Shown here piece by piece: positions 1 through 42,740 of a stretch of DNA of 42,740 bases. The notes beneath the pieces are model-generated. The model was not told the origin of the DNA. It did not search any database and saw only the letters and a list, made by a program, of their open reading frames with translations. The position numbers and the translations under genes are program-made. This stretch comes from Planctomycetaceae bacterium (GTDB lineage: Bacteria > Planctomycetota > Planctomycetia > Planctomycetales > Planctomycetaceae): positions 1 through 42,740 of the forward strand of contig CANJQC010000035.1 in assembly GCA_947476295.1 (NCBI GenBank). Direction: 5' to 3'. How positions within the stretch are numbered: position 1 is the stretch's first letter; each line of letters opens with the position of its first letter.

Positions 1-3
1 TCA

Positions 4-73
4 GCGAGCGGCAGGGCGTCCGCCCAACGTGTCATCAGCGATTTTCACGGAGGGCTGACGCCCTGCCGCTCGC
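4..73. repeat. REP-like imperfect hairpin downstream of nuoG
   Basis: Positions 4-20 and 57-73 are perfect reverse complements (17 bp). After one mismatch the stem continues for 4 bp (22-25 with 52-55), leaving a loop of about 26 nt. It lies just past the nuoG stop codon, so it could cap or attenuate the nuo transcript. It has no T-run like a classical intrinsic terminator. The right arm recurs in degenerate form near 6751-6777, which points to a dispersed palindromic repeat rather than a private terminator. Confidence 0.75.
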
Positions 74-78
74 CTTGT

Positions 79-1740
79 TTATACAGTCGCAGGCACTGCT
101 TCATTTAACAACACGCCCTGCACTTTGAGTTCCGGGCTGGCAATTGCCGCCAGCGCTGGAATCAGAACGGCAATTTCATTTCGCAGTGCTTCCGTCTGAA
201 TCAATCCGGGACGTTCAGCAAGATCCCACAGCAATCGACCGTCCGGACGAGTCCCGTCCGGCCCGCGCACAGAGCGGTGAATCAACTGAGCAAGCCCCTT
301 GTGATTCACGAACACACCTTCGCGTTCGACAAATGTCCCCGACGGCAGCACATGCGTCGCATGTTTCAGCACCGGTGACGGCAGAATATCCTGCACAATC
401 ACCGTTTCTACTTTACTAAACGCTTCGGCATGAATATCCGTCATCCAGCCTTCCGGATCACCGCCGACCAGATACACCGCGTGAAATTGACTGGCGGACG
501 AAAGACGCAGCAGTTCTTCGAACGGCATCACGTCGCCCACAAAATGATTCAATACGGCTTCGACGCCCGCTCGGTTTGGACACTTCTCGGCACGGATCGT
601 GAACTTAACCGGTTCAACAACTCTCCCCGTGATGTCTTTCGGGAAGTGGTCATCTTTGCCTTCGACTCGAACAGGCCCCATCGCCAGCGTGACATCAACC
701 GACAGACTCTTCAGAAAACTGCTCAGCAGGAACGCTTCCTCCACTGTCATCCACGGTGAAAGCACAGCAGCGACTTTGCCCTTGCCACCCTGTGCCGCCT
801 TTGTCAACGCTGCTCGTGCGGAATTCAGCACGGTATCAAAATCTGTGGACGTGACGTGCCCGTTGGTTCTGGTTTCCGGTGAAACAAGTCTCTGATCGGA
901 ATGGGTATATTTCCAGCCGAAACGACCGGCGTCGCACATGAAGTGCCCCTGGGCCTTTTCATTGGGACGCGGATGCAACCGGTAAACTCGTTCTTCATTC
1001 TGATCCACTGTGATGCTGCAACCTGTGCTGCAACCTGGACAAACCGACGATGCGCTTTTGAGCCACCAGACTCGCTGCTGATACAGAAAGTCTTTACTGC
1101 ACAAAGCTCCGACCGGACAAAGATCGACGACGTTGCCCGCCAGTGGATTATTAACCGGATATCCCGGAAAGATATCGATTTCTTCATGCGACCCACGGCT
1201 GACAACCTGCAGTTCAGCCGATCCGCTGATCTCGCGTGTAAACCGAACGCAACGTGTACACATAATGCAGCGGTCGGTGAACAGCGTGATCTGATCGCCG
1301 ATGTTGGTCTTATCCGGCTTGATATTTTTCGGTTCATTCAGACGACTGTATCCACGACCATAATTAAAGCTGTAATCCTGAAGATAACACTCACCGGCCT
1401 GATCGCAGGTAGGGCAGTCGAGTGGATGATTGAGCAGGAGGTATTCCAGAGTCGCTTTGCGTGCGTCTTTGACCTTCTGGCTGTCGGAGATAATTACCGT
1501 GCCGTCCTTCGCAGGAGTCTGGCATCCGGGCACGAGCTTCGGCTGCATCGCCACGGTGCCGTCCGGCTTCTTGTCACCGACCTCGACAAGACACATGCGA
1601 CAGCTGGCGACGACCGACAACTCCGGATGCCAGCAATACGCCGGGATTTCAACACCGACCTTCGCCGCTGCCTGAATACAGTTCAGCCGCTCACTCGCGC
1701 CGATTTCAACTTCTTTACCGTTTACTAAAACCGTTGCCAT
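79..1740 (-). CDS. nuoG: NADH-quinone oxidoreductase subunit G (short form)
   Basis: This is the iron-sulfur subunit of the complex I peripheral arm, which passes electrons from NADH toward quinone. The 553-residue product has an N-terminal 2Fe-2S ferredoxin domain (C36, C47, C50, C73), a His-Cys3 4Fe-4S site (H105, C109, C112, C118), another 4Fe-4S site (C158, C161, C164, C208) and the CxxCxxxC cluster at the start of the molybdopterin-oxidoreductase-like domain (C234, C237, C241, with C269). That last domain is short: about 280 residues remain after C269, against the several hundred of long NuoG forms. It is the last gene of the visible nuo run on this strand. The ATG start is preceded by an AGGA at a rather long distance. 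Subunit identity is secure; the meaning of the shortened C-terminus is open. Confidence 0.95.
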   Translation of the reverse strand: MATVLVNGKEVEIGASERLNCIQAAAKVGVEIPAYCWHPELSVVASCRMCLVEVGDKKPDGTVAMQPKLVPGCQTPAKDGTVIISDSQKVKDARKATLEYLLLNHPLDCPTCDQAGECYLQDYSFNYGRGYSRLNEPKNIKPDKTNIGDQITLFTDRCIMCTRCVRFTREISGSAELQVVSRGSHEEIDIFPGYPVNNPLAGNVVDLCPVGALCSKDFLYQQRVWWLKSASSVCPGCSTGCSITVDQNEERVYRLHPRPNEKAQGHFMCDAGRFGWKYTHSDQRLVSPETRTNGHVTSTDFDTVLNSARAALTKAAQGGKGKVAAVLSPWMTVEEAFLLSSFLKSLSVDVTLAMGPVRVEGKDDHFPKDITGRVVEPVKFTIRAEKCPNRAGVEAVLNHFVGDVMPFEELLRLSSASQFHAVYLVGGDPEGWMTDIHAEAFSKVETVIVQDILPSPVLKHATHVLPSGTFVEREGVFVNHKGLAQLIHRSVRGPDGTRPDGRLLWDLAERPGLIQTEALRNEIAVLIPALAAIASPELKVQGVLLNEAVPATV

Positions 1741-1757
1741 GCCGATATCCGGTCCTG

Positions 1758-1790
1758 AATTTCAAATCTGAAATTTCAAATTTCAAATCT
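1758..1790. repeat. Short AT-rich tandem repeat
   Basis: Between nuoF and nuoG the words ATTTCAAAT and TTTCAAATC recur about four times with slight variation. The repeat abuts the large inverted repeat at 1799-1878. No function can be read from it. Confidence 0.55.
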
Positions 1791-1798
1791 CTTAAGGC

Positions 1799-1878
1799 TT
1801 TGGAAAAGGGGTCAGGAACCAATAGTGCGCAGCACCCGCTGGGCCATTTGGCTATTGGTTCCTGACCCCTTTTCCAAA
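1799..1878. repeat. 27-bp perfect inverted repeat between nuoF and nuoG
   Basis: Positions 1799-1825 are the exact reverse complement of 1852-1878, enclosing a 26-nt loop. The arm contains the words GGTCAGGAACC and CAATAG. The element sits 5 nt after the nuoF stop, upstream of nuoG within the same transcription unit. In RNA it would form a very stable hairpin between two subunit genes made in equal amounts. It may be a REP/MITE-like mobile palindrome; with only one copy in the window that cannot be shown here. Confidence 0.85.
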
Positions 1879-1882
1879 CTCA

Positions 1883-3217
1883 TTAATGCACTTCCATCAG
1901 CTTCTGTGCCGACGTTTCCGTGGCTCGTTTGCTGTTGATGTATTCTTCAAAGTCACCCCGAAACTTGCTGATCGCGTTCTTCACCGGCCACGCAGCTCCG
2001 TCGGAAAGCCCGCAAATGGTTGTCCCCGGAATAATGCCCATCGATCCCGCAACTTCCATCAATAAATCGAGATCTTCAATCCGCCCCTGACCGATGCGAA
2101 TGCGCGTCAGGATTTTCGTCATCCATGCCGTGCCTTCACGACACGGAGTGCACTGGCCACAGGATTCATGGGACATGAATCTGCAGCAATTGAACAACAC
2201 ATCAACCATGCTCGTCTGATCGTCGATGACGACCACCGCCGCCGTTCCAAGTCCTAAACAACCAACCTTGCCCGGGCCCGCAAAATCCAGCTTCGTGTCC
2301 AGTTCTTTGTCTGACAGAAATCCCATACTGATCCCGCCCGGAACAACAGCCTTGGCCTTGCGGCCTTTCCAGACTCCACCCGCATGTTCTTCAATCAGTT
2401 CGCGAGCCGTCACGCCTAATGGCAACTCCACGCAGCACGGTTTGTTGACATGTCCGCTGATGCAATACAGCTTCGGGCCGTAACTTCCTGGATCACGCGG
2501 ATTGCTGGGGTCAGGCGGAACCCCAATCGACTTAAACCACGCTCCACCGCGATAGAGAATCTGAGTGACGCAGCACAGCGTTTCGACATTGTTCACAATC
2601 GTCGGCTGGCGAAATAATCCTTCGATCGCCGGAAAGGGCGGCTTAATACGAGGCCATGCGCGTTTGCCTTCGAGACTTTCAATCAGCCCCGTTTCTTCAC
2701 CGCAGATGTAAGCGCCCGCTCCACGATGCAGCACGATGTCCAGATTAACGCCTGTGCCAAGCAAGTTTTTTCCGAGCAATCCAGCCGCGTAACATTCCTT
2801 GATTGCCGCGTCCAAGACTCGGTAACTGCGCCCATATTCGTATCGCAGATACAGGTAAGCGTTGCTCGATCGAATCGCATGGCAGGCAATGATAATGCCC
2901 TCGATCAGCTGATGCGGATCCTTCTCCATCAGAATGCGATTATTGAACGTCCCCGGTTCGCTCTCGTCGGCGTTGATGCACAGATAAATTGGACCCGGAT
3001 GATCCTTGGGCAGAAACGTCCATTTGAGCCCGCACGGAAACCCAGCACCGCCGCGACCACGGAGCCCGGCGTCTTTGACGAGGTTCGTCACATCGCCCGG
3101 TGCCATGCTCAGGAATTCTTTGATCCGCGCATAACCACCATCAGCCTTGTACGTCGTGAGTGACGTACTGTCCGGCTTGTTGATTCGTGCGAACAAAACA
3201 GGTTCGAACTTTGCCAC
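1883..3217 (-). CDS. nuoF: NADH-quinone oxidoreductase subunit F
   Basis: This is the NADH-oxidising flavoprotein subunit of complex I, carrying FMN and one 4Fe-4S cluster (N3). The 444-residue protein has the glycine-rich NADH site GRGGAGF (54-60), the FMN-site ESEPGTFNNR (85-94), GAGAYICGEE (167-176) and the cluster cysteines C353, C356, C359 and C402 (ESCGQCTPCR). Length is normal for the family. The start codon is GTG, supported by GAGAGGA 6 nt upstream on the minus strand. It follows nuoE after a 94-nt gap that contains a small near-palindrome (3245-3260). It works with NuoE and NuoG as the NADH dehydrogenase module. Confidence 0.97.
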   Translation of the reverse strand: MAKFEPVLFARINKPDSTSLTTYKADGGYARIKEFLSMAPGDVTNLVKDAGLRGRGGAGFPCGLKWTFLPKDHPGPIYLCINADESEPGTFNNRILMEKDPHQLIEGIIIACHAIRSSNAYLYLRYEYGRSYRVLDAAIKECYAAGLLGKNLLGTGVNLDIVLHRGAGAYICGEETGLIESLEGKRAWPRIKPPFPAIEGLFRQPTIVNNVETLCCVTQILYRGGAWFKSIGVPPDPSNPRDPGSYGPKLYCISGHVNKPCCVELPLGVTARELIEEHAGGVWKGRKAKAVVPGGISMGFLSDKELDTKLDFAGPGKVGCLGLGTAAVVVIDDQTSMVDVLFNCCRFMSHESCGQCTPCREGTAWMTKILTRIRIGQGRIEDLDLLMEVAGSMGIIPGTTICGLSDGAAWPVKNAISKFRGDFEEYINSKRATETSAQKLMEVH

Positions 3218-3311
3218 AACGGTCCTCTCAACGCAGTACAGGTCATAGGACCCGTCCCATAAAACTAAGGCCTAGAGACCCGGTCAGCGAACTCAAGACG
3301 ACTGCGAATCC

Positions 3312-3785
3312 CTACAGTTTCTCAATCAACGCCGATACGGATTCCGCATTCATGTCCATATGACATTCGTCATCCACTAGAATGCAGGGAGCCCCTTCAC
3401 AGGCACCCAGACACTCGGCAAACTCCAATGTCACCTTGCCATCTGCTGACGTTTGTCCAGGATGCATGTGAAACTTATTACAGACCTTTTCCAGAACTTC
3501 TTCGCCACCACGCAACATGCACGAAATACTGCGACAGACCCAGATTCGATGATTTCCGAGAGCGTGTTTTTCATCCTTAAAGAAGTTATAAAACGACATC
3601 GTGTCGTGAACTTCTGCAGGGTGCAACTCCAGTAATTCAGCGATCCCGATGATTGCCTCTGTCGAGACCGCCCGCATGGCATCATGCACGATGTGCAGCG
3701 CCGGAAGCGTCACCGCTCGTTTGTTCGGATATTTTGGAAACTCCTGACGAATCCGCAAACGGAGTTCTTCACTTAGCTCACTCAT
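3312..3785 (-). CDS. nuoE: NADH-quinone oxidoreductase subunit E
   Basis: This is the thioredoxin-like 2Fe-2S subunit of the complex I NADH module (cluster N1a). From the ATG at 3785 the product has 157 residues, close to the family norm. The four cluster ligands are the CxxxxC in VCRSISC and the CxxxC in ECLGACEGAP. The reading frame stays open for 17 more codons upstream, but that stretch runs through the palindromic element at 3812-3839 and does not look like NuoE, so the start beginning MSELSEELRL is preferred. It lies 66 nt after nuoD and 94 nt before nuoF. Confidence 0.95.
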   Translation of the reverse strand: MSELSEELRLRIRQEFPKYPNKRAVTLPALHIVHDAMRAVSTEAIIGIAELLELHPAEVHDTMSFYNFFKDEKHALGNHRIWVCRSISCMLRGGEEVLEKVCNKFHMHPGQTSADGKVTLEFAECLGACEGAPCILVDDECHMDMNAESVSALIEKL

Positions 3786-3811
3786 TGATAAACAGCCTCG
3801 CCGCCTCGTAG

Positions 3812-3839
3812 GGTGTGACCAGCGAAGCGCAGGCACACC
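3812..3839. repeat. Palindromic element between nuoD and nuoE
   Basis: Positions 3812-3817 pair with 3834-3839 (GGTGTG with CACACC). Read on the minus strand, the loop contains CTGCGCTTCGCT followed by GG, and CTAC follows the stem. The element at 6677-6704 has the same loop and the same CTAC but an unrelated complementary stem. The right arm of the 28.5 kb repeat matches this element's right side at 16 of 18 positions. Confidence 0.7.
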
Positions 3840-3851
3840 ATCAAGCTTTGT

Positions 3852-5072
3852 CTAACGATCCAACTCCGCCGCAATAATGTTGAGACTTCCTAGTACCGCC
3901 ACCACGTCGCTGAGTTGATGATCCTTGATCATGTGCGGAAACATGGCGAAGTGAATGTAAGATGGCGGGCGAGTTCTTGCGCGATACGCCCGCGTTTCCG
4001 CGTTGCCCACGATAAAGAAACCCAGCTCGCCATTCGGTGATTCCGTCGCCGCGTATACCTGCTCACGAGGCACAGCGTAGCCCTTGTTCGGCATGATGAC
4101 TTCGAAGTGCTGAATGAGCCCTTCGATACTGCGATACACGGACGGCTTTGCAGGCAGAACCATGTCACTGTCGACGGCAATATTCACTGGTCCGGCCGGG
4201 ATGTTTTCAATCGCCTGCTCGATGATTTTCAGGCTTTCCAGCAATTCACCCATCCGCACCAGAAACCGAGCGTAACAGTCACCGTTCTTTGAACAGACGA
4301 CATCAAAATCCAGATCTTCGTAAGCCAGATACGGTTCATCGCGACGCAGGTCACGTTCAATCCCGCTCGCTCGCGCGATCGGCCCGCTGGCACTCAAGTT
4401 CACTGCATCTTCAGTGCTCAAGTAGCCAATACCTTTTGTGCGATCGACGAAAATACGGTTCTTCGTCAACAGTCGATCAACTTCGTCGTAGACCTTTGGA
4501 AACTCTTTGATGAACTTGCGAACACTGTTGATCCAGTCCATGTTGACATCAAACAGCACGCCACCGACACGGGTGTAGCTGGTGTGGAACCGCTGGCCCG
4601 AGGCCATTTCAACAATGTCATAAATGTGTTCGCGTTGCTGAAAAAAGTAAAGGAACGCCGTGAATCCACCTAAGTCCAGGGCCGTAGTGCCGACGTTCAG
4701 CAGGTGGTCGTGCATCCGCATCAGTTCAGCGAGGATGGTTCTCAAATACTTGCAGCGCGGTGTGAGTTCAATTCCAAGCAGTTTTTCAACCGCATGGTGC
4801 CATGAAATCTCGTTTGCCAGCGGCGACAGATAATTCATGCGATCGACGATCGTCACGTACTGGTTGAAATCCAGATGTTCGCCAAGCTTTTCGAATCCGC
4901 TGTGCAGGTAACCAATGTAAGGCACAGCCTTTAACACTCGTTCACCATCCAGCGTCAGTACTAGTCGCAGCGTCGTATGCGTTGCCGGGTGTTGAGGCCC
5001 GAAATTCAGCGTCCAGACGTATTCACGCTCAGCCGACTCAGCTTCCAAGTTATCAACGGCAGATAAGGGCAT
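3852..5072 (-). CDS. nuoD: NADH-quinone oxidoreductase subunit D
   Basis: This is the 49-kDa-type subunit of complex I. With NuoB it forms the quinone-reduction site at the junction of the peripheral and membrane arms. The 406-residue length is standard. The N-terminal NFGPQHPATH motif (about residues 24-33) carries the conserved histidines near the quinone pocket. The C-terminus ends in the typical SLNIIAAELDR-like tail with Asp and Arg. It is a separate gene here, not a NuoCD fusion. It is separated from nuoC by apbE and by a 443-nt gap, so it may have its own promoter. No clear Shine-Dalgarno sequence precedes the ATG. Confidence 0.97.
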   Translation of the reverse strand: MPLSAVDNLEAESAEREYVWTLNFGPQHPATHTTLRLVLTLDGERVLKAVPYIGYLHSGFEKLGEHLDFNQYVTIVDRMNYLSPLANEISWHHAVEKLLGIELTPRCKYLRTILAELMRMHDHLLNVGTTALDLGGFTAFLYFFQQREHIYDIVEMASGQRFHTSYTRVGGVLFDVNMDWINSVRKFIKEFPKVYDEVDRLLTKNRIFVDRTKGIGYLSTEDAVNLSASGPIARASGIERDLRRDEPYLAYEDLDFDVVCSKNGDCYARFLVRMGELLESLKIIEQAIENIPAGPVNIAVDSDMVLPAKPSVYRSIEGLIQHFEVIMPNKGYAVPREQVYAATESPNGELGFFIVGNAETRAYRARTRPPSYIHFAMFPHMIKDHQLSDVVAVLGSLNIIAAELDR

Positions 5073-5515
5073 CGAAAAAGACCGATGGAAAAGGAAAAAC
5101 TTGCAGCTGCGACGATGGAGATCTGGTCACCGTATGATGAACACCCTGCTCCAAAACGAACAGGGCAGCACGCATGGAAACAATTTTTCCCATTCCCCGC
5201 ATTCTGGCAGAGAGTTTGAAAATCACCAGAGACGCTGTCAGGGCGTCGCTTCACTGAGAATTCCCGGAGAAAACTCGTCTCGCATTTGGCCGAATCTGGC
5301 AGTAAACAGCCTAGATATCCATAACTATTCCGCGTCATCCGCAGCAAGCGTCCCGCTGAAGTACTGGACTTACACCAGCATTGCAGCGTCGGGCTAGGTT
5401 TGCTGAAACAAGAAAGCACTGACGAGTCACGGCACTCCAAATCTGGAGTGCTCCGACTTGTCAAAGCTTTCCTTTTCCACCGGTGTCGCCTGCGTCAAAT
5501 GCTGGATGTTTCGGA
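5073..5515. other. 443-nt gap between apbE and nuoD
   Basis: I see no convincing gene here. The reading frames are short and low in family-like sequence, and a 152-codon minus-strand frame overlapping the nuoD start resembles no family. The gap contains an 8-bp perfect hairpin (5432-5451) and, near 5360-5390, a stretch resembling the sequence that follows the 6677-6704 palindrome. It may carry a promoter for nuoDEFG, but no promoter motif stands out. Confidence 0.5.
5432..5451. repeat. 8-bp hairpin with 4-nt loop downstream of apbE
   Basis: GCACTCCA at 5432-5439 is the reverse complement of 5444-5451, with an AATC loop. It lies 64 nt past the apbE stop codon on the minus strand. No T-tract follows, so a factor-independent terminator is only possible; a palindromic repeat is equally likely. 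Confidence 0.5.
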
Positions 5516-6652
5516 TCATGTGCGTCGAAAAAGCACAATCGCCGTTGCTGTCAGAGCCAACAGGAAAACAGCCAAAGTTGCGGAAAATGGAATCGTTCGC
5601 TGGATGACCGATTCTTTCGAGTTTGAAATCGATGGCGACGAACCAGTTGCAAGAAACTCGCCAGTCGCGTGTTCAACAATTGTCTTTTCATCGACCAAAT
5701 CTAGGAATAAGACCGAAAGCCCGTGCAGCTTCGCGAATTGTAAACCCCGCTCAATTCCCATCACCATCAATCCTGTAGCCAGACCATCAGCCGTCATGCA
5801 CGAATCGCTCAGGACAGACACCGAGGCTGGAGGATTTATCATTGGCTGACCCGTCGCCGGATCAATCGTGTGAGAATACCGAACGCCTTTGTACTCGAAG
5901 TAATTCCGATAGTTTCCGGATGTGGAAACGGACACTTCCGCGCATTCAATTACCCGATGAATCTCGCCGAACGGCGATTCAACACCCACTCGCCACTTTT
6001 CGCCGTTGGCTTTGAAGGTCCCGGTCCGGACTTCACCGCTGATATCCACGACATGCGACGGATATCCCAGCTTTGTCAATTGCTGAGACAATCGGTCGGT
6101 GCCATGACCTGGCGCAACCGCGGAAAGATTCAACGTGAGATCTGAGCGTGTTTTGCGAATCGACGGCGGTTCCGCCTGCACGTCGATGAATTGCATGCCG
6201 GTCTTGCTTCGAGCTAGGTCGATCGCTTCCTGGCTCGGAAATGACTCAGGTCGCTTCGCGCCAAACCCCCACAGGTCAATCAGCGGCGCGACCGTTGGAT
6301 CGAAAGCTCCATCTGTGACTTTGTGAAGTCGGATCGACTCCAATACCACTTCGGCAAAGCCGGGACTCACGGGAAACCAGTCGGTACTCTCGGACTGATT
6401 GAACTTGGAGATTTCAGAGTCCAGATCCCACGTTGACATCTGCCGATTGACGTCTGCAAGGACTGCGTCAATCTCTGTCTGAATCTCTGCGGCATTGGAC
6501 TCGGTCGCCCCATCAATGGTAATCGCATAGTACGAACCCATCGTCTGGCCGTTCAGCTTGAGCGTCTCGGCGTTTATTGGGACAGCGAGCGTGACGACGA
6601 AGATCGTGACGAACAGAATGACCTTTGCAAGGATGTGAACGAGAGAATTCAT
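5516..6652 (-). CDS. apbE: FAD:protein FMN transferase (ApbE family)
   Basis: ApbE enzymes transfer FMN from FAD onto a Thr or Ser of target flavoproteins in or facing the cell envelope. From the ATG at 6652 the product has 378 residues: a hydrophobic signal peptide (about residues 1-28, ending near INAE), the ApbE core and a C-terminal hydrophobic helix (LAVFLLALTATAIVLF) ending in RRT. Core motifs are MGSYYAI near the N-terminus, AVAPGHGTDRL at the position of the usual GxAKGY..D segment, HTIDPATGQP, and the Mg-binding MTADGLATGLMVMG. The frame is open to a further ATG at 6718, but that extension runs through a palindromic repeat and would bury the signal peptide. Its place inside a nuo gene run is unusual, since ApbE is better known for maturing Nqr and Rnf subunits. 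Confidence 0.92.
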   Translation of the reverse strand: MNSLVHILAKVILFVTIFVVTLAVPINAETLKLNGQTMGSYYAITIDGATESNAAEIQTEIDAVLADVNRQMSTWDLDSEISKFNQSESTDWFPVSPGFAEVVLESIRLHKVTDGAFDPTVAPLIDLWGFGAKRPESFPSQEAIDLARSKTGMQFIDVQAEPPSIRKTRSDLTLNLSAVAPGHGTDRLSQQLTKLGYPSHVVDISGEVRTGTFKANGEKWRVGVESPFGEIHRVIECAEVSVSTSGNYRNYFEYKGVRYSHTIDPATGQPMINPPASVSVLSDSCMTADGLATGLMVMGIERGLQFAKLHGLSVLFLDLVDEKTIVEHATGEFLATGSSPSISNSKESVIQRTIPFSATLAVFLLALTATAIVLFRRT

Positions 6653-6676
6653 TGGGGCCTGCAAATTCGTCAGCCT

Positions 6677-6704
6677 GCCGGAACTGCGCTTCGCTTGGTC
6701 CGGC
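6677..6704. repeat. Palindromic element between nuoC and apbE
   Basis: GCCGGA at 6677-6682 pairs with TCCGGC at 6699-6704. The loop contains CTGCGCTTCGCTTGG and CTAC follows the stem. Loop and flank match the minus-strand reading of 3812-3839, but the stem bases differ and remain complementary. A partial copy of the 4-73 repeat (GGAGGGCTGAC...CCGCTCGCC) follows at 6751-6777. Confidence 0.7.
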
Positions 6705-6788
6705 CTACACCAATGCATTCCATTCGCGAAATTCGCGGGCAGAACTCACTCGGAGGGCTGACACCCAGCCGCTCGCCTCAACGCCACT

Positions 6789-7280
6789 TTAACTGCCGGC
6801 CCGCGTAATTACGGGGAAATTATGCCGCTCGCCGCGTCCCTTGAGCGGATAGTCCTTCCGCAGTGGAAACGCCGCGAACTCTTCCGGCATCAGGATGCGG
6901 CGCAGATCCGGATGGCCGTCAAAGACGATTCCGAACATATCGAACACTTCACGCTCCATCCAGTCCGCCCCGCGCCACAGCGAATAGACAGATGGCAATG
7001 TCGGATCCGGCAGGTTGACGGCCGTTCGAACAATCAGGCGCTCGCCGCCAAATACATCCAGCAGCATGTAAACGACACCAAATCGATCCGTGGCACCTTC
7101 GTACTCCAGATAATCAACAGCCGTCATATCAATCAGAGTGTTGAAACCGTGATCAGATTTCAGGCAGCTCAGGAGATCAAACAGCTTCTCCGCAGGCACA
7201 TCAATCCGGCGATTATCGCGAAAAGTGCTCTCAACCAGTTCAGTCCCGAACCGCTGCTGCAAGACGGAGAGCTCAACCAT
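6789..7280 (-). CDS. nuoC: NADH-quinone oxidoreductase subunit C
   Basis: This is the 30-kDa-type peripheral-arm subunit of complex I, which packs against NuoD near the quinone site. It has 163 residues, the normal size for a stand-alone NuoC. The family signature runs from [11 protein letters not shown] through [12 protein letters not shown] to [14 protein letters not shown] near the C-terminus. Its ATG overlaps the 3' end of nuoB by 8 bp, which indicates translational coupling, and GAGGAG lies upstream. It is followed by palindromic repeats and then apbE rather than directly by nuoD. Confidence 0.96.
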
Positions 7281-7896
7281 GATTCCCGGCTCCTCGCTTC
7301 ATCCCAGCCGACGTCATGGCGGCTGAAAAATTTCCGAGTTGCACAAGATTGGCTTCCTGAATGCGGTAGCGTTCTTCGGATTCGAACGGTTCCGGTCCCA
7401 TCGGTGTATCACGCGCCATGAATTCTTTACCCATGACGGTACCTGTTCGGCGAACCTTGGCCTGCATGTCAATGACCGCAGCAAGCAACTGTTCAGGACG
7501 GGGCGGACAGCCAGGAACATACATATCGACAGGAATAAATCGGTCAACCCCCTGGACGACAGCGTACGTATCGAACACGCCGCCGGAGCAAGCACAAGCT
7601 CCCATGGAAATACACCACTTGGGTTCGGGCATCTGTAACCAGATGCGTTGCAGCACAGGCAGCATTTTCATGACGACTCGACCCGCCACGATCAACAGAT
7701 CGCACTGGCGTGGACTGAATCGCATGACTTCCGCACCAAATCGCGCGAGGTCATGTCGTGACGCCGCAGTCGCCATCAGTTCGATGCCGCAGCAGGCTGT
7801 TGCAAAAGGCATGGGCCACAAACTGTTGGAACGAGCCCAGCTGGCCGCCGCATCCAGTTTTGTCATAAAGATATTTTCGGGAAGACCTACCGCCAT
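7273..7896 (-). CDS. nuoB: NADH-quinone oxidoreductase subunit B
   Basis: This is the 20-kDa-type subunit of complex I, which holds cluster N2, the immediate electron donor to quinone. The cluster ligands are visible as the CC pair in ATACCGIEL, a cysteine in GACACSGG and the cysteine in VPGCPPRPE. The ATG at 7896 is preferred over ATGs at 7917 and 7929 because AAGGGAG lies 7 nt upstream and it gives 207 residues. It overlaps the nuoA stop by 10 bp and nuoC by 8 bp, so nuoA-B-C are tightly coupled. Confidence 0.96.
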
Positions 7897-8267
7897 CGAA
7901 ACACTCCCTTCCGCCATGCATAAACCCACGCCAGTGCCAGAGTCGCCATGAAAACAAGCATGACTCCAAACACCGTATCGCGAAGCTCCGGCGGAATTCC
8001 AAGCTCACTATAGGCACTCACGGCCCACGGGTACAAAAACAACAGCTCCACGTCGAAGACAAGAAACAGAATTGCCACGAGATAAAAACGCACATCAAAC
8101 GGCTGTCGAGCATCTCCGACCGGGTCCATACCCGATTCGTACGGCATATCTTTGACGGGTGTGTGCTTGCGCGGACCCAGCGTATGGGCCAATAGCAGGT
8201 TAGTAATCACAAACCCAACCAGAATCGCGCCATAAACGAACAACGGCGGAAGATTCGGAAGTTCCAC
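7887..8267 (-). CDS. nuoA: NADH-quinone oxidoreductase subunit A
   Basis: This is a small membrane subunit of complex I at the junction of the two arms. It has three hydrophobic helices (about residues 8-28, 64-84 and 94-114), with the conserved loop YESGMDPVGDAR between helices 1 and 2 and the acidic helix motif FDVELLFLYPWA. I chose the GTG at 8265-8267, because AAGGG sits 6 nt upstream and the 126-residue length fits the family. The open frame extends 40 codons further to a TTG, but that part is basic and unlike NuoA. It is the first gene of the nuo run. The 290-nt region upstream, shared with a divergent glycosyltransferase gene, probably holds the operon promoter, although I cannot name its -10 and -35 boxes. 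Confidence 0.93.
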   Translation of the reverse strand: MELPNLPPLFVYGAILVGFVITNLLLAHTLGPRKHTPVKDMPYESGMDPVGDARQPFDVRFYLVAILFLVFDVELLFLYPWAVSAYSELGIPPELRDTVFGVMLVFMATLALAWVYAWRKGVFRWR

Positions 8268-8557
8268 AAAATACCCTTTTTCGTGTTGGCAGCGAAAAAC
8301 AGCGCACAGCACCAAACGACTTGCTGTCCGCAGTAACGGTGGAATACGCCTAAACACGGGTCGAATCAAGCCCAACGCCAATCTCAACCCGAATCATCTC
8401 GCTTTCGGAAAATCGTGATCTGGATTCGAATGCGGCTTTCGATGTACATTAACTGGAATCGGCGTGCCGATTCGCTGGGCATGTAAAAGGGCTTTCCGAA
8501 AATGGCACTGTCAGGCAGGGATTATTTGCCTGCAGAACTTACCAGAACGGTCAGAGA

Positions 8558-9577
8558 ATGCAGATGGAATCGCCAGCGATCGTCAATCGCAAGGAACCGC
8601 TGCGAGTCGTTGTCACGATGGACAATGCACCGGGCAACCTGAAGCTTCTTTCACCCGGCTCACGCGGCGAATGGGGACAATGTCAGTTCCTGCTGAATCC
8701 GCCATCGGGGACTCCCGCAGATTTCTGGATCGTCGCAGGAAATGCACGCCCGACCGACACCATGTTCTGCTCGCCGAAAAACACTATGTTTATCGCCGCC
8801 GAGCCACTTGAAAAGAAGGTCTATCCGCTCAAATACTATCGGCAGTTTCACTGGCTGGTTGATTCACACGAAAGATCCCGTCACCCGCGTTTGACGCAGG
8901 ACGCTCTCGGCCTTTGCTGGCACATTGGACTGACGCAGCCACAAAACGAATACTCATTTGGTTACGATCATCTGGCTTCGATCCGGATGCCGGAAAAGCA
9001 AAATCGCATCTCGGTTGTTTGCTCCAATAATCGCTTCACGCCCGGACAATGCCTGCGTCTGGATTTTCTTGCGGAAGCAAAACGCCAACTGGGTGATCGC
9101 ATTGTGCATTTTGGCAGAGGTTTCGAACCTGTTGCCGACAAACTGGACGCAATCCTGCCTTATCGCTTTCATTTGGCGCTTGAAAACTGTCAGTTCCCGA
9201 ACTACTGGAGCGAAAAAATTGTAGATGCATATCTTTGCTGGGCGTTTCCCATTTACGTAGGCTGTCCTAATCTGGAACAATTCCTTCCCGTTTCATCTTT
9301 TCGACGAGTCGATCCTGCGAAGCCTGAGGAATCCATTCAGACGTTGCGCAATCTTCTCGAGTCACCTGCATCCCAAAGCGAATATGATTTGATTGCGACA
9401 GGCAGAGACGCGATCCTGAATCACTGGAATCCGTTCGCCGTTTGGTCGCGCTGGGCAGAAACCCGCTGGCAGCCCGGCGAACACGCACGAACAACAATTT
9501 GCTCACACAAAGCCTTTCGCTCAATGCTCCGTGGCTATATCTATCGGATGCGTAATCGGCTGCCGAATATCGCCTGA
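8558..9577 (+). CDS. GT10-like fucosyltransferase (first copy)
   Basis: The 339-residue protein ends in a GT10-type donor-binding region, the family of alpha-1,3/4-fucosyltransferases using GDP-fucose. Residues 202-235 carry the signature: YRFHLALEN, then YWSEKIVDAYL, then PIYVGCPN, with E209 and the E219-K220 pair expected to contact the nucleotide sugar. ISVVCSNNR at 151-159 matches the start of the C-terminal Rossmann domain. There is no signal peptide or membrane helix, so it would act in the cytoplasm on a lipid-linked or soluble acceptor. It is divergent from nuoA. A second, clearly related gene lies at 11412-12521. The donor and linkage are inferred from the family only. Confidence 0.85.
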   Translation: MQMESPAIVNRKEPLRVVVTMDNAPGNLKLLSPGSRGEWGQCQFLLNPPSGTPADFWIVAGNARPTDTMFCSPKNTMFIAAEPLEKKVYPLKYYRQFHWLVDSHERSRHPRLTQDALGLCWHIGLTQPQNEYSFGYDHLASIRMPEKQNRISVVCSNNRFTPGQCLRLDFLAEAKRQLGDRIVHFGRGFEPVADKLDAILPYRFHLALENCQFPNYWSEKIVDAYLCWAFPIYVGCPNLEQFLPVSSFRRVDPAKPEESIQTLRNLLESPASQSEYDLIATGRDAILNHWNPFAVWSRWAETRWQPGEHARTTICSHKAFRSMLRGYIYRMRNRLPNIA

Positions 9578-9633
9578 CTCTGCTGGAAGTCACCAGAGAA
9601 ACTGAACTCAGAGAGTCACGCGACGCAAAATCT

Positions 9634-10293
9634 CTACGCTACGCTGCGTTGCCAGTTTTCCCACACAAAGTGGTACTGATACGTCGGCTGATGCGTCGAC
9701 TGCAATCGGTGAAGGATCGCATTCATGCGCGATTCTGAGTCTGCAGCGATGTTGTGGAACTGGACCTGAAAGTTTTCAACACGGAACGCCAATTCAGTAT
9801 CCAGAAGTCTCTCCAGCAGCTCGTATTCGCCGCCTTCGATATTGATTTTCATCAAATCCACCTGTCGAACATTATGCCTCTGAAACCAGTCAGCAGCGTC
9901 GATCATTTGAATTGTTTCCAGCGTACCATCGTTCTGGAACATTGAGCTCGCGTCCGCAGAAAGTCCGATTAGTTCCGTACGAGTCTCCTTGCCGAGTCCG
10001 CAACAATGCACATGGATCGATGCATTGCCCTTGAATCGTCCAGCGATGCCCTCCGCAAAAGACACAACCGGCTCGAACACATGTACGGTACAGCCGTATC
10101 GTGAATGAATATCGTGAGCCCATTCGCCACGATAGCCGCCGAGATCCATGACGACCGATTCCGCATTCAGATCGTAATCCAGCCGTAACTTTTGATCGCC
10201 GAGATCTGATTTCCAGCGACGAATCTCTTTGTCGCGATCACTCGGGAAGAATTTCTTTTGAAGACTGCGGCGAAGCTTGATAAGAAATCGCAT
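9634..10293 (-). CDS. FkbM family methyltransferase
   Basis: The 219-residue protein has a class I SAM-methyltransferase fold of the FkbM type. The SAM motif VVMDLGGYRGEW is at about residues 47-58, HVFEPV follows as the end of strand 2, and the FkbM hallmark DLMKINIEGGEYELLERL is near residues 144-161. FkbM enzymes usually O-methylate sugars or polyketides, so methylation of a surface glycan is plausible in this context. The ATG has GAGGA about 5 nt upstream. It is flanked by a GT10-like and a GT25-like gene. A broken gene with the same type of domain lies at 17.0-18.0 kb. Confidence 0.88.
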   Translation of the reverse strand: MRFLIKLRRSLQKKFFPSDRDKEIRRWKSDLGDQKLRLDYDLNAESVVMDLGGYRGEWAHDIHSRYGCTVHVFEPVVSFAEGIAGRFKGNASIHVHCCGLGKETRTELIGLSADASSMFQNDGTLETIQMIDAADWFQRHNVRQVDLMKINIEGGEYELLERLLDTELAFRVENFQVQFHNIAADSESRMNAILHRLQSTHQPTYQYHFVWENWQRSVA

Positions 10294-10412
10294 CAGAGTT
10301 CCTCACTGCAAAATTTCAGCCGGATTGTTTCGGTTCTGCAAGTCCATTCATCGGTGAAAACTGTAACAGGGCTCACACGAATCGGGGGAGGCCACTTTCC
10401 GGGCAATTTTGT

Positions 10413-11294
10413 TCAGAACCCCATCCATCGCCTCACAACAGCCTTTAATAATCGCGGAATTGCGGTTATGGGCCGAACGATTGTTTGCAGCAGCGTAGAA
10501 ACTCGCCAGGTTAAATTGGAAACTGCCAGTTGCCGCAGAATATCCTCATTTGGGTCTTCGCTAAAATCACTGGTACGCTGAGTGATATCGGACAGCGACT
10601 GTTCCTGAATCGCCACTTGGGGCGACACGGCCGCAATACCTGTCCAGCGGCGCAGGTTGGAGGAATACCATCGGTCGATCACCACGTTCTTCGCTGTCCA
10701 TGACCAGATGTCAGCTTCAGATTGAGGAAATTCAGAGAGCAACCGTCGCATCACGGATTGGTTTACCAAATAGGCATGAGTCGTACTCGCCCCGGCAATT
10801 TGGTACATCCAACGATCGTCTTTCAGATCACAAATGCGTCGAACAGGCAGTTTTGGGGAATCAAAGCCCAAATACACAAACCCAAACGCATCGCCATTCG
10901 TTCTCAGGAACGACGCCAATTGCTGACCAAAACTGCCTTCAAACTGACAAACAAACTGTGTGTCATCTTCGACTATCAATACCCAGTTCCAGCCGCGATC
11001 AACCGCTAGTCGCATGGCATTTCTATGTGACACAGAACACCCGGCGCGCCCCGCCCACGTTTCAGGCCGTTTCGTGCGGCGAAACCAATGCGAATCTGAG
11101 TAGCCATCAAGCTTTTTGCCCAGCACGGCGGAAACGCGATGAAGCTTCTCCTCCGGAACAAGTGATTTCAGATGTTCGCGAATTGTGTCCCAGCGATCGG
11201 TTCGATGATCCAGATTGATCACCAGCGCAGCGTCGACAACCTCCCAAAGAGAAATTGGCAACGCTTGCAATGAAGGACAGGGAAAAGGACTCAT
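10413..11294 (-). CDS. Glycosyltransferase family 25 (LPS-type)
   Basis: From the ATG at 11294 the product has 293 residues. GT25 features are AALVINLDHRTDRW near the N-terminus, the SAVLGKKLDGY region, GCSVSHRNAMRLAV, and the acidic nucleotide-sugar site WVLIVEDDTQF. The family adds hexoses, typically galactose or glucose, to LPS cores or collagen. The upstream open frame (to 11507) is low-quality, antisense to the start of the next GT10-like gene, and was excluded. It is divergent from that gene with about 117 nt between starts. The sugar transferred cannot be read from the sequence. Confidence 0.88.
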   Translation of the reverse strand: MSPFPCPSLQALPISLWEVVDAALVINLDHRTDRWDTIREHLKSLVPEEKLHRVSAVLGKKLDGYSDSHWFRRTKRPETWAGRAGCSVSHRNAMRLAVDRGWNWVLIVEDDTQFVCQFEGSFGQQLASFLRTNGDAFGFVYLGFDSPKLPVRRICDLKDDRWMYQIAGASTTHAYLVNQSVMRRLLSEFPQSEADIWSWTAKNVVIDRWYSSNLRRWTGIAAVSPQVAIQEQSLSDITQRTSDFSEDPNEDILRQLAVSNLTWRVSTLLQTIVRPITAIPRLLKAVVRRWMGF

Positions 11295-11411
11295 GCGGCG
11301 AGGTCTGACAATGCTGATGTTGGGATTGCGGCGATTTCTGAGATGCCGAATAATAAACGAACACCACAAAACGGGGATACCCCACGCCTTACTTTCAAGT
11401 GAATCGCCACG

Positions 11412-12521
11412 ATGGCCGCAACTTTCACAGCTGCCCCCCCTGCACTGCCTGCTGACGAACGACGGATCGTTGTCAAGTTTGTTGCCAAGGGACATCAGAA
11501 AGATCATCAGGGGATTTTCCTGCGACAGTTTCCGGGGCAGATTCCACAGTGGGGCCGCTGCGATTTCATTTTTGACCCGGATTCAACGACTTACGACTGG
11601 CTCGCCGTCTACGATGACATGGCTCCTGCCCCCTTAGAACGGTTTTCGACTCGCGTTGAACTTTTGGCCTGCGCTCCAAAACACACATTGTTCATCACAA
11701 TGGAACCGTCGTCCATAAAGACCTATGGTTACGATTTTCTGAACCAGTTCGGAATGATTTTGACTAGTCAGGAACCGTGGGCCGTTACGAATCAGCAGGC
11801 TGTCTACTCTCAACCTGCATTGCGATGGTTCTACGGCGAATCAAAGCACCATCTGAGAACATGGGATGAGATGACTCAGTCGCCACCGGAGCACAAGACG
11901 GGTAACCTGTCGGCCGTGTGTTCTAACAAGAGACAGCAGAACACTGTCCACGCGGATCGCTACGCATTCACAATGCGACTGAAAGAACTGATGCCAGACA
12001 TGGCGTTATTCGGTCGCGGCGTCTGCCCCATTGACGATAAAGCCGATGCACTGGATTCCTATCGCTACCACGTCGTAATCGAGAACCATCAAGCCCCGCA
12101 TCACTGGACGGAAAAACTTTCCGACGCATTTCTGGGTCTCACGTTGCCCTTCTATTTCGGCTGCCCGAACGTCGCCGACTACTTTGATCCACAGAGCTTT
12201 ATCGCAATCGATGTGCATGATCCGGAAGGTGCAGCAAGGATCATCGGTGAGGCCATCGCCACGAATCAATTTGATCGCCGCCTGCCCGCACTTCGCGAAG
12301 CTCGCCGGCAGGTGCTTAACGAATACAACCTGTTTTCCGTCGTCTCGCGTGAAGTCGAACAGCGTTTCGACGCCTCAGCAATCATCGAATCGCATGCTCA
12401 GCTTCACAGTCGCCACGCCAGCCGCAAACGCAGCCTGCTGCACACGATGCGTTTCAGCGTGGAACAACTTCGCATGACTCTACGCAACCGCCAAATCAAA
12501 CGCCGCTCAAGGGCCGCTTAG
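11412..12521 (+). CDS. GT10-like fucosyltransferase (second copy)
   Basis: The 369-residue protein shares its layout with the gene at 8558-9577: LSAVCSNKR (166-174), FGRGVCPIDDKADALDSYRYH (about 200-220), then HVVIENHQAP, HWTEKLSDAF and PFYFGCPN (246-253). E224 and the E234-K235 pair correspond to the GDP-fucose contacts in GT10 enzymes. The N-terminal acceptor domain differs strongly from the first copy, so the two probably use different acceptors. The C-terminal 40 residues are very basic, which suggests attachment to the membrane surface. No strong ribosome binding site is visible. The paralogy is clear; the exact reaction is inferred. Confidence 0.85.
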   Translation: MAATFTAAPPALPADERRIVVKFVAKGHQKDHQGIFLRQFPGQIPQWGRCDFIFDPDSTTYDWLAVYDDMAPAPLERFSTRVELLACAPKHTLFITMEPSSIKTYGYDFLNQFGMILTSQEPWAVTNQQAVYSQPALRWFYGESKHHLRTWDEMTQSPPEHKTGNLSAVCSNKRQQNTVHADRYAFTMRLKELMPDMALFGRGVCPIDDKADALDSYRYHVVIENHQAPHHWTEKLSDAFLGLTLPFYFGCPNVADYFDPQSFIAIDVHDPEGAARIIGEAIATNQFDRRLPALREARRQVLNEYNLFSVVSREVEQRFDASAIIESHAQLHSRHASRKRSLLHTMRFSVEQLRMTLRNRQIKRRSRAA

Positions 12522-12610
12522 AAAAGCGTCAAAGCGTGGCGACCATCGACATCGCAACTGCACTTGATCCAGCAACGTCTCATTCGCCGCTATGCCGCGT
12601 AACTCTGTCT

Positions 12611-13213
12611 TCAAGGCAACACATACCAAACTGGCAGCACGCCGATTTCATGCATCCCGTACAATATATTCATCAACACAAATACGGCAAAAAACCAAAA
12701 GGTGTCAAAGAGGCCACGACGGAATGAGCTGCTTCGCACGGTATGGTCCGCTGATTCATAAAACCCTTTGAACGAAGGAAACAGAGCCGGTGTTTTTTGC
12801 CGGTAAGCAAGATAAGTCTCCCCGTGCCGTTCAGCAAGATTTTTGGATTCGAATCGAATAACACTTGGATAACACACAGCAAATCCTAACACTGCTAGGA
12901 TTGGAAGAGAAATTGTTCCTGATCCCATCCCGACTCCAATGCTGCCAAGAAGACTGAAGAAGTACAGGGGATTTCGGCACAGCGAATACGGCCCGTCTGT
13001 GATCAATTCTTCGTTCTTGAAGCCCGCAATGCAGACGAGGCACCAGATTCGCCCGATCACACCGGCACCCACCAGAAGGCTGCCCAGAGGAAAAAACACT
13101 AAGTTAATCAGGGTATCACCTTGCCTTGAGCCAGTTACTGACGCTGCCAGCAGCCACAGGACCAACATCAGACCTGTTGCGTATTTCCTCTTCCGCTGAA
13201 CCGTCGCCGCCAT
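12611..13213 (-). CDS. Isoprenylcysteine carboxyl methyltransferase-like membrane protein
   Basis: The 200-residue protein has four or five hydrophobic segments and the ICMT/PEMT-type signature: ITDGPYSLCRNPLYF at about residues 87-101, and FESKNLAERHGETYLAYRQ further on. These correspond to the SAM-binding and His/Arg/Asn/Pro core of integral membrane methyltransferases. Bacterial members methylate lipids or unknown small substrates. It ends close to the converging GT10-like gene and starts opposite the truncated fucose-synthase region. Its link to glycan synthesis rests on position only. Confidence 0.82.
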   Translation of the reverse strand: MAATVQRKRKYATGLMLVLWLLAASVTGSRQGDTLINLVFFPLGSLLVGAGVIGRIWCLVCIAGFKNEELITDGPYSLCRNPLYFFSLLGSIGVGMGSGTISLPILAVLGFAVCYPSVIRFESKNLAERHGETYLAYRQKTPALFPSFKGFYESADHTVRSSSFRRGLFDTFWFFAVFVLMNILYGMHEIGVLPVWYVLP

Positions 13214-13735
13214 TCTAACTGCCCTTTAATCTGAGATAGATACCGCTGATTCCCTAATGTTTTCCCGGCAACACTCTAGAACAGTTGGTGCCTGTTCAGA
13301 CGGCATTCGTTAAGATCAGTGAATTTTCCCATTCACAGGAGGCATCAACTCCCCGACAAGGCTGCAAAGTTGCAAATGCTGTGCAACGACGGGTCGATGG
13401 CTCCGCACCAACTCCCACAAAGCCTCAGAAACATATGCAATACCATTTCCGCGCAGCGACTTGCTTCGTCAGTCCAGAATCTGATTGCGATCTCCGGCCT
13501 TGCCATCCAGAAAACACGAGATACAGATCGACGTCGTATTACCGCCATCCGTTCGATCGTACTCTTGCACTTTGACAGTCTTTTCAGAGGCCCTGCCCGC
13601 TTCCATTGCTGAATTGACCTTGACCCAAAAAGCCGTTTTACCCGAATATCCCGGCCACAATCCGGAAAACCCGGTCGGCTCACTCCTGCCGCATTGATGC
13701 TGCCGACGAAGAAATCTGCGCTCGTGAAGGGAATC
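13214..13735. other. 522-nt stretch without a recognisable intact gene
   Basis: Several overlapping short frames exist on both strands, none with a family I recognise or a good start site. One minus-strand frame (13469-13744) has a protein-like stretch containing GLWPGYSGKTAFWVKVN and VKVQEYDRTDGGNTT. It could be the remnant of a decayed gene, but this is weak. The 3' end provides the ribosome binding site (GAAGGGA) of the truncated gene that follows. Confidence 0.45.
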
Positions 13736-14131
13736 ATGAATCAAAGCTCCTTCATTTTAATCACGGGTGCGTCCGGCATGGTCGGAGGCGTGCTGGGACG
13801 TCGATTCCAAGCCGACGGATTTCGCAAAGTCCTCACGCCGCGACGCAGTGAATTGAATCTCTGCGATGCGGTATCGACCGAACCGTATTTCCTGAAACAT
13901 CGACCGGAATTTGCCTTTCTGATGGCTGCGAAGGTGGGCGGAATCGCCGCCAACGTCGCAGATCCAGTCGGCTCCCTGTCCGAAAACCTGTCGATCGCTG
14001 CCAATGGTCTGTCGGCCTGTCATCGGTTCGGAGTTCAAAAATCCGTACTCCTAGGCAGTTCCTGTATCTACCCGCGGCTCTGTCCACAACCAATTCAGAC
14101 TTATCGGCACGTTTTAAATGTTTCCTTCTGA
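13736..14131 (+). pseudogene. Truncated GDP-L-fucose synthase (N-terminal fragment)
   Basis: GDP-L-fucose synthase (Fcl/WcaG) makes GDP-fucose from GDP-4-keto-6-deoxymannose. The 131-residue product begins with the NAD(P)-binding motif ITGASGMVGG, then RRSELNLCD, then AAKVGGIAANVADP and LLGSSCIYPRLCPQPI, all typical of the first 120 or so residues of Fcl. After PQPI (about position 14098) the sequence diverges and stops at 14131. The catalytic YxxxK and the whole substrate-binding half are therefore missing, against about 310-320 residues in the intact enzyme. The start ATG has GAAGGGA 5 nt upstream. It lies directly upstream of a GT11 fucosyltransferase on the same strand. A functional copy elsewhere in the genome would be needed to supply GDP-fucose. 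Confidence 0.85.
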
Positions 14132-14197
14132 ACTTTAGTGGCTAGCACAGCGGGTAGCGTCGAGGGTCTGAAGGTAGTTAGAGAAGGATCGTTCTGC

Positions 14198-15061
14198 GTG
14201 ATCGTCAGTCGAATTGCCGGTGGTCTGGGAAACCAGATGTTTCAGTACGCCGCAGGCCGGCGGCTGGCCGAAAGAGTTGGGGCTGAGTTTCAACACGATC
14301 TCACTCCTTTCGACACTTACAAACTGCACGACTGCGCCATTCGTCGATTTTCATTGCAGTCAAGACCAATGGACCGCGCCACGCTTTCGCGTCTTCCCGT
14401 TCGATTTGGCGGATCGTTGTGGAAGCGATTGCTCAGGATCGATGGTCCTCCGTTGGCATTATTTCGAGAGAAAGGACTAGCATGGCAACCAACGATCAAC
14501 ACGGTTCGCGACAATACATACCTCGTTGGCTACTGGCAATCTGAAAAATACTTTGCCGAAATCCGCCCGACATTGCTTAAAGAATTTTCTCTGCCGTCAC
14601 CCGCCGCCGGAAAAGACCTGGAAGTGATGAAGGCCATGGACGAATCGACGTCCGTTATGCTCCATGTACGGCGAGGCGACTATGTCAGCAATGCCGGAAC
14701 CAACCAGATTCACGGCACCTGTGACGAAGCCTACTACTACCGTGCCGTTTTGATGCTTGCGAAGGAATACGGTCCATTGCACTTGTTTGTCTTCTCCGAC
14801 GACCCGACGTGGTGCCGTGAGAATCTGAAATTCGAACATGCAACGACGGTTGTTGATCACAACGATGCGAGTCGCAACTGTGAAGATCTACGGCTCATGA
14901 GTCATGCCAAACATTTCATCACGGCCAACAGCTCCTTCAGTTGGTGGGCGGCCTGGCTTTCGACGTCGCCTGGAAAAATCGTTTGTGCGCCTCGACGCTG
15001 GTTTCAGTCTGAAGGTCGAGATGCATCGGACATCGTCCCGGATAAGTGGCGCAGGATGTAA
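14198..15061 (+). CDS. Alpha-1,2-fucosyltransferase-like (GT11)
   Basis: This is a GT11 family transferase that moves fucose from GDP-fucose to the O2 of a sugar acceptor. Motifs are GGLGNQMFQYAAGRRLAE at the N-terminus, the GDP-binding HVRRGDYV, FVFSDDPTWC, and SHAKHFITANSSFSWWAAWL near the C-terminus. I chose the GTG at 14198 (287 residues) because homologues begin a few residues before the GGLGNQ motif and GAAGGA lies upstream; an open frame from a GTG at 14138 is also possible. It follows a truncated GDP-fucose synthase gene, the expected metabolic neighbour. The protein appears intact. Confidence 0.92.
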   Translation: MIVSRIAGGLGNQMFQYAAGRRLAERVGAEFQHDLTPFDTYKLHDCAIRRFSLQSRPMDRATLSRLPVRFGGSLWKRLLRIDGPPLALFREKGLAWQPTINTVRDNTYLVGYWQSEKYFAEIRPTLLKEFSLPSPAAGKDLEVMKAMDESTSVMLHVRRGDYVSNAGTNQIHGTCDEAYYYRAVLMLAKEYGPLHLFVFSDDPTWCRENLKFEHATTVVDHNDASRNCEDLRLMSHAKHFITANSSFSWWAAWLSTSPGKIVCAPRRWFQSEGRDASDIVPDKWRRM

Positions 15062-15127
15062 CTATCGACGGACAGACATTGCTGAGCGAGTTCCTTAGCA
15101 CAAATCGCCGTGCGTTCCGAAGAATCC

Positions 15128-15871
15128 CTACATATCGTTGGACGGGCGACACAGTTCCTCAAAGTCTACCAGATTCAGAATCTGCTGCCGGTTCCGTTCA
15201 AAGGTCGCAAATTCATAGAATGGATTGAGCGCAGGATTCAGACAACCTCCAGCAGCGTTTCGATGGTTTTCGATCACTCCGACGCCCCAGTCAGAATTGA
15301 CGACGTAGCTATTCTTGCTGCTCTCCACGCGAAATCTTTGAAATGCTTTCCAAGTTGTCCCGTTCCAGAAATTGCGAGCCGGACTTTGCTCTTCGATCGA
15401 TTCACGTGCATGGTATCGCGTCGGAGGATTGCAGTCGTGCAAAACGATGTAGCCGACCGGAGCCAGGATCTGCAGCGCGTTCTGGATATCCTTCCAGACT
15501 TGATCTGCAAGATGCAGGCCGTCGATAAAAATCACATCGAACTGCTGATGCGGCAGCGTTAACCGGCCCGATCGGAACTGTTCGAAGAATTCATCGCTTG
15601 TCAGCTTTACGTCCGCCCGGTTGTCTGATGACTCATAACCGGGATCAACGGATACCTTGTAGTCAGCATTGATGTGCCCAAAACAATCCTCAGGATTTCG
15701 TACGCCGATCTCCATGTAGCGGCGTTGATGCGTCTGAGTCAACAACCAGTCGATCACCGTGTAGCGTGCGGGTTTCTTCAATGCTTCCTGTTCACTCGTC
15801 ACACGACACTGTTCCTCAATTCTTTTCTGAGAAGCTCGTCGCTTGCGTAATCTACGGAGATAACCTCGCAT
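15128..15871 (-). CDS. Class I SAM-dependent methyltransferase
   Basis: From the ATG at 15871 the product has 247 residues. It has the SAM-binding start YMEIGVRNPEDCFG (about 52-65), VSVDPGY as the second strand, the acidic FDVIFIDGLH motif, then DIQNALQILAPVGYIVLHDCNPP, as in the Methyltransf_24 group often found in glycan or rhamnosyl-methylation clusters. The N-terminus is very basic (RGYLRRLRKRR), which may bind membrane or polyanions. The next upstream start is a TTG at 15925 and is less likely. It converges with the GT11 gene. The substrate is unknown. Confidence 0.85.
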   Translation of the reverse strand: MRGYLRRLRKRRASQKRIEEQCRVTSEQEALKKPARYTVIDWLLTQTHQRRYMEIGVRNPEDCFGHINADYKVSVDPGYESSDNRADVKLTSDEFFEQFRSGRLTLPHQQFDVIFIDGLHLADQVWKDIQNALQILAPVGYIVLHDCNPPTRYHARESIEEQSPARNFWNGTTWKAFQRFRVESSKNSYVVNSDWGVGVIENHRNAAGGCLNPALNPFYEFATFERNRQQILNLVDFEELCRPSNDM

Positions 15872-15973
15872 TGTCAGTCTTTCATGGAGTTTCAGTTTTT
15901 GAAGTGCGTCTGTCGCAAGATGCAATTGTTGAATTTATTCGGTTCAAGCAGCCATCTAACAGAGCGAGCAGCA

Positions 15974-16945
15974 TCATCCCGTCACTTTGACACCAACGAC
16001 ACGGGCTGCACGCTTTCGAAATACTCTCCAAAGTGCCTTTGGAATATCCTTCGGCTGGATCTGACCAAGTTCGTTTGTCAGCAGTCCAAAGGCGTCGAAC
16101 TGAACTGTTCGCTCGGTGCTTCCGCGATACAGAACACTCCAAAGCGCCATATTGCCTGTATGATTGATGATATAACTGCATCGTGACACAACCTCACACG
16201 CAGCGATCAATGACTGAGCGAACTGAAGTCGCGGCAATGTGAGTTCCGAAGTCGATAACTCGTGCAGCACCTTTGTTCCGGCCGTCACGGGCATGTCGGC
16301 AATAAAACGACATCGCTGCCCGAATTCTTTGACAAAAAGATCACGCACTTGTTTCTGATCAGTTTGAATTAGTACAGTGAATTCCGGGTTCAAACGCAGA
16401 AGCTCAATCGCCTGCACAAGATAAGCTTGCGGCGGCACCAGACGAACCTCCGTGGACTTATCAGTACCACGGTAAAGCACTGCAATCGTCGATGCCGGAT
16501 TGATGCCAGCGTTACGAATGAACGAGTCAACCAGTTGATTGACAGGCGTCGCAGGCATGAACCAGCGGTGAATGAATGGCAACAGAGAATGCAGTCTCAA
16601 CCGACCATACCTTGCGTGATGGTCGAACAATGGAATCCTGCTTTCTGAAGGATTCGGTTTCGCATCATCCTCTGCAAACAAAAGCGGAAAAAGATCGACG
16701 CCTTCCTGCTCCGGATTTCGCCATGCGTTGAATCCGGAACGCATTGTCAGGGATGTTGGGTGAATCCCTGAGTTGTGCAGATTGATCAGCGTCCACAAAG
16801 TCGTTGTGCAGTTCGAAAAAAAACCTGCACTTCCGCCGCATTCCAGAACACCCGTTTTCGTGTCGAATGTCTTGTCACACTTCAACTGTCGAATCATTTC
16901 GGGACTTGCATCGTAGATGTTCAGGGGCGATCCATCGTAACACAC
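15974..16945 (-). CDS. Unrecognised protein with fucosyltransferase-superfamily-like motif
   Basis: I do not recognise a named family for this 323-residue protein. Seen directly: IAVLYRGTDKSTEV at about 154-167, TVLIQTD at 190-196, and CSYIINHTGNMALW at 256-269. In GT23, GT65, GT68 and NodZ-type fucosyltransferases, an HxRRxDK loop binds the GDP phosphates and is followed by a strand ending in TDD and by an SSN-like motif; RGTDK, QTD and NHTGN are in the same order. The listed start is a GTG without a clear ribosome binding site. The frame is open upstream as far as the stop of the broken FkbM-type gene at 17027. A sugar-transferase role is inferred from motif order and neighbours. Confidence 0.6.
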   Translation of the reverse strand: MCYDGSPLNIYDASPEMIRQLKCDKTFDTKTGVLECGGSAGFFSNCTTTLWTLINLHNSGIHPTSLTMRSGFNAWRNPEQEGVDLFPLLFAEDDAKPNPSESRIPLFDHHARYGRLRLHSLLPFIHRWFMPATPVNQLVDSFIRNAGINPASTIAVLYRGTDKSTEVRLVPPQAYLVQAIELLRLNPEFTVLIQTDQKQVRDLFVKEFGQRCRFIADMPVTAGTKVLHELSTSELTLPRLQFAQSLIAACEVVSRCSYIINHTGNMALWSVLYRGSTERTVQFDAFGLLTNELGQIQPKDIPKALWRVFRKRAARVVGVKVTG

Positions 16946-17026
16946 CGCAGGGCGAACAATAAGACTTTGAACGACAACGCGAAAGGTGAGCGTAACGATT
17001 TCGGACCATAAAAATTCATTTGGCGC

Positions 17027-17991
17027 TTACTTGTACCAGCACGAAGCAAGGACCAGCCTTTGTCTGCTCTCCACGTTTTTCCGATCCAGTGGATGCGGGA
17101 ATACAAGCTGTCGCAGCGATTATTGAACGCGGTCCCTCCGCAGAAACGTGAATTCCATGTTATATGGAATCTCCACGTCACTGCGGCTGATCGAACGTCG
17201 CGCATTGTTCGGATGGAGATCCACGACCACATGGTTTTTGAGCAGCTTTCGAAAAGCATCACTCATCCAGCCAAACGAATACCGATCCAGCAGCTGATGC
17301 AGCCGATGAAACTCGACAACGATAACACAAAAACGTTGAAGCAGCGATTCAAACAGATTGTGAATCATTTCGTACTCAGCCCCTTCAATATCCATCTGCA
17401 GCAAGGCGTCCGGACTTTCTGAGGTCACGGGACCGAGGCACGAGCGATACCAAGCATCTAGGGTGAAAAGTCCGTCTTCCGAAGCATCCCGGGACGCCAG
17501 AAATTTCTTTTTAAAATGAAATCGCGGATGATCGGCGGCAGGTCCGTCGACCGGTCGGCCATAAAGACATCCATGCCTCGATTCGCCAAGTCCAGTTCAA
17601 ACTCGCGGCAGTCAGGAACGCCCGGAGAAAAGCAGTGCCTGACTCCATCGAGATCATCCGGGAAGAGGTAGCCACCGTCGCTGTCGGGGCCGATTCGAAT
17701 GAGTTCCCGTTTTGTTGGCAGAACTCGCAGTTCCTTAACCAACAACTGCAAGTCAGAAAGTCTGGTAGTTTTCCCGACAAAGATTCCGGCTTTTGTGAGA
17801 ATCTGCCGTGCGAGTGAATCGCTCATCCTGTGGCCTGTCGTGAATGGTGCCGCCTGTGCCTTCAAAAACGCGCTAAATATGATCGGGAGACTATAAAGAT
17901 ACTGATATTGCTTCCAGACCACCTTTGTCCTGTCGTACGGAGCTTTGAACTGAGGCCGGTAGTCGCTGTGTTTTGTTCTCGGCAGAGTCAT
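17027..17991 (-). pseudogene. Broken FkbM-type methyltransferase (frameshift plus in-frame stop)
   Basis: The first part (17458-17991) encodes IGPDSDGGYLFPDD, HCFSPGVPDCREFELDLANRG and VFMADRST, typical of FkbM-like enzymes that start with a DGGYxxP motif. Its frame ends in TAG at 17458. Shifting to the -1 frame near 17467-17475 gives LFTLDAWYRSCLGPV, then LLQMDIEGAEYEMI, the expected continuation. That frame meets a TAA at 17120-17122, and after it the same frame continues for 30 codons with FPHPLDRKNVES and ASCWYK, the expected family C-terminus, to a TAA at 17027. Two independent lesions make a functional product unlikely. A sequencing error could explain one of them but hardly both. Confidence 0.85.
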
Positions 17992-18133
17992 GCCTGCAGT
18001 GATCTATTTCCAAAAACCTGTGGAGGATTCGTAATCTTTCTCCTGACGGGATAGACGGTCTGCGTTGAGTTTTGCATAATCGATGACAAACCGTGATTGG
18101 GCGTTTCGCTGTCATCCTAAAAAATGCATTGCC

Positions 18134-19273
18134 ATGCGAAGACGAATTTCGAAGCTGGAATCAGATCGCTTCCGCTCCCATCGATCAGCGTTCACGTTGA
18201 TTGAACTTCTGGTGGTGATATCCATTATCGCATTGCTGATGGCCCTTATTCTGCCTGCTATTCAGTCTGCACGCGAGGCTGCTCGTCGTACACAGTGTTT
18301 GAACCACATGCGTCAACTGTGCCTCGGCATGCATGGTGCTGCGGCCAGAAGTGCAGCAGGCCAACTGCCAGCCTATGGTACGTGGGGAGATGATGTCGCG
18401 ACATCCGCAGCATCAACCCAACCCGCTGCCATGTGGAGCTGGGTGGTTGAAATCCTTCCCTTCATCGATCGTCGTGATCTCTACGACCGCTGGAATTTTG
18501 ATCTGCGGCACAGCAACGGGATTAACGATGAAATGATAAAAACGTACAACATGAAAGTACTGACCTGCCCCGACGATGAAAGTGCAAACGAGCGTTCAGG
18601 GGCGCTCAGCTATGTCGTGAATGCCGGCTATGCAGGCATCGATTCTGTAGTTGAACTCAATCGCACTACTGGTTGGGGAAACCAAAACGGCAATTACCAC
18701 GAATTTAATAACGTTAAGATCGACTGGAACAGCAACGGCACCGTTGGTGACGACGAAGACGACAATCTGACGCGACATTCAGGTGTCATGTGGCGAGAAG
18801 TGATTCATCGTTCGAAGGGGAGTTTCAAGGCCGAACGAAACCGAAGTCTGTCGCTGAACGAAATCTATGACGGTCAAAGTCAGACACTGTTGATGACGGA
18901 AAACCTGCATGCTGGCGGGCTGGTAAGTCCGGCTCAGATGTGGGGCGATCCGGATGCCCGAAGTTGCACGTTTGTGTTGCCGATCGAGCGCGTCAGTGTA
19001 GCCGGCCTATCGTACTATGCGGATCCTCCCATCGATCCAAATTTCCCACAGTGTGTCATCAACGGCGCGAGAGTTGGCAATGAGGGCCGAAGTCCGTGGC
19101 CGAGTTCTAATCACCCCGGCGGCGTCTGCGCCGCCTTCTGTGACGGATCAACAAAGTTTATCAGTCAGGACATCCATCTGCTGGTGTATAAGCGAATCAT
19201 CACCCCGGCAGGAGGTCGCTTAAACTCGAGCGGCGTCGTTGCCCAGGCCATCCTCAGCGACGGCGATTTTTAG
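18134..19273 (+). CDS. DUF1559 protein with pseudopilin-like N-terminus (1)
   Basis: From the ATG at 18134 the product has 379 residues. It starts with a basic stretch followed by the type IV pilin/pseudopilin cleavage and methylation segment [20 protein letters not shown], then [16 protein letters not shown], the usual start of the DUF1559 domain. Near the C-terminus [17 protein letters not shown] carries the H-X9-DG motif of this family. DUF1559 proteins are strongly expanded in planctomycetes and their function is unknown; export and assembly like minor pseudopilins is inferred from the N-terminus. An ATG at 18083 in frame is an alternative start. It stands alone between the glycan island and gluQ. 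Confidence 0.9.
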
Positions 19274-19616
19274 GGCTGTGTTTCACGCAGTCATTGTTTT
19301 TTCAGTGTCTCAGCCCATGTTGAAAGAGCTCCTCAGGAATCGTTCACTGAAATAGAAACCATCTTGAGAACCAAGCCGAAAATCCTGTTGCAATTGGTAC
19401 ATTCCGCTTATCACCATCTGTCCCGTTTCTAACTGGGAATCCACTAGCCGTATGATGCTTTAGCAGGGATTGATGCGGGAATCGCCGACGAAATCTACGA
19501 TTCCTTGATGAGACGAAGACAACGCAATAACTGTTGCCGAAGGCGGCTGCGGATACACCTCATAAACACCGCAATGCATCATCTATCCGTTGATGGAAGC
19601 TTTGGGGATACATGTA
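19274..19616. other. 343-nt gap upstream of gluQ
   Basis: I see no gene, tRNA-like cloverleaf or strong hairpin. The reading frames are short and shadow-like. GGGGA about 8 nt before position 19617 serves as the ribosome binding site of gluQ. A promoter for gluQ is expected here but not identified. Confidence 0.45.
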
Positions 19617-20468
19617 ATGTCGTCCGCCATTGTCACTCGCTTTGCTCCCAGTCCGACGGGTTTGTTGCATCTGGGTCATGCGTATTCCGCCTTGTTTGCG
19701 TTTGAAGCGGCGCGGAAGAGTGGCGGAAGTTTTCTGCTGCGGATCGAAGACATCGATTTCACGCGTTGCCGTCGTGAATTTGAAGTTGCAATTCTGGAAG
19801 ATCTGGCATGGCTGGGCATCGAATGGGAAACTCCCGTGCGAAGACAGTTGGATCATCTGCACGAATATGTGGCGGTGGCTGAACAGCTTCGAGTTCGCGG
19901 TTTGCTCTATCCGTGCTTCTGCACTCGCAAAGACATCCAGCGAGAAATTGAACTCGCAGCCGCCGCGCCGCATGCACAGGAGGGCCCAGTGTACCCGGGC
20001 ATGTGCCGTAGTCTGTCTGAAGACGAACGCCAGTCGCGGATTGTCAGCGGTGAATCCTTCGCAATGCGTCTGGATCTGAACCGGGCGATTGCTGAAGTAG
20101 GCAGTGATCTGGAATGGATCGATCTGGAGCGCGGACTGCAGAAGGCTCAACCGGAAGTTCTAGGTGACGTCGTACTCGTCCGAAAAGACATTGGCTGCAG
20201 TTATCATCTGGCGGTTGTCATGGATGACGCTCTGCAGGGAGTGACACGAATCACACGCGGTCAAGACTTATTTCAGGCCACTCATGTGCAGCGATTACTT
20301 AAGGCGCTGCTCAACCTGCCGACGCCGGAATACCATCATCATCCATTGATCTGCGACACTGAGGGCAAACGCCTCGCCAAACGTCACGAAGCGGAACCCC
20401 TCCGTTCGCTGAAATCGCGCGGCGTTTCAGCGCATGATGTGTGGGAACGACTAGGGTTCGGGCAGTGA
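19617..20468 (+). CDS. gluQ: Glutamyl-Q tRNA(Asp) synthetase
   Basis: GluQ-RS is a truncated glutamyl-tRNA-synthetase paralogue that activates glutamate and attaches it to the queuosine base at position 34 of tRNA(Asp), without using the tRNA 3' end. The 283-residue product has RFAPSPTGLLHLGHAYSAL with the HIGH-type motif (HLGH), LLRIEDID, the zinc-site cysteines CFC and PGMC, and the KMSKS-like KRLAKRH near the C-terminus. It lacks an anticodon-binding domain, as the family does. The ATG at 19617 follows GGGGA; an ATG 9 codons earlier is possible. The epoxyqueuosine reductase gene lies about 5 kb away at 25.6 kb. Confidence 0.93.
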   Translation: MSSAIVTRFAPSPTGLLHLGHAYSALFAFEAARKSGGSFLLRIEDIDFTRCRREFEVAILEDLAWLGIEWETPVRRQLDHLHEYVAVAEQLRVRGLLYPCFCTRKDIQREIELAAAAPHAQEGPVYPGMCRSLSEDERQSRIVSGESFAMRLDLNRAIAEVGSDLEWIDLERGLQKAQPEVLGDVVLVRKDIGCSYHLAVVMDDALQGVTRITRGQDLFQATHVQRLLKALLNLPTPEYHHHPLICDTEGKRLAKRHEAEPLRSLKSRGVSAHDVWERLGFGQ

Positions 20469-20570
20469 AGCGTACTTAGCGATTTTAGCTGTTCGGCACA
20501 GACATCTGCCTGAAACAAGTCGTCTGCCATCGCGTTTCGCCTTATGGTCGCCGAGCAGAATGGCTGTTCA

Positions 20571-21494
20571 TCAGAACTCACGCAGGACTTCTCCGCCGTC
20601 TCGCGATGCGAGTCCATCGTACAGCAGCACATCCATAGTCTCGGAAAGAAACCGCACAGAACCATCACACAACAAATGATGCGCACCTCCCGTGTGAAAA
20701 CTCGACGGCCCCCAGTTCTGACCAATCGAACCAGGAAAAACACTTGGAAAATAGGGAGTATGATTGATGGAAACAGTGTTGCCGGAATACGCTGGGCTTG
20801 TTAAATCCAGCCACCGCGCTGCGACGGAGGCACTGGAACCGTCGATCCAGACGGACGCACTTTCTTCCCGTGTTTCTGCAATCATTACGGTGTTCGACGT
20901 GCCATCTCTGACGTCTCGGAATCCCGTCTTTGATCCCGGAAACATCACGCCATCCGCTGGGATCGCACCTGACAGGCCGACCACTGTTTTAGCTCCAATT
21001 GCGACGTAGTTGCGAATCGCGAATTTGTCGTAACCGACCGTTGTGACGTAGTAAGGATCCGTACTGAACTCAGCACCGGCATAGCTGGGGCATCGGTAGA
21101 ATGGAAGGATCTGAGACGCCATCGCTCGATTGACGGGAGCCAGCGACGATACGTTGTAGTCGATTCCATTGTAAATGTTGGTGCCTTCGAGATACGGCAG
21201 TACCAGACTTGCAAAGCTATGAAGGTGAATGGTCCGATCATTCGGACCGGCACCCGGCCAATTCCAGACGCCTCGCGCGAAAGCACTGGTGCTGCTCGGC
21301 GGAAAAACGCGATTGGAACTTTCGTAGTTGTGAATGGCCAGTCCAATTTGTTTCAGATTATTTTTGCATTGTGTTCTGCGAGCGGCTTCTCGCGCCTGTT
21401 GAACGGCTGGCAACAGCAATGCGATCAGAACCGCAATGACTGCGATGACAACCAGCAACTCAATGAGCGTAAATCCAAGGCGACGACGCATCAT
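20571..21494 (-). CDS. DUF1559 protein with pseudopilin-like N-terminus (2)
   Basis: The 307-residue protein opens with MMRRRLG and [20 protein letters not shown], then [19 protein letters not shown], the standard DUF1559 start. HTGGAHHLLCDGSVRFLSE near the C-terminus is the H-X9-DG motif. GGAG lies upstream of the tandem ATGATG start. It is convergent with gluQ and is followed upstream by the squalene-oxidase-repeat gene on the same strand, 239 nt away. The role is unknown; envelope location is inferred from the processed N-terminus. Confidence 0.92.
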   Translation of the reverse strand: MMRRRLGFTLIELLVVIAVIAVLIALLLPAVQQAREAARRTQCKNNLKQIGLAIHNYESSNRVFPPSSTSAFARGVWNWPGAGPNDRTIHLHSFASLVLPYLEGTNIYNGIDYNVSSLAPVNRAMASQILPFYRCPSYAGAEFSTDPYYVTTVGYDKFAIRNYVAIGAKTVVGLSGAIPADGVMFPGSKTGFRDVRDGTSNTVMIAETREESASVWIDGSSASVAARWLDLTSPAYSGNTVSINHTPYFPSVFPGSIGQNWGPSSFHTGGAHHLLCDGSVRFLSETMDVLLYDGLASRDGGEVLREF

Positions 21495-21733
21495 AAATTC
21501 GGCTCCGGCAATTGAACGACAGATCTACCAGAACGAACGCTGTCGTTCAAACGTTCGGCAGAATGTTTGATTGTAGTGCGGTTCACATGGTCGTCAACTC
21601 TAATGGTACGTTTCAGAGAAGCATCCCCAAAGCCAACGCTGCGCTCGGCCAAGGCAAAGTTTGCAACGGCCCTTTGCTCCGAGACGGAGATTCATCGGCG
21701 GAACAGGCGGCTTCCCTTAGTGACGTTCTGCAC

Positions 21734-23875
21734 TTACTTCGTTGCGGGTTCTGCAGGTTCTGTTTCAGCAGAATCTACCAAAGACGCAGACTGCGGCATT
21801 TCCGACAGGAGAGGCTTATTGCGGTAGTAGACTTCAAGTGTCAGGGTGGCAAGGGAGGTTGTGAGCAGACGACCGCCCGACTGGCTGTAGTCGGCTCTAT
21901 CTCGCGGAGCCCAACTCCCTTTTTCGAGGCCATCTGTTTCCTGTCGGGCGATCAGATCATCGCGCACACGAATGTTCCAGCGTTCCCATTCCCGGCCTCC
22001 CCAGTTCTTCATCACCTGGGTCGCAAAATAGTTGGTGTAGTAGTTTTCCGTCGATGTGCTCTTGTCAATCAACGCGACACCAGCTCGCATGTCGCCATCG
22101 TCGCGCCCCCAGCCAAGATACATGCGACTGAGTATCGCCATTGACGTGACGGACAGGGCATACGTTTTCTTTTCAGCTTCGTAACCGTAGCGTCCTTCAC
22201 CATCGACAGAGACACTGTCCAGATAAAACGAAATGCCCTTCCATGTCGCGTCCGGAATTTTGATGCCGGCTTTCTCTGCTGCCTTGAGAGCCATTAGCTG
22301 GATGGCAGTGGCAGACGTGGATCCACCCTGTTGTGGATTGTAGCGCCAACCGCCGCCGCGTCGGTCCTGTGAGTTGACAAGAAACAGGACAGATCCTTCT
22401 GCGGCAGGTTTTAGCTTGCGATCCTTCGTCATGCCATACGCTTCGCACAATGCCAGCGTCGCCGCGCCATGGACGTAGTAGGCGTAGTTTGGATCAGTGT
22501 CGTCATCCGCTTTGTTCACTACGCCACGCAGATCGTATCCGGCAGGAGCGACAATGCCGATACTGGTAAGGAACGCGAGTCCGGCCTGCACTTGTTTCTT
22601 GTACTGTCCTTCTTTATGGGTTTGCCCAGCCGCCAGGAATGGAAGTAACGCATAGGCCGTGCCACCGATTGGATTGTTGACAGAACCTTTTTGTGTGCAT
22701 GGTCCGACGTCAACAAAATCCCAAGTTCCGTTGACTCGTTGCCGCGCGGCAAGCCATTCAAGAGCAAACCCCACGGCAGATTCGCTGGCTGCGGAACCAC
22801 CGAATTTCTCCAGCATTACCTTGCGACCGGCGTCACTGCGATTGTCGATCGCTTCGAGATCCGCACCGGCGGTTGGTTTTGGCGACGGCAGGGCTGTGCC
22901 ATCCGGTGTTTCCGGCAGTGAAGAATCGGCCATTTCAACTTCCGGCATTGGCTCAGGCATCGGTTCCGGAGCCGGTTCAGATTCTTCAATAACCTCTTCA
23001 GCTGGCTGCTCCAACTGTTCGCCTGTTTCTTCTGCAGGAAGTTCAATTGGCATCGACTCTTCAACCGCTTCTATCGTGTTGGAGATGCTGGCGATGATTG
23101 GTGGCACCGGAACGTCTTCAAAAAACTCCATTTGCCTCAAAGCAAGTATGAACAGAACGAGTCCGGTGATCACAAAACTTATGACCGCAGGTTTGCTTAT
23201 GCGTTTCATTTCCAATGTCAGTTCTTCTGTCGTTGAAAGCAACTGCGGTTTGAGGTCGGATTTCTTCGCCTTCACGCGAACTTTTTCTGTGGTCTCCAAT
23301 CCGGCCTGTCGAGCGCGTTCCAAGACCGATCGCACTGAAACAGTACGTCGCGGCTTTTTGCGTGTTGCGAGACTGGCCGCCGCAATCGGCGACTTGTCAG
23401 TCGGTGAAGCAGCCACCGAATTCGCAGCCGCTTCCACAATTGGTAACGTCGTACTTATTACAGGTGCGGCTCCGATTTCCGAAGGCGCAAATCTGGCGGG
23501 CGGAGAATAAAATGCCTGCCCGTTCATCGCCGGATTCGGAACGTCAGCAAACGAGATCGCTGGATTCGACGGGCTTACCACTGGATGCGTCACATTCGCC
23601 ATCGCAGTGGACAGCATTGCCGCGATGGGAGCAGCAGGAGTTCCCGTATTGGCTTCGCGTTCCAATTGATGCAGCGATTGAAAGGCGAACGATGCATCTC
23701 CTGACGACGCCTGTTCTGCCAGTGCCGAAAATCGCTGCGACAATGACAGATATTGCTGCGAAAGCGAAGCGTGATGCACAGACGCCGAGATGGCTTCCTG
23801 CACTCGCTTCCTGAGAAACTCAGCAAACTGTTCCGGAGTCTGCGGAGCGGGCTGGCTGTCGGAAGATGGATTCAT
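21734..23875 (-). CDS. Membrane-anchored squalene-oxidase/prenyltransferase-repeat protein
   Basis: The 713-residue protein has a long N-terminal region (1-229) rich in Ala, Ser and Pro with a basic stretch at 172-230, one transmembrane helix (about 230-247), an acidic Pro/Glu-rich linker (252-316), and a C-terminal alpha-alpha toroid domain from about 360 to 690. Toroid repeats show as ALEWLAARQRVNGTWDF, LVNSQDRRGGGWRY and the WAPRDRADYSQSGG region. Such domains resemble terpene cyclases and complement-like folds, but I do not see the DXDD catalytic motif of squalene-hopene cyclases. A structural or binding role outside the membrane is as likely as catalysis. It is divergent from the kinase gene. 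Confidence 0.85.
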   Translation of the reverse strand: MNPSSDSQPAPQTPEQFAEFLRKRVQEAISASVHHASLSQQYLSLSQRFSALAEQASSGDASFAFQSLHQLEREANTGTPAAPIAAMLSTAMANVTHPVVSPSNPAISFADVPNPAMNGQAFYSPPARFAPSEIGAAPVISTTLPIVEAAANSVAASPTDKSPIAAASLATRKKPRRTVSVRSVLERARQAGLETTEKVRVKAKKSDLKPQLLSTTEELTLEMKRISKPAVISFVITGLVLFILALRQMEFFEDVPVPPIIASISNTIEAVEESMPIELPAEETGEQLEQPAEEVIEESEPAPEPMPEPMPEVEMADSSLPETPDGTALPSPKPTAGADLEAIDNRSDAGRKVMLEKFGGSAASESAVGFALEWLAARQRVNGTWDFVDVGPCTQKGSVNNPIGGTAYALLPFLAAGQTHKEGQYKKQVQAGLAFLTSIGIVAPAGYDLRGVVNKADDDTDPNYAYYVHGAATLALCEAYGMTKDRKLKPAAEGSVLFLVNSQDRRGGGWRYNPQQGGSTSATAIQLMALKAAEKAGIKIPDATWKGISFYLDSVSVDGEGRYGYEAEKKTYALSVTSMAILSRMYLGWGRDDGDMRAGVALIDKSTSTENYYTNYFATQVMKNWGGREWERWNIRVRDDLIARQETDGLEKGSWAPRDRADYSQSGGRLLTTSLATLTLEVYYRNKPLLSEMPQSASLVDSAETEPAEPATK

Positions 23876-24158
23876 AACACTGAAGGGAGGCGAACAGTTC
23901 GGGACTGAATGATCACCCGGAGCGCCTCATGCGCTGCGTAAACAGGCTGTGAGTGTATCCAGCGTTGATTCTCTCGGCAAACTTGCCGACACTGAAGTTC
24001 GGAGAATCACCCAGCTTTATTGGCCGACGGCAAACTCATTGATTGTCAACAATGTTGCAAGTTGGCAGAATTGATGGAAATGCACCGTTTGCGTCGGCGA
24101 GTGGCTGCGTTACCCGCTTCACCCATGTCTTTGATTCCTCAGGGCTCTTGTTTTTGGC

Positions 24159-25475
24159 ATGACGATTCAGCTTTCATCCAGTTCTTTTCTGCAGATGCTG
24201 GCGCTAAGCGGTTTGCTAAGTGACGAGCAGATGAAGAGCGTTGAAAAGCGATTTTCAGCGGGCGTTGGCAGAACCACAGCCGATGTATCGATTCAGGAAA
24301 TCATGATTTGGCTGCTCAAACGAAAACTGATCACGCCATGGCACGCAGAGAAACTGATTCAGGGCCGGTTTCGCGGATTTTTCCTCGGCGACTATAAACT
24401 GCTCAACCGTGTCGCACGGGGTGGGATGAGCACCATCTATGCCGCCAAAGATAAACTATCCGGCGAAATTCACGCGATAAAAGTCCTGTCACTATCGAAG
24501 ACCGACAAAGCGTCTTACCTGCTCCGATTTCAGCGCGAAGCGACAATCACACAGCGTTTGAATCACCCCAACATCGTGCGCGTGTTTGGAGTTTTTTCCG
24601 GAACAGATGGACAGACCGAAGTCCATTTTATGGCGATGGAACTGCTGCAAGGGCACGATCTGTTCGAAATCGTCAATGCCGACGGTCCCCTCCCCTGCCG
24701 CAAAGCGGTGGAGTTTATTCGGCAGGCGGCATTGGGGCTTGAATACGCTCACAATGCGGGCTTGGTGCATCGCGACATCAAGCCGGGGAATCTCTTTTTG
24801 TCAGATGATCAGACTGTCCGTATTCTGGATCTCGGATTGGCTCAGGATTTCGACAGCGAAGAAAACCTGACGCGGGATTTCAACGAACGTGTGCTGGGAA
24901 CTGCCGACTATTTGGCTCCTGAGCAAGCAGCTGACAGCCATACCGTGGATACTCGGGCCGACATCTACAGTCTGGGCTGTTCGCTTTATTTTTTGCTGAC
25001 AGGGCAGCCTCCGTTTACGGAAGGCACACTCGTCCAGCGGCTGATCTCGCATCAGACGAAAATACCGCCGGCAGTCGCAGAGTTTCGTAGTGATGTGCCG
25101 GACGAACTGATTCAGATTCTCTTGAAAATGATGGCGAAGAATCGCAAAGACCGAACTTCGACGGCTGGTGATGTCGTTGAGCGACTCAGCAGTTTTCTTG
25201 CGACGACGGCAATGCGACCGGAGTTGGATGCAGCGCCGATTGTGTTTAAGGGATTGACACCGGTGGAGAGCCCCGGACCAGCCTCTGAACCAATGCGTGC
25301 TATTGAAGTCGGTTCGGGAATGCAACGCATGGCAGAAACAGGAACAAACGCCAGTGGCAATTCATCTCTGGCGAGTCTTCCATTGGCCATTTCTTCGAAG
25401 AGCCCTGTTCTCTTCTGGGTGATTGCCGGAATCTGCGTGATAGTTGCAGCCATGATCGGATATACATTGATGTGA
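24159..25475 (+). CDS. Ser/Thr protein kinase with C-terminal membrane anchor
   Basis: The 438-residue protein is a Hanks-type kinase. After an N-terminal segment of about 75 residues (ending with WHAEKLIQGRFRGFFLGDY, common before planctomycete kinase domains) come the glycine loop RVARGGMSTIY, the ATP-binding K108 in AIKVL, the catalytic loop HRDIKPGN (204-211), the metal site DLG (224-226) and APEQ in the activation segment. A hydrophobic helix at about 417-437 anchors it with the kinase domain in the cytoplasm and almost nothing outside, so it probably senses an internal or membrane-partner signal. DLG replaces DFG, which is frequent in bacterial kinases. A PP2C phosphatase lies at 36-37.5 kb. 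Confidence 0.93.
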   Translation: MTIQLSSSSFLQMLALSGLLSDEQMKSVEKRFSAGVGRTTADVSIQEIMIWLLKRKLITPWHAEKLIQGRFRGFFLGDYKLLNRVARGGMSTIYAAKDKLSGEIHAIKVLSLSKTDKASYLLRFQREATITQRLNHPNIVRVFGVFSGTDGQTEVHFMAMELLQGHDLFEIVNADGPLPCRKAVEFIRQAALGLEYAHNAGLVHRDIKPGNLFLSDDQTVRILDLGLAQDFDSEENLTRDFNERVLGTADYLAPEQAADSHTVDTRADIYSLGCSLYFLLTGQPPFTEGTLVQRLISHQTKIPPAVAEFRSDVPDELIQILLKMMAKNRKDRTSTAGDVVERLSSFLATTAMRPELDAAPIVFKGLTPVESPGPASEPMRAIEVGSGMQRMAETGTNASGNSSLASLPLAISSKSPVLFWVIAGICVIVAAMIGYTLM

Positions 25476-25551
25476 GCGGTACGGCGCTAACCGGCAGTGT
25501 TTCTCCGTGAAAATCCGAATTAAACGATACCGGTGGCGGGTGCCATTTCGT

Positions 25552-26676
25552 TCAGGACAAGTGACTTTGTAGAGCAACGTCGATTTCCTGAAGGACTGTT
25601 TCGTCGCTTTCTACATTTAGGTGAGTTCGCACGGCCGCAATTGCTTTACGAGAACCAATTTGTCCAAGAGCCCATGCCGCAGCACCGCGAATCAAAGTTT
25701 CCGTGTCATCGAGTGCAGAGATGAGTGCCTGTTCTGCGGAGCTATCCTTTGCATTGCCAAGCACGATCGCAGCGTTTCGCAACAGCCCTGCTCTGCCCGG
25801 TCGGGATAAGGGAGAATCTTTGAAACGAATCTCGAACTGTTCGGCCGAGAGTGTCAGTAGTTCGCGACAGTCCACAGGATTCATCGACGGAAGATGCTGA
25901 AATTCCGGCAGCGTATCGTCAGGAGCAAATCGATTCCACGGGCAGACGTCCTGGCAAATATCACAGCCAAACAGCCACCCTCCGATGCCATTTCGAAGAT
26001 CAAGCGGTATCGGTTCCCTGCGATGTTCGATTGTCAGATAGCTGATGCATCGCCGCGCATCCAGAACGCCGGGTTCAGGAAATGCGTCGGTCGGGCAAGC
26101 GTCAAGGCAGCGTGTGCATGAACCACAGTAGTCTTGTTCGACAGGTTTGTCGTATCCAAGTTCCACGTCGGTGAGTACCGCACCCAAAAAGAACCAACTT
26201 CCGATCGCACGACTGATGAGCATCGTGTTCTTGCCGAACCACCCAATGCCTGCAAGTCGCGCAAAGTCGCGTTCAAGGAGCGGTGCGGTGTCGATTACGA
26301 CTCGGGTGCGTGCAGTCGGCACTTCTGTTCGCAGCAACTCGGCCAGTTTCTGCAGTCGCGGTTTCAGCACGTCATGGTAGTCCGCCGATCCCCAGGCATA
26401 CCGAGCGATGCGTCCCCCGCCTGCAGGCATTGCACCGTCGTTGTAATTCATCGCCGCCATGATGACGCTGCGAGTTCCCTGCATGACTCCATCCGGATGG
26501 CGGTAAGCATCCAGTCGGCGTTCCACCCATTTCATTTCGGCGGAATGGCCGTTGTCGATCCACTGCAGCAGTCTGTGAAATCCCGTCGGCGTAACAGCAG
26601 GGGTGATTCCGATCTGAGCGAAGCCAAGCTCGAACCCGAGGGATTTAAGGCGTTGTGATAGACAGTCAGAAGTCAT
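25552..26676 (-). CDS. queG: Epoxyqueuosine reductase
   Basis: QueG reduces epoxyqueuosine to queuosine in tRNA anticodons, using cobalamin and two 4Fe-4S clusters. The 374-residue protein has the DUF1730 region with catalytic-site VVIDTAPLLERD (D129), GIGWFGKN, the ferredoxin-like cysteines C184, C187, C190, C194 and C238, C241, C245 (CDICQDVCPWN), and a C-terminal HEAT-like repeat (SALDDTETLIRGAAAWALGQI). The length fits the longer QueG form. It lies 148 nt downstream of the dioxygenase-like gene on the same strand, so it may be the last gene of the his-containing unit. Confidence 0.95.
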   Translation of the reverse strand: MTSDCLSQRLKSLGFELGFAQIGITPAVTPTGFHRLLQWIDNGHSAEMKWVERRLDAYRHPDGVMQGTRSVIMAAMNYNDGAMPAGGGRIARYAWGSADYHDVLKPRLQKLAELLRTEVPTARTRVVIDTAPLLERDFARLAGIGWFGKNTMLISRAIGSWFFLGAVLTDVELGYDKPVEQDYCGSCTRCLDACPTDAFPEPGVLDARRCISYLTIEHRREPIPLDLRNGIGGWLFGCDICQDVCPWNRFAPDDTLPEFQHLPSMNPVDCRELLTLSAEQFEIRFKDSPLSRPGRAGLLRNAAIVLGNAKDSSAEQALISALDDTETLIRGAAAWALGQIGSRKAIAAVRTHLNVESDETVLQEIDVALQSHLS

Positions 26677-26824
26677 GGTTACTCATCATCAGCTGGTCAG
26701 TTATTGTTCTTAGAGTACCTATCGCAGGTTGAGACCAGCGGTTGATAAGCCGCGCCAGCCCACCATCTTTCTCGACGACAACGCTCGGCCGGCGCTCGCA
26801 TTGCTCGCTCGGCCCACCCAAACT

Positions 26825-27607
26825 TTACAGACTCTCCAGATGCCTCCGACCAATAGGGGCGACGTCATTCGCGGCGATACGCTGCAACGGCGAATACTGC
26901 GGATGTCGGCCTTCCTTGTAAGGATCGTTGCTGCGGGTGTTGTAGCAGCAAATGAACGCCCAGCGAGGTTTCTCACTGATGTTCTGATCAGACCGATGCA
27001 GCGTATTGCCGTGAAACAGAACGGCCGATCCCGGTTCCATTTCTACATGCACCAATTCCATTCGTTGCAGAGCCGCATTGACGCGTTCCATATCGGCACC
27101 AGTTTGATCACCACGTTTGATGTGATCAATCCGGCCCATGCGGTGTGAACTCCGAAGAACCTGAAGGCATCCGTTTTCTTTGGTCGCACGATCGACCGCA
27201 AACATGCAACTGGCCATATCGGGCAACAGACAGCCATTGTTGTACCAGTAGCCGTAATCCTGATGCCATGTCCATGCACCTCCGACGCGCGGTTCCTTCA
27301 GGATCATCTTGTGGTGGTAGTGATAAACTTCATCGCCAAGCAGCGATTCCATCGCTGTGACCAGTGGCTCCGCCTGCACAATGGCGGAGTAAATCGAATC
27401 TGCGGGCAGTTCGTTTTCCACGACAATATCCACCGATCCACCTTCGCCATCGGCACGAGATGTTCGAGACGCCGTGAGTTCATGATCACGCCGGGCGATT
27501 ATTCCGAGCAATTTGGTTTCTTCGGAATCGAGCAGGTTTTCGACGACGATGTAGCCGTCGCGATCAAACGCTTCGATGGCGTCCAGCGTCAGGAATCCTT
27601 CTTTCAT
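26825..27607 (-). CDS. Phytanoyl-CoA dioxygenase family protein
   Basis: The 260-residue protein is an Fe(II)/2-oxoglutarate oxygenase of the PhyH type. Metal ligands are H115 and D117 in TWHQDYGYW and the distal H204 in HGNTLHRSDQN; R215 in KPRWAFICCYN is the likely 2-oxoglutarate anchor. The N-terminal FDRDGYIVVENLLD is typical of the family. Bacterial members hydroxylate diverse small molecules and the substrate cannot be read here. Its ATG lies 7 nt after the hisA stop, so it is almost certainly co-transcribed with hisA, which is an unusual partner. Confidence 0.88.
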   Translation of the reverse strand: MKEGFLTLDAIEAFDRDGYIVVENLLDSEETKLLGIIARRDHELTASRTSRADGEGGSVDIVVENELPADSIYSAIVQAEPLVTAMESLLGDEVYHYHHKMILKEPRVGGAWTWHQDYGYWYNNGCLLPDMASCMFAVDRATKENGCLQVLRSSHRMGRIDHIKRGDQTGADMERVNAALQRMELVHVEMEPGSAVLFHGNTLHRSDQNISEKPRWAFICCYNTRSNDPYKEGRHPQYSPLQRIAANDVAPIGRRHLESL

Positions 27608-27614
27608 TTTTGCT

Positions 27615-28358
27615 TCATGCTTTCAAAAATGCAATCGCTTCCCGAACGCTGATCGTACCTTCATAAATCGCGCGACCTGTGATGGCACCGATGAGATTAG
27701 GATGCGAGGCTGCAATCTTCTTGAGGGCAGCAATGTCATCCATCGTCGTCACGCCTCCGGATGCGATCACCGGCAGACCCATGTCGGCCAGTATGCAAAA
27801 ATCATCCAGAGTCTGTTGGTCAATGCCCTGCATCATGCCGTCGTTCGCGATGTTTGTATAGATCACAGCCGCAAGTGGCAGGCCGACGAATCTCTGGGCC
27901 AGCTCTGTTACAGAAACTTTGGAAACTTCCAGCCATCCGTCAGTCGCGACCATCGAATCCCGAGCATCCAGACCCAGCGCCAGTTGATTCGGGAACCTTG
28001 CACACATTTCAGCGAACCAATCCGGCTCGCGGAGCGCCTTGGTGCCGATGATCACGCGATCGACACCGGTCTGATCGATGGTGGAGCGCACGCTGTCTTC
28101 GCTGCGAATGCCGCCACCGAGCTGACAAGGCAATCCGGTGGCCGTGATGATTCGCCGCACGACGTCCTGATTCACTGGACGTCCGGCTTTTGCACCGTCA
28201 AGGTCCACCAAATGCAGCCGTTTGGCACCTTCATCGCGCCAACGCAGCGCCATCTCGACCGGGTCATCGGAGAATACGGTTCTGTCGTCATAGTTTCCCT
28301 GACGAAGTCGAACGCATCGACCTTCCAAGAGATCGATCGCGGGAAGAAGCTGGAGCAT
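27615..28358 (-). CDS. hisA: ProFAR isomerase (HisA)
   Basis: HisA is the phosphoribosylformimino-5-aminoimidazole carboxamide ribotide isomerase of histidine biosynthesis. It is a TIM barrel of 247 residues with the catalytic aspartates in [13 protein letters not shown] (strand 1) and in the strand-5 segment ALGLDARD, and phosphate-binding glycines in QLGGGIRS and VIASGGV. C-terminal [11 protein letters not shown] is typical. It follows hisH after 192 nt containing palindromic repeats and precedes the dioxygenase-like gene by 7 nt. Length is normal. Confidence 0.96.
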
Positions 28359-28422
28359 GAAGGGAACTTCAGGTGTGAATTTTTGGGGAACGGTGTGTGA
28401 GCTTTGGAAATGCGAGTTCAGC

Positions 28423-28472
28423 CTCTCCGCCGTTCCTGTTGAACTACTGAAATCAACACAAATGGCGGAGAG
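28423..28472. repeat. Nested inverted repeat between hisH and hisA
   Basis: CTCTCCGCC at 28423-28431 is the reverse complement of GGCGGAGAG at 28464-28472, and an inner TGTTGA/TCAACA pair lies inside the loop. Together with the larger palindrome beginning at 28484 it nearly fills the hisH-hisA gap. Confidence 0.6.
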
Positions 28473-28483
28473 CCCGGTTTCAA

Positions 28484-28571
28484 CAGGGTGGGACCAGCGA
28501 GCGCCGACCCAACTTAATCGGCGTCGAACACGGCAGGCCGGCGCAGCCTTTCAGCCGCTGGTCCCACCCTG
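28484..28571. repeat. 16-bp inverted repeat that overlaps the hisH 3' end
   Basis: Positions 28484-28499 are the exact reverse complement of 28556-28571, and an inner GCGCC/GGCGC pair (28501-28505 with 28540-28544) adds to the stem. The right arm and its flank resemble the minus-strand right side of the 3812-3839 element at 16 of 18 positions. The hisH stop codon (28551-28553) lies inside the element, so its arm codes for the last HisH residues. Confidence 0.8.
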
Positions 28572-29225
28572 CGATCTGTTGAGTCTTTGCACACTTGTCG
28601 TCGCCTCCACCGTCACCGCCAGAAAATTCTTCAGCAACTGCATTCCACACGACTGACTTTTTTCCGGATGGAACTGAGTCGCCATGACATTGCCTTTTGC
28701 GACTACTGAAACGAACGGACGGCCATAGTCGGTTGTGGCAGCAATCCATGATTGATCTGTCGGAACGACGTGGTAGCTATGAACGAAGTAAAACCAAGGC
28801 TCTGGGCCAAGACTCCGGAAAATACCGTGATCGGGCTGCGCACTTCGGTCCAGTTGATTCCAGCCCATGTGCGGAATCTTGTATTCGGCGGGCAAGTCAA
28901 AACGCTGAACGATGCCGGGGATGATTTTGAGCCCGTCGTGTTCGCCGTCTTCAAGTGACACATCCATGAGCAACTGCAATCCCAGACAGATTCCCAGAAA
29001 AGGCCGGTCAGCCGCAATATGGTCTTTGATAACACCAATCAGATCCTGTTGACGCAGAGCCGCAATTGCATCTCGAAACGCCCCGACACCCGGCAACACA
29101 ACGCGCGTCGCCGCAGCAATCTCGGCTGGCTGAGAACTGATGATCGCGGGTTCTCCAATGCGTTCAAATGCTTTCTGGACGCTTCTAAGATTTCCCATTC
29201 CGTAGTCAATGATGATGGTCGCCAT
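28551..29225 (-). CDS. hisH: Imidazole glycerol phosphate synthase subunit HisH
   Basis: HisH is the glutaminase subunit that delivers ammonia to HisF in histidine biosynthesis. The 224-residue protein has the catalytic C80 in GICLGLQ and the H186/E188 pair in TQFHPEKSQ, with the N-terminal [10 protein letters not shown] and PGVGAF motifs. The usual C-terminus (about LLKNFL, residue 202) is followed by about 20 extra residues ending NRSQGGTSG. The last six of these are encoded by one arm of the palindromic repeat at 28484-28571. It starts 3 nt after the stop of the zinc-ribbon gene, so the two are probably translationally coupled. Confidence 0.95.
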
Positions 29226-29228
29226 AAC

Positions 29229-30185
29229 TTACAGTCTGATTTCAAAGTCGTTCTTGCCGGTTGCAGAGACTGTGACAGTGGGTGTGCCTTCCACGAGCGG
29301 TAGAGGAGACCCACTAGGACCAAGCACAACAATGTCATATTTGCCTTCGGGAGCGCCTTCGAATGGAATCTCGTAAATCAGCCTGTATGAGCCATCCTTA
29401 GTGGTCATTCCTTCTGCTGAGCTTCGTTTATCTTCAAGACCTTCCGAGACTGGGAAGAATTGTACGCGAAGCCCCTCGACCGGTGTCGTTTGTGATACAA
29501 CTTTACCGGTTACCTGATACAGCGGCAGGCCATTGTAGACGTCTCGAGTTGTGTACCAAATGTAGCCATAAAGGAGTACGGCAATAGTAGCTGCAATCGG
29601 GCCAGCCTTTTTTAGCAGAAATTCCATCAGCAATGCGCGTTGCTCAGCGACCTTAGCGTCTTTCGCACTGACTGTCGGGGCGTTCGCGGAATCTCGCTTC
29701 TGCTGGTATGTACGCGACAGGGCGTTTGCTGCGGTGCCGACTGTCTTTTCTGCAACTGCTGTGGTCGCGGGCCTGTTGAGCTCTGACGCAGAATCTCTCG
29801 TACGATCCTTCTTCTTTCCTGCGTTAAAGTCGCGCATGAGTTCCGCGACGGATGGTTTCTTGTCCGTGACGGCAGGCGTAGACCGTACGGCTGAAGCGCG
29901 TCCCGCAGCAGCCAAGCCATTCAAGACGTCCAGTGGATCAGAATCTTGATCGTCACTAACTTCAGGCGTCAATTCGATCGGCATGTCCACATGATCAACT
30001 GGCGCATCGACACGAGCGGATGTTTTTGCAACTCCGTAAACCTCGACTTCAACATCAACATATTCCGCAGGGAAAGGGATCACGAATTCCGTTTTGCACT
30101 TCGGACATTTTCCGTTGGTGCCAGCTTTTTCGTCCTTGATTTTCAGTACAGATTCGCAGCTGCGGCAGGTGTATCGAATGGTCAT
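29229..30185 (-). CDS. Zinc-ribbon, membrane helix and CarboxypepD_reg-like protein
   Basis: The 318-residue protein starts with a zinc ribbon (C7, C10, C27, C30; YTCRSCES and GKCPKCKTEF). A long polar, low-complexity linker follows (about 45-190), then one transmembrane helix (about 194-211), then a beta-rich C-terminal domain (YQVTGKVVSQTTPVEGLRV, GSYRLIYEI, GKYDIVVLG) resembling carboxypeptidase-regulatory-like domains. The zinc ribbon would be cytoplasmic and the beta domain outside. I know of no assigned function for this arrangement, which recurs in planctomycetes. It is the first gene of the unit running into hisH, with only 3 nt between them. Confidence 0.8.
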   Translation of the reverse strand: MTIRYTCRSCESVLKIKDEKAGTNGKCPKCKTEFVIPFPAEYVDVEVEVYGVAKTSARVDAPVDHVDMPIELTPEVSDDQDSDPLDVLNGLAAAGRASAVRSTPAVTDKKPSVAELMRDFNAGKKKDRTRDSASELNRPATTAVAEKTVGTAANALSRTYQQKRDSANAPTVSAKDAKVAEQRALLMEFLLKKAGPIAATIAVLLYGYIWYTTRDVYNGLPLYQVTGKVVSQTTPVEGLRVQFFPVSEGLEDKRSSAEGMTTKDGSYRLIYEIPFEGAPEGKYDIVVLGPSGSPLPLVEGTPTVTVSATGKNDFEIRL

Positions 30186-30491
30186 TCAACTACTCGGACG
30201 AATTCACAAAAGCGGACTTGCGAAGCCACAGGCTCGCACAACAGGAAAAAACAAAATCGGCAGTTTACGAGAATTCCCGCCCCTTAGCTGACATTAAGGC
30301 AGCAGCGGAAAAATAATATACCAACTCGACGCACCAGCGAGGCACTGCACGCTTGTTTTCTCGCTGACGCATTGGGATGTTGTGGACGGTGGACAAAAAA
30401 ACGCCAAGTCGGCGAGTAATCGGCGACATGGCGACGATCTGTCCATCGAATGCGATGCGAACGTAGTACCAAACAGACAATTCGCAAAACA
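30186..30491. other. 306-nt gap upstream of the zinc-ribbon gene
   Basis: No gene is supported; the minus-strand frames that cross it (30265-30492 and 30284-30547) read like non-coding sequence. There are small inverted words (GTCGGCGAG and CGGCGAC near 30409-30428) but no strong hairpin. It should hold the promoter of the zinc-ribbon-hisH-hisA unit. Confidence 0.4.
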
Positions 30492-31631
30492 TCAGAAGTT
30501 CTGAACAGGAATCTGGCCCTGGATATTCCCAAGTGCCTGCCAGACATTCAATCCGATGGATTGTCCTATCGGGCGAGCTGAACCGTCCGCCATACCGACT
30601 TGAACGACGTCGTCATGCGGAGAGCCGGCGTAGGCATAGTTCTGCCGTTTATTTGGTCCAATTAATGTGGAGACCAGCGTCGCAGGACCGCCCCAAGCCC
30701 AGCCATCACTTGCAACCTGAAGGACCGTTCGATTTTGTGGCAGCAATCTAAGGGTTTCAAATCGCTCTGCTTCAGCGATCATTATGGTCTGCGTCGTTCC
30801 GTCTTTGATATCTGCAATTCGAACAGAACTATTGGCGTAGAACATTCCAATGTTCTGGCTTTGTTGATTGTAATTGTAAAGAAGGGTCGTGCCTATTCCG
30901 ATTGTGTTCGAGGCGCTGTTCGCGACGCTCAATTGAGCAGGGGTCAAATCCCACAGTGAGCGTGTCAAGTCGTAAAACAGAATGCCTGATCCAGCACATC
31001 CTGCGTAGTCAGTTCCACCGCCTCTCAAACCTGGAGGGTTGGCCAGTTTAACCACAGCGTCTGTGTCAAGGTATTTGTTGAGCGCAAATTTCTTGATGTC
31101 CAGACGGGATCGCCGCGATGGACAGTAAAATGTCGGAATTTCCGTCTGAGCAGGCGCGTAACCAAGAAATAACCAAGGGGTTGCTAGCTGATTATCGAAT
31201 GTAATCTCAGCATTTCCAAAGACGTTGTAATCTGGCCGCCAAAGCTGATAAACGCCTCCCTGTTCGATGTACGGCAAGATGTGAAACATCCAACTGACCC
31301 CCTGATATCCCAGAGTCTGAATGTTGCTGTATGGCTCGAACTGAGAAACATATTGCGGTAACGTCGTGCTTGGAGGATTGGTCAAAACGTTGTTCGTATT
31401 GAACCATGTTGTCACGATCTGGCCTGGAGGAAACACATTGTGAGTGTCATGGTAATTGTGCATTCCCAGCACCATCTGCTTTAGATTGTTCAGGCACCGA
31501 GACTTATTCGCCGCTTCGCGGGCGCGTTGCACAGCCGGAAGCAGAATGGCGATCAGAATGGCGATGATGGCAATCACGACGAGGAGTTCAATCAGAGTGA
31601 ACCCCCGCGTCCTTCGACGAAGAGAACGCAT
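30492..31631 (-). CDS. DUF1559 protein with pseudopilin-like N-terminus (3)
   Basis: From the ATG at 31631, supported by AAGGGAG 8 nt upstream, the product has 379 residues. It begins [10 protein letters not shown] and [21 protein letters not shown], then [23 protein letters not shown]. The C-terminal segment [19 protein letters not shown] is the family's H-X9-DG region. The upstream open frame to 31712 is not needed. It is the third DUF1559 gene in the window and the one most distant in sequence from the other two. Function is unknown. Confidence 0.92.
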
Positions 31632-31841
31632 AAAAAATCTCCCTTGCTGACTGCGGATATCAAAAATAGAGTCAAACGACCACAATGCCCGAAACACACG
31701 CGGATCGGTCAATCTTATGATCCCTGAACCATCTCAGTATTGTTCAGTTTTTTTCAGGTCTGACACATATCATTCCCGAAAATTTGTACTATCTGGGTAA
31801 AAAACCTGATGATTTCTTCTATATTTCACCGCAAAAACACC

Positions 31842-32960
31842 TCAGACAGGCGGATTCTTGGCGAGGTGACACAAAATCGCAGCTCCTTCACGGATCAGAT
31901 CGTCTTCCGCCGCAAACGAAATTCGGAAATGTGAATCCGATGGACTGAACACGTTGCCGGGAATGATCAGCAGATTGTTGCGAATTGCTTCAGCCACGAA
32001 TTCCGAACCGGTCCCCCACGGAGCTTTGAGAAAAAGATAAAATGCCCCTTGACCGCCCTGAATTTCGAAGTCGTCTTTGAGCAAACTCACAATCAATTCC
32101 CGTTTGCGACGATAGTCCTCCACATGGTCCTGCAAATCGATCTCCCACGCTGTCACACCTGCCCATTGTACCGGATGCGGCGCACAGACAAATGTGAATT
32201 GCTGAAGTTTCAACATCTGCTGAATGACGTATTGCGGCCCGTGTATATAGCCCAGCCGCAGCCCTGTCATCGAATGCGACTTACTGAATCCGTCGATGAC
32301 GATCGTGCGATCGTTCCATTCTGCGGGACTGTGAAATGTTTCCTCATAGCAAAAGACACGGTAGATTTCGTCACTGATCAGAGCGATGTTTTTCTCAGCT
32401 GCGAGTTCAGCCAGCGCTTTCACTTCCGCAGCCGACGCAACGGCACCTGTTGGATTAGCCGGGCTGTTGAACAGAATGACTTTGGTTTTCGGCGTGATGG
32501 CTCTGCGAACATCTTCGATTCGAATCCTGAAGTCCGGATACGTTGAAACCTGCACGACATTGCCGCCAGCCAGCGTCGTTAAGTGTTGATACATCACGAA
32601 CCACGGGTCAAACACGATCACTTCGTCGCCGGGATTGATGAGCGTACAAAGTGCCAGCATTAGTGCACCGCTGGTGCCGGATGTTACGAAGACTTTTCGA
32701 TCTGCATGATGATAGCGCTCGTCGATATCTTTCTGCAGCAGACTCAACAGCGGCGCAATTCCCTGCGTCTGACTGTAGGCATTCTTCCCGTCCTGAACAG
32801 CTTTGCACAGGGCATCCTTGATTGGTTGAGGCGTATCGAAATGCGGTTGACCAATGCTCAAATTGATCGGTTTTGTCATCGTCGCAGCGAGGTCAAACAC
32901 TTTCCGAATTCCAGACGCATCGATCCTGTGCATCCGGTCTGCAATCCACGATTCGCTCAC
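31842..32960 (-). CDS. Class I/II PLP-dependent aminotransferase
   Basis: The 372-residue protein is an aspartate-aminotransferase-fold enzyme. Visible features are NLSIGQPHFDTP, VTSGTSGALMLAL (cofactor phosphate site), FNSPANPTGAV, the aspartate in ISDEIYRVF, and the PLP lysine in GFSKSHSMTGLRLGY. RISFA near the C-terminus supplies the carboxylate-binding Arg. No ATG is well placed: I chose the GTG at 32960 (VSESWIADRM) because AAGAAAG lies 6 nt upstream and homologues start near this motif; a TTG at 33020 is the farthest possibility. The amino acid specificity is not evident from neighbours. Confidence 0.9.
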   Translation of the reverse strand: MSESWIADRMHRIDASGIRKVFDLAATMTKPINLSIGQPHFDTPQPIKDALCKAVQDGKNAYSQTQGIAPLLSLLQKDIDERYHHADRKVFVTSGTSGALMLALCTLINPGDEVIVFDPWFVMYQHLTTLAGGNVVQVSTYPDFRIRIEDVRRAITPKTKVILFNSPANPTGAVASAAEVKALAELAAEKNIALISDEIYRVFCYEETFHSPAEWNDRTIVIDGFSKSHSMTGLRLGYIHGPQYVIQQMLKLQQFTFVCAPHPVQWAGVTAWEIDLQDHVEDYRRKRELIVSLLKDDFEIQGGQGAFYLFLKAPWGTGSEFVAEAIRNNLLIIPGNVFSPSDSHFRISFAAEDDLIREGAAILCHLAKNPPV

Positions 32961-33113
32961 AAGTCGCTTTCTTGATATTTGAATGACGGCACAATCACTT
33001 TCCGTTTTCACTCCACTCAATTCTGACGACTATAACTCAACCACACAAGGAGCTTAAAATGGATGTGCAGGCTGCGAAAAGTCCTTTCCGGAAGAAAAGG
33101 CCTGCCTGTTCTC

Positions 33114-33797
33114 TTAAGCCGCCCGCGCACGTCGTGGTTTGGTAGTGAGTCGATACGTGATTGCGTTGCCTTGTTTGCCGCAGACGCTGAAGAATTCCAT
33201 GCGGCGAAAACAAAAGGCGGCTTTCTGAGCCAGCCAGCGGGGCATGCCGGACGCCGTCACCAGATCCGACGTGGTAAATTCATTGGCAAGCTGGATATCG
33301 AGCGCCTTCCACAGATCAGCCGCGGTCTTTAGCTGCACTTGCCGCTGAACTTCGACCAGAGTGCGTTCGGCGACTGAGTATTTCTTCTTCCATGAACTGC
33401 GTGCTGTCGGTGGTATTCGAATTTCTTCCTGCTCCGTCAGCAGCACATCCAGCCGAAGGCGTGGATGAGGAAATGCTCCGAAGTGAACAAGCTCCACAAA
33501 TACATGTGCCAGTGTTTGACGCACCGGGCTGTAGCGGGAACTAACGACATCTCCGCCCTGACGATGCAGCTTCGTGATCTTCTTGCGGGCTGCCAGCGGC
33601 TTGACAACGATAACCTGATGAGATTCCAGCAGGCAGGGAATCTTGTCGCGAATTGCTGACAGCGACGCACACTGGATCTCAATCAGGCGTCCGCGTTTGT
33701 CGATCGCATCGATCCGAAACTGATCGACCTCGATTTCATGTCGGTCTTCAGCGGCAACGTAGTATGCTTTGAGTTGCGAGTGCAGAGCTGTAGCCAC
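33114..33797 (-). CDS. Uncharacterised protein with D-x(n)-EIQ motif
   Basis: I do not recognise a named family. The 227-residue product starts with a GTG that has AGGAAG 7 nt upstream. Near the N-terminus EVDQFRIDAIDKRGRLIEIQ is followed by SAIRDKIPCLLESHQVIVVKPLAARKKI. The spacing of Asp and a beta-strand E-I-Q resembles PD-(D/E)xK nuclease-like folds, where a Gln can replace the Lys. The C-terminal half (about 135-225) is predicted helical and basic, possibly a winged-helix-like region (AERTLVEVQRQ, FTTSDLVTASGMPRWLAQK). A nucleic-acid-linked function is only a suggestion. It stands alone between the aminotransferase and a small membrane protein. Confidence 0.65.
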   Translation of the reverse strand: MATALHSQLKAYYVAAEDRHEIEVDQFRIDAIDKRGRLIEIQCASLSAIRDKIPCLLESHQVIVVKPLAARKKITKLHRQGGDVVSSRYSPVRQTLAHVFVELVHFGAFPHPRLRLDVLLTEQEEIRIPPTARSSWKKKYSVAERTLVEVQRQVQLKTAADLWKALDIQLANEFTTSDLVTASGMPRWLAQKAAFCFRRMEFFSVCGKQGNAITYRLTTKPRRARAA

Positions 33798-33867
33798 TGG
33801 CAGACTTCCTTGTCTTTCGCGGTGATCGCGTATTGCGGTGTCTGTCGATCGCCCTTCATTCCGCTGA

Positions 33868-34056
33868 TCAGCGAATGTCTTTGAGGCAGTTGATGCCCAT
33901 GTAGATGACTAGTCCGGCTGCAAGGATCAGCATGATGTCCCAGACCATCTGGCCGCCGAACGGCACGCCGAGCGCAAGGTCCAGAATCGCGGCGACTCCC
34001 ATCAGTCCAGCAACTCCCAGTGATCCGAAAACCATGTTACGGGCCTGACCGGCCAT
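33868..34056 (-). CDS. Small membrane protein, two helices
   Basis: This 62-residue protein starts MAGQARNMVFGSLG. The ATG at 34056 has GGTGGAG 8 nt upstream, a strong site that decides against the TTG at 34113. Two hydrophobic helices (about 11-28 and 37-54) are joined by a short loop (GVPFGGQM). It resembles small planctomycete hypothetical proteins. It lies between the EIQ-motif gene and the histidine kinase gene on the same strand. No function is known to me. Confidence 0.65.
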   Translation of the reverse strand: MAGQARNMVFGSLGVAGLMGVAAILDLALGVPFGGQMVWDIMLILAAGLVIYMGINCLKDIR

Positions 34057-34227
34057 TGTGAAGACTCCACCTGAAACGTTGCGGGCTGTTCGAACTCCCG
34101 GAGTATAATTCAATCTCGGGGGGTCATTCCAGTCTGTTTACCCCACGATAATCGTGTTCGACGATTGTTTTCCCGGCGATCGCCACATTCGTTAGTGGCT
34201 GGACTGAATTCAGGGCCTGCCGCAGTA

Positions 34228-35814
34228 TCAAGCGGCGTTGGCTTGCGGCTGACGTTTGGGAAGACGGATCTGAAACGTACTGCCGCATCCTAGGCCATTG
34301 CTGATTGGAGTAATTGTTCCTGAATGATTTTCGATAATTCGGTGCGTGATACTCAGTCCGAGCCCGGTGCCCTGCCCTGCTTCTTTTGTTGTAAAGAATG
34401 GATCAAAGATGTGGTGCAATGTGTCTTCGTCCATTCCGCAGCCGTCATCTTCAATTGCAATCACAATAGAATCGACCAGTTCCTGAATGCGCACGATAAC
34501 CCGGCCCCCGGATGCTGTTGCCTGAAGTCCATTTGCAATCAGATTCAGAACGACCTGTTTCAATTGAGCGGCGTTGACTTCTGCGATGATGCAGCGGTCG
34601 CATTCAAAATTGACTGTGCGGTCAGCGTAACGACCCAAGTGCTGAACCATGAGCAGAACGTCGCGGATCAGTGCGGCAATGTCCGTTGGGATGCGGCCTG
34701 CTTTATCCCCGTGCGAAAAGTCGAGGAGGCGTCGTGTGATATCACCACAGCGGCGCGATTCGCGGCGAATCATGGCGATACGATCCAACACCTCCCGCGC
34801 TTCATCCGACTTCATGCCGTCAATCCCGTATAGACGCATTTCCAAAGATTCTGCCGCGACTGTAATAGCACTGAGCGGATTGTTGATTTCATGCGCGACG
34901 CCAGCCGCCAGAAAGCCGACGCTCGCCAGTTTCTGCGATCGAATCAACTGTTCGCTGCGTTCACGCACCTTGTACTGCAGTTCTTCTTCTGCCTGCTGGA
35001 AACGATCCGCCATGCAGTTGACGCCCGACACCAAATCCGCGAATTCATCCTGCCAGCGCGACGCAAGTAGCAGCCGAAATCGCGTGTCACCGTTGGCAAT
35101 TCTTGTACAGCCTTTCGCAATGGAACGAACAGGAATGGAAATCCAGCGAAAGCCGCACGTCAAAATGACGATGGAAAACGCGACGACGATGCCAGTACCA
35201 TACAGCAGCCAACGAAGAAAACGTTCGGACCGACGATGCTGTTTCTGCAGCGAAAGTTCACCCCAGTCCGCCGTCATGTAATAGGCCGGCAAATTGTCGA
35301 GGGACCGCTGGATGCGAGTCACCGCTCGTGAAGCGTCAAAACGAAGGTCCAATTGCCGGACTTTCGCCTCCGCAGACTTGACCGGCTGCAATCCTTCTGC
35401 CAAAGACGCGAGGTAGTCAAACTCGCCGTAGATATCGTCAATTCGCGGCAACACCTGATCTCTCTGCTGACGATTGAGTTCCGGCGGTGCCGGCAACGCT
35501 TCAATTCGACGGCGAAATTCCCGCAGCGACGCTCGTGCATCTTCTACGTGAGCGAGGTAGGTGATGCGTTGTTGCTGAACTGCAGCGAGTTGTTTTGGAT
35601 CCAGTGAAGAGAACAGGCATTCTGAGATTTTCGAAATAGAGCGACTCAGTTGATTGAGATCAGGGCTGCGATGGAGCAAAAAATCAAGGTCATCGACGGC
35701 TTCCTGATGCCAAATCAGGCCGAAGGCACCGATACCGGCCATGGCGATGACCAGCAGCATCGCGCCAGCAAATAACGACACCAGTCGTCTGCGGATGCTG
35801 CGAAACAAAAACAC
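34228..35814 (-). CDS. Membrane sensor histidine kinase
   Basis: From the GTG at 35814 the product has 528 residues. That start is supported by AGGGAGG 5-6 nt upstream; an upstream in-frame start at 35901 has no such site. The order is: helix 1 (about 10-34), a helical periplasmic sensor region with coiled-coil character (about 35-198), helix 2 (200-220), HAMP (221-274), a dimerisation domain with the phospho-accepting H308 in AAGVAHEINNPL, and an ATPase domain with LNLIANGLQA (N box), DDGCGM (G1) and GTGLGLSI (G2). No response regulator gene with a receiver domain is visible; the LuxR-type gene at 37.6 kb has no receiver. Confidence 0.93.
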   Translation of the reverse strand: MFLFRSIRRRLVSLFAGAMLLVIAMAGIGAFGLIWHQEAVDDLDFLLHRSPDLNQLSRSISKISECLFSSLDPKQLAAVQQQRITYLAHVEDARASLREFRRRIEALPAPPELNRQQRDQVLPRIDDIYGEFDYLASLAEGLQPVKSAEAKVRQLDLRFDASRAVTRIQRSLDNLPAYYMTADWGELSLQKQHRRSERFLRWLLYGTGIVVAFSIVILTCGFRWISIPVRSIAKGCTRIANGDTRFRLLLASRWQDEFADLVSGVNCMADRFQQAEEELQYKVRERSEQLIRSQKLASVGFLAAGVAHEINNPLSAITVAAESLEMRLYGIDGMKSDEAREVLDRIAMIRRESRRCGDITRRLLDFSHGDKAGRIPTDIAALIRDVLLMVQHLGRYADRTVNFECDRCIIAEVNAAQLKQVVLNLIANGLQATASGGRVIVRIQELVDSIVIAIEDDGCGMDEDTLHHIFDPFFTTKEAGQGTGLGLSITHRIIENHSGTITPISNGLGCGSTFQIRLPKRQPQANAA

Positions 35815-36059
35815 TCCAACCTCCCTGTCGCCTGAACCTGCCGCCCAATCTGCGGTCGGAAGAAATCTGCGGCCTGTCATCAGATCCCCTCGGAACTTCA
35901 ACCTGCGGGGAGATTGTATCTTACCGGCAGAACTTCAACGTGGCCAGAGCGATTCGATGTGCCTGCGGTCAGAGACTTTAAGGCGGTTCCGGGTGTTGCA
36001 ATGGTCGGCCAATACGACGAAATTGGCCTGACGAATAACACTCGACTCGGTCAGTCAGG

Positions 36060-37559
36060 CTAAGTTGTTCGCGACCGCTGATACATCTCACGCATCAACA
36101 GATCAATTGCCCACGCACGCGACTTCATCGCTTGATCCGGTTTGCGCAACTGTTGAGCGAAAACAGCTTGTTTGCCAAGCGTTGTTAGTTCCTCGAAATC
36201 AACGTCCCAAGCGCTCTCTCGCGCGACCTGGACAAGGTCACTCTGCACCTCCGCCAGACAGGATAAGAATGCTTCTGAGACCGTTGCATTGACGACCCTG
36301 TACGGCGATTTGGGATTGAACGCCGTGTTCGGGACCGATGGTCGCGAAGACGACCGTTCCCCTGTTGACTCCATCTGGTCGATATTAGCGATTGACGCAG
36401 TTCCAGCGGTGGAGAAGTCGTCACTGGTTTCCTTCGGATTTCCGCTTAACATCCTCCGACTAATCAGCCACGAAAGGACGGAGGCTGCGACCAAAATCGC
36501 AGCCGGAATGAAGCTCTCCATCACCCCCAGCGTGATGCCGGCCAGCAGACACAGGACGGCCGTCGCTGCCAGGAGAATCTGAGGTACAGGCGACGGCTTG
36601 CCAGGAATGTCCATTGTCCTGTCAAGTTTCGGTGTCTCGGGCAGTTCAACAGACTGCTCTTCGAACGTGCCGGGATAAGTGTCAATTCCCACGACGACCA
36701 CGGTCGAATTGTCGGTGCCTCCCCGACAGTTGGCTAGATTGATCAGTAAACGGGAGGATTCGGCTGGCGGCAACGAAGCTACAATCTGGCCAATCTCCAC
36801 ATCGGTGACATGATTCGTAAGCCCATCGGAACATAGCACAAACTGGTCACCGCCCTCAACAGAAAACGGCCCTTCGACGTCAACCTGAACAAATGGATCC
36901 GGCCCAAGACAGCGCGTAATCACATTACGTGGATGAAACAATTCAACATTCTCAATGGTCGCTCGTCCCAGTCGGATCATTTCCCACTGAAGGCTATGGT
37001 CAAACGTCAGTTGTTCGATGCGTCCGCGACGGACTCGGTAAACGCGACTGTCACCAACATGCCCTATGATCGCTCCGTCTTCGGAAAGACTCAGCACGCT
37101 GCAAGTTGTTCCCATGCCTTCGAATTCGCGATTCTCCCGACCGCTATCGTTTATCGCCTTGTTCGCAGCAAAGATGGCCTGCCGCATGCGGTCTGGGACG
37201 GATGGAGCATCGCGCTTGAAGTAGGCATGAGGCAACGTATCAATCGCAATGCGACTGGCTAAATCACCAACAGCATGGCCACCCATTCCGTCAGCAACCA
37301 CAAACAAATGCCCACAACGATGCCATTCGTCATAGTCGGAACACAGACGAACGGCAAGTGAATCCTGATTCGCCGAACGGCGCATCCCCACATCGGTACG
37401 CGAAGCATACTGCACAGCGGGGGCGGAAGGCATGAGACGGTACTCAATGAAATCGGTTGCTGATCGCTTCACAGAATCATGGGATGTCAACATCCGCGTA
37501 CTCTGCTGCACAGTGTACAACTGTTGGCACATGAGACCAGCCATCGGAGCAAAAACCAC
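36060..37559 (-). CDS. PP2C-type Ser/Thr protein phosphatase with membrane helices
   Basis: This PPM/PP2C phosphatase removes phosphate from Ser/Thr using two metal ions. Motifs are TDVGMRRSANQDS, FVVADGMGGHAVGD, GMGTTCSVL, IGHVGDSRVYR, FVLCSDGLTNHV and GGTDNSTVVVV. After the catalytic domain (ending about residue 300) there is a linker, one or two hydrophobic helices (VPQILLAATAVLCLLAGITL and IPAAILVAASVLSWLI), and a C-terminal helical region of about 110 residues. The listed start is a GTG with no ribosome binding site. The ATG at 37433 (beginning MPSAPAVQYA) lies just before the catalytic motif and may be the true start. It is followed by the histidine kinase gene and preceded 39 nt upstream by the LuxR-type gene. 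Confidence 0.9.
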   Translation of the reverse strand: MVFAPMAGLMCQQLYTVQQSTRMLTSHDSVKRSATDFIEYRLMPSAPAVQYASRTDVGMRRSANQDSLAVRLCSDYDEWHRCGHLFVVADGMGGHAVGDLASRIAIDTLPHAYFKRDAPSVPDRMRQAIFAANKAINDSGRENREFEGMGTTCSVLSLSEDGAIIGHVGDSRVYRVRRGRIEQLTFDHSLQWEMIRLGRATIENVELFHPRNVITRCLGPDPFVQVDVEGPFSVEGGDQFVLCSDGLTNHVTDVEIGQIVASLPPAESSRLLINLANCRGGTDNSTVVVVGIDTYPGTFEEQSVELPETPKLDRTMDIPGKPSPVPQILLAATAVLCLLAGITLGVMESFIPAAILVAASVLSWLISRRMLSGNPKETSDDFSTAGTASIANIDQMESTGERSSSRPSVPNTAFNPKSPYRVVNATVSEAFLSCLAEVQSDLVQVARESAWDVDFEELTTLGKQAVFAQQLRKPDQAMKSRAWAIDLLMREMYQRSRTT

Positions 37560-37598
37560 AGAATCCCGAGGAAAGGAATGAACCTGTGGAGCAAGCCT

Positions 37599-37985
37599 TC
37601 AATTACCACCGACGCGGGACAGGATTCCGTGATTGCTGACATTTGCAAGCCGATTTTGAACTTCAAACTCAATGTCTGCAAGAACCGTCAGCCGAACCAT
37701 CTCGGCGGTGCTGCCGACGCCAAGCTTTCGAGTCGCATTGGCTCGATGCTTCTCTATTGTCTTCACGCTGATTTCCAGTTCCAGCGCGATGGATTTATTG
37801 GCGAGGCCGTTTGAAACCAGTTGCGCCACCTGCAATTCGCGACGCGACAAGCGACGAATCTGCTGCCGCGCTGCGTCTCGTCGCGACTGCCAGCTTCGAA
37901 AGGCCAATTCCTCGGAATTTGAAGCAGACGCGACGGAGTTTAGATTGAGCCCGTGACCAAAAGAATTTGAGATTGGCTGAATCAT
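37599..37985 (-). CDS. Stand-alone LuxR-type HTH regulator
   Basis: This 128-residue protein has a GerE/LuxR DNA-binding domain at about 46-103: LSRRELQVAQLVSNGLANKSIA, then ISVKTIEKHRANATRKLGV with the recognition helix. It lacks a receiver domain; the first 45 residues are short and polar (SWQSRRDAARQQIRR, helical). The ATG has AAGGGAG about 9 nt upstream. It is transcribed in the same direction as the phosphatase 39 nt downstream and is probably in one operon with it. It could be regulated by synthesis, by partner binding, or by the Ser/Thr phosphorylation system nearby. Confidence 0.9.
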   Translation of the reverse strand: MIQPISNSFGHGLNLNSVASASNSEELAFRSWQSRRDAARQQIRRLSRRELQVAQLVSNGLANKSIALELEISVKTIEKHRANATRKLGVGSTAEMVRLTVLADIEFEVQNRLANVSNHGILSRVGGN

Positions 37986-38390
37986 GTTGTGTCACTCCCT
38001 TCACTCGAATGCATACATCGTTGCCGGTGGCTGGCACCATTCCTAGAAAAATAGCTGCGATTGGGAGAATGAGCCAAGAGCAAAATCCCGCCCGCTATGG
38101 GAATTTTTTCGGGACGGGGCCGGATTGGAATTGATCGAGACAACAGCAATTCTGCCCGAGTGGCGAAATAGGGGCTCATCCTCCGGGGGTTTCGAGGTAG
38201 CTTTGTACAGCGGCGCGAGGCGGCACGCACAGTTGCGGACTCACAGACACATTTGCGTGAGATCCCTCCCGCAAGAGCACACTGGAACCACGTCGCGAGG
38301 ATTCTCCACGTAGGAGTGGACTAAACTAAGATGGCAAAGCGCAGCAGACATAGACTGCCAAGGCTGAGAATAATGTCTGGCTGAAAACCC
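37986..38390. other. 405-nt gap without a supported gene
   Basis: Short frames on both strands show no family features. A partially complementary GC-rich stretch lies near 38087-38118 (CCCGCCCGC with CGGGACGGG). The gap lies between the small His-rich membrane protein gene and the LuxR-type gene, both on the minus strand, and should contain the promoter of the latter. Confidence 0.4.
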
Positions 38391-38666
38391 TCAGTGAGAC
38401 TTCGCACCGTGATGACGATCACCAGTATGTTCCTGATCGTGCTGCTTACCTTCAGCTGCGGCTTTGTCGGCGATAATCGAAGAGTAAGTCCACCAGCCGG
38501 CAATGCCCATCGCCAACACAGTGTACAGAAAAAGAGCGGACAGCATCTTTCCAATCGCGCCGCCCGCCGTTACGTCGTCTGCGCCGAACTGTTCAATTTC
38601 CAGTGTAGAAAAAATTTCCGCCTGGTGCTCGGAGGGGGCGTCTGCAAGCAAAGCAGTGTCTGACAT
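38391..38666 (-). CDS. Small membrane protein with His-rich tail
   Basis: The 91-residue protein has an acidic N-terminus (about 1-35), one hydrophobic helix (about 42-64, LSALFLYTVLAMGIAGWWTY), and a polar C-terminus ending HTGDRHHGAKSH, rich in histidine. The tail might bind a metal. I recognise no family with certainty. No strong ribosome binding site is seen, but composition and single helix are gene-like. It is followed by the LuxR-type gene after about 400 nt. Confidence 0.6.
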   Translation of the reverse strand: MSDTALLADAPSEHQAEIFSTLEIEQFGADDVTAGGAIGKMLSALFLYTVLAMGIAGWWTYSSIIADKAAAEGKQHDQEHTGDRHHGAKSH

Positions 38667-38809
38667 GGGAACATATCTCGCGGTCGAAGTTCAGAATCGA
38701 AGAGTTTGGAGGCAGAAATCCTCGTCTTAGCATATCGCACAGCCGGATTCTTGCGAATCCATTGATAAAGTACCACCGGAGTTTTCTGGAATTGAGGGCC
38801 AGGAACCTG

Positions 38810-39601
38810 CTACAGCCGCGTTTCCTGTTGCCTAGACATCGACCCAAGCAGCTCAGCAAGGATATTGCTTGCCGGATGCGGATGGCCTTTGTATTGACGA
38901 AAACCTTCGCCGTATTGAGTCCCGATCTCATGGCCGCGTTGACGACTCCACCGTTCGCAGGCATCCATGTATTCGTCCATTCCGTGCTGACGCCGAAGCC
39001 ACTCGCGCTGACTGGCGTGGCAGGCCAGAGCTTCCAGCTTGGCTGGCATCTCAGCGGTGATATCAACGACGAATTCCGGTGCGATGCGATTTCCGAAATG
39101 ATCGGTCCCCTCGACAGGATCTACATAGTATAGCCAGGGAATTTTTAGGGTCGATGGAGCTGGATCCCACTGACAAGTGCGATAATTGGGCACAGATGCA
39201 TTGAAGCACGCATCCCGCACCAGCGCGCTGGTGATCTCATGGTCGTGCATATAGTCAATCGGCGGAGCAGCCAGAATGACGTTGGGGGCCGTGCGGCGTA
39301 GGAATTCTGTCATCCGACGACGGCTATCATTGTCGAACACGATAGATAAGTCACGGAATTCAAGACAGGAATACTCTGCTTCCAGAATAACAGCGGCGCG
39401 ACGAGCCTCCTCGCGTCGAATAGCAGCGATTTCTTCCGCGTTGTGCTCTGCACTGCCGCCGTCTCCCGGAGTCATAGTTGCGACGGAAACTCGGCAGCCC
39501 AGTTTCCGAAGTCGCCGCAGCGTGCCCGCACATTGAAACTCAATATCGTCGGGATGGGCGTGAATCGCCAGAACATGCAGCTTGCTCGCATCGAGTGTCA
39601 T
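38810..39601 (-). CDS. PIG-L family deacetylase
   Basis: This 263-residue protein belongs to the PIG-L/LmbE zinc-dependent N-acetylglucosamine deacetylase family. It has the metal-binding AHPDDIEF (15-22), the MTPGDGGS loop, the EEIAAIRREEARRAAVILEA helix, and the MHDHEITSALVRDA motif. The ATG at 39601 has AAAGAAG 7 nt upstream; the open frame extends 10 codons further. Substrates in this family include GlcNAc-PI and bacillithiol or mycothiol precursors, and cannot be chosen here. It is divergent from the lipoprotein gene. Confidence 0.9.
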   Translation of the reverse strand: MTLDASKLHVLAIHAHPDDIEFQCAGTLRRLRKLGCRVSVATMTPGDGGSAEHNAEEIAAIRREEARRAAVILEAEYSCLEFRDLSIVFDNDSRRRMTEFLRRTAPNVILAAPPIDYMHDHEITSALVRDACFNASVPNYRTCQWDPAPSTLKIPWLYYVDPVEGTDHFGNRIAPEFVVDITAEMPAKLEALACHASQREWLRRQHGMDEYMDACERWSRQRGHEIGTQYGEGFRQYKGHPHPASNILAELLGSMSRQQETRL

Positions 39602-39821
39602 GTTGAATCTTCTTTGGCGGCAAAGGCACAAATGGTCAAGGAATCGGGTTTCTCAATCGACGTACAACTACAGCAATTCACGACGTTTTTCCACAAATCG
39701 ACCTCCCGAACAGTGGCAAATTCACAGCTTTGAAGACTCGTATTCTCTAGATCGCTGGTTTTCTCTACAAAACCGGGTTCAATGTGAGTTAAAAAACCAA
39801 CGCTGCGAAGGATCGACGTTG

Positions 39822-41141
39822 ATGGCGATGTCAAGAATATCACGACTGTCCAGTTTGATGCTCGTTATTGGTATTGTTTCTGGATGTGGCGAAGGAGCCG
39901 CAGAAACAGGTTCGGCCGCAAGAGATACGGGAACGGCCGACGGTGCGGGGAAGACTACTGATTTGGGAGTCAGCCAGCCGAAGTCCCTTCCTGCGGGCGT
40001 AGTCGCAAGTATCGATAGCCCGAACACGTCGGCTGCACTGGATGGCTCGAAAACGGTTTCCGAAAACGGTCAGAAGTCGCCGTTCCCAGACGATGAAGCG
40101 ACACAAACCCTTCGAGAAATTCAAAAACTCCGAATTTCCCCGGTACCGACAGATCTTGCCGAAGCCAGAAAAACTCGCCGCGAACGAAACGAACGCATCG
40201 TGGACATGGCGACGAAAGTGCTACGAGTCACCATGAACGACGAAGCTCGCAAGCCGCAGTTTCACTTGGCCGTCGGGCAACTTCTGGAAGCTCGATTCCA
40301 GATGGCGTTGGCCGGATCGCAGGACGATGTCGATCTGCTGTATGCTGATGTGCAGGCCCTGAACGAACGCGACGAAAAGTCCATTGCTGCAGCGGAAGGT
40401 GTTTACTACATCGCAAGGTTCGCCCACACCAAAGCCGGACTCATGGGAAAGTCCCAACCGGAATGGTTCGAAACCTTTTCACGGTGGGCACGCGAGTTTT
40501 CGGATCGTTTTCCACAACAGACGCAGCGCGCCGTGAGCCTGCTTTTCGGTGCAGCTCGCAGTTGTGAAATGCAGGCCATGGCGACCGAAGACACTGAGCT
40601 GTCTACTAGGCTGTTGACGGAATCACGACTGTGTTATACGGCCCTCGCGGAAAAGTTTGCTACGACTGATCAGGGTCAGGAAGCGACGGCCTCGTTGCGC
40701 CGGATGGCTCTGACCGGACAGACTCTATCTCAGTTTTCCGGACCAACTCTCGATGGAGGTTTCATCTCATCCGATGATTTCAGCGGAAAACCGACGGTTA
40801 TCTTTTTCTGGGATTCGGAAAGCGAAAAGTTTACCAAAGATTTACTGCCAGTGCTCACGAAAATCAGCACCGCCCTGACCCCTTCGAAATTGCGTCTGGT
40901 CGGCGTTGCGTTGGATGAAGACGAAGTGACCTTGAATCAGTATCTCGAAAATCACAAAGTCCCCGGCCAGCAGATCTTCTTCACTCAAGGTGAACAACGT
41001 TCCTGGAACAGCCCCCTCGTCCGCTTCTGGGGCATCGCCCAAAGCCCGACCGTCTGGCTCTTGGATGGACAGGGGAAAGTGATTTCGACATCGCTGGAAG
41101 CGGCTGAACTTATGGCAGCGATACAGAAACTGCTGAAGTGA
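39822..41141 (+). CDS. Redoxin-fold lipoprotein without CXXC
   Basis: From the ATG at 39822, with GAAGGA 8 nt upstream, the product has 439 residues. A lipoprotein signal (SLMLVIGIVSGC, C22 lipidated) is followed by a low-complexity linker, a helical middle region (about 90-290, tetratricopeptide-like) and a C-terminal AhpC/TlpA-like domain (about 300-439). In that domain FFWDSESEKF stands where TlpA-type proteins have FWATWCxPC, so the redox-active CXXC is missing. The cis-Pro segment is IAQSPTVWLLD. It would be envelope-located, probably a non-redox or partner-binding member of the family. Confidence 0.87.
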   Translation: MAMSRISRLSSLMLVIGIVSGCGEGAAETGSAARDTGTADGAGKTTDLGVSQPKSLPAGVVASIDSPNTSAALDGSKTVSENGQKSPFPDDEATQTLREIQKLRISPVPTDLAEARKTRRERNERIVDMATKVLRVTMNDEARKPQFHLAVGQLLEARFQMALAGSQDDVDLLYADVQALNERDEKSIAAAEGVYYIARFAHTKAGLMGKSQPEWFETFSRWAREFSDRFPQQTQRAVSLLFGAARSCEMQAMATEDTELSTRLLTESRLCYTALAEKFATTDQGQEATASLRRMALTGQTLSQFSGPTLDGGFISSDDFSGKPTVIFFWDSESEKFTKDLLPVLTKISTALTPSKLRLVGVALDEDEVTLNQYLENHKVPGQQIFFTQGEQRSWNSPLVRFWGIAQSPTVWLLDGQGKVISTSLEAAELMAAIQKLLK

Positions 41142-41460
41142 AGCCAATGGCAGCCATCACGCTCCGCCGTGATGAGCCCCGTTCTGGCCCCATTCACATC
41201 TCAAGCCCGCGTTCTCTGACCAGTCATCTTTGCGGTGCGTGCAAAAGAATCCACGGTTTTCGGCTGGTGATAGTGTCGCACACGGGCTCGTCTCGGCGGA
41301 GCGAGACGGCTACGTTTCTGAAAAAGTACGACGATGGCGTGTTTCGGTGCCGGTGCACACATCCGACTTTGTCTTTCCGCTGCACGATCTTCATGCAGGA
41401 TCATCTCGCTTATCTGGAATGCGATTGCTTCCAGAGATTAGGCGAGCGGCAGAAAATGAA
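41142..41460. other. 319-nt gap between lipoprotein and transposase genes
   Basis: No gene is supported. A 7-bp hairpin (41289-41295 with 41302-41308) lies in a GC-rich palindromic stretch. At 41442-41452 the word GCGAGCGGCAG repeats part of the left arm of the 4-73 repeat, with a partner CTGCCGC at 41465-41471. The left end of the insertion sequence should lie in or near this gap, but I cannot see its terminal repeat because the other end is outside the window. Confidence 0.45.
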
Positions 41461-42694
41461 TTACCTGCCGCGTGGGATTGCCGGTCGGATAAGGATATCG
41501 TATTTGGCGAGAGTTTCGGAGCGTTCGAGTCGTTTGTTGAGTTCAATCATCTCTTTCTTTGGAACGATGACTCCAATCGGGTAATCACCGTCGAGCTTCA
41601 TGACGGTGGGACGCTGTCCCTTCCATGTCATGCGTTGGGCGTAGGCTTTGACGATGACCCAGCATGTCAGCAGCACACCGTTCCATTTCTGTTGCAGCGA
41701 TGACCAGCAGCGTTCGATCCGGTTATACTTGCTGTGGTACGGCGGATAATACACGAGATGAATTTCCAGCCCCGAACAGTCGGCAAATTCGATCATGCGT
41801 TTCAAGAACTGCGTCCGTGTGCTCGAGTTTTTCGGGCCGTTATCCAGATAAATCGTCAGCCGTCGCACCTTCGGAAACTGATCCTTCACGCTCGTCCACC
41901 ACATTCGCAAACAGTCGCCCCAGAAGTCGCTCGTTTCGTGATAGCCGAAGATCAGCGTCAACGCACCCGTCAGCAGAATCAACACGCCAAACGGAACCAG
42001 TTTCTCTTTCGCTGGTGGATCATGGTCCCAGGCTTTGGGGACTTTGCCTTCACTGTCAGTCCGTGTTTTTTCCCCCCAGCGAGTATTCACCCAAACTGAC
42101 TTTTGTCTTGGTATCGACCGAAATCTCCAAGGTTTCCGGATCGTCCGCGTATTTCTCGCGAGCCGCTTTGACGTTGGCAAAGATCGCGTCAGTGTCCTTC
42201 GTCTTCTTCAGCGGCTTGCCCTTTTGAATCCGCTTCAGACGATAGTTCATCCGATTCAGAATGTCGCAAATCGTCCGCTCGCTCGGCAACTGAGATTCAT
42301 CGTAGCCTTTGGCCTGAAGCAATTCGCGAACTTCAGCAGCCGACAGATTCGTATACTGACGGGATGTCTTCAGTTCCGGGTCCGACTGCGTATGTGGCTC
42401 GACGATCAGGCGAATATCCATCGCCAGTTGCGGATCCTTTTCTTCACTGCGAAGACGGCCTCGAGGACTTGCCGGAACCTTGAACTGGCCGGGTTCGCGT
42501 TCCGTGAATTCCAGCAGACCGGACGCCACGTTTTCGCGGCCCCAGCCGAACCGAGCCTCGGCTTTGCGGGAACTTCCCTCACACAGTGCTAGGCAAACCC
42601 GCCCCTGAAACACTCGCCGCTCACGCCCCGTCATCGCTCGAGCGGCTACCATCAATAACTCATCCGTCACACCAGCAGCAATCACACCATCCAT
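41461..42694 (-). pseudogene. ISAzo13-like transposase, split by a frameshift
   Basis: The first frame (42056-42694, starting MDGVIAAGVTDELL with GGAG upstream) gives an N-terminal domain and ISVDTKTKVSLG, the first catalytic Asp of a DDE transposase. It ends in TGA at 42056. The second frame (41461 to about 42077) gives KAWDHDPPAKEKLVPFG, IYLDNGPKNSS (second Asp) and YYPPYHSKYNRIERCW (the Glu), ending normally. The join lies at a run of six G and six A (42066-42077 on the minus strand) and needs one base skipped, a +1 shift. Either a base was gained in the run or the element uses slippage there. All three catalytic acids are present once the frames are joined. Confidence 0.8.
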
Positions 42695-42740
42695 GGTGAT
42701 CCACTCCGATCTCATACCGCATTCATGCCACAATATGCCA
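41461..42740 (-). mobile_element. ISAzo13-like insertion sequence, right part missing
   Basis: The segment is covered by a transposase with the motif pattern of the ISAzo13 group, read on the minus strand. It runs to the window edge. Terminal inverted repeats and target duplication cannot be defined, because the transposase start is only about 45 nt from the window end and the outer boundary is beyond it. The coding frame is split in two at about 42070. Confidence 0.75.

Follow-up and report, generated by a model that had tools for sequence, protein, structure and literature searches.

REPINs are inverted pairs of REP repeats that act as a mobile unit together with a RAYT, a REP-associated tyrosine transposase, and one type of E. 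coli REP has a GCCGGA stem. Closest to the repeats analyzed here are the GTAG-REP families, which occur also in Planctomycetes, with several families found together in R. baltica. These families share with ours the GTAG foot, stems of 6-13 bp, complex loops, head-head dimers, stem sub-families and an association with a RAYT, and in most of them sub-families can be told apart by stems that differ in sequence yet remain complementary (Di Nocera et al. 2013, PMC3733652). The E. coli REP/BIME system with its transposase TnpA-REP (PDB 4ER8) resembles the present family in the GTAG, the mismatches in mid-stem, the inverted pairs and a homologous transposase, but differs in the core; the REPINs of Pseudomonas fluorescens (PMC3116915) likewise combine inverted REP pairs with a RAYT but have a different sequence. 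As far as the consulted portions of the respective papers go, E. coli REPs require the GTAG and the bulge but not particular letters in the loop, another REPtron depends on its loop, and the part of the REP that is read differed between the REPtrons tested (PMC8266576); furthermore, coevolution of REPs and RAYTs has been reported (PMC2817692). A topic-word search of titles and the opening parts of abstracts, with the consensus in Figure 1 of PMC3733652 outside the comparison, returned no publication naming the repeat family described below.

The kind of repeat found here is already known, and the case at hand is a REPtron of a planctomycete, with naturally occurring variants of the stem. We analyzed a stretch of 42,740 nt (the window) from a Planctomycetaceae bacterium. 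Very probably, the repeats in question represent a GTAG-tagged REP family, largely arranged in BIME- or REPIN-like inverted pairs and spread by a transposase of the RAYT/TnpA-REP type.

REP units in the window

The sequence-only reading of the window had described two hairpins with a common loop, one with the stem GGTGTG/CACACC at 3812-3839 and the other with the stem GCCGGA/TCCGGC at 6677-6704, each followed by CTAC. Both hairpins are present as described, and the CTAC found at both of them corresponds to the GTAG by which REP repeats are tagged. Because this CTAC reads GTAG on the opposite strand, the complete units cover positions 3808-3839 on the plus strand (W1, GTAG-GGTGTG-ACCAGCGAAGCGCAGG-CACACC) and 6677-6708 on the minus strand (W2, GTAG-GCCGGA-CCAAGCGAAGCGCAGT-TCCGGC). 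Each unit is 32 nt long and consists of GTAG, a 6-bp stem, a mismatched core, approximately ACMAGCGnAGCGCMGG in the window copies, and the complementary stem. The two stems are indeed different and compensated, although calling them unrelated was slightly too strong, given that they agree in the G at positions 1 and 4. Folded as DNA, W1 and W2 yield nearly identical hairpins of -9.6 and -8.4 kcal/mol, with the outer 6-bp stem, a mismatched middle, an inner GCG/CGC stem and a 3-nt loop; 0 of 200 shuffled sequences folded as well for W1 and 2 of 200 for W2.

A right arm noticed earlier at 28556-28571 belongs to a related site, which is an inverted pair of copies spanning 28483-28572 with GTAG-like ends outside, but both copies are decayed. 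W3b (28532-28572, minus strand) is of a long-core GGTGGG type and scores weakly with the covariance model described below (E = 0.022), as does its partner W3a (28483-28513, plus strand), the match of which, at 0.65, is weak when taken alone. Folded singly, both are poor, with 43 (W3b) and 88 (W3a) of 200 shuffles as good; folded together, the pair reaches -31.9 kcal/mol, a value matched by none of 200 shuffles.

The genes named below all lie on the minus strand. W1 is located between a nuoD-like gene upstream (3852-5072; PF00346, E = 4.4e-104) and a nuoE-like gene downstream (3312-3785; PF01257, E = 3e-40). W2 lies directly 5' of the likely start of an apbE-like gene (5516-6652; PF02424, E = 6.3e-79 on the open reading frame 5516-6718), with the ATG at about 6652, and is part of the leader of this gene provided that the second Met of the frame, chosen here, is the start. 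The W3 pair is found between a hisH-like gene (28551-29225; identified from PF00117, E = 2e-20, and its translation), the 3' end of which enters W3b, and a hisA-like gene that follows the pair (27615-28358; PF00977, E = 3.5e-73). The last six codons and the stop codon of the hisH frame (28551-28572) are supplied by W3b, and the translation accordingly ends in QGGTSG.

Copies and stems across the genome

The sequence-only reading proposed a genome search with a covariance model, and such a search did recover many, mostly extragenic copies. In the genome of 5.99 Mb, a model built from 22 copies, W1 and W2 among them, produced 112 matches at E<=0.01 and, with the threshold relaxed to E<=1, 130 matches, of which a few with the poorest scores may be due to chance. 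Because only 150 of the 4528 first-look candidates were scored, further copies possibly were missed. W1 and W2 match with E-values of 4.5e-9 and 1.0e-6, respectively; both are training rows, so that the match of W1 is one by construction. A neighbor within 150 nt was found for 92 of the 130 copies, and in 44 of the 47 neighboring pairs the GTAG ends are outside, with 13 nt as the commonest gap. Open reading frames of at least 150 amino acids hold 38 of the 130 copies, compared to 79% of positions drawn at random from the same loci, in a test that is crude in that spurious frames are included. The copies are therefore high in number, mainly extragenic and mostly arranged in inverted pairs.

The GTAG is exact in 111 of the 130 copies and is replaced by GCAG in 7 more. 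Counted as exact 6-mers, the stems are GGTGGG/CCCACC in 54 copies, GGTGTG/CACACC in 31 and GCCGGA/TCCGGC in 17; the remaining 28 are mostly one-letter variants of these or partial matches out of register. All six stem pairs form in 102 copies, which are exactly the three named classes. GGTGGG and GGTGTG are one compensated base pair apart, whereas GCCGGA has in common with both of them only the G at the first and fourth positions and, in the case of GGTGGG, the one at position 5 as well. Given that the model is structure-aware and rewards pairing, this count is partly circular, and a stem-free search was therefore run, which answers the objection. A pattern that prescribed GTAG, the core and the last C of the stem, but no other stem letter, matched 42 times in the genome, compared to 0 for the reversed pattern. 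Among these 42 copies, the five unconstrained stem positions pair completely in 36 and at four of five in the other 6, whereas only 34% reach 5/5 when the right arms are dealt anew. The compensated stems around a fixed core that had been suspected from two elements thus hold for the genome. Across 40 genomes, the stem-free pattern matched in 11, two of which (G028 and G034) have a single, visibly unpaired match each, as chance would give; the reversed control gave 0 or 1 match per strand in each of the 40.

Presence and absence in related genomes

The spacer between nuoD and nuoE was measurable in 16 of the 17 loci of the genus, and the REP is absent from it in 14 of these 16 genomes, the present one included in the count. 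The spacers with the REP measure 69 nt in this genome and 87 nt in G001, and those without it 20-57 nt in 13 genomes. In G017 (L283), the nuoD-nuoE spacer is occupied by a different sequence of 182 nt, which includes GGAGGCTCC-type repeats. Of the 21 loci for the hisH-hisA spacer, 15 were used and 8 were measurable; the REP is absent in 7 of the 8 genomes, again counting our own, and the spacer is 243 nt long with the REP pair here but 86-147 nt long without it in the other seven. Presence and absence of the REP are seen, therefore, within two gene clusters, nuo and his, and in the latter a REP furnishes the end of a reading frame.

A RAYT between two copies

The genome (G000) has 11 Y1_Tnp places. 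One of these, on contig C19, is a RAYT gene (47-598, stop codon at 44-46) between two REP copies, which is the kind of transposase named beforehand as support for a mobile family. The copy at 2-42 lies one nucleotide past the stop codon and the copy at 616-647 lies 17 nt before the ATG; their stems are GGTGTG and GGTGGA, and the GTAG ends of both point toward the gene. The encoded protein scores 174 bits against NF047646, the REP-associated tyrosine transposase equivalog (cut-off 80), and its sole sequence match in the PDB at E<=0.001 is 4ER8, TnpA-REP (E = 9.5e-41). Aligned to 4ER8, it retains the HWH and the Y of YCHWNP, which we take to be the Y1/HUH transposase motifs of RAYTs. Contig C165 starts within an identical stretch of the RAYT C-terminus, followed by the same REP, and is taken as either the neighboring contig of C19 or a second copy of the RAYT. 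The location of the C19 RAYT at a contig end implies that the assembly breaks at these repeats.

Among 27 related transposase genes in named records, GTAG palindromes were present within 350 nt on both sides of 21, on one side of 4 and near neither end of 2, a count made without a chance control. Two of the one-sided cases (L138 and L151, as opposed to L150 and L152) are near contig ends, and one of the two genes without such palindromes (L137, the other being L145) has GTAG-tagged repeats of another shape. The stems beside these RAYTs vary (GTCGGATTA, CCCGTAA, GGCGGAT and others). A core similar to AGCGnAGCG is combined with other stems beside related transposases of Marinobacter, Massilia and Burkholderiales, but is not universal, because other relatives in the family carry quite different cores. 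The suggestion that the palindromes are specific to this lineage accordingly applies to this set of stems only and does not extend to the core. When stems and loops are mapped as labels onto a RAYT tree, the fewest changes are 23 for stems and 12 for loops; because the labels are hand-set and have unequal numbers of states, these figures do not rank stem against loop by conservation.

The covariance model finds copies in 9 of 40 genomes, our own included. A RAYT at least 85% identical is encoded in four genomes (G000, G001, G004 and G005), all of which have the repeats, compared to 5 of the 36 genomes that lack such a RAYT (Fisher p = 0.0014, a value that ignores the relatedness of the genomes). 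The five genomes with copies but no close RAYT, several of which are incomplete MAGs, are G012 (4 copies), G013 (20), G015 (86), G017 (17) and G023 (9); they count against spread by this RAYT. More distant RAYTs (48-49% identical) with GGTGTGT-stem palindromes beside them are found in G017 and also in G005; in G023, a RAYT 51% identical lies beside a different GTAG palindrome.

Proposed mobility and alternative explanations

The RAYT between copies, together with the GTAG palindromes on both sides of 21 of the 27 related genes, identifies the repeats as a GTAG-REP/REPtron family. By analogy with E. coli TnpA-REP, we infer that the RAYT recognizes, cuts and moves the REP. Under this model, a REP unit in single-stranded DNA, for example at replication, would fold; the RAYT would recognize the resulting hairpin by its GTAG foot and mismatched core, cut next to it and carry either one unit or an inverted pair to another location. 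The outer stem would have to pair whereas its letters would matter less, so that paired stem variants would be possible around a fixed core. The natural stem classes suggest that the parts read are GTAG and the mismatched core, with pairing as the main requirement on the outer stem; stem variety has its limit, however, in that all fully paired copies fall into only three classes, a single base pair separating two of them. Such variants around a constant core are ready substrates for the question of which part of the REP the transposase reads. Conversely, the contrast that the sequence-only reading drew between these palindromes and REPs cannot be upheld: the family is a REP family, GTAG-REP sub-families with alternative stems are in print, and the assumption of a constant stem and a variable loop in REPs does not apply generally, considering these sub-families (PMC3733652) and the reported REP-RAYT coevolution (PMC2817692).

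If the hairpins were merely chance palindromes sharing a GC-rich core, the loop pattern should be about as frequent as expected, and inside the window alone it is, with 2 matches against 1.79 expected, no better than chance, so that the window-only test did not reject this candidate. In the genome, the loop pattern with up to two mismatches matched 50 times compared to 16 for the reversed pattern, and it was the stem-free search, with 42 matches against none for the reverse and with every match pairing at 4/5 or 5/5 free positions, that led to the rejection of chance, to which we assign a negligible probability. Transcribed RNA hairpins that serve as terminators, attenuators or mRNA stabilizers in the nuo and his operons, with mobility as a secondary matter, would be in keeping with the location of W1 and W3 between co-directed genes and with the good folding of W1 and W2 under DNA parameters. 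Yet such functions leave the GTAG tag, the inverted pairs and the RAYT association unexplained, and the element is missing from the same spacers in most of the genomes measured (14 of 16 for nuo and 7 of 8 for his). Moreover, a search of the window against Rfam at the gathering score returned 0 matches. We consider a primary RNA function very improbable, and the earlier suggestion of an RNA-binding palindrome finds no backing, considering the lack of Rfam matches and an associated protein that belongs to a single-strand DNA transposase family.

The GCCGGA class

With up to three mismatches, the GCCGGA pattern matched 186 times in G001, 27 times in G023, 22 times in G000, 6 times in G013, 5 times in G012 and once in G004, compared to 0 for the reversed control in each of these six genomes; among the G001 matches listed, all but the last are without mismatch. 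In scans that required GTAG followed by the exact stem, no GCCGGA-flanked RAYT was detected beside the 11 Y1_Tnp places of G000, some of which are cut by contig ends, or at the 46 such places of G001, G012, G013, G015 and G023. A weak Y1_Tnp place on contig C66 of G001 adjoins a GGTGGG pair. A scan of 40 loci, taken from the best matches of a search that matched 62 of 170 genomes, revealed one GCCGGA-flanked RAYT, in a genome of another genus (G052). This RAYT shares 61% identity with the one on C19; GTAG-GCCGGA palindromes flank it on either side, one of them with a unit identical to copies in G000. In a quick tree, the G052 RAYT groups next to the GGTGKG RAYTs (SH-aLRT 88).

Because the G052 RAYT is GCCGGA-flanked, the GCCGGA class appears to have, or to have had, its own RAYT, and in G000 and G001 it would be an orphan, be served in trans or have its RAYT in an assembly gap. 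For W2 only, we find it reasonably probable that GCCGGA constitutes a REP family apart, with a RAYT of its own that has been lost or did not assemble here, and that its resemblance to GGTGKG reflects the descent of both from one older REPtron. This reading, which is compatible with the GTAG-REP/RAYT explanation, draws on the G052 locus and its shared unit, on the position of that RAYT in the tree and on the local RAYT at a contig end, where the assembly breaks at repeats; what speaks against it is that the scans detected no GCCGGA-flanked RAYT in the G000 or the G001 assembly, even though G001 is rated 100% complete and holds 186 pattern matches. It is rather unlikely, in our estimation, that a single RAYT acts in trans on several stem classes, with nothing read but the GTAG foot and the AGCGnAGCG core with its mismatches, and that the abundant, nearly identical GCCGGA copies of G001 were spread by the RAYT whose flanking REPs have GGTGTG and GGTGGG stems. 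Were service in trans to operate, whole stems would be exchangeable, and the outer stem would be the part of the mobile unit that only has to pair.

Other repeats in the window

Positions 1799-1878 of the window contain an inverted repeat, TTTGGAAAAGGGGTCAGGAACCAATAG, whose 27-bp arms match perfectly across a 26-nt spacer. Within the repeat lies GGGGTCAG, which fits the GGGGWSAS motif, a motif present in the repeats that flank TIRYT transposases according to the part of PMC3733652 used here. A second palindrome family, approximately CGGAGGGCTGACGCCCTGCCGCTCGCC, occurs at 4-74 and 6751-6777 and has 101 matches in the genome at up to three mismatches, compared to 0 for the reversed pattern. On contig C111 (L038, 1100-2060), copies of this family flank a gene with a Y1_Tnp domain (L038, 1294-1851), and given these copies on both sides, the CGGAGGGCTGACGCCCTGCCGCTCGCC family, too, looks transposase-linked.
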